A stretch of DNA of 22,568 nucleotides from a virus. Position 1 is the first letter of the stretch. Each line of letters begins with the position of its first letter. The DNA is taken from positions 1 through 22,568 of IMG/VR virus record IMGVR_UViG_3300025276_000232. One strand, written 5' to 3'. This document shows, one piece after another, positions 1 through 22,568 of this stretch. A model generated the notes under the pieces. It had not been told where the DNA came from, did no database searches, and saw nothing but the letters and a program-made list of their open reading frames with translations. The translations under genes and the position numbers were made by a program.

Positions 1-1043
1 CTAGAGCAGCTATTGCACACTCTGCTCCTAATGATGCCTACACATGGACATCTGCGGCAGGTGCAGGACAAATAGCTTCGGGCTTTGATGTCGTACAGAT
101 CAAACCTTTCCGTGATAACCTTTTTGTGTTTGGTAATAAGAATATCAAGAAGGTTACTGTTAATGCTTCTAATGCTTTTGCTTTAGAGAACGTAACAAGT
201 AACATTGGTTGTGTGGCTAGAGATAGCGTATTAGAAATCGGTGGCGATCTTATGTTCCTAAGTCCTGATGGATTTAGACCTGTTGCTGGTACTTCTAGAG
301 TTGGTGATATCGAGCTAGAGACATTATCTAAGCCAATACAATCCACTCTTGTTGATCTCATTAAGAACGAAGACATGGACGCTTTAACAGGCGTTGTTAT
401 ACGTTCTAAGTCTCAGGTACGGTACTTCGTTACAAGTACCAATGGCAGTAATGTTGTTGCTGCTACAGATGCTATTGGTATCATTGGTGGATTAACAGAA
501 ACTCAAGGCCAGATAGATTGGGAGTTTGGTCAGTTACTAGGCATACGAGCCAGTTGTGCAACATCGGATTATGTAGGCACAGAAGAGATAATTTTACATG
601 GAGATCATGATGGTAAAGTCTATCGCCAAGAAAATGGAACGAGCTTTAACGGCTCTAATATTATATCTGTTTATGCTACACCTTATCTAGATTTTGGTGA
701 AACCGAACAACGAAAAGTTATACGAAAACTCAATACATTTGTACGTGCTGAAGGCCCATTCGAGATGAACCTCGCTATCGATTACGATTGGGGTGATTAC
801 AATACATCAGTACCTTCCACATATACCCAAACCAGTGACGGTGCGCCTACGATCTACGCTGGTAGAAACATTAATTATAACGGAAGCAACGTAGTATATG
901 GCGGTGCATCCAAACCAATCATGACATCAGATATTCAAGGTTCGGGCTTTGCAGTTCGAGCAACTTTTGTGACAGACGGACAATCAGAACCATTCTCAAT
1001 TCAAGGACTAGTCTTTGAGTTCAGCACGGCAGGGAGAAGATAA
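1..1043 (+). CDS. Tail hub / stabilisation-like virion protein, partial (5' end outside window)
   Basis: The frame is open from position 3, the first complete codon, so the true start lies before the window; a GTG at 126 is internal and not a credible start. The visible part is about 346 residues of beta-rich sequence with the pattern DVVQIKPFRDNLFVFG, then NIGCVARDSV, then DLMFLSPDGFRPV. I associate this pattern with propeller-like tail or neck proteins such as P22 gp10-type stabilisation proteins and their marine podovirus counterparts. Such proteins form or plug the tail tube under the portal. The position directly upstream of the tail fibre fits. The assignment to tail/neck is fairly firm; the exact subfamily is from memory and uncertain. 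It could instead be another beta-propeller tail protein. The stop TAA is followed 3 nt later by the fibre start. Confidence 0.6.
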   Translation, partial: RAAIAHSAPNDAYTWTSAAGAGQIASGFDVVQIKPFRDNLFVFGNKNIKKVTVNASNAFALENVTSNIGCVARDSVLEIGGDLMFLSPDGFRPVAGTSRVGDIELETLSKPIQSTLVDLIKNEDMDALTGVVIRSKSQVRYFVTSTNGSNVVAATDAIGIIGGLTETQGQIDWEFGQLLGIRASCATSDYVGTEEIILHGDHDGKVYRQENGTSFNGSNIISVYATPYLDFGETEQRKVIRKLNTFVRAEGPFEMNLAIDYDWGDYNTSVPSTYTQTSDGAPTIYAGRNINYNGSNVVYGGASKPIMTSDIQGSGFAVRATFVTDGQSEPFSIQGLVFEFSTAGRR

Positions 1044-1046
1044 AAT

Positions 1047-4000
1047 ATGGCAGGTTATACAAGACAATCTTCCGCTAGTATCGTTAACGGTAGTGCAATT
1101 ACTGCACCTCCAATCAACGCAGAATTTAACCAGCTACTTGCAGCATTTAATGCATCTACTGGTCACGGTCATACAGGCGGTACGGGAGATGCTCCAAAGA
1201 TACCTCTAGCGACTTCGGTTTCTGGATTTCTCCCAGTGGCTAATGGTGGATCAGCAGGTAAGAATAACTTCTCTGCAACTTCTACCCCTGTGGTTGGTGA
1301 CGATAGTGCTGATGGCTATGCAGTCGGGTCAATGTGGACAAACACATCAACAGATCGAGTATACATCTGTACAGACAACAGTTCGGGTGCAGCAGTTTGG
1401 CGTGAGCTAGTACAAGTTACATCTGGTAATGCTATACTTCCTGTAGCTAATGACACGATTGACCTTGGTTCTAATGGCGCACGTTTCCAAGATATATTTC
1501 TAAGCGGTGGTATTTCTGCATCAGGCAACGCAGCCGTTGGTGGTACACTTACACTAACAGGTACTACAGCTCTAAACTCAACATTAACTGTTACAGGAGT
1601 GACTGCCCTTAATGGTGGTCTAACGATGGATAGCAACAAATTTACTGTTGCAAATACATCAGGTGATGTTGCTACCGCAGGTACTTTAACTGTTACAGGT
1701 GCAACGGCCTTAAACGGCGGTCTAACTATGGACTCAGACAAGTTCACAGTAGCAAATACGTCTGGTAACGTAGCAACCGCTGGTACACTTGCGGTAACGG
1801 GTACATCAGCATTTACGGGCGTAGTTACAGCCAATGCAGGAGTTGTAGTAGACAACATCACAATCGATGGCACAGAGATTGATCTCTCTAGCGGCGATCT
1901 AACACTAGACGTTGCAGGAGACATTATACTAAACGCAGATGGTGGGGATATTAGTCTACAAGACGGATCGGCAACATTTGGCTCATTAACAAACAGCGGT
2001 GGAAACTTAGTTGTTAAAGGTGGGACTACAGCCGCTGCTACATTTACGGGGGCGAATGTAGACTTTGCTGGTACAGTAGATGTCACTGGAGCATTAACGG
2101 CTGATAGCACTGTTGCTGTTGCAGGTGTTCTAAGTCCTGCCACTCACGTTGATATGCCAGACAATGCTAAGATTAAGCTGGGTACAGGCGATGATTTAAC
2201 TGCTTATCACGATGGTTCAAACTCTTATTTAACTAATGCTACAGGCGCTTTAAAAATATCCACAGAGACAAGTGGTGGTGCAGTAACTATAGGTCATACA
2301 ACATCTGAAGTTACCATAGGTGATAACCTTACTGTCGCAGGTAACTTAACGGTACAGGGTACTCAGACTGTAGTTGATAGCGTTATAATGAATGCACAGA
2401 ATGCTGTAGTATTTGAAGGTGCAACCGCAGACGATCATGAGACAACACTTACAATAGTTGATCCGACTGCTGATCGTACAATTAATTTACCAAACCAATC
2501 AGGCACACTGCCAGTATTAGCTGCGGCTAGTAATGACCAGGTAACAGCTACTCCAGCAGAACTATCTATAATGGATGGTGATAAGTCTGCGGTAAGTACT
2601 ACGCTTGCAGACGCTGACCGTGTAGTCGTGAACGATGCAGGTACAATGAAGCAAGTCGCCCTGACTGACTTTGAAACCTACATGGAAACAAGTCTAGATA
2701 CTCTAGCAAACGTCACCACAGTTGGAGCATTAAACGCAGGTACTATTACGAGTGGCTTTGGTGCGATTGATAACGGATCGTCTGCAATCACAACTTCTGG
2801 TACAGTTAACTTTGGGTCAATATCTGATGGCACAATTACGATCACTGGATTTGTTGATGAAGACAATATGGCATCCAACAGCGCCACACTTATACCTACA
2901 CAGCAATCAGTAGAGGCCCGTATTCAGGCAATTAGTGCTAACGCTAATAACGTCACTGGGCTTACCGCTTCTGGTGCAGAATTAAACATCCTAGATAATG
3001 CCACTTTGACCACAGCCGAATTAAATATATTGGACGGAAGTGCTACCACTCAAGCTACAGTAACTTTAGCTGGTACAGATGGTGTAGTTATTTCAGATGC
3101 TGATGTAATGAAACAAGCTTTAGTATCTGACTTTGATACATACATTTCAGGTACAACTAAGACCTTAACAAACAAAACTCTTTCTGCCCCAACACTAACT
3201 GGAACCGCAGTCGTTGCAAGCCTAGACATCTCAGGTGATATAGACGTAGACGGCACTACTAACCTTGATGTCGTGGACATTGATGGTGCTGTTAATATGG
3301 CAACTACTTTGGCAGTAGGGGGAGACACTACTGTTGTTGGTGTTTTGGCTGTCAACAAATCTTCAGGATACGGTAATGTTGAAGTGGGCGGCCCATCTGG
3401 TGGATTCATTGACCTCAAAGCACCATTTTCTGATGATTACGATGCACGTATTATTTATAACGCTGGTACTGACTTACAGCTAATAACCCTAGCAGACGAG
3501 CCAATTCGCCTTAGACATGCGGGTAACACTAAGTTATCTACATTATCAACAGGCATAAACGTTACTGGCAACGCTACATTTGCAGATAATGGTAAAGCCA
3601 TATTCGGTGCTGGGTCTGACTTACAGATTTACCATAATGTTAATAATAGCATCGTTGCCGATACAGGGTCAGGGATTCTTAGTTTACAAAGTAACGGTAC
3701 AGAAGTTGCTTTATATGATACTGATAATGATGCGAATATGGGAAGATTTATAACTGGCGGTGCTGTTAAGCTTTTTCACAATGGTAATAATAAGTTTGAG
3801 ACAACAGCAACAGGCATAGACGTAACTGGCACAGTGACTTCTGATGGTCTGACTGTAGCTGGTAATAGCACTACCTCAGTTAATATAGCCGCCAATACCT
3901 CTGGTATAGGTAACAAGGGACTGTTAGTTGGCCCAACTGGGTTTTCAGGTTCTTTTGTATATAAGTCCACAGGTGATGCTGAAATAGCTCCACGAAGTGG

Positions 4001-5462
4001 AAAGGACTTAATATTTGCGGCGAGTACAGGCGGTACAGAACGTATGAGGATTAATAGCGATGGAAAAGTTGGTATTGGTGCCAGTTCTATTGACGGTAAC
4101 AGTAATCTACAGATACAAAACGATTCTGGAAATGCACTATTACGTCTGCGTTCAGGTACATCAAATCTTTCTGGAGTAGACTTTGGTGACAGCGGCGATA
4201 TTGATATAGGTGGTATACGTTACAACAATTCTTCAAATCATATGCAGTTTACTGTCAATGCAACAGAACGTATGCGGATTAAGAGCGATGGAAAAGTTGG
4301 TATTTCTCAACCAGCCCCAGCCGCACTGTTACACATTGGTGATGCTAGTAATGAATTAGGCACAACTTCTGGAAACACCCTCAGTAACCTTACCCTTCAG
4401 ACTGATACAGCAAACGTAGATTCATTACTGTTTACCACACGACGATTTAGTAATGGGGCAGATTGGAATACAGCGGCTCATAGGATACAACGTAAAGTTG
4501 ATACTAGTCTTATGGGCTTCATGGAGTTTGGTAACCAAGGCAGTAACTTAATTACATTTGGTAAAGTCAATAATGAGTTTGCCAGAATAGATGGTAGTGG
4601 TAACTTGTTGGTGGGTTCTACAAACAACTCTCCAGCAACTAACAATGTAGCTGGTAGTTCTCATGGGTCACTTGGCAATATCCAAGCAAGCGTTGCTGGA
4701 AACCCATGTCTTTTTGTTAATAGAAAAAGCAATGATGGCGATATTATTTCTTTACGCAAAGACGGCTCTGCGGTGGGGAGTATTGGAGTGGATGCAAGTG
4801 CGCCTATTTTTCGTAATGTAAACGGCGATGGAATAGGCATAAAGACAGATAATGGACAATGCTTAGTACTCCCATACAATTCGTCAGGTACATCTGATAA
4901 TGACGCAGACTTAGGTTCATCAGGTAACCGTTTTGACGACATCTTTGCAACTAACGGCACAATCCAAACATCTGACCGCAACGAGAAGCAAGACATAGCA
5001 TCACTTACAGCTACAGAAATGCTAGTAGGTAAACGTATCTCAGCTCTATTCAAGACATTCAGATGGAAAGACAAAGTTGTAGAGAGGGGTGACAATGCTC
5101 GTACTCACACAGGTATCATAGCTCAAGACGTACAATCAGCTTTCACTGCTGAAGGTTTAGATGCTGGTGATTACTCATTGTTTATCTCAACTACTTGGTG
5201 GGAAACACAAACAGATGTACCAGCAGTTGAAGCTGTAGCTGAAGTCACTGACGAAGATGGCAACGTAACTACAGAAGCTGTTGAAGCTAAAGATGGTTAC
5301 ACTCGTACTGACACATACAAAACAGAAGCTGAAGCACCAGAAGGTGCAACAGAAAGAACTAGAATGGGTATTCGTTACCCTGAGTTACTATCTTTTGTAG
5401 CCGCATACAACGAACAACGATTTGCTTCTATCGAGGCTCGTATAACAGCATTGGAAGGATAA
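1047..5462 (+). CDS. Tail fibre with C-terminal S74 intramolecular chaperone
   Basis: This 1471-residue receptor-binding fibre should assemble as a trimer. The N-terminus (1-60) is the probable virion-anchoring part and carries an H-x-H motif (H40, H42 in a GHGHTGG context) before KIPL. The shaft is Thr/Gly/Asn/Val-rich beta-repeat sequence: two tandem 34-aa copies at nt 1605-1808, T-A-E-L-N-I-L-D-G repeats near nt 2970-3040, and two ERMRIxSDGKVGI units (nt ~4040 and ~4267). The C-terminal ~163 residues match the endosialidase-type chaperone (peptidase S74): S1309-D-R-N-E-K1314 marks the self-cleavage site and the expected Ser-Lys dyad, followed by GIIAQDVQ and, near the end, GIRYPELLSFVAAYNEQ. 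In the family this domain trimerises the fibre and then cuts itself off. AGGGAGA at 1031-1037 supports the ATG. The S74 call is strong; the receptor is unknown. Confidence 0.93.
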   Translation: MAGYTRQSSASIVNGSAITAPPINAEFNQLLAAFNASTGHGHTGGTGDAPKIPLATSVSGFLPVANGGSAGKNNFSATSTPVVGDDSADGYAVGSMWTNTSTDRVYICTDNSSGAAVWRELVQVTSGNAILPVANDTIDLGSNGARFQDIFLSGGISASGNAAVGGTLTLTGTTALNSTLTVTGVTALNGGLTMDSNKFTVANTSGDVATAGTLTVTGATALNGGLTMDSDKFTVANTSGNVATAGTLAVTGTSAFTGVVTANAGVVVDNITIDGTEIDLSSGDLTLDVAGDIILNADGGDISLQDGSATFGSLTNSGGNLVVKGGTTAAATFTGANVDFAGTVDVTGALTADSTVAVAGVLSPATHVDMPDNAKIKLGTGDDLTAYHDGSNSYLTNATGALKISTETSGGAVTIGHTTSEVTIGDNLTVAGNLTVQGTQTVVDSVIMNAQNAVVFEGATADDHETTLTIVDPTADRTINLPNQSGTLPVLAAASNDQVTATPAELSIMDGDKSAVSTTLADADRVVVNDAGTMKQVALTDFETYMETSLDTLANVTTVGALNAGTITSGFGAIDNGSSAITTSGTVNFGSISDGTITITGFVDEDNMASNSATLIPTQQSVEARIQAISANANNVTGLTASGAELNILDNATLTTAELNILDGSATTQATVTLAGTDGVVISDADVMKQALVSDFDTYISGTTKTLTNKTLSAPTLTGTAVVASLDISGDIDVDGTTNLDVVDIDGAVNMATTLAVGGDTTVVGVLAVNKSSGYGNVEVGGPSGGFIDLKAPFSDDYDARIIYNAGTDLQLITLADEPIRLRHAGNTKLSTLSTGINVTGNATFADNGKAIFGAGSDLQIYHNVNNSIVADTGSGILSLQSNGTEVALYDTDNDANMGRFITGGAVKLFHNGNNKFETTATGIDVTGTVTSDGLTVAGNSTTSVNIAANTSGIGNKGLLVGPTGFSGSFVYKSTGDAEIAPRSGKDLIFAASTGGTERMRINSDGKVGIGASSIDGNSNLQIQNDSGNALLRLRSGTSNLSGVDFGDSGDIDIGGIRYNNSSNHMQFTVNATERMRIKSDGKVGISQPAPAALLHIGDASNELGTTSGNTLSNLTLQTDTANVDSLLFTTRRFSNGADWNTAAHRIQRKVDTSLMGFMEFGNQGSNLITFGKVNNEFARIDGSGNLLVGSTNNSPATNNVAGSSHGSLGNIQASVAGNPCLFVNRKSNDGDIISLRKDGSAVGSIGVDASAPIFRNVNGDGIGIKTDNGQCLVLPYNSSGTSDNDADLGSSGNRFDDIFATNGTIQTSDRNEKQDIASLTATEMLVGKRISALFKTFRWKDKVVERGDNARTHTGIIAQDVQSAFTAEGLDAGDYSLFISTTWWETQTDVPAVEAVAEVTDEDGNVTTEAVEAKDGYTRTDTYKTEAEAPEGATERTRMGIRYPELLSFVAAYNEQRFASIEARITALEG
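1605..1808 (+). repeat. Two tandem 102-nt (34-aa) units in the fibre shaft
   Basis: The units begin at 1605 and 1707. Each encodes ALNGGLTMDS, then KFTVANTSG, then VATAGTL. The two copies agree at 29 of 34 residues but differ at 31 of 102 bases by direct codon comparison, so most differences are synonymous. These units probably form part of a triple beta-helix shaft. Confidence 0.8.
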
Positions 5463-5466
5463 CCAC

Positions 5467-5769
5467 ATGCCAACAACACACACATGGTCTATCGCTAACC
5501 TAGAGCGAAACACATCTGACAACTCAGTAACAATAGCGCACTGGCGTTGCGAAAGCACAGATGGAACTAACACTGCATCAGCATACGGGACAACATCCCA
5601 TACAGGTGTGCCATCGGACGATGATTACATTCCTTACGCTGATCTAACAGAAGCAAATGTATTATCTTGGGTACACGAACAAGTTGTCCAAGCTGATACT
5701 GAAGCGGCAAACGATGCTACGATAGCTGAACTTGCGACACCAACATCCACTACTGGAATGCCTTGGTAA
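5467..5769 (+). CDS. Small conserved marine-phage protein following the fibre
   Basis: This 100-aa soluble protein opens with THTWSIANLERNTSDNSV and ends with TGMPW. I recognise this N-term/C-term pairing from short proteins next to fibre and structural genes in many marine and cyanobacterial phages, listed as a domain of unknown function (DUF7936, from memory). A central YADLTEANVLSWVHEQV segment looks helical after a beta-rich first half. It has no signal peptide, membrane segment or catalytic motif. It starts 4 nt after the fibre stop with AAGGA at 5455-5459, so it is probably translated with the fibre. A fibre-assembly or decoration role is a guess from position only. Confidence 0.8.
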   Translation: MPTTHTWSIANLERNTSDNSVTIAHWRCESTDGTNTASAYGTTSHTGVPSDDDYIPYADLTEANVLSWVHEQVVQADTEAANDATIAELATPTSTTGMPW

Positions 5770-5795
5770 TTTTAACTTAACTAAAGGAGATCAAA

Positions 5796-6020
5796 ATGGG
5801 AAAAAAAGAAAAAACACCCACTATAATCGTCAACGAAAAAGAATACGAAATTGAAGGAATGACTGATCAGCAAAAGACTATGATCAACCATATCACTGAC
5901 TTAGATCGTAAGATTTCTACAACGCAATTTAACCTAGACCAACTAGGTATCGGTAGAGAAGCTTTCGTAAAAATGCTTGCTACATCACTGGAAACACCAG
6001 CCGTAGAAGAAGCAGCTTAA
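5796..6020 (+). CDS. Small conserved phage protein (DUF6447-like)
   Basis: This 74-residue charged protein begins with basic KKEK, then a short beta segment (TIIVNEKEYEIEGM), then a helix holding INHITDLDRKIS and FNLDQLGIGREAFVKML. The helix pattern is one I recall from small marine-phage proteins of unknown function (DUF6447, from memory). The helical hairpin could mediate dimerisation. It has no signal peptide or membrane segment. It has one of the best ribosome-binding sites in the window (AAAGGAGA at 5783-5790, 5-nt gap to ATG), so high expression is likely. Function unknown. Confidence 0.8.
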   Translation: MGKKEKTPTIIVNEKEYEIEGMTDQQKTMINHITDLDRKISTTQFNLDQLGIGREAFVKMLATSLETPAVEEAA

Positions 6021-6041
6021 ATTTCAAAAAGGGATTAGCCA

Positions 6042-6092
6042 ATGAGTAAGTTAAAACTACATTTTATCCAAGCTGATGTTAAGCATGACTGA
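6042..6092 (+). CDS. Possible 16-aa leader ORF overlapping the next gene
   Basis: ATG at 6042 follows an AAAAAGGGA-type ribosome-binding sequence (about 6026-6034) and encodes 16 residues (MSKLKLHFIQADVKHD) before TGA at 6090-6092. The stop overlaps the ATG at 6085 of the next gene in another frame, and that gene has no visible ribosome-binding site of its own. A translated leader that delivers ribosomes to the next start by coupling would explain this. It could also be chance; there is no homology I recognise. Confidence 0.3.
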   Translation: MSKLKLHFIQADVKHD

Positions 6093-6351
6093 AAGTTGGC
6101 ATCTCTCCAAGTCAGTACCAGTTAGTCTTATAATAGCTATCGTACTGCAAACTATATCACTGGTATGGTATGTGTCTTCACTAGACTCTGCCGTTAAAAG
6201 TAATGCCCGTGATCTAGTCCGTCAAGAAACTCGCATTGGTACAATAGAAAAGACTGTGCAATCACAAGCTGTGTCTCTTGGACGTATTGATGAAAACATT
6301 AAAGCTATTCGTAATCTTGTAGAAAGAATGGCAGAACAAGATAAGAAATGA
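6085..6351 (+). CDS. Small single-TM coiled-coil protein
   Basis: Starting at MTESWHLSK gives 88 residues; an in-frame ATG at 6076 would add three. The order is a short polar N-terminus, one transmembrane helix (about residues 10-30, VPVSLIIAIVLQTISLVWYV), then a charged helix with heptad character (RQETRIGTIEK ... GRIDENIKAIRNLVERM). This small membrane-anchored coiled-coil type is common in marine phages near the lysis genes. It has no Shine-Dalgarno sequence of its own and overlaps the 16-aa leader ORF, so it may be translated by coupling. The next gene's ATG at 6348 overlaps its TGA by 4 nt (ATGA). An accessory envelope or lysis role is inferred from topology and neighbours; no function is established. 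Confidence 0.8.
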   Translation: MTESWHLSKSVPVSLIIAIVLQTISLVWYVSSLDSAVKSNARDLVRQETRIGTIEKTVQSQAVSLGRIDENIKAIRNLVERMAEQDKK

Positions 6352-6938
6352 AACTATTACTTATACTATTTACCTTATTAGTTGGTGCTACTGCCTATGC
6401 TAATGAGGATACTATATACACAGATACTAATAGTACTGTTACTTCAGATGGAACTATGACTACCGATAGTACTGTCACCTCAAATGGCTCAATGGAAACG
6501 ACTATAAATAGCCCACCGCCATCAGCTATATCACCACAAATAAGTGCAAGTAACTCTGACCTATGTACTGTAGGTGTAGCAGGTGCAGTACAGACGCAGA
6601 TACTAGGCATCTCAGCAGGTCGTACTGTTCGTGATATGAACTGTGAAAAATTAAAGAACGCAAAAGTTATGTACGATATGGGCATGAAGGTAGCTGCCGT
6701 ATCCGTAATGTGCCAAGACGAAAGAGTGTTTGATGCCATGCTTAATGCAGGTACTCCATGTCCAAAGGACGGTAAAGTAGGCGATGAAGCTAGATTAGCA
6801 TGGGAAATGGAAGCAGTTAAGGAAGAGATAGAACGTGATCAAAACAATGTTATCAATAAGTTCTTTGATGAAAATGGTGAAGCTAAGATTGGTTTGGGTG
6901 TTATCCTTAGTACTCTTGCCTTCTTACTCTTACTCTGA
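6348..6938 (+). CDS. Exported protein with four cysteines and a C-terminal membrane tail
   Basis: The 196-aa product has a clear signal peptide (KLLLILFTLLVGATAYA, cleavage likely after A18). A Thr/Ser/Asp-rich low-complexity stretch (about 21-55) and PPPSAISP follow. The core holds cysteines at 73, 99, 122 and 138 (DLCTVGVAGAVQTQILGISAG ... VMCQDERVFDAML), which suggests two periplasmic disulfides. A charged helix leads to a hydrophobic C-terminus (182-196, GLGVILSTLAFLLLL), probably a membrane anchor. I recall the DLCTVG...MCQDxRVFDAM core from many marine phages, always without a function. It is first in a run of exported proteins. The last ~70 nt also encode the start of the next gene in another frame. 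Confidence 0.82.
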   Translation: MKLLLILFTLLVGATAYANEDTIYTDTNSTVTSDGTMTTDSTVTSNGSMETTINSPPPSAISPQISASNSDLCTVGVAGAVQTQILGISAGRTVRDMNCEKLKNAKVMYDMGMKVAAVSVMCQDERVFDAMLNAGTPCPKDGKVGDEARLAWEMEAVKEEIERDQNNVINKFFDENGEAKIGLGVILSTLAFLLLL

Positions 6939-7764
6939 ACCGTTCACATATGGTACTACAGATAATGCTGTATCGAATGCTTTAAGATGGAGTATGGATT
7001 CTATTTTACCTAGCATCGGTGGGGTCGATATAAATGGATTACTCTATAGGTATACGACAGTAAAAGACCCAGATGCTGATATGAAAGTACACGTTAGTAA
7101 TCGTAATGCAAAGGGAGATGGGTATACATTTAGAGAAACTGATGATTGGTCTGGCGTACCAGGAAATACTATTGTTAAGTCTTTCCCTATTTCAAATATA
7201 CCAGCATCTAATTGGGGTAAAGGCTCTATTAAAGTGGAAGGTGAAGGAACTGTTAAGGATGCAGTAGTAATATATAGCTACCGATTAGACAGATGCTATG
7301 ACCCACAAGCTGATCCTACATGTGCTGGCTACGTTAAACCTGTCCCTAATATACCAGAACCTATTGAGTATCCTAAGATGCAAGACGTAGTGGTATATAA
7401 TTCCTTAGAAGATGATGCAGTTAAGGATACCTTAGAGTCAGATGATTTTGAATATGAAGATGAAGACGATGAACGTAGAGAATCTGAAGAGGAAGATACT
7501 GCGTCACGAATTGAAATGGGCTTAATGGCATCAGAGAATGCACTCACATTATTCAAAACACAAAGTCAAAGCGCAATGATTGTAGCAATCAACAAACAAA
7601 CAAATATCAATATGTATTATAACGCACAAATAAACGGTGGCACACTAAACGATGCTCCTGGATTAAAAGATTCAACAATAGCTGACAATAAAAAAGCATT
7701 AAGAAACAATTTAGCACAACAATTATTACATGAGAAAATGATTGACTTGCAGTATAACAAATGA
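6868..7764 (+). CDS. Exported acidic protein, unknown function
   Basis: I start it at ATG 6868 (298 aa). A GTG at 6835 is in frame but would put a polar extension before the signal peptide, and ATG 6874 is equally possible. The N-terminus is a signal peptide (KLRLVWVLSLVLLPSYSYS, cleavage before EPF). The mature part has a beta-rich region (RYTTVKDPDADMKVHVSN ... DAVVIYSYRLDRCYDP) with a Cys pair (CYDPQADPTC), a strongly acidic segment (DDFEYEDEDDERRESEEED) and a helical Asn/Gln-rich C-terminus. No known enzyme motif is seen. It overlaps the previous gene by about 70 nt, and the next gene's region begins at its TGA. Probably periplasmic or surface-exposed. Confidence 0.75.
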   Translation: MKMVKLRLVWVLSLVLLPSYSYSEPFTYGTTDNAVSNALRWSMDSILPSIGGVDINGLLYRYTTVKDPDADMKVHVSNRNAKGDGYTFRETDDWSGVPGNTIVKSFPISNIPASNWGKGSIKVEGEGTVKDAVVIYSYRLDRCYDPQADPTCAGYVKPVPNIPEPIEYPKMQDVVVYNSLEDDAVKDTLESDDFEYEDEDDERRESEEEDTASRIEMGLMASENALTLFKTQSQSAMIVAINKQTNINMYYNAQINGGTLNDAPGLKDSTIADNKKALRNNLAQQLLHEKMIDLQYNK

Positions 7765-7767
7765 GGA
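7763..7767 (+). promoter_or_regulatory. GAGGA ribosome-binding site that sets the start at 7773
   Basis: GAGGA lies 5 nt before ATG 7773 and is embedded after the in-frame ATG at 7761. Choosing 7773 gives a normal signal peptide beginning MKYIVSLL, so 7773 is preferred over 7761. Confidence 0.6.
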
Positions 7768-7772
7768 ATAAA

Positions 7773-8261
7773 ATGAAATATATAGTATCGTTACTTTCAC
7801 TATGTGCGTTACCAGCTTATGCTACTGTCGAGATTAGAGGTACTGTAGCTGCAAAATGCATAATACAAGTAGATAAAACAGGTGTATATGGAAACCCTTC
7901 GTCTTCTGTACTAAGTACTTCTCCATCAGACGGTGGTGTATTACCAGTTATTAGATTTGATGTGGCACTAGCAGACTACTATACTGCTAACATTACGCAC
8001 CCTAATTCTTTTACATCATCTCCAACACTAACTGATTATGTGTCATGGGCAGGTTCTACATCTGTTACTAAAACATCAGATGCTGGTATGTCTGGCTACA
8101 ATGCATCTAAAGTTACTTATGACAACACAACTGTGTTTGATCTGACTGTTGCTGGTAGCACGTGGTTTTCTACGAGTTCTACTGCAACTTATGCTGGATC
8201 AAAGCCTTTCACTGGAGGTTCGTATACCTCTGTAGTACAAGCGAGTTGCGTTGCTAAGTAA
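7773..8261 (+). CDS. Exported pilin-like beta protein
   Basis: The 162-aa precursor has a signal peptide (KYIVSLLSLCALPAYA, cleavage before TVEIRG). The mature protein is beta-rich and Ser/Thr-rich with just two cysteines, one in the first strand region (GTVAAKC) and one at the very C-terminus (SVVQASCVAK). The end, PFTGGSYTSVVQASC, resembles the final strand of fimbrial and spore-coat-U-like subunits (Gly-x-Tyr followed by an alternating strand). That resemblance is my judgement from pattern, not a search. The next gene resembles a pilus chaperone and overlaps this one by 11 nt, which strengthens a subunit/chaperone reading. No usher is visible. It could alternatively be a virion decoration or an outer-membrane blocking protein. 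Confidence 0.7.
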   Translation: MKYIVSLLSLCALPAYATVEIRGTVAAKCIIQVDKTGVYGNPSSSVLSTSPSDGGVLPVIRFDVALADYYTANITHPNSFTSSPTLTDYVSWAGSTSVTKTSDAGMSGYNASKVTYDNTTVFDLTVAGSTWFSTSSTATYAGSKPFTGGSYTSVVQASCVAK

Positions 8262-8637
8262 GTTAATCATAATATTTATAGGGTGGGCAACCGCTATCTC
8301 TGCACATGAGATGACACCAGCCTATCCGATACTAAAACATACCAGTGTATCAGGTATTATGAAGGCAAATATGTCTCTGTTTAACTCACGGGAAGATGTA
8401 GAATATTATCAGATTGATCTTTTTGATTTAAATTGGATTAATATGCCATTTTCATCTAAGTCAAGAATTATAAAGGTAAGCTATAAAGAGCGTAAAGATT
8501 TTGTAGTATACCTACGAAAAATAGATTTAGATGAAGCTACATACATATGCACAACATCTAAACTTATTAAGAACACACAGTCCAGAACAATGATTATTTC
8601 TAGAATATGTTCTCGTATAGATGGTGAACCTGCGTGA
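8251..8637 (+). CDS. Exported PapD-like (pilus-chaperone-like) small protein
   Basis: TTG at 8251 is the only start that keeps a full signal peptide (LSKLIIIFIGWATAISA, cleavage before HEM). It overlaps the pilin-like gene by 11 nt, which points to coupled translation. The 128-aa product has the strand pattern of the first immunoglobulin-like domain of fimbrial chaperones: IMKANMSLFNSREDVEYYQI, then FVVYLRKIDLDEATYICTTSK, with basic residues and two cysteines (YIC ... RIC). It is about half the length of a complete PapD-type chaperone, so a second domain is missing. The family link is inference from pattern and context. The last bases (GTGA) overlap the next start. Confidence 0.68.
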   Translation: MLSKLIIIFIGWATAISAHEMTPAYPILKHTSVSGIMKANMSLFNSREDVEYYQIDLFDLNWINMPFSSKSRIIKVSYKERKDFVVYLRKIDLDEATYICTTSKLIKNTQSRTMIISRICSRIDGEPA

Positions 8638-9047
8638 GATTAATACTAATATTATGTTGCATTGCAAGCTCTGCTGTTGCTGATAGTAGTGCATTATCTT
8701 TAGCATTACCTAATCCACCGATGAACTATCAATCAGATAGATTTCGGGCAGGTAACTTAGACTGTAGTAATGCAGTGGGTGGCGGTACTAACTTAGAGTT
8801 TGGCGTAACAGGTGTAGTAAGCAATGTGGGTGGTACTTTTAGTACGTTAGGTTCAACGCAACAGAGTAAGGATGTAGGGGTATATGCTCGTCTTGTTATA
8901 CCTCTTGATAAACCTAAGTCTCGTATTAATTGTGATGATTTATATCAGGTAGAGTTAGCTCAACGTAGGTTAGAGATACAACAGCTTCGTAACGAATTAG
9001 AAGCCCTCAAAGACCTTCAAAAAGGCGGCATGGAGTTCGAGAACTAA
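8634..9047 (+). CDS. Exported small protein with C-terminal coiled coil
   Basis: GTG at 8634 overlaps the upstream stop (GTGA). The 137-aa precursor opens with a signal peptide (RLILILCCIASSAVA, cleavage before DSS). The Cys-Cys is not in a convincing lipobox because the residue before it is Leu. The mature part has a Gly/Asn-rich beta-like segment (LDCSNAVGGGTNLEFGVTGVVSNVGG), a strand YARLVIPLDKPKS, a second Cys (RINCDDL), and a helical end (ELAQRRLEIQQLRNELEALK) suited to a coiled coil. Together with the next gene, an N-terminally anchored coiled-coil protein, it could act as the outer part of a spanin-like pair, but this is only topology-based. I recognise the type from marine phages but know no function. 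Confidence 0.72.
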   Translation: MRLILILCCIASSAVADSSALSLALPNPPMNYQSDRFRAGNLDCSNAVGGGTNLEFGVTGVVSNVGGTFSTLGSTQQSKDVGVYARLVIPLDKPKSRINCDDLYQVELAQRRLEIQQLRNELEALKDLQKGGMEFEN

Positions 9048-9048
9048 G

Positions 9049-9591
9049 ATGGACACAACCAAGATCGCAGACAACATCGACGGGCTTGCAGACAGGCAAA
9101 TTAAAGCAGGGGGCATCAAGCTTACTCCTGCATCAGTCTTCGCAATCATCACATTCTTATCCACTGTAGTAGGTGGCTTATACGGCGGCTTTGTGATGTA
9201 CCAGAAGATTGAAGAGGTAGCAGGACTAGACCTTGGAGAATACCAACAAGCTATGGACGTAATGGATGCTAAAGTCACTGGTATCAGCACTAAGGTTGAA
9301 GAGAGTGTCGAGTACACAAGGGACATCAAGAACGGCTTACGGGACGATATACTGGGCATAGAGAAACAAGCAGATCGTGTTGAAGATACAGTGCGATTAA
9401 TCGAAGATAGCGTTGATACTTTACTACGAGAACACGAAGCAAAGATACGCACTCTAATCGATGCAGCAGATGTCAGATTTGAAAGTCAACGTGATAGATT
9501 ACGCACCTCTCAGGATGCTGAGATGAAAGAATTAGAAGCTCGCTTAACAAATAAACTCCAACGGGCTTTAGACAATCCATTAGCTGATTAA
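9049..9591 (+). CDS. Membrane-anchored coiled-coil protein (spanin-like topology)
   Basis: The 180-aa product has a polar N-terminus of 27 residues, one transmembrane helix (about 28-50, PASVFAIITFLSTVVGGLYGGFVM) and then about 125 residues of nearly continuous charged helix with heptad spacing (IEKQADRVEDTVRLIEDSV ... LEARLTNKLQRALD). This N-anchor plus long coiled coil is the layout of inner-membrane spanins, but it is longer than most and the orientation cannot be fixed from sequence alone. It begins 1 nt after the preceding stop and lies just upstream of the holin and endolysin genes, so a late envelope role is likely. Tail or internal roles cannot be excluded. Confidence 0.78.
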   Translation: MDTTKIADNIDGLADRQIKAGGIKLTPASVFAIITFLSTVVGGLYGGFVMYQKIEEVAGLDLGEYQQAMDVMDAKVTGISTKVEESVEYTRDIKNGLRDDILGIEKQADRVEDTVRLIEDSVDTLLREHEAKIRTLIDAADVRFESQRDRLRTSQDAEMKELEARLTNKLQRALDNPLAD

Positions 9592-9600
9592 GGAATAGAT

Positions 9601-9900
9601 ATGACTGATTATGATTTAAATGGTAACGGAGTTATTGATCCTGAAGAGCGTGAGATTATGCTTGAGGATAGGCGTAGGCAGATGGAAGATTCAGATGCTA
9701 AGAGAGACACGCAGCGTAAGCTAGTTGTGGCTACTTGTGCAGGTATGCTTCTCTATCCGTTTGTTATCCTGGCCTCGTCTATCATGGGGCATTCTGGTGC
9801 GGCAGGACTGATAGCTGATATAGCTGCTGTATATGTGGTAGCGGCATCTGGTGTAGTAGCAGCTTACTTCGGCTTCAATGCAATGGAGGCTAAGAAATGA
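9601..9900 (+). CDS. Two-TM protein with an N-terminal EF-hand loop
   Basis: Residues 5-16 (DLNGNGVIDPEE) match the 12-residue EF-hand calcium loop at every key position: D5, N7, N9, G10, I12, D13 and E16. It sits almost at the N-terminus, so the helix that normally precedes the loop is missing. A highly charged linker (REIMLEDRRRQMEDSDAKRD) follows, then two transmembrane helices (about 41-62 and 69-92) and a basic end. The size and topology suit a holin-like or pinholin-like protein; calcium control is inferred from the loop. AAGGAA at 9590-9595 precedes ATG 9601. The stop overlaps the next start (ATGA at 9897). Similar single-EF-hand proteins occur in other marine phages, to my recollection. 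Confidence 0.82.
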   Translation: MTDYDLNGNGVIDPEEREIMLEDRRRQMEDSDAKRDTQRKLVVATCAGMLLYPFVILASSIMGHSGAAGLIADIAAVYVVAASGVVAAYFGFNAMEAKK

Positions 9901-10349
9901 TTGCTTTATTAGGAAGTGCGCTGGGCTTTGGTACAAGCTTCTTGCCACAAGTTCTTAGCTTCTTTCAGAAGAAGCAGGATCATAAAAATCGGTTAGAAGA
10001 ACTGAAACTCCAAGGCGAACTTGCAAAGATGGGTGTTCAGAATGATATCCAGAAATTAGATAAACAGGCAGAGATCGCAGAAACGAAGGCATTATATGAA
10101 TTTGCTAACCCAAAGTCTGGATTTGCTGCTGGCTTATCCGCTAGTGTACGACCTGTTATTACTTACTTGTTTTTTGGTTTATTCCTTGCCGTCAAAGCCG
10201 TTATCTTACTTAAAGCTCTTGAAAGTGGTTCGGATTGGAAAGACGCAGTACCGCTGATGTTCGACAACGAAACACAAGCTTTATTCAGCGCTATTATAGC
10301 ATTCTGGTTTGGTCAGCGTTCAGTCAATAAATTCATGGGAGCAAAATAA
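9897..10349 (+). CDS. 3-TM holin-like protein
   Basis: The 150-aa product has a hydrophobic N-terminus (about 2-22), a charged helix (about 25-68, HKNRLEELKLQGELAKMG ... QAEIAETKALYEF), a second membrane helix (about 84-107, with VRPVITYLFFGLFLAVK) and a third (about 127-142) ending in AIIAFWFGQRSVNKF. The RP-x-x-x-Y-hydrophobic block and terminal FWFGxRxxxK match my memory of the three-TM holin family first named from gene-transfer-agent release. Its place directly before the endolysin (overlap TAATG at 10347-10351) fits a holin, which opens the inner membrane so that the signal-less endolysin can reach the wall. The holin role is well supported by context but untested. Confidence 0.8.
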   Translation: MIALLGSALGFGTSFLPQVLSFFQKKQDHKNRLEELKLQGELAKMGVQNDIQKLDKQAEIAETKALYEFANPKSGFAAGLSASVRPVITYLFFGLFLAVKAVILLKALESGSDWKDAVPLMFDNETQALFSAIIAFWFGQRSVNKFMGAK

Positions 10350-11164
10350 TGAAAGTAACTTCTGATCAAGTACACAACCTTCTGCACGGTAATAGCGAGT
10401 GGGAATCTTGGGTAGAGCCATTACAGAAGATGTTGCCTATTTATGACATTGATACTCCTGAACGCATTGCTATGTTTATGGCACAGTGTGGTCACGAAAG
10501 TAATAACTTCAGGGTGCTTAACGAAAACCTGAACTATTCAGCAAAAGCCTTGAATGCAATCTTTCCTAAGTACTTTGAACGTGCAGGACGAGATGCAGAA
10601 GAGTACCACAGAAACCCTGAAAAAATAGCTAACGTGATATATGCAAATCGCATGGGCAATGGGCCAACTGAAAGTGGCGATGGCTGGACACACAAGGGAA
10701 TTGGAATAATCCAATTAACTGGTAAGAATAATCAAACTGCATTCGCTAACTCAATGGGTAAAACTCTTGAACGTACTCTGGAGTATCTAGGTACAAAAGA
10801 AGGTGCATTAGAAAGTGCATGTTGGTTCTGGAAAGAAAATGGGCTGAATAGATACTCAGATGATATTATTAGAGCCACGAAGAGAATTAATGGTGGCACA
10901 ATAGGTCTTGAAGATAGAAAACATCACTACAAGAATGCTTTGGATATCTTAGGTGGTCAGTACAATCCTAGCCCAGCGCCAATCTTGCTAAAGGTAGGTT
11001 CAACAGGAGAAGCTGTTAAGCTTGCACAGGCAGCACTAGGGTTGGAAGCAGACGGTGTATTCGGTCTAATGACTGAGAAGGCTGTTAAGGCATGGCAGAA
11101 AGAAAATGGGCTAACTGCGGATGGTTTAGTTGGCCCTAAGACGTATGCTAAGTTAGTAGCCTGA
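10349..11164 (+). CDS. GH19 endolysin with C-terminal peptidoglycan-binding domain
   Basis: The 271-aa lysis enzyme should cleave the glycan backbone of peptidoglycan. The GH19 (chitinase/muramidase-like) domain spans about 1-200: QCGHESNNF supplies the likely general acid E50, the following LNENLNY gives E59, and GDGWTHKGIGIIQLTGKNN is the signature around the substrate groove. The widely seen G-R-G of this motif is G-I-G here (I118). Residues about 210-271 form a PG_binding_1 domain (LLKVGSTGEAVKLAQ ... ADGVFGLMTEKAVKAWQ ... LTADGLVGPKTYAKL). There is no signal peptide, so it relies on the upstream holin, whose stop it overlaps by 1 nt. It is the last gene before the only sizeable gap in the + strand block. 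Confidence 0.95.
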   Translation: MKVTSDQVHNLLHGNSEWESWVEPLQKMLPIYDIDTPERIAMFMAQCGHESNNFRVLNENLNYSAKALNAIFPKYFERAGRDAEEYHRNPEKIANVIYANRMGNGPTESGDGWTHKGIGIIQLTGKNNQTAFANSMGKTLERTLEYLGTKEGALESACWFWKENGLNRYSDDIIRATKRINGGTIGLEDRKHHYKNALDILGGQYNPSPAPILLKVGSTGEAVKLAQAALGLEADGVFGLMTEKAVKAWQKENGLTADGLVGPKTYAKLVA

Positions 11165-11177
11165 TTGTATAATTAAC

Positions 11178-11206
11178 TTGTATTACACCTAACAAAGTGT
11201 TATAAT
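11178..11206 (+). promoter_or_regulatory. Candidate sigma70-type promoter
   Basis: A perfect TATAAT (11201-11206) lies 17 nt after TTGTAT (11178-11183), which matches the -35 consensus only at TTG. Transcription would start near 11213, about 22 nt before the acyltransferase ATG. It sits in the only + strand gap longer than 60 nt, so it is the best internal promoter in the window. Probable target: the acyltransferase and the virion genes after it. Confidence 0.5.
11181..11204. repeat. Imperfect inverted repeat overlapping the promoter
   Basis: TATTACAC and GTGTTATA are separated by 8 nt and pair at 7 of 8 positions. The right arm covers the start of the -10 box. No T-tract follows, so it is not a terminator; an operator is possible. 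Confidence 0.4.
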
Positions 11207-11234
11207 AATTACATACTTAAACACATAGGCTAAT

Positions 11235-11657
11235 ATGAAATTACAGAAAGCTGTACTCGACGCACTGTTCTTATTTAACCAATCTCCAGACCACCGATTA
11301 TACACACTAGTAGAGTTTAACCACTATTGTTTATATCCACTAATCCATCAAAAAGCCCGTCTATTTTATAAAGAAGATAAGCCCATAGGTTTTGTTTCTT
11401 GGGCATGGATTACTAAAGAAGAAGGTCAGGCATTTCTAGATGAGAAGTTTGTTCCAGACGAAAAAACATACACTAGACCTGATGTAGTAACTGAAGATTT
11501 AGAGCTTTGGGGCATTGAGTTTATAGCTCCCTACGGAGACACAATCAGAGTTATGAGAGGCATGATGAAGCATTCACAATCAGTATTAGGCCGAAGAGTT
11601 CCTGCCAATTGGCGGCGATTTAATAAGCCAGACATCAAACACACGAAGGAGTTTTAA
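11235..11657 (+). CDS. HlyC-like toxin-activating lysine acyltransferase
   Basis: HlyC-family enzymes move a fatty acyl group from acyl-ACP to internal lysines of a protein, classically an RTX toxin. This 140-aa protein keeps the family layout: SPDHR with the likely catalytic H20 (HlyC SPLHR, H23), a central IGFVSWAWITKEE (HlyC VAYCSWANLSLEN) and GIEFIAPYGD (HlyC FIDWIAPFGD). The HlyC catalytic Asp92 aligns with E95, so an Asp-to-Glu change is present. It is shorter than HlyC (170 aa), mainly at the C-terminus. No RTX repeats occur in the window. The gene starts the downstream transcript, and its end holds the ribosome-binding site of the 666-aa virion protein, which begins 1 nt after its stop. 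A virion substrate is therefore an attractive inference. Family call good; activity uncertain. Confidence 0.82.
   Translation: MKLQKAVLDALFLFNQSPDHRLYTLVEFNHYCLYPLIHQKARLFYKEDKPIGFVSWAWITKEEGQAFLDEKFVPDEKTYTRPDVVTEDLELWGIEFIAPYGDTIRVMRGMMKHSQSVLGRRVPANWRRFNKPDIKHTKEF
11646..11651 (+). promoter_or_regulatory. AAGGAG ribosome-binding site inside the acyltransferase gene
   Basis: AAGGAG lies 7 nt before ATG 11659, within the last codons of the acyltransferase, which ties the two genes together translationally. Confidence 0.7.
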
Positions 11658-11658
11658 T

Positions 11659-13659
11659 ATGGGTGGCGGTGGAAAAACTACAGTCGATGGCGGCTTATCA
11701 GACGATCAGTACCAAGACTTAGCAGACAATCAAGTTGGTATATCTACGCAGATTACAGACGAGGGTAATACTGCTTTAAAACGCTTCAATAAATTTGATG
11801 GGCGTTTTGATAAACAAGATAAAGCTTTTAAGAAGCGTGGTAAATCAGTTGACAAAGGATTTACTAATATCCAAGACTTGATAAATACGAATAATACAAG
11901 TCTTAACACACAGCTTACAAACGCTAATGCAGCAATAGCAAACAACGCTACATCTATGGCGGATAATGCTGCAGCTAATGTTAATAGTTTTTCTGATTTA
12001 AGTAACAGTGTAACTGGAGGCTTTGATGAAGCAGGTAGACGATTTGATAGTGTTGATACAGCTAACACTAATATGCAAAATACGGTAGACCAGGGGTTTG
12101 TAAATCAAGCACAAGGTTTCTCTGATGCACAGGCAGATAGAACTGCACAGTTTGGTGCTGCACAAGATAATCGTACTGATCAGTTTTCTGCAACAGGTAA
12201 TGCGTTATCAACTGGTTTTAATGATGCGAATACTGCACTCACTCAAACACAAGCTAATGTATTAGGTGGTCAAGGTAATATACAGTCTAGCTTGAATACT
12301 ATGGCAGATACATCTGATATTTATGCAGCGCAAAGTTTAGAGAACCAAGCAGGTTTAGCCTCAAACCAAGAAGGGTTTACTTCTAGCTTTGATGATTATG
12401 TTGAGCGCTATAGTGAAGATGCTACATTAGCTCAACAAACACGGTCTGATATGCAACAAGCTAATGCAAATGCAAACCAGAGTCTGCGTCAAGATATTGG
12501 TAATTATTCCAATGCTACTGCTTCTGGACAACAAGCGTTAGGAAATGCTGTTGTAAATTCTGCACAAGCACTGGGTTCTGCCGTTGAAGGTGGGTTTAGC
12601 GATATAAATCAAGCAAATACTAATATTAATAGTAGTCTCGAAGGTGGTTTCAGCGATCTAGGCAATACACAAAATACTTTAGGTGATCGTATGATAAATC
12701 TAAAGTCTGACCTAAACCAAACTGGTGCAGACTTAGATGCAAATACAAGAGCGCAGTACCAAGCTTTATCTTCTGCTTTTGATGAAAATGGACAATTAAT
12801 ATCCAACAGTATTGATGCACAAGGTAACACGCTTACAAGAACTATGGATGATCAAGGTAATATGATCACCAGTAAGTTTGATGTATCAGGACAACAAGTT
12901 GATCAAGTTAATACGAATGTGAATGAAGTATTATCAAAAGCAGAGAGTAATCGGAAAGATGTAGAAATTGGTTTTGAGAATCAGCAGGTTGATTTTGATT
13001 CTGTTATTCAAGGTCAAGATACGGGTTTTGCTGGAGTAAGTAAAAGACTAGACGACGATCTGCAGCAAAACAAAAATAATTATGATTCTGTTATTAAAGG
13101 TCAAGATACAGGTTTTGCTGGAGTAAGTAGAAGACTAGAAGACGGTAGAGAAAGAGATCGGATTGTTTCTGAAGAAATCAATAAAATCTATAATACTCAG
13201 GAAGATTACAATAATAATTATACTAACTCTATAAACTCAATTAATACTGCCATGCAATCTGGGTTTAATAATGTAGATTCTGGTCAAATAACTGCTGCAA
13301 GAGATTTAGCTAAAGTAGCATCTACTCAAAATGAACTTGATATAGGCATGAGGCAAAACTTCCATCAATTAGGTAATGCTTTTGATGATACAGGTTCTCT
13401 AATACAATCAAGCGTTGACGAGCAAGGTAATAAAATTACTCGAAGTATGGATCAGCAAGGTAATCTTTTATTACGTTCATTCGACGTAACAGGCCGTGCT
13501 ATTGGAGACAAAGTAGTTAACATCTATCGATCTCTAGATGATCTACAAAACATGCAAAACGTGCAGGGAGCAAATGCCTCAATGGGTAATTTATCTCCTG
13601 CCATGTCTGGCCAAGTCCCTGTTTCTGGATTTGCTTCGCCGTTTGCGACAACTAGATAG
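11659..13659 (+). CDS. Repeat-rich virion protein (probable structural/internal)
   Basis: The 666-aa protein begins MGGGGKTT and is Asn/Gln/Ser/Asp-rich with repeating Phe or Leu spacing (FNKFDGRFDKQDKAFKK, LSNSVTGGFDEAGRRFD, VEGGFSDINQ, LEGGFSDLG), typical of elongated helical or trimeric coiled-coil structures. Two internal duplications are clear: 29-aa units at nt 12997-13052 and 13084-13139, and a longer module, AFDENGQLI...FDVSG (from residue 373) against AFDDTGSLI...FDVTG (from residue 574). No membrane segment or enzymatic motif. It follows the acyltransferase by 1 nt and precedes a well-conserved virion protein, so a virion role is likely. It is also a candidate acylation substrate by position (inference). 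Confidence 0.78.
   Translation: MGGGGKTTVDGGLSDDQYQDLADNQVGISTQITDEGNTALKRFNKFDGRFDKQDKAFKKRGKSVDKGFTNIQDLINTNNTSLNTQLTNANAAIANNATSMADNAAANVNSFSDLSNSVTGGFDEAGRRFDSVDTANTNMQNTVDQGFVNQAQGFSDAQADRTAQFGAAQDNRTDQFSATGNALSTGFNDANTALTQTQANVLGGQGNIQSSLNTMADTSDIYAAQSLENQAGLASNQEGFTSSFDDYVERYSEDATLAQQTRSDMQQANANANQSLRQDIGNYSNATASGQQALGNAVVNSAQALGSAVEGGFSDINQANTNINSSLEGGFSDLGNTQNTLGDRMINLKSDLNQTGADLDANTRAQYQALSSAFDENGQLISNSIDAQGNTLTRTMDDQGNMITSKFDVSGQQVDQVNTNVNEVLSKAESNRKDVEIGFENQQVDFDSVIQGQDTGFAGVSKRLDDDLQQNKNNYDSVIKGQDTGFAGVSRRLEDGRERDRIVSEEINKIYNTQEDYNNNYTNSINSINTAMQSGFNNVDSGQITAARDLAKVASTQNELDIGMRQNFHQLGNAFDDTGSLIQSSVDEQGNKITRSMDQQGNLLLRSFDVTGRAIGDKVVNIYRSLDDLQNMQNVQGANASMGNLSPAMSGQVPVSGFASPFATTR
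12997..13139 (+). repeat. Near-identical 56-bp repeat, period 87 nt
   Basis: The stretches 12997-13052 and 13084-13139 differ at 3 of 56 positions. Both encode DSVI[Q/K]GQDTGFAGVS followed by RL. The high identity compared with the diverged repeats elsewhere in the gene suggests a recent tandem duplication. Confidence 0.85.
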
Positions 13660-13668
13660 GATGAATTA

Positions 13669-15837
13669 ATGGGTATTTTTGACAATGTTAAAAATTATTT
13701 TAGTGGGTCAAAGAAGGCTACAACTTCTACAGGTGGGTCAAAGAAGACTATAAGTTCTACAGCGGATAGCAAGGGTGGAGAGGCGGTATTCTCAAAACCA
13801 GGCGCTGGTAAAGATACTTCCAAAAGCTATCTACCAAACAATGCTACCACCCATAATGACAATAATAATAAGAAAAATAAAAAGAAGAAACCTGCGGTAA
13901 TAACGGGGGCAGCACCGTCAGGCATACAAAAAGCAATCGGTATGGCTTCTCCCGTTGGTATTGTGGGAGTGTTAGCAGGATGGGCTAATGGACTCGATCC
14001 TAAAGCTCAAAAAAGTGATGTTGTTGATGGTAAACAGACATATGTAAATCCAAAAACAGGGTTTACCTACTCATATAATTTCTTAAATTTACCTTACGAA
14101 GTCAAAAAAGTTAATGGAAAACTTGTAGATGCCTTAAAGATAGATGCAAAAGGTAAAGTTCCTGGTGATAAGGGATACGATAAATTTACAAATGGCTATG
14201 AGCTACAAGCTCAGAAGCTTGAAGCTAAGGGAGATAATGACTCTGCTAATAAAATTCGACAAGAAGAGGAAGATAACTCAAATACAGGCGGTGGAGATAC
14301 CCGTAAGCCTTCTGCTGAACAAATTCAAGAAATGGCTAAGGCGGCAGGGGTTCTAAAGAACCAAGCGGATATGCAAGCAATTATAGATGACCCTGATAAG
14401 TTTTTATCAGATCGAGATTTGATCTTATCTGACCTTGTGCCAACTATGGACGCAGATGCAGAGGGTACTAATTTAGATGCATCAAACCCTGCATATGGTT
14501 TAGGAGATGATCCGTCATATACATCAGAGACTACGGGTGACGCAGCTACTGTCGATACCGCAGAAAAGCCGGACGTAGCTACATACGATGCCGCTACAAG
14601 TACATTAACTGATAATGAATTAGCAGTAGGTGTAACTGGCGAAGTATCGGAAGATGCCATCGTAAATGCAGAAGACTTTACTATTGATACTGTTGGGGCT
14701 GCTACAGGTACAAATGTAGACGGTACTACAAGCGTACTTGGTAATGCCTTAAATGATTTTGCTACACAAGATATATCAAAGGTAATCGATACTTCTACGG
14801 TAGCTGGGAAATTATTGGCACAGAAACTAGGCGAAGGTAATTATACAGACAGCAAGGCTACTGTATTAGGACAGATGAAGCTTATCTCTGCTGAGTTTAA
14901 ATCTTCTACAGGAGAGCCTATTATACCGTCATGGGCGCAGTCTATGCATCGAGATGCTTCCAAATCTATTGCATTTAGTGGAATTTCAGGAACAGCAGCT
15001 ACAGCCGCGTTCTCGAATGCTATAATGGAAGCTACTCTTGGGGTTGCTGAAAAAGATGCTGTCTTCTTTCAAACACTTACCACTAAGAATTTAGACAATA
15101 GACAGCAATCAATTATTAATAAGGCTAATGTATTGTCTAAGCTTGAAATGGCTAACATGGATGTTCGTTCTCAAGCAGCAGTACTCAATGCTAAGAACTT
15201 TATGGAAATGGACATGCAGAACTTGTCCAACGAACAACAAGCTGAAATTGTTAATAAGCAAGCACTCGTACAGTCATTATTTGACAACACTAGCGCAATT
15301 AACGCACAAAGGCTATTTACTGCGGATAATACTAATGATATCAATAAGTTCTACAGCGAACTTAATGCAACAATTCAGCGTCATAATACATCAGAAACTA
15401 ATGCTTTAAGTAAATTTAATGTAGGAGAAATTAATGATGCTTCGCAATTTAATGCAGACATTAAAAATGACCGCCAAAAGTTTTTATCAAACATGCAATA
15501 CAATATTGATGTTGCTAATGCGAAGTGGCGACAAACTGTGGAAACAACTAACACCGCTATTATGGTTGAAGCGCATACTACAGATGTTAAAAATGCGTTA
15601 GACCTCACACAAGAAGCTCAGAACAACCTTTGGGATAGTGCAGATAACTTATTAGATCATATCTGGAAGACTACTGACAACGATAGTGAACGTGAATTGC
15701 GTTTATTGATGGCACAGATGCAAGCTCAGTCTGGTCAGAAAAGTGGTGGTGGTTTCTTAGACGGCCTCTTCAAGCTAGGTGGCGCATATCTAGGCTCTAG
15801 TAGTGGCTCTAGTTGGTTAACTGGTCTTATGGGCTAA
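13669..15837 (+). CDS. Conserved marine-phage virion protein with Lys-rich N-terminus
   Basis: The 722-aa protein has a disordered N-terminus with two 10-aa repeats (GSKKATTSTG / GSKKTISSTA, 30-nt period) and a run of lysines at 68-74, followed by a hydrophobic segment (about 84-104, SGIQKAIGMASPVGIVGVLAG). Next is an acidic, low-complexity middle. The C-terminal half (about 420-690) is the part I recognise from many marine phages: PSWAQSMHRDASKS, then FFQTLTTKNLDNRQQSIINKA, then NMQYNIDVANAKWRQTV, with long Gln/Asn-rich helices. It ends Gly/Ser-rich. The Lys run beside a hydrophobic segment would suit membrane contact. AGGA precedes ATG 13669. Virion role likely from family memory and position; exact place in the particle unknown. 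Confidence 0.82.
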   Translation: MGIFDNVKNYFSGSKKATTSTGGSKKTISSTADSKGGEAVFSKPGAGKDTSKSYLPNNATTHNDNNNKKNKKKKPAVITGAAPSGIQKAIGMASPVGIVGVLAGWANGLDPKAQKSDVVDGKQTYVNPKTGFTYSYNFLNLPYEVKKVNGKLVDALKIDAKGKVPGDKGYDKFTNGYELQAQKLEAKGDNDSANKIRQEEEDNSNTGGGDTRKPSAEQIQEMAKAAGVLKNQADMQAIIDDPDKFLSDRDLILSDLVPTMDADAEGTNLDASNPAYGLGDDPSYTSETTGDAATVDTAEKPDVATYDAATSTLTDNELAVGVTGEVSEDAIVNAEDFTIDTVGAATGTNVDGTTSVLGNALNDFATQDISKVIDTSTVAGKLLAQKLGEGNYTDSKATVLGQMKLISAEFKSSTGEPIIPSWAQSMHRDASKSIAFSGISGTAATAAFSNAIMEATLGVAEKDAVFFQTLTTKNLDNRQQSIINKANVLSKLEMANMDVRSQAAVLNAKNFMEMDMQNLSNEQQAEIVNKQALVQSLFDNTSAINAQRLFTADNTNDINKFYSELNATIQRHNTSETNALSKFNVGEINDASQFNADIKNDRQKFLSNMQYNIDVANAKWRQTVETTNTAIMVEAHTTDVKNALDLTQEAQNNLWDSADNLLDHIWKTTDNDSERELRLLMAQMQAQSGQKSGGGFLDGLFKLGGAYLGSSSGSSWLTGLMG

Positions 15838-15881
15838 TAACTCAAAATACACGTAAAAAGTAAAATACGGGATAAATTACA

Positions 15882-16073
15882 ATGACATTTGATGAAGCAA
15901 TCAAGAAATCTATCAAGGTATTCTTGAACGGGAAGATGCCTATGAATACTGGCGAACTAAAGGAAGATGGTTTGACGTTCACTCCAGAGTACTTTGATGA
16001 TTTAGAAGCTGAAATGTTGGAAAATCCTATTGATGATAAGTCCGCTAAAGAGGAGGCTACAGATGAATCTTGA
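15882..16073 (+). CDS. Small conserved phage protein
   Basis: The 63-aa acidic, soluble protein reads TFDEAIKKSIKVFLNGKM, then GLTFTPEYFDDLEAEML, then an acidic tail. I recall this short helix-turn-helix-like layout from marine phages, next to the gene that follows, without function. It begins 44 nt after the upstream stop with only a weak GGGA site. It overlaps the next gene by 11 nt, and its last codons hold the strong AGGAGG used by that gene. Probably a small head or tail assembly factor; that is context only. Confidence 0.78.
   Translation: MTFDEAIKKSIKVFLNGKMPMNTGELKEDGLTFTPEYFDDLEAEMLENPIDDKSAKEEATDES
16051..16056 (+). promoter_or_regulatory. AGGAGG ribosome-binding site fixing the start at 16063
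   Basis: A perfect AGGAGG lies 6 nt before ATG 16063. Longer in-frame starts such as 16030 have no comparable site and would add a basic stretch unlike the conserved MNLDAPIPGG opening. Confidence 0.85.
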
Positions 16074-16635
16074 TGCACCTATCCCTGGTGGTAATTATAC
16101 CGCAGATACTCGCAACTATTCTTGGCACAGGCCACCTGACTTAGTAGATTATGATGAAGCTATTGCCTATTTGATGGATCGGGTAGATGAACCTGAGCAA
16201 GTTGAAGTTATCTTTGCAATGCTAGGTATAGACGCTCACATCTCAACAATAGTTACTACGATACTACTACAGGCGGTTAGTAAGGGTAAGGTTGGTATTG
16301 ATCTTGCAGTTCTAATAGCTGGACCATTGGCTAGGTATATAGAAATCAAAGCAAAAGATGTTGGTTTAAAATATGAGATGGGTATTGAGGACAAAGATCG
16401 AGTTGTCATTACCCCTACATTACTTCGAGCCTCTCTAGGTATAGTCGATGATGAGGCAGATGAAGTAGAGGAAGAGGTGAACCCTGTAGAGGAAGCTCCA
16501 GAAGAGCCTACAGGCGGTTTGATGGCTATGCCCGAAACAATGTCAGCTACTGAAGACGAACAGTCTGAGATGTTAGGTGATGTACCATCTGAGGATGAAC
16601 TTCCAGTAGAAGAGGATGTTGTAAATGAGCTTTAA
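16063..16635 (+). CDS. Conserved acidic phage protein beginning MNLDAPIPG
   Basis: This 190-aa protein starts with MNLDAPIPGGN, an opening I recall from marine and cyanophage structural clusters, followed by RPPDLVDYDEAIAYLMDRV. The middle (about 50-110) is helical with a hydrophobic face (AHISTIVTTILLQAVSKGKV, LAVLIAGPLARYIEIKAKDVG) and may contact a partner or membrane. The last 60 residues are very acidic (DDEADEVEEEVNPVEEAPEE ...). No catalytic motif is seen. It lies between a 63-aa gene and the 766-aa repeat protein, with 11-nt overlaps on both sides, so the three are likely made together in fixed ratio. Virion or assembly role inferred. Confidence 0.82.
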   Translation: MNLDAPIPGGNYTADTRNYSWHRPPDLVDYDEAIAYLMDRVDEPEQVEVIFAMLGIDAHISTIVTTILLQAVSKGKVGIDLAVLIAGPLARYIEIKAKDVGLKYEMGIEDKDRVVITPTLLRASLGIVDDEADEVEEEVNPVEEAPEEPTGGLMAMPETMSATEDEQSEMLGDVPSEDELPVEEDVVNEL

Positions 16636-18925
16636 GAGTGAAGCAAGTAAGGTAAAAGCTAATATAGCTGCCGGTAATTATAAAGAAAAAACCGATGTAT
16701 TTGCAGGTTTCTTTGATGAATTAACTTATGGTTTGAAAAAGCAGGACGAGGCAAAGCGCCAAGAAGAATTAGAAAGTAAACGTGAAAAAAGAGCTAATGA
16801 TAGAGAAATACTAAAACGGCAAAAAGAGCAAGACAGACTTGAGCAGAGCCAAAATAGATTAGCAAACTTATATTTTACAACTACGGGACAAGATAAAACT
16901 ACTCAGAATAAGTCTTCTGTTTTAAGCATTATTAAAGACGGGGGTATTAATAACTATTCAGATTTAGTGAAAGTTATGGGTGATACCTCTAGTTATACTG
17001 AAGGTAGGACACAACAAGATATTGATACACAAATGTCTGAATTGCAGACTAATCTATCTGAGGATGGGGCATTATTTAATGCGGCTAAAAATGAAGTAGA
17101 TCAAACTACTAGAGAGGGTAGTATAAAATTTGGGCGACAAGATAAAAAGGTATTATCTATGGCGCTAGATGAAGTCTTATTCGAACTATCTTCTGAAAAT
17201 TTATCTGAGGACAGAAAGCAGGAATTAGAACGGCGTAGAAAATCCTTACAGCCTGAGAAGGACTATGTAGATACAAAACTTTATAAAGATGACGGTTCTG
17301 AAGTAACTGCACGAAGCGAAACAGAAGAAATGTTATATAAGGCTCAAGGCTTTGTTACTATAAAAACTGTCAAAGAAGATTTTCCAGAGCGTTTTGTATA
17401 TAAAGAGGGTGCGAGGATAGAAGTATTTACTCAAGAAAAATTAGACGAACTTGAAAATGATGGCTGGTCTACAATAGAACCTGCAAAAGCTGTTACATTT
17501 GTACCAAGATTTGTATATAAAGAAGGTGCAAGAAGAGAGGTCACTAACCAAGTAGATTTAGATCAAGCAATTAAAGACGGATTTGGTCCAACTCAGTTTG
17601 ATAAAGCAGAACCTGTAAATGAAATTTTATATAAAGAAGGAGCTAGTGTACCTGTATCTACTGCGGAAGAATATAAAATGTATGCTGACGCTGGCTGGGT
17701 TAAAATAAAACCGAAGGTTAAAGAACAGTTTAAGGAGAGAACTTTATATAATGACAACGGTGATACTAGAGTAGTAATAAACCAAAAAGAGTTTGATGAA
17801 GGCCTAGCAGATGGATTTTCTATTACTAATAAGGCTACTAAAAACTTTGAAAATAGGGAATTATTTCATCCCGATGGCAGAAAAGTAAAAATAACTAATG
17901 AAGTAGATTTAGCTGCTGCGGCGGCACTTGGATTTACTATATATGAACCTGCTAAAGTAACAGACTTTAAAGACATACCTTTATATCTAGACGGCAATAA
18001 GGTAGTTGTCCGGAGTTTAGATAATTATAATAAATATAAAAAATTAGGCTATGATGAGGTGCAGCTAGGGCCAATATCTCAAATCGTAAAAGACTTAGAT
18101 GTTGATAGGGCAAAAGCTTCTGAAATTAAAAATGGTACATTAAAAGTTGGTACAAATGTCCGCGGTGAAACTACACTTACGAATACAGCAACTGGCGAGG
18201 TAGAAGTATTAGGTGCAGCGCAAACTACAAATGTAACCCCAGAAAACCTTACATTAGACCAAGCTATTGAAGATGGGGCAAGTATAAATCCAGATTCAAA
18301 TGTTAACTGGAAAAGCACTACAACTACTTTCCAAGTATCTGAAACAATAGTTGATGGTAAGGTTGTACCAGCACAAACCATTCAAGTTACCCCAAGAATG
18401 ATACAGGAAGCTAAAAGTGACGGTATAGATTTTGATAATATAGGGGATATAAAAAGTGCCTTCGGTCTGAAAGGCGCTATCGCTAAAGGATTAGGTCAGC
18501 TTGGGGGGCTTATCGGCCAAGATTGGCTGCCTGAAACTAATGATGCTATCGTCTTTTTAGAAAACCTAAGATTAAATTCACTGATTACTTTAGCCGGTAC
18601 TGCTGCAAACGGCTTGAGAGATAGTGTTTGGAATAAACAGCAGATATTAACTACATTAGCAGAACCTGGAAGAGTTTGGAAAGGTGCAGCATTTCAACAT
18701 AGAAAGTTAAAATCCACGGCCAAAGAGATTAATAGGGGCATACAAGTTTCCATAGATCAAATTAATTCTCCTACATCTAATGAGGAAAGACAGGCTAAAG
18801 CTAAAGTTACATTAGCTGCTCTACAAGCATTGAAGACTAAATACGACAAGGTTTTATCAGTATTTGATAAAGATGTTACAGGTGCAAAAATAAAGCAAAG
18901 ATCATACATATCGGAGGTTAAATAA
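16625..18925 (+). CDS. Large virion protein with seven ~38-aa tandem repeats
   Basis: The 766-aa protein has three parts. Residues about 30-80 form a charged coiled coil (QDEAKRQEELESKREKRAND ...). Residues about 213-485 hold seven diverged repeats of 36-44 aa, each starting with a LY/VY/LF-K-[D/E]-G core and ending in an acidic helix plus G-[W/F/Y] (for example FVYKEGARIEVFTQEKL ... DGW). The remaining third is mixed, with a Gly/hydrophobic segment (LKGAIAKGLGQLGGLIG) and a long charged helix at the end. I know no named domain for the repeat. It sits between virion genes and starts inside the previous gene (11-nt overlap). An internal or ejection protein is the most likely role. Confidence 0.8.
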   Translation: MSFKSEASKVKANIAAGNYKEKTDVFAGFFDELTYGLKKQDEAKRQEELESKREKRANDREILKRQKEQDRLEQSQNRLANLYFTTTGQDKTTQNKSSVLSIIKDGGINNYSDLVKVMGDTSSYTEGRTQQDIDTQMSELQTNLSEDGALFNAAKNEVDQTTREGSIKFGRQDKKVLSMALDEVLFELSSENLSEDRKQELERRRKSLQPEKDYVDTKLYKDDGSEVTARSETEEMLYKAQGFVTIKTVKEDFPERFVYKEGARIEVFTQEKLDELENDGWSTIEPAKAVTFVPRFVYKEGARREVTNQVDLDQAIKDGFGPTQFDKAEPVNEILYKEGASVPVSTAEEYKMYADAGWVKIKPKVKEQFKERTLYNDNGDTRVVINQKEFDEGLADGFSITNKATKNFENRELFHPDGRKVKITNEVDLAAAAALGFTIYEPAKVTDFKDIPLYLDGNKVVVRSLDNYNKYKKLGYDEVQLGPISQIVKDLDVDRAKASEIKNGTLKVGTNVRGETTLTNTATGEVEVLGAAQTTNVTPENLTLDQAIEDGASINPDSNVNWKSTTTTFQVSETIVDGKVVPAQTIQVTPRMIQEAKSDGIDFDNIGDIKSAFGLKGAIAKGLGQLGGLIGQDWLPETNDAIVFLENLRLNSLITLAGTAANGLRDSVWNKQQILTTLAEPGRVWKGAAFQHRKLKSTAKEINRGIQVSIDQINSPTSNEERQAKAKVTLAALQALKTKYDKVLSVFDKDVTGAKIKQRSYISEVK
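17261..18079 (+). repeat. Protein-level tandem repeat array, seven units
   Basis: Units open at LYKDDGSEV, VYKEGARIEV, VYKEGARREV, LYKEGASVPV, LYNDNGDTRV, LFHPDGRKVK and LYLDGNKVVV. The spacing is 36-44 residues. At the DNA level only units 2 and 3 remain close (nt ~17395-17415 and ~17512-17532), so the array is old. Confidence 0.8.
18913..18918 (+). promoter_or_regulatory. GGAGGT ribosome-binding site for the 1123-aa protein
   Basis: GGAGGT lies 6 nt before ATG 18925 and sits inside the preceding gene, whose TAA overlaps the ATG by 1 nt. Confidence 0.75.
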
Positions 18926-21900
18926 TGGAACCTGAAAAGCAAACTATAGATGCATCATTAATTGAAACTGATCGAAATAATGGCAGTGCTACTGACGCTG
19001 AAATATTAGAAACCTTAAAAAAAGACACTGGTGGTATTCTAAGGGTTGGGGAATATAATCTAGACTTAGGTTTAGCCCTTGAGTCAGGGGATTCTGAGTC
19101 TTCAATCTTAGATTTTATATTATCAGGCAACCTAATTAGAGAGGATGTAGATAGTCAGGCAAAAGCATATTTGAGTGCTGCGGCTACAGGTATGACTAAT
19201 CTATTAGGTGCGCCAATGGAGATTATTAATAGCGCACAGCAAGGTGCTGAAACCCTTGTTCGTACAGGTATTAATAAATTAGGTGGGGATGTAAGTACCG
19301 ATCCTAATGATTATCTATTCTCACAGCCTCAGCCTATCGGTGGCGCTCAATTTATGAGAGATACTATAGAAAGTGTTGCTAACCCTATTTATGACAAGAT
19401 AGGCTTAGATAGAATTGATTATGTAGATGATAAATATCAAGTAGCTGAAGAATATAGACCTGCATTTGTTGCAGGGGAAATAACTGGAGAAGCTATTGCA
19501 CCTATTGCAGCTATAAAAAGTCTAGCTAAAAATGGAGTGGCTCTAGCAGTGCCTATTGTTAAGTATGCAAAAGATAATGCTAAAAAATTCTTAGCTGGAG
19601 AGGCTGCGGTTACAACCGGCGGCGGTGCGGCAGCAGGTACAGCAGAGTCTATGGGATATGGGGATAACCCATATGTAATGATGGGGGCTGAATTTGCCGG
19701 TTCATTAGGGACAAGTATAGCACCTTCTCTTATTACTAAAGGCCCACTTGGATTCTTGGCTAAAAACGGGGGCAAAGCATATAAAAGGATTAAGTCTGGA
19801 TTTAGTGAGAATGCAGCTTTAGATTCTGCCTTCCAACAGATATTGGTTACTGCGGATACTACAAGAAAACAGCTTTTAAAAGAAGTTGAAACAGCAACAA
19901 TAAACGGTGAAGTAGAATTAGCTCAAAAACTTACTTTAGAGGCCGACAGATATACCCCAGAAAGCCTAATCAGAGATTTACAAGACGGTATTGATAAAAG
20001 AGATGTTCAATCTGCTTTAGGGGATGGTTCTATTAGAGGTACAAATAATCTACCTTCAGGCTCATTATCTAATAACCCTGCATTCGTCGCCATACAAAAT
20101 TCACTCACATCTACCAACCCTGAGTTTAGTGCTGAAATAATGAAGCGTGTAAATGGTACTATTACAGGTATATTAGAGTCATCAGAGTTCTTAGCCCGTG
20201 CAGGTAATGCTGAGGCGGCTAATACGTTGCGTACAAAAGCTTTTTCAGAAATGATTAATGTTAGCTTAACAAACGCAGCAGCTAATACAAAAAAGGCTAT
20301 GAGTGCATTTGAAGGCGCAGATACAAAAGCCGCATCTTCATTGGCACAAAGGACTTTATTCGAAGCTAAAGATACAATGCGTAAAATGGAAACTTATCTA
20401 TGGGAGCGCATTGACTCAAAAGAGAGAGTATCAGGGCAGACTATTGGTAAGACAATAGAAACCATACAAAACAATAAGTTACTAGATGGTATGACCATTG
20501 CTGGCGGTGGACAGGTAGATAACGCAATTAACAATATCTTATCAAGGATCAAGGCTGGAGAAACTTTACCCATAAGTGATGTATTAAAGTTTAGGTCTAT
20601 TATGCTCTCTAATGCTAGGAAAGCTTCCGCAGCCGACGATTCATTCCAAGCCGGAATATTTGACGAATTAGCAACTGCTTCAATAGATGAATTAAATGAT
20701 ATTAGCTCAGAAGCTGGTGATGCTGTAGATTTTGCACGTACATTCAGCCTTGAGTTAAATAAGAGATTTACTCGGTACTTTAACAAAGATGTTCTATCCA
20801 AAGAAAAAACTGGTGGGACAACTATACGTGATACCCAAGTCTTAGGTAAAGCATTTGGCTCTGGGGGAGAAGATGCTGAACTTAATCTACAGGAAATGCA
20901 AGATGCTGCATCTGATACTGATAGTTTTGGTCAAGGGGTACAAAAACAAAAAGATTTAGATGATGCTAACCTAGCGGCAAGTCAAATAGAAGATAATGGC
21001 GTTAGAAGCAATGTACCGGCTAGAAACGTAGAACCTGAAGGGTTCAAGCCTGAAGATGGAGTGTTGCCTACGGATGAAGATATTATACCAGAAGTACAAG
21101 TTACGGGGATAGGGGATGATACATTACTTGATCCAGAGAACCCTATACCTGAATACACTATCTATGAAGCACAAAAAAGCCCTAGAGCAAATACTGAGGC
21201 TGGTGTTGAAGGAGACGACTTTAAACTAAACGAAGGTGGCGATAAGCGTTCAGTTGTTATAAGTGACGACACTCCAGTTAATTTAGGTCAAACTATGTCT
21301 GAGGCGCAGGAGTCCTTTATTCGAGGTAAAATACTAGAGTTAAAAGGTACAGACGGTGGTATTGATAGCCAGGCATTAGATGAATTTTTATTAAAGAATG
21401 AAACTCTAGTTGATAGATTTCCTGAGTTAAGGTCTGATATTATAAATATGGCAGAAGCCCAACGCACTGCCGAAGCCTTGATTGCTGATTTAGGGGTTGC
21501 AGCAGATAACAAAGCATTACCTAAAGCTATTGGTAATGTACTAAATTCAGATAATCCATTAGCCGGTTATGCTAGATTAGCTAGAGAAGCCATAACTCCA
21601 GAAGCCGCAGATGATTTTAGAAATGCCACAATGGATCATGTATTAAAAGGTGCAGTTTTAGAAGGTGGTGGCACAGATATGGTTAAAGTAGCACAGGCTC
21701 TTTTAAAGCCTGTAGATGGTCGTAAAGGCGGCCCCAATATCTTAGATGAAATGGTTAACAATGAAATTTTATCTGGTGAACAGAGAAATGCTATAGGCGA
21801 GCTACTAGCAGAAGGTTTGCGAATTGATAAAACAACCCGTGATCCTGCTATTTATGCGCGAGTACTGGCAGAAACTCCTGATATGCAATCAAACCTAGCT

Positions 21901-22296
21901 AGGATAGCAGGTGCTAACGTAGGGGTATTATTTGGACGAGGGGATGCAGGACTACAAGCTGCATCAATTGGTTCTGGGTACTTTAAGAAGCAGATTGATG
22001 CATTACCATTGGGTAAGCAGACAGAACAATTAAAAAATCTACTAAGACAGCCCAGACTGCTACTGCAAATGCTTAGTGATAATCCCACAATTCGTAAGAC
22101 CGCCGGACAAACTGCGGTAGAATATATAAACCTGATAAAATCTAGAGGTATTAGTGGTAACGCTAAAGTCGTCGGTGGTAAGATAGCAGACGGGGCAGGA
22201 AACCTTAATACAGGGGTTGCACAGTCACTTACTCCAATAGAGTCTGAGGAAGTATCTCCTGAGATTAGTTTTCAGATGGAAGAGGCCTTACCCTAA
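18925..22296 (+). CDS. Very large internal virion / DNA-ejection-type protein
   Basis: This is the second-largest protein here, 1123 aa. Residues 1-150 are acidic and helical. Residues about 181-285 are Ala/Gly-rich and hydrophobic (FVAGEITGEAIAPIAAIKSL, VALAVPIVKYAK, GGGAAAGTAESMG, MMGAEFAGSLGTSIAPSLI), with several candidate membrane-inserting helices. A long helical region (about 295-645) follows, then an acidic Pro-rich linker (about 650-770), then a helical C-terminus. Size, helical content and an Ala/Gly amphipathic stretch recall podovirus internal proteins that leave the head and build the ejection channel. No lysozyme or transglycosylase motif was found, so wall cutting must lie elsewhere. 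Last gene of the + strand operon. Ejection role inferred. Confidence 0.78.
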   Translation: MEPEKQTIDASLIETDRNNGSATDAEILETLKKDTGGILRVGEYNLDLGLALESGDSESSILDFILSGNLIREDVDSQAKAYLSAAATGMTNLLGAPMEIINSAQQGAETLVRTGINKLGGDVSTDPNDYLFSQPQPIGGAQFMRDTIESVANPIYDKIGLDRIDYVDDKYQVAEEYRPAFVAGEITGEAIAPIAAIKSLAKNGVALAVPIVKYAKDNAKKFLAGEAAVTTGGGAAAGTAESMGYGDNPYVMMGAEFAGSLGTSIAPSLITKGPLGFLAKNGGKAYKRIKSGFSENAALDSAFQQILVTADTTRKQLLKEVETATINGEVELAQKLTLEADRYTPESLIRDLQDGIDKRDVQSALGDGSIRGTNNLPSGSLSNNPAFVAIQNSLTSTNPEFSAEIMKRVNGTITGILESSEFLARAGNAEAANTLRTKAFSEMINVSLTNAAANTKKAMSAFEGADTKAASSLAQRTLFEAKDTMRKMETYLWERIDSKERVSGQTIGKTIETIQNNKLLDGMTIAGGGQVDNAINNILSRIKAGETLPISDVLKFRSIMLSNARKASAADDSFQAGIFDELATASIDELNDISSEAGDAVDFARTFSLELNKRFTRYFNKDVLSKEKTGGTTIRDTQVLGKAFGSGGEDAELNLQEMQDAASDTDSFGQGVQKQKDLDDANLAASQIEDNGVRSNVPARNVEPEGFKPEDGVLPTDEDIIPEVQVTGIGDDTLLDPENPIPEYTIYEAQKSPRANTEAGVEGDDFKLNEGGDKRSVVISDDTPVNLGQTMSEAQESFIRGKILELKGTDGGIDSQALDEFLLKNETLVDRFPELRSDIINMAEAQRTAEALIADLGVAADNKALPKAIGNVLNSDNPLAGYARLAREAITPEAADDFRNATMDHVLKGAVLEGGGTDMVKVAQALLKPVDGRKGGPNILDEMVNNEILSGEQRNAIGELLAEGLRIDKTTRDPAIYARVLAETPDMQSNLARIAGANVGVLFGRGDAGLQAASIGSGYFKKQIDALPLGKQTEQLKNLLRQPRLLLQMLSDNPTIRKTAGQTAVEYINLIKSRGISGNAKVVGGKIADGAGNLNTGVAQSLTPIESEEVSPEISFQMEEALP

Positions 22297-22331
22297 AAAG
22301 AAACCCCCCACTATTTCTAGCAAGGGGCTTC
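22295..22331 (-). terminator. Leftward intrinsic terminator
   Basis: Read on the minus strand, the hairpin runs from 22331 to 22300 with GAAGCCCC pairing to GGGGTTTC, extended inward through wobble pairs and CTA/TAG to a GAAA tetraloop, then five T (22299-22295). The G-U pairs become A-C mismatches on the + strand, so the fold is built for leftward transcripts. Its T-tract overlaps the stop codon of the 1123-aa gene. Confidence 0.75.
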
Positions 22332-22338
22332 AACCAAC

Positions 22339-22363
22339 GAACAGATGACCAATCAATCTGTTC
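22339..22363. repeat. Perfect 8-bp inverted repeat between the terminators
   Basis: GAACAGAT (22339-22346) and ATCTGTTC (22356-22363) are separated by 9 nt. No T-tract follows on either strand, so it is not a classical terminator; it may be an RNA-stability hairpin or protein site. Confidence 0.5.
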
Positions 22364-22384
22364 TATTACAGTATAGTAAATTAT

Positions 22385-22418
22385 AGTCTACGGGTCAAGC
22401 GATCTGTAGGCTTTTTTT
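22385..22418 (+). terminator. Rightward intrinsic terminator of the structural operon
   Basis: AGTCTAC (22385-22391) pairs with GTAGGCT (22406-22412) over 7 bp including one G-T wobble, with a 14-nt loop, directly followed by a run of seven T (22412-22418). It lies 89 nt after the last + strand stop. Confidence 0.65.
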
Positions 22419-22445
22419 ATATAAAACATACACTTAAGAGTATAT

Positions 22446-22568
22446 TTATTCACACTTCCTAAGACCAGTAGCAGGATCAAAGTAACAAGCCCCTGCTTCT
22501 TCAATGAAGTTGTCTTTCTCTACAGGTTTCTCTTCCACTACCTCTTCAGATGCAGATGCATTTAAAAT
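22446..22568 (-). CDS. C-terminal end of a minus-strand gene (partial)
   Basis: Reading from the window edge at 22568 leftward, one frame is open for 40 codons to a TAA at 22448-22446. The peptide has an acidic part (SEEVVEEKPVEKDNFIEEAG) and a Cys-framed end (ACYFDPATGLRKCE). The start lies beyond the window. Three things support it: the open frame, the biased acidic composition, and a leftward terminator 115 nt beyond the stop that otherwise has no gene to serve. Function unknown. It shows that the genome's transcription direction changes here. Confidence 0.6.
   Translation of the reverse strand: MLNASASEEVVEEKPVEKDNFIEEAGACYFDPATGLRKCE

Follow-up and report, generated by a model that had tools for sequence, protein, structure and literature searches.

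Gene Content of the Locus

The stretch of DNA analysed here (the window) is a virus record of 22,568 bases, that is, a 22.6-kb genome fragment. Its genes for the tail fibre and internal proteins have homologues in the Roseobacter phages CRP-235 and CRP-738, both HMO-2011-type phages (PMC9038755), and the window itself belongs to a phage of this type. Two small genes, P, the genes A to E, F, G, a holin-like gene (H) and an endolysin gene are located between the fibre gene (1047-5462) and an acyltransferase gene (11235-11657). The features from P onwards are as follows:

P, 6076..6351, + strand: N-terminal membrane anchor and short coiled coil (91 aa; 88 aa if the start is ATG 6085)
A, 6348..6938, + strand: signal peptide, low-complexity Thr/Ser linker, conserved 4-Cys domain and hydrophobic C-terminal tail
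B, 6868..7764, + strand: signal peptide, predicted beta domain, C-x8-C motif and acidic linker
C, 7773..8261, + strand: signal peptide and all-beta domain with a predicted fold like that of chaperone-usher pilins and an unpaired N-terminal stretch
D, 8251..8637, + strand: signal peptide and single Ig-like domain similar to the N-terminal domain of PapD-type chaperones
E, 8634..9047, + strand: signal peptide, small domain with two conserved cysteines and C-terminal heptad-like helix
F, 9049..9591, + strand: N-terminal transmembrane segment, long coiled coil and C-terminal ..LDNPLAD tail (i-spanin-like layout)
G, 9601..9900, + strand: EF-hand-like N-terminus and two transmembrane segments
H, 9897..10349, + strand: holin-like membrane protein (weak matches to GTA_holin_3TM and PHROG 6637)
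Endolysin, 10349..11164, + strand: C-terminal peptidoglycan-binding domain (PHROG 181, E=5e-72; PG_binding_1, E=6e-13)

An earlier note, made from the sequence alone, had described A-E as an island of exported proteins joined by overlaps and placed between the tail fibre and the lysis genes. The region is correct, but two small genes and P separate the fibre from the island, and F and G separate the island from the holin-like gene. Likewise, A and B, C and D, and D and E do overlap, but B and C do not if C starts at ATG 7773, which is most likely the case. For B, ATG 6868 is a better start than GTG 6835 and leads to an A/B overlap of 71 nt, which encodes both the tail of A and, in the +1 frame, the signal peptide of B. 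The start codon of D is TTG, as it is in 114 of the 134 members of the D family, and that of E is GTG in the window and ATG in relatives. At about 37%, the GC content of the island does not stand out from that of other parts of the window.

As regards individual genes, P overlaps A by 4 nt and weakly matches holin and Rz-like spanin families. A matches PHROG 20531 (E=1e-12) and has homologues in pelagiphages and roseophages; its hydrophobic tail occurs where A overlaps the B signal peptide and may be either a by-product of that overlap or a real membrane anchor. A match of A to New_glue was discarded, as it is weak, falls below the cut-off and covers the signal peptide and linker. B carries a conserved C-terminal motif (DN..LRNN..Q..H..MVD.QY).

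Export Signals, Cysteines and Selection

Signal peptides were called with a simple rule on the h-region and cleavage site, which is passed by 3% of shuffled proteins. The earlier note had credited five neighbouring genes with signal peptides, and the rule indeed flags A, B, C, D and E and, among the other 15 genes of the window, only P. The pattern recurs in homologues, where 73-100% of the unique A-E sequences have a called signal peptide (ambiguous starts lower the rate for A) vs. 1% for F. It recurs as well in a near relative of the window with a 55.7-kb contig (L424/L120): among ORFs of at least 75 codons, those with signal peptides on the module strand and within the module stretch are only A-E and P, while further calls sit on the opposite strand or outside the module region.

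The mature proteins have conserved numbers of cysteines: four in A (186/195 sequences) and two in C (117/118), D (112/113) and E (104/104), together with two invariant cysteines in B and none in F (69/69 sequences). Such conserved even numbers in A-E, and the lack of cysteines in F, are as predicted for an oxidising compartment. In addition, the genes are under strong purifying selection, with a median pairwise dN/dS of 0.08-0.17 (about 0.1).

These features bear on the possibility that A-E are located in or on virions, as a tail decoration or as ejected proteins, and that their hydrophobic N-termini are not used for export. The genes do sit between the tail fibre and the internal virion proteins. 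Nevertheless, virion proteins assemble in the cytoplasm, while A-E have canonical signal peptides and the even cysteine numbers just described, so that this explanation is very improbable.

Conservation of the Block

Several hundred IMG/VR loci were gathered using A, C, D, E and the downstream structural gene as separate baits; the best 80 matches of each bait scan were taken, and the collection is consequently skewed towards closer homologues. In all 116 distinct loci which hold the five genes, the order and strand of A-E are identical. Where the DNA is long enough, neighbouring pairs are equally constant: B-A in 121/121, B-C in 123/123, C-D in 117/117, D-E in 112/112 and E-F in 104/104 loci. 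The overlaps are also fixed (A/B usually 71 nt, C/D 11 nt in most loci, D/E 4 nt). This is the opposite of genes rarely found together, the outcome by which the earlier note was to be refuted, and its idea of a coordinated, envelope-directed set is strongly supported. The set is, however, wider than five, as F, and usually G, belong with A-E.

When the window is compared with L424 (the I2 row, a mis-paired fragment, was left out), the DNA identity of A, B, C, D and E is 63, 64, 75, 61 and 71%, respectively, vs. 87% for P and 92-95% for F, G and the holin gene; in a separate comparison, P is 92% identical in L424. The shifts in identity are located near 6430 and 8950. In other words, A-E have been exchanged, or have diverged, as one allele. 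Accordingly, the A-E proteins are likely to interact physically; en bloc swaps between close relatives are as expected of interacting partners.

Predicted Folds of C and D

Searches of Pfam, PHROG and PDB by sequence gave no function for A-E, and C and D have no sequence relatives with known function. AlphaFold2 models of D and C are good (pLDDT of 84 and 90, respectively). When the D model is compared with PDB structures using Foldseek, the matches are Ig-like domains, and 26 of the top 50 correspond to PapD-type chaperones, such as Caf1M, FimC, FaeE and SfaE (probability 1.00, TM 0.42-0.53). D consists of one Ig-like domain of about 110 residues, with Cys100 and Cys120 on its last two strands. 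The matches of C are weaker (E about 1e-2), but pilins outnumber every other family, with 16 of the top 50, including the PapG pilin domain, FimF, CfaB, CsuA/B and Caf1 (probability ≤0.99, TM ≤0.43); the model leaves the N-terminal residues of mature C unpaired. C has no sequence match to the pilus families of Pfam, and a BFVD search with C returned nothing informative. The idea that C and D are relatives of each other was dropped, as a profile comparison shows no relationship between them.

Chaperone-usher systems, represented by the chaperones PapD, FimC and Caf1M and the pilins FimF, CfaB, CsuA/B and Caf1, share several traits with this pair: (i) the predicted folds of D and C; (ii) the adjacency of the genes; (iii) the unpaired N-terminal stretch in C; and (iv) a cysteine pair on the last two strands, which in FGL chaperones is located as in D (Table 2, PMC4133393). 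On the other hand, no usher (PF00577) was found in any of 14 module-bearing records, in a search in which the E. coli control was positive, and D has a single Ig domain, instead of two, with a short loop between its last two strands. Because of the missing usher and the single domain, C and D, as modelled, are similar to the chaperone-usher pathway in some respects without belonging to it.

C and D could nonetheless build a periplasmic pilus-like or adhesive assembly that alters the infected cell or its debris (e.g., through aggregation or vesicles) and plays no role in lysis. The proportions of pilins and chaperones among the top fold matches argue for such an assembly, as does the fact that both genes are always adjacent, with the 11 nt overlap in most loci. 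Against it stand the absence of an usher and of a second Ig domain, TM-scores of only about 0.3-0.5 together with weak E-values for C, and an older core of the module, described below, which lacks C and D. This explanation is therefore improbable.

Position in the Lysis Cassette

Among the 50 module loci with sufficient DNA, 39 have G next to F, and in most of these a holin and an endolysin gene come next. Two unrelated holins and two unrelated endolysins are found in all combinations beside a constant A-G block. The usual content of that slot is seen in a comparison set of 80 loci, collected around the structural gene that comes next in this phage group: in 74 of the 80, Rz-like and Rz1-like genes lie directly upstream of the structural gene and, where the contig is uncut, a lysozyme gene precedes the pair. 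The Rz-like protein matches PHROG 1026 (an Rz-like spanin family). With its start corrected, the Rz1-like gene, found in 72 of the 80 loci, codes for a lipoprotein (LTGC). The window and L424 are without lysozyme, Rz and Rz1, and carry the A-F-G-holin-endolysin block in that same slot. As for other loci, L440 ends in a cut, where the new-type holin and endolysin are seen; the contigs of L446 and L476 are incomplete, and that of L397 does not extend far enough upstream.

Lipoproteins were sought with a lipobox scan, for which lambda Rz1 and T7 18.7 served as controls and were both recovered. The scan found none in the window, whichever of the six frames was read, and no convincing candidate in 112 module loci. 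Furthermore, a search that detects the Rz1-type gene in canonical records found none in 12 module-bearing ones, and no spanin was found in the 55.7-kb contig of the near relative; the window itself represents only 22.6 kb of its genome, the rest of which may encode a spanin. The lack of PHROG 1026 matches in module records was not counted as an absence, as the control was also unmatched. Two other candidate observations were set aside: the "lysozyme" labels beside A-B in CRP-207 and CRP-810, taken as a link to lysis, correspond to F-type coiled coils; and a small Cys protein after Rz in CRP-738, taken as cytoplasmic, proved to be a lipoprotein after start correction.

Of the functions listed in the earlier note, outer-membrane disruption is now the best supported, since the block is part of the lysis cassette and fills the slot of the Rz/Rz1 spanin. 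The main rival is superinfection exclusion or receptor masking, in which A-E would form, during infection, a periplasmic or surface complex that blocks the entry of other phages. All five proteins are predicted to be exported, their strongly diverged alleles are swapped between near-identical flanks in a manner reminiscent of an arms race, and C and D resemble parts of pili, which are phage receptors. But a fixed position in the lysis cassette beside swapped holins and endolysins, and a reciprocal presence with Rz/Rz1, would be unexpected of an exclusion system, and the strong purifying selection also argues against it. Exclusion is thus considered unlikely.

The replacement is not exceptionless. 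L434, a related contig with a record of 29.4 kb, carries new-type G, holin and endolysin genes and lacks both A-F and Rz/Rz1, and lysis may accordingly need neither; the absence of both systems there weighs against a lysis role.

The A-B-F Core and Distant Relatives

In pelagiphages and other marine and freshwater phages, distant homologues of A are commonly followed by a large exported protein (B') and then by a small membrane-anchored coiled-coil protein with an NPL C-terminus (F'). F and F' match each other in a profile comparison without shared members (E=2.5e-24), and the C-terminal NPL is invariant in the distant relatives of F. B matches the profile of the L362-type B' (probability 94%, E=1.7e-7). 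Judging by this distribution, A-B-F is probably the older core, and C-D-E probably represents an insertion between B and F in the group of the window.

Examples of A-B-F modules in pelagiphages are HTVC033P gp46-45-44, HTVC023P gp45-46-48 and HTVC202P gp24-25-26. Like the window, they have a homologous A and a homologous F with the NPL tail; their B' shares the position and signal peptide of B, homology having been compared for the L362-type B' only. Unlike the window, their B' is 430-850 aa long, and C, D and E are missing. Distant A-B-F modules are often found near T7-type amidase, M15, GH24 or GH19 genes, and diverged A-F sets adjoin a class-3 lipase; many distant loci have no lysis gene within reach, in a search of limited sensitivity. 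The 27 genome_contigs matches of A are located in contigs from MAGs or single cells; several of these contigs are short and resemble phage DNA, and no clear bacterial source was found among them.

CRP-207 and CRP-810 link the A domain to the outer membrane: in both, the 5' end of A overlaps an unannotated gene for a small lipoprotein with the Cys motif of A. A lipoprotein beside A is also kept in a few distant A-B-F loci (L302, L303, L304, L317, L357 and L393), where the module may be an addition instead of a replacement; these loci, too, weigh against a lysis role.

Both L434, which manages without either system, and the loci that keep the lipoprotein beside the module would fit an accessory role in the periplasm, in which A-E aid lysis or takeover (e.g., by binding peptidoglycan or blocking envelope repair) and the outer membrane breaks without a dedicated protein. 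This leaves unexplained why the full module is present where Rz/Rz1 is missing in this phage group, and there is little probability that it accounts for the set.

Proposed Role in Lysis

The interpretation favoured here, with moderate confidence, is that A-E, together with F and probably G, would constitute a multi-protein, lipoprotein-free outer-membrane stage of lysis. According to this model, (i) A-E would accumulate in the periplasm late in infection; (ii) the peptidoglycan would keep the proteins apart, C being held, in addition, by the chaperone-like D; (iii) F would be anchored in the inner membrane and extend its coiled coil into the periplasm; (iv) after holin triggering and degradation of the wall by the endolysin, the proteins would assemble and bridge the inner and outer membranes; and (v) the bridging complex would rupture the outer membrane. 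The action would be spanin-like, without the outer-membrane lipoprotein that defines spanins. A more specific version, in which C polymerises by donor-strand exchange with A, B and E onto F after wall loss, with D as its chaperone, and thereby breaks the outer membrane, is speculative and rather unlikely.

The comparison with two-component spanins (lambda Rz/Rz1, T7 18.5/18.7 and Rz/Rz1 of CRP-235 and CRP-738) reveals the following similarities: (i) a late position in the lysis cassette, adjoining holin and endolysin; (ii) a candidate inner-membrane-anchored coiled-coil partner, which by sequence is F, its coil being presumably periplasmic (P has, by sequence, the same layout of transmembrane segment and coiled coil); (iii) Cys-containing, predicted periplasmic partners; and (iv) overlapping genes, that is, the tail of A and the signal peptide of B. 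Unlike those spanins, the window has no lipoprotein, encodes five soluble proteins predicted to be exported and shows no sequence similarity to them. A spanin would need far fewer than five soluble exported proteins, which also speaks against a lysis role. In contrast to a unimolecular spanin, A has a signal-peptidase-I type signal, a hydrophobic C-terminal tail and no lipobox. In a survey of 677 Gram-negative phages, a recognisable spanin was missing in 91 (PMC6139136). The window resembles these 91 phages in having no recognisable o-spanin lipoprotein, but differs from them in offering a specific, conserved candidate set.

Novelty and Significance

No description of this module was found in the open-access literature, and the papers on HMO-2011-type phages (PMC9038755) and on CRP-810 (PMC11288001) touch on lysis only in passing. 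The labels given to the genes of the module in deposited genomes are hypothetical, "OmpA family", "carbohydrate binding" and, erroneously, "lysozyme". With a recognisable spanin missing from roughly one in seven of the surveyed Gram-negative phages (PMC6139136), the question arises of how these phages rupture the outer membrane. A conserved and widespread marine gene set can now be named that is located where, within this phage group, the spanin is absent, which makes that question directly testable.

Spanin and module genes in related phages

An overlapped pair of spanin genes, Rz/Rz1, is present in 72 of the 80 HMO-2011-type loci. In two phages the small gene behind the Rz-like gene was read both from its deposited start and from one further upstream (positions within loci L001 and L005, respectively):

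CRP-738, 12839-13138, minus strand
CRP-235, 11030-11275, plus strand

In both phages the deposited start looks wrong; read from the upstream start, the gene encodes a lipoprotein with LTGC and, together with the Rz-like gene, is a classical overlapped Rz/Rz1 pair. The HMO-type contig L434 carries G, holin and endolysin (2138-4167), while Rz/Rz1 and A-F (the signal-peptide genes A-E and the membrane-anchored coiled-coil gene F) are both absent from its 29.4-kb record. A 156-aa membrane protein of L434 resembles, by eye, one following F in L362.

CRP-207 and CRP-810 contain the following genes (positions within loci L478 and L479, respectively):

CRP-207, 3292-3873, gp73, annotated as lysozyme
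CRP-810, 7162-7584, gp51, annotated as lysozyme
CRP-207, 1725-1940, unannotated small lipoprotein
CRP-810, 5558-5818, unannotated small lipoprotein

The lysozyme label is rejected, both products being F-type, membrane-anchored coiled coils ending in NPL. The small lipoproteins bear a shortened form of A's cysteine motif, and their genes overlap the start of A.

Three phage-like contigs binned with marine MAGs (L371, L373, L374) have a class-3 lipase gene shortly downstream of F:

L371, 11671-12432, Pfam Lipase_3 (E=1.5e-23), with equivalents in L373 and L374

B', the large exported protein in B's position, has tandem C-x-NPL...CPGY repeats in two loci:

L362, 6410-8089
L379, 8465-10606

A similar motif occurs once in the window's B.

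Start codon of D

D starts with TTG (window 8251), as do 114 of 134 family members. Since this weak start is conserved to an unusual degree, translational coupling of D to C is suggested.
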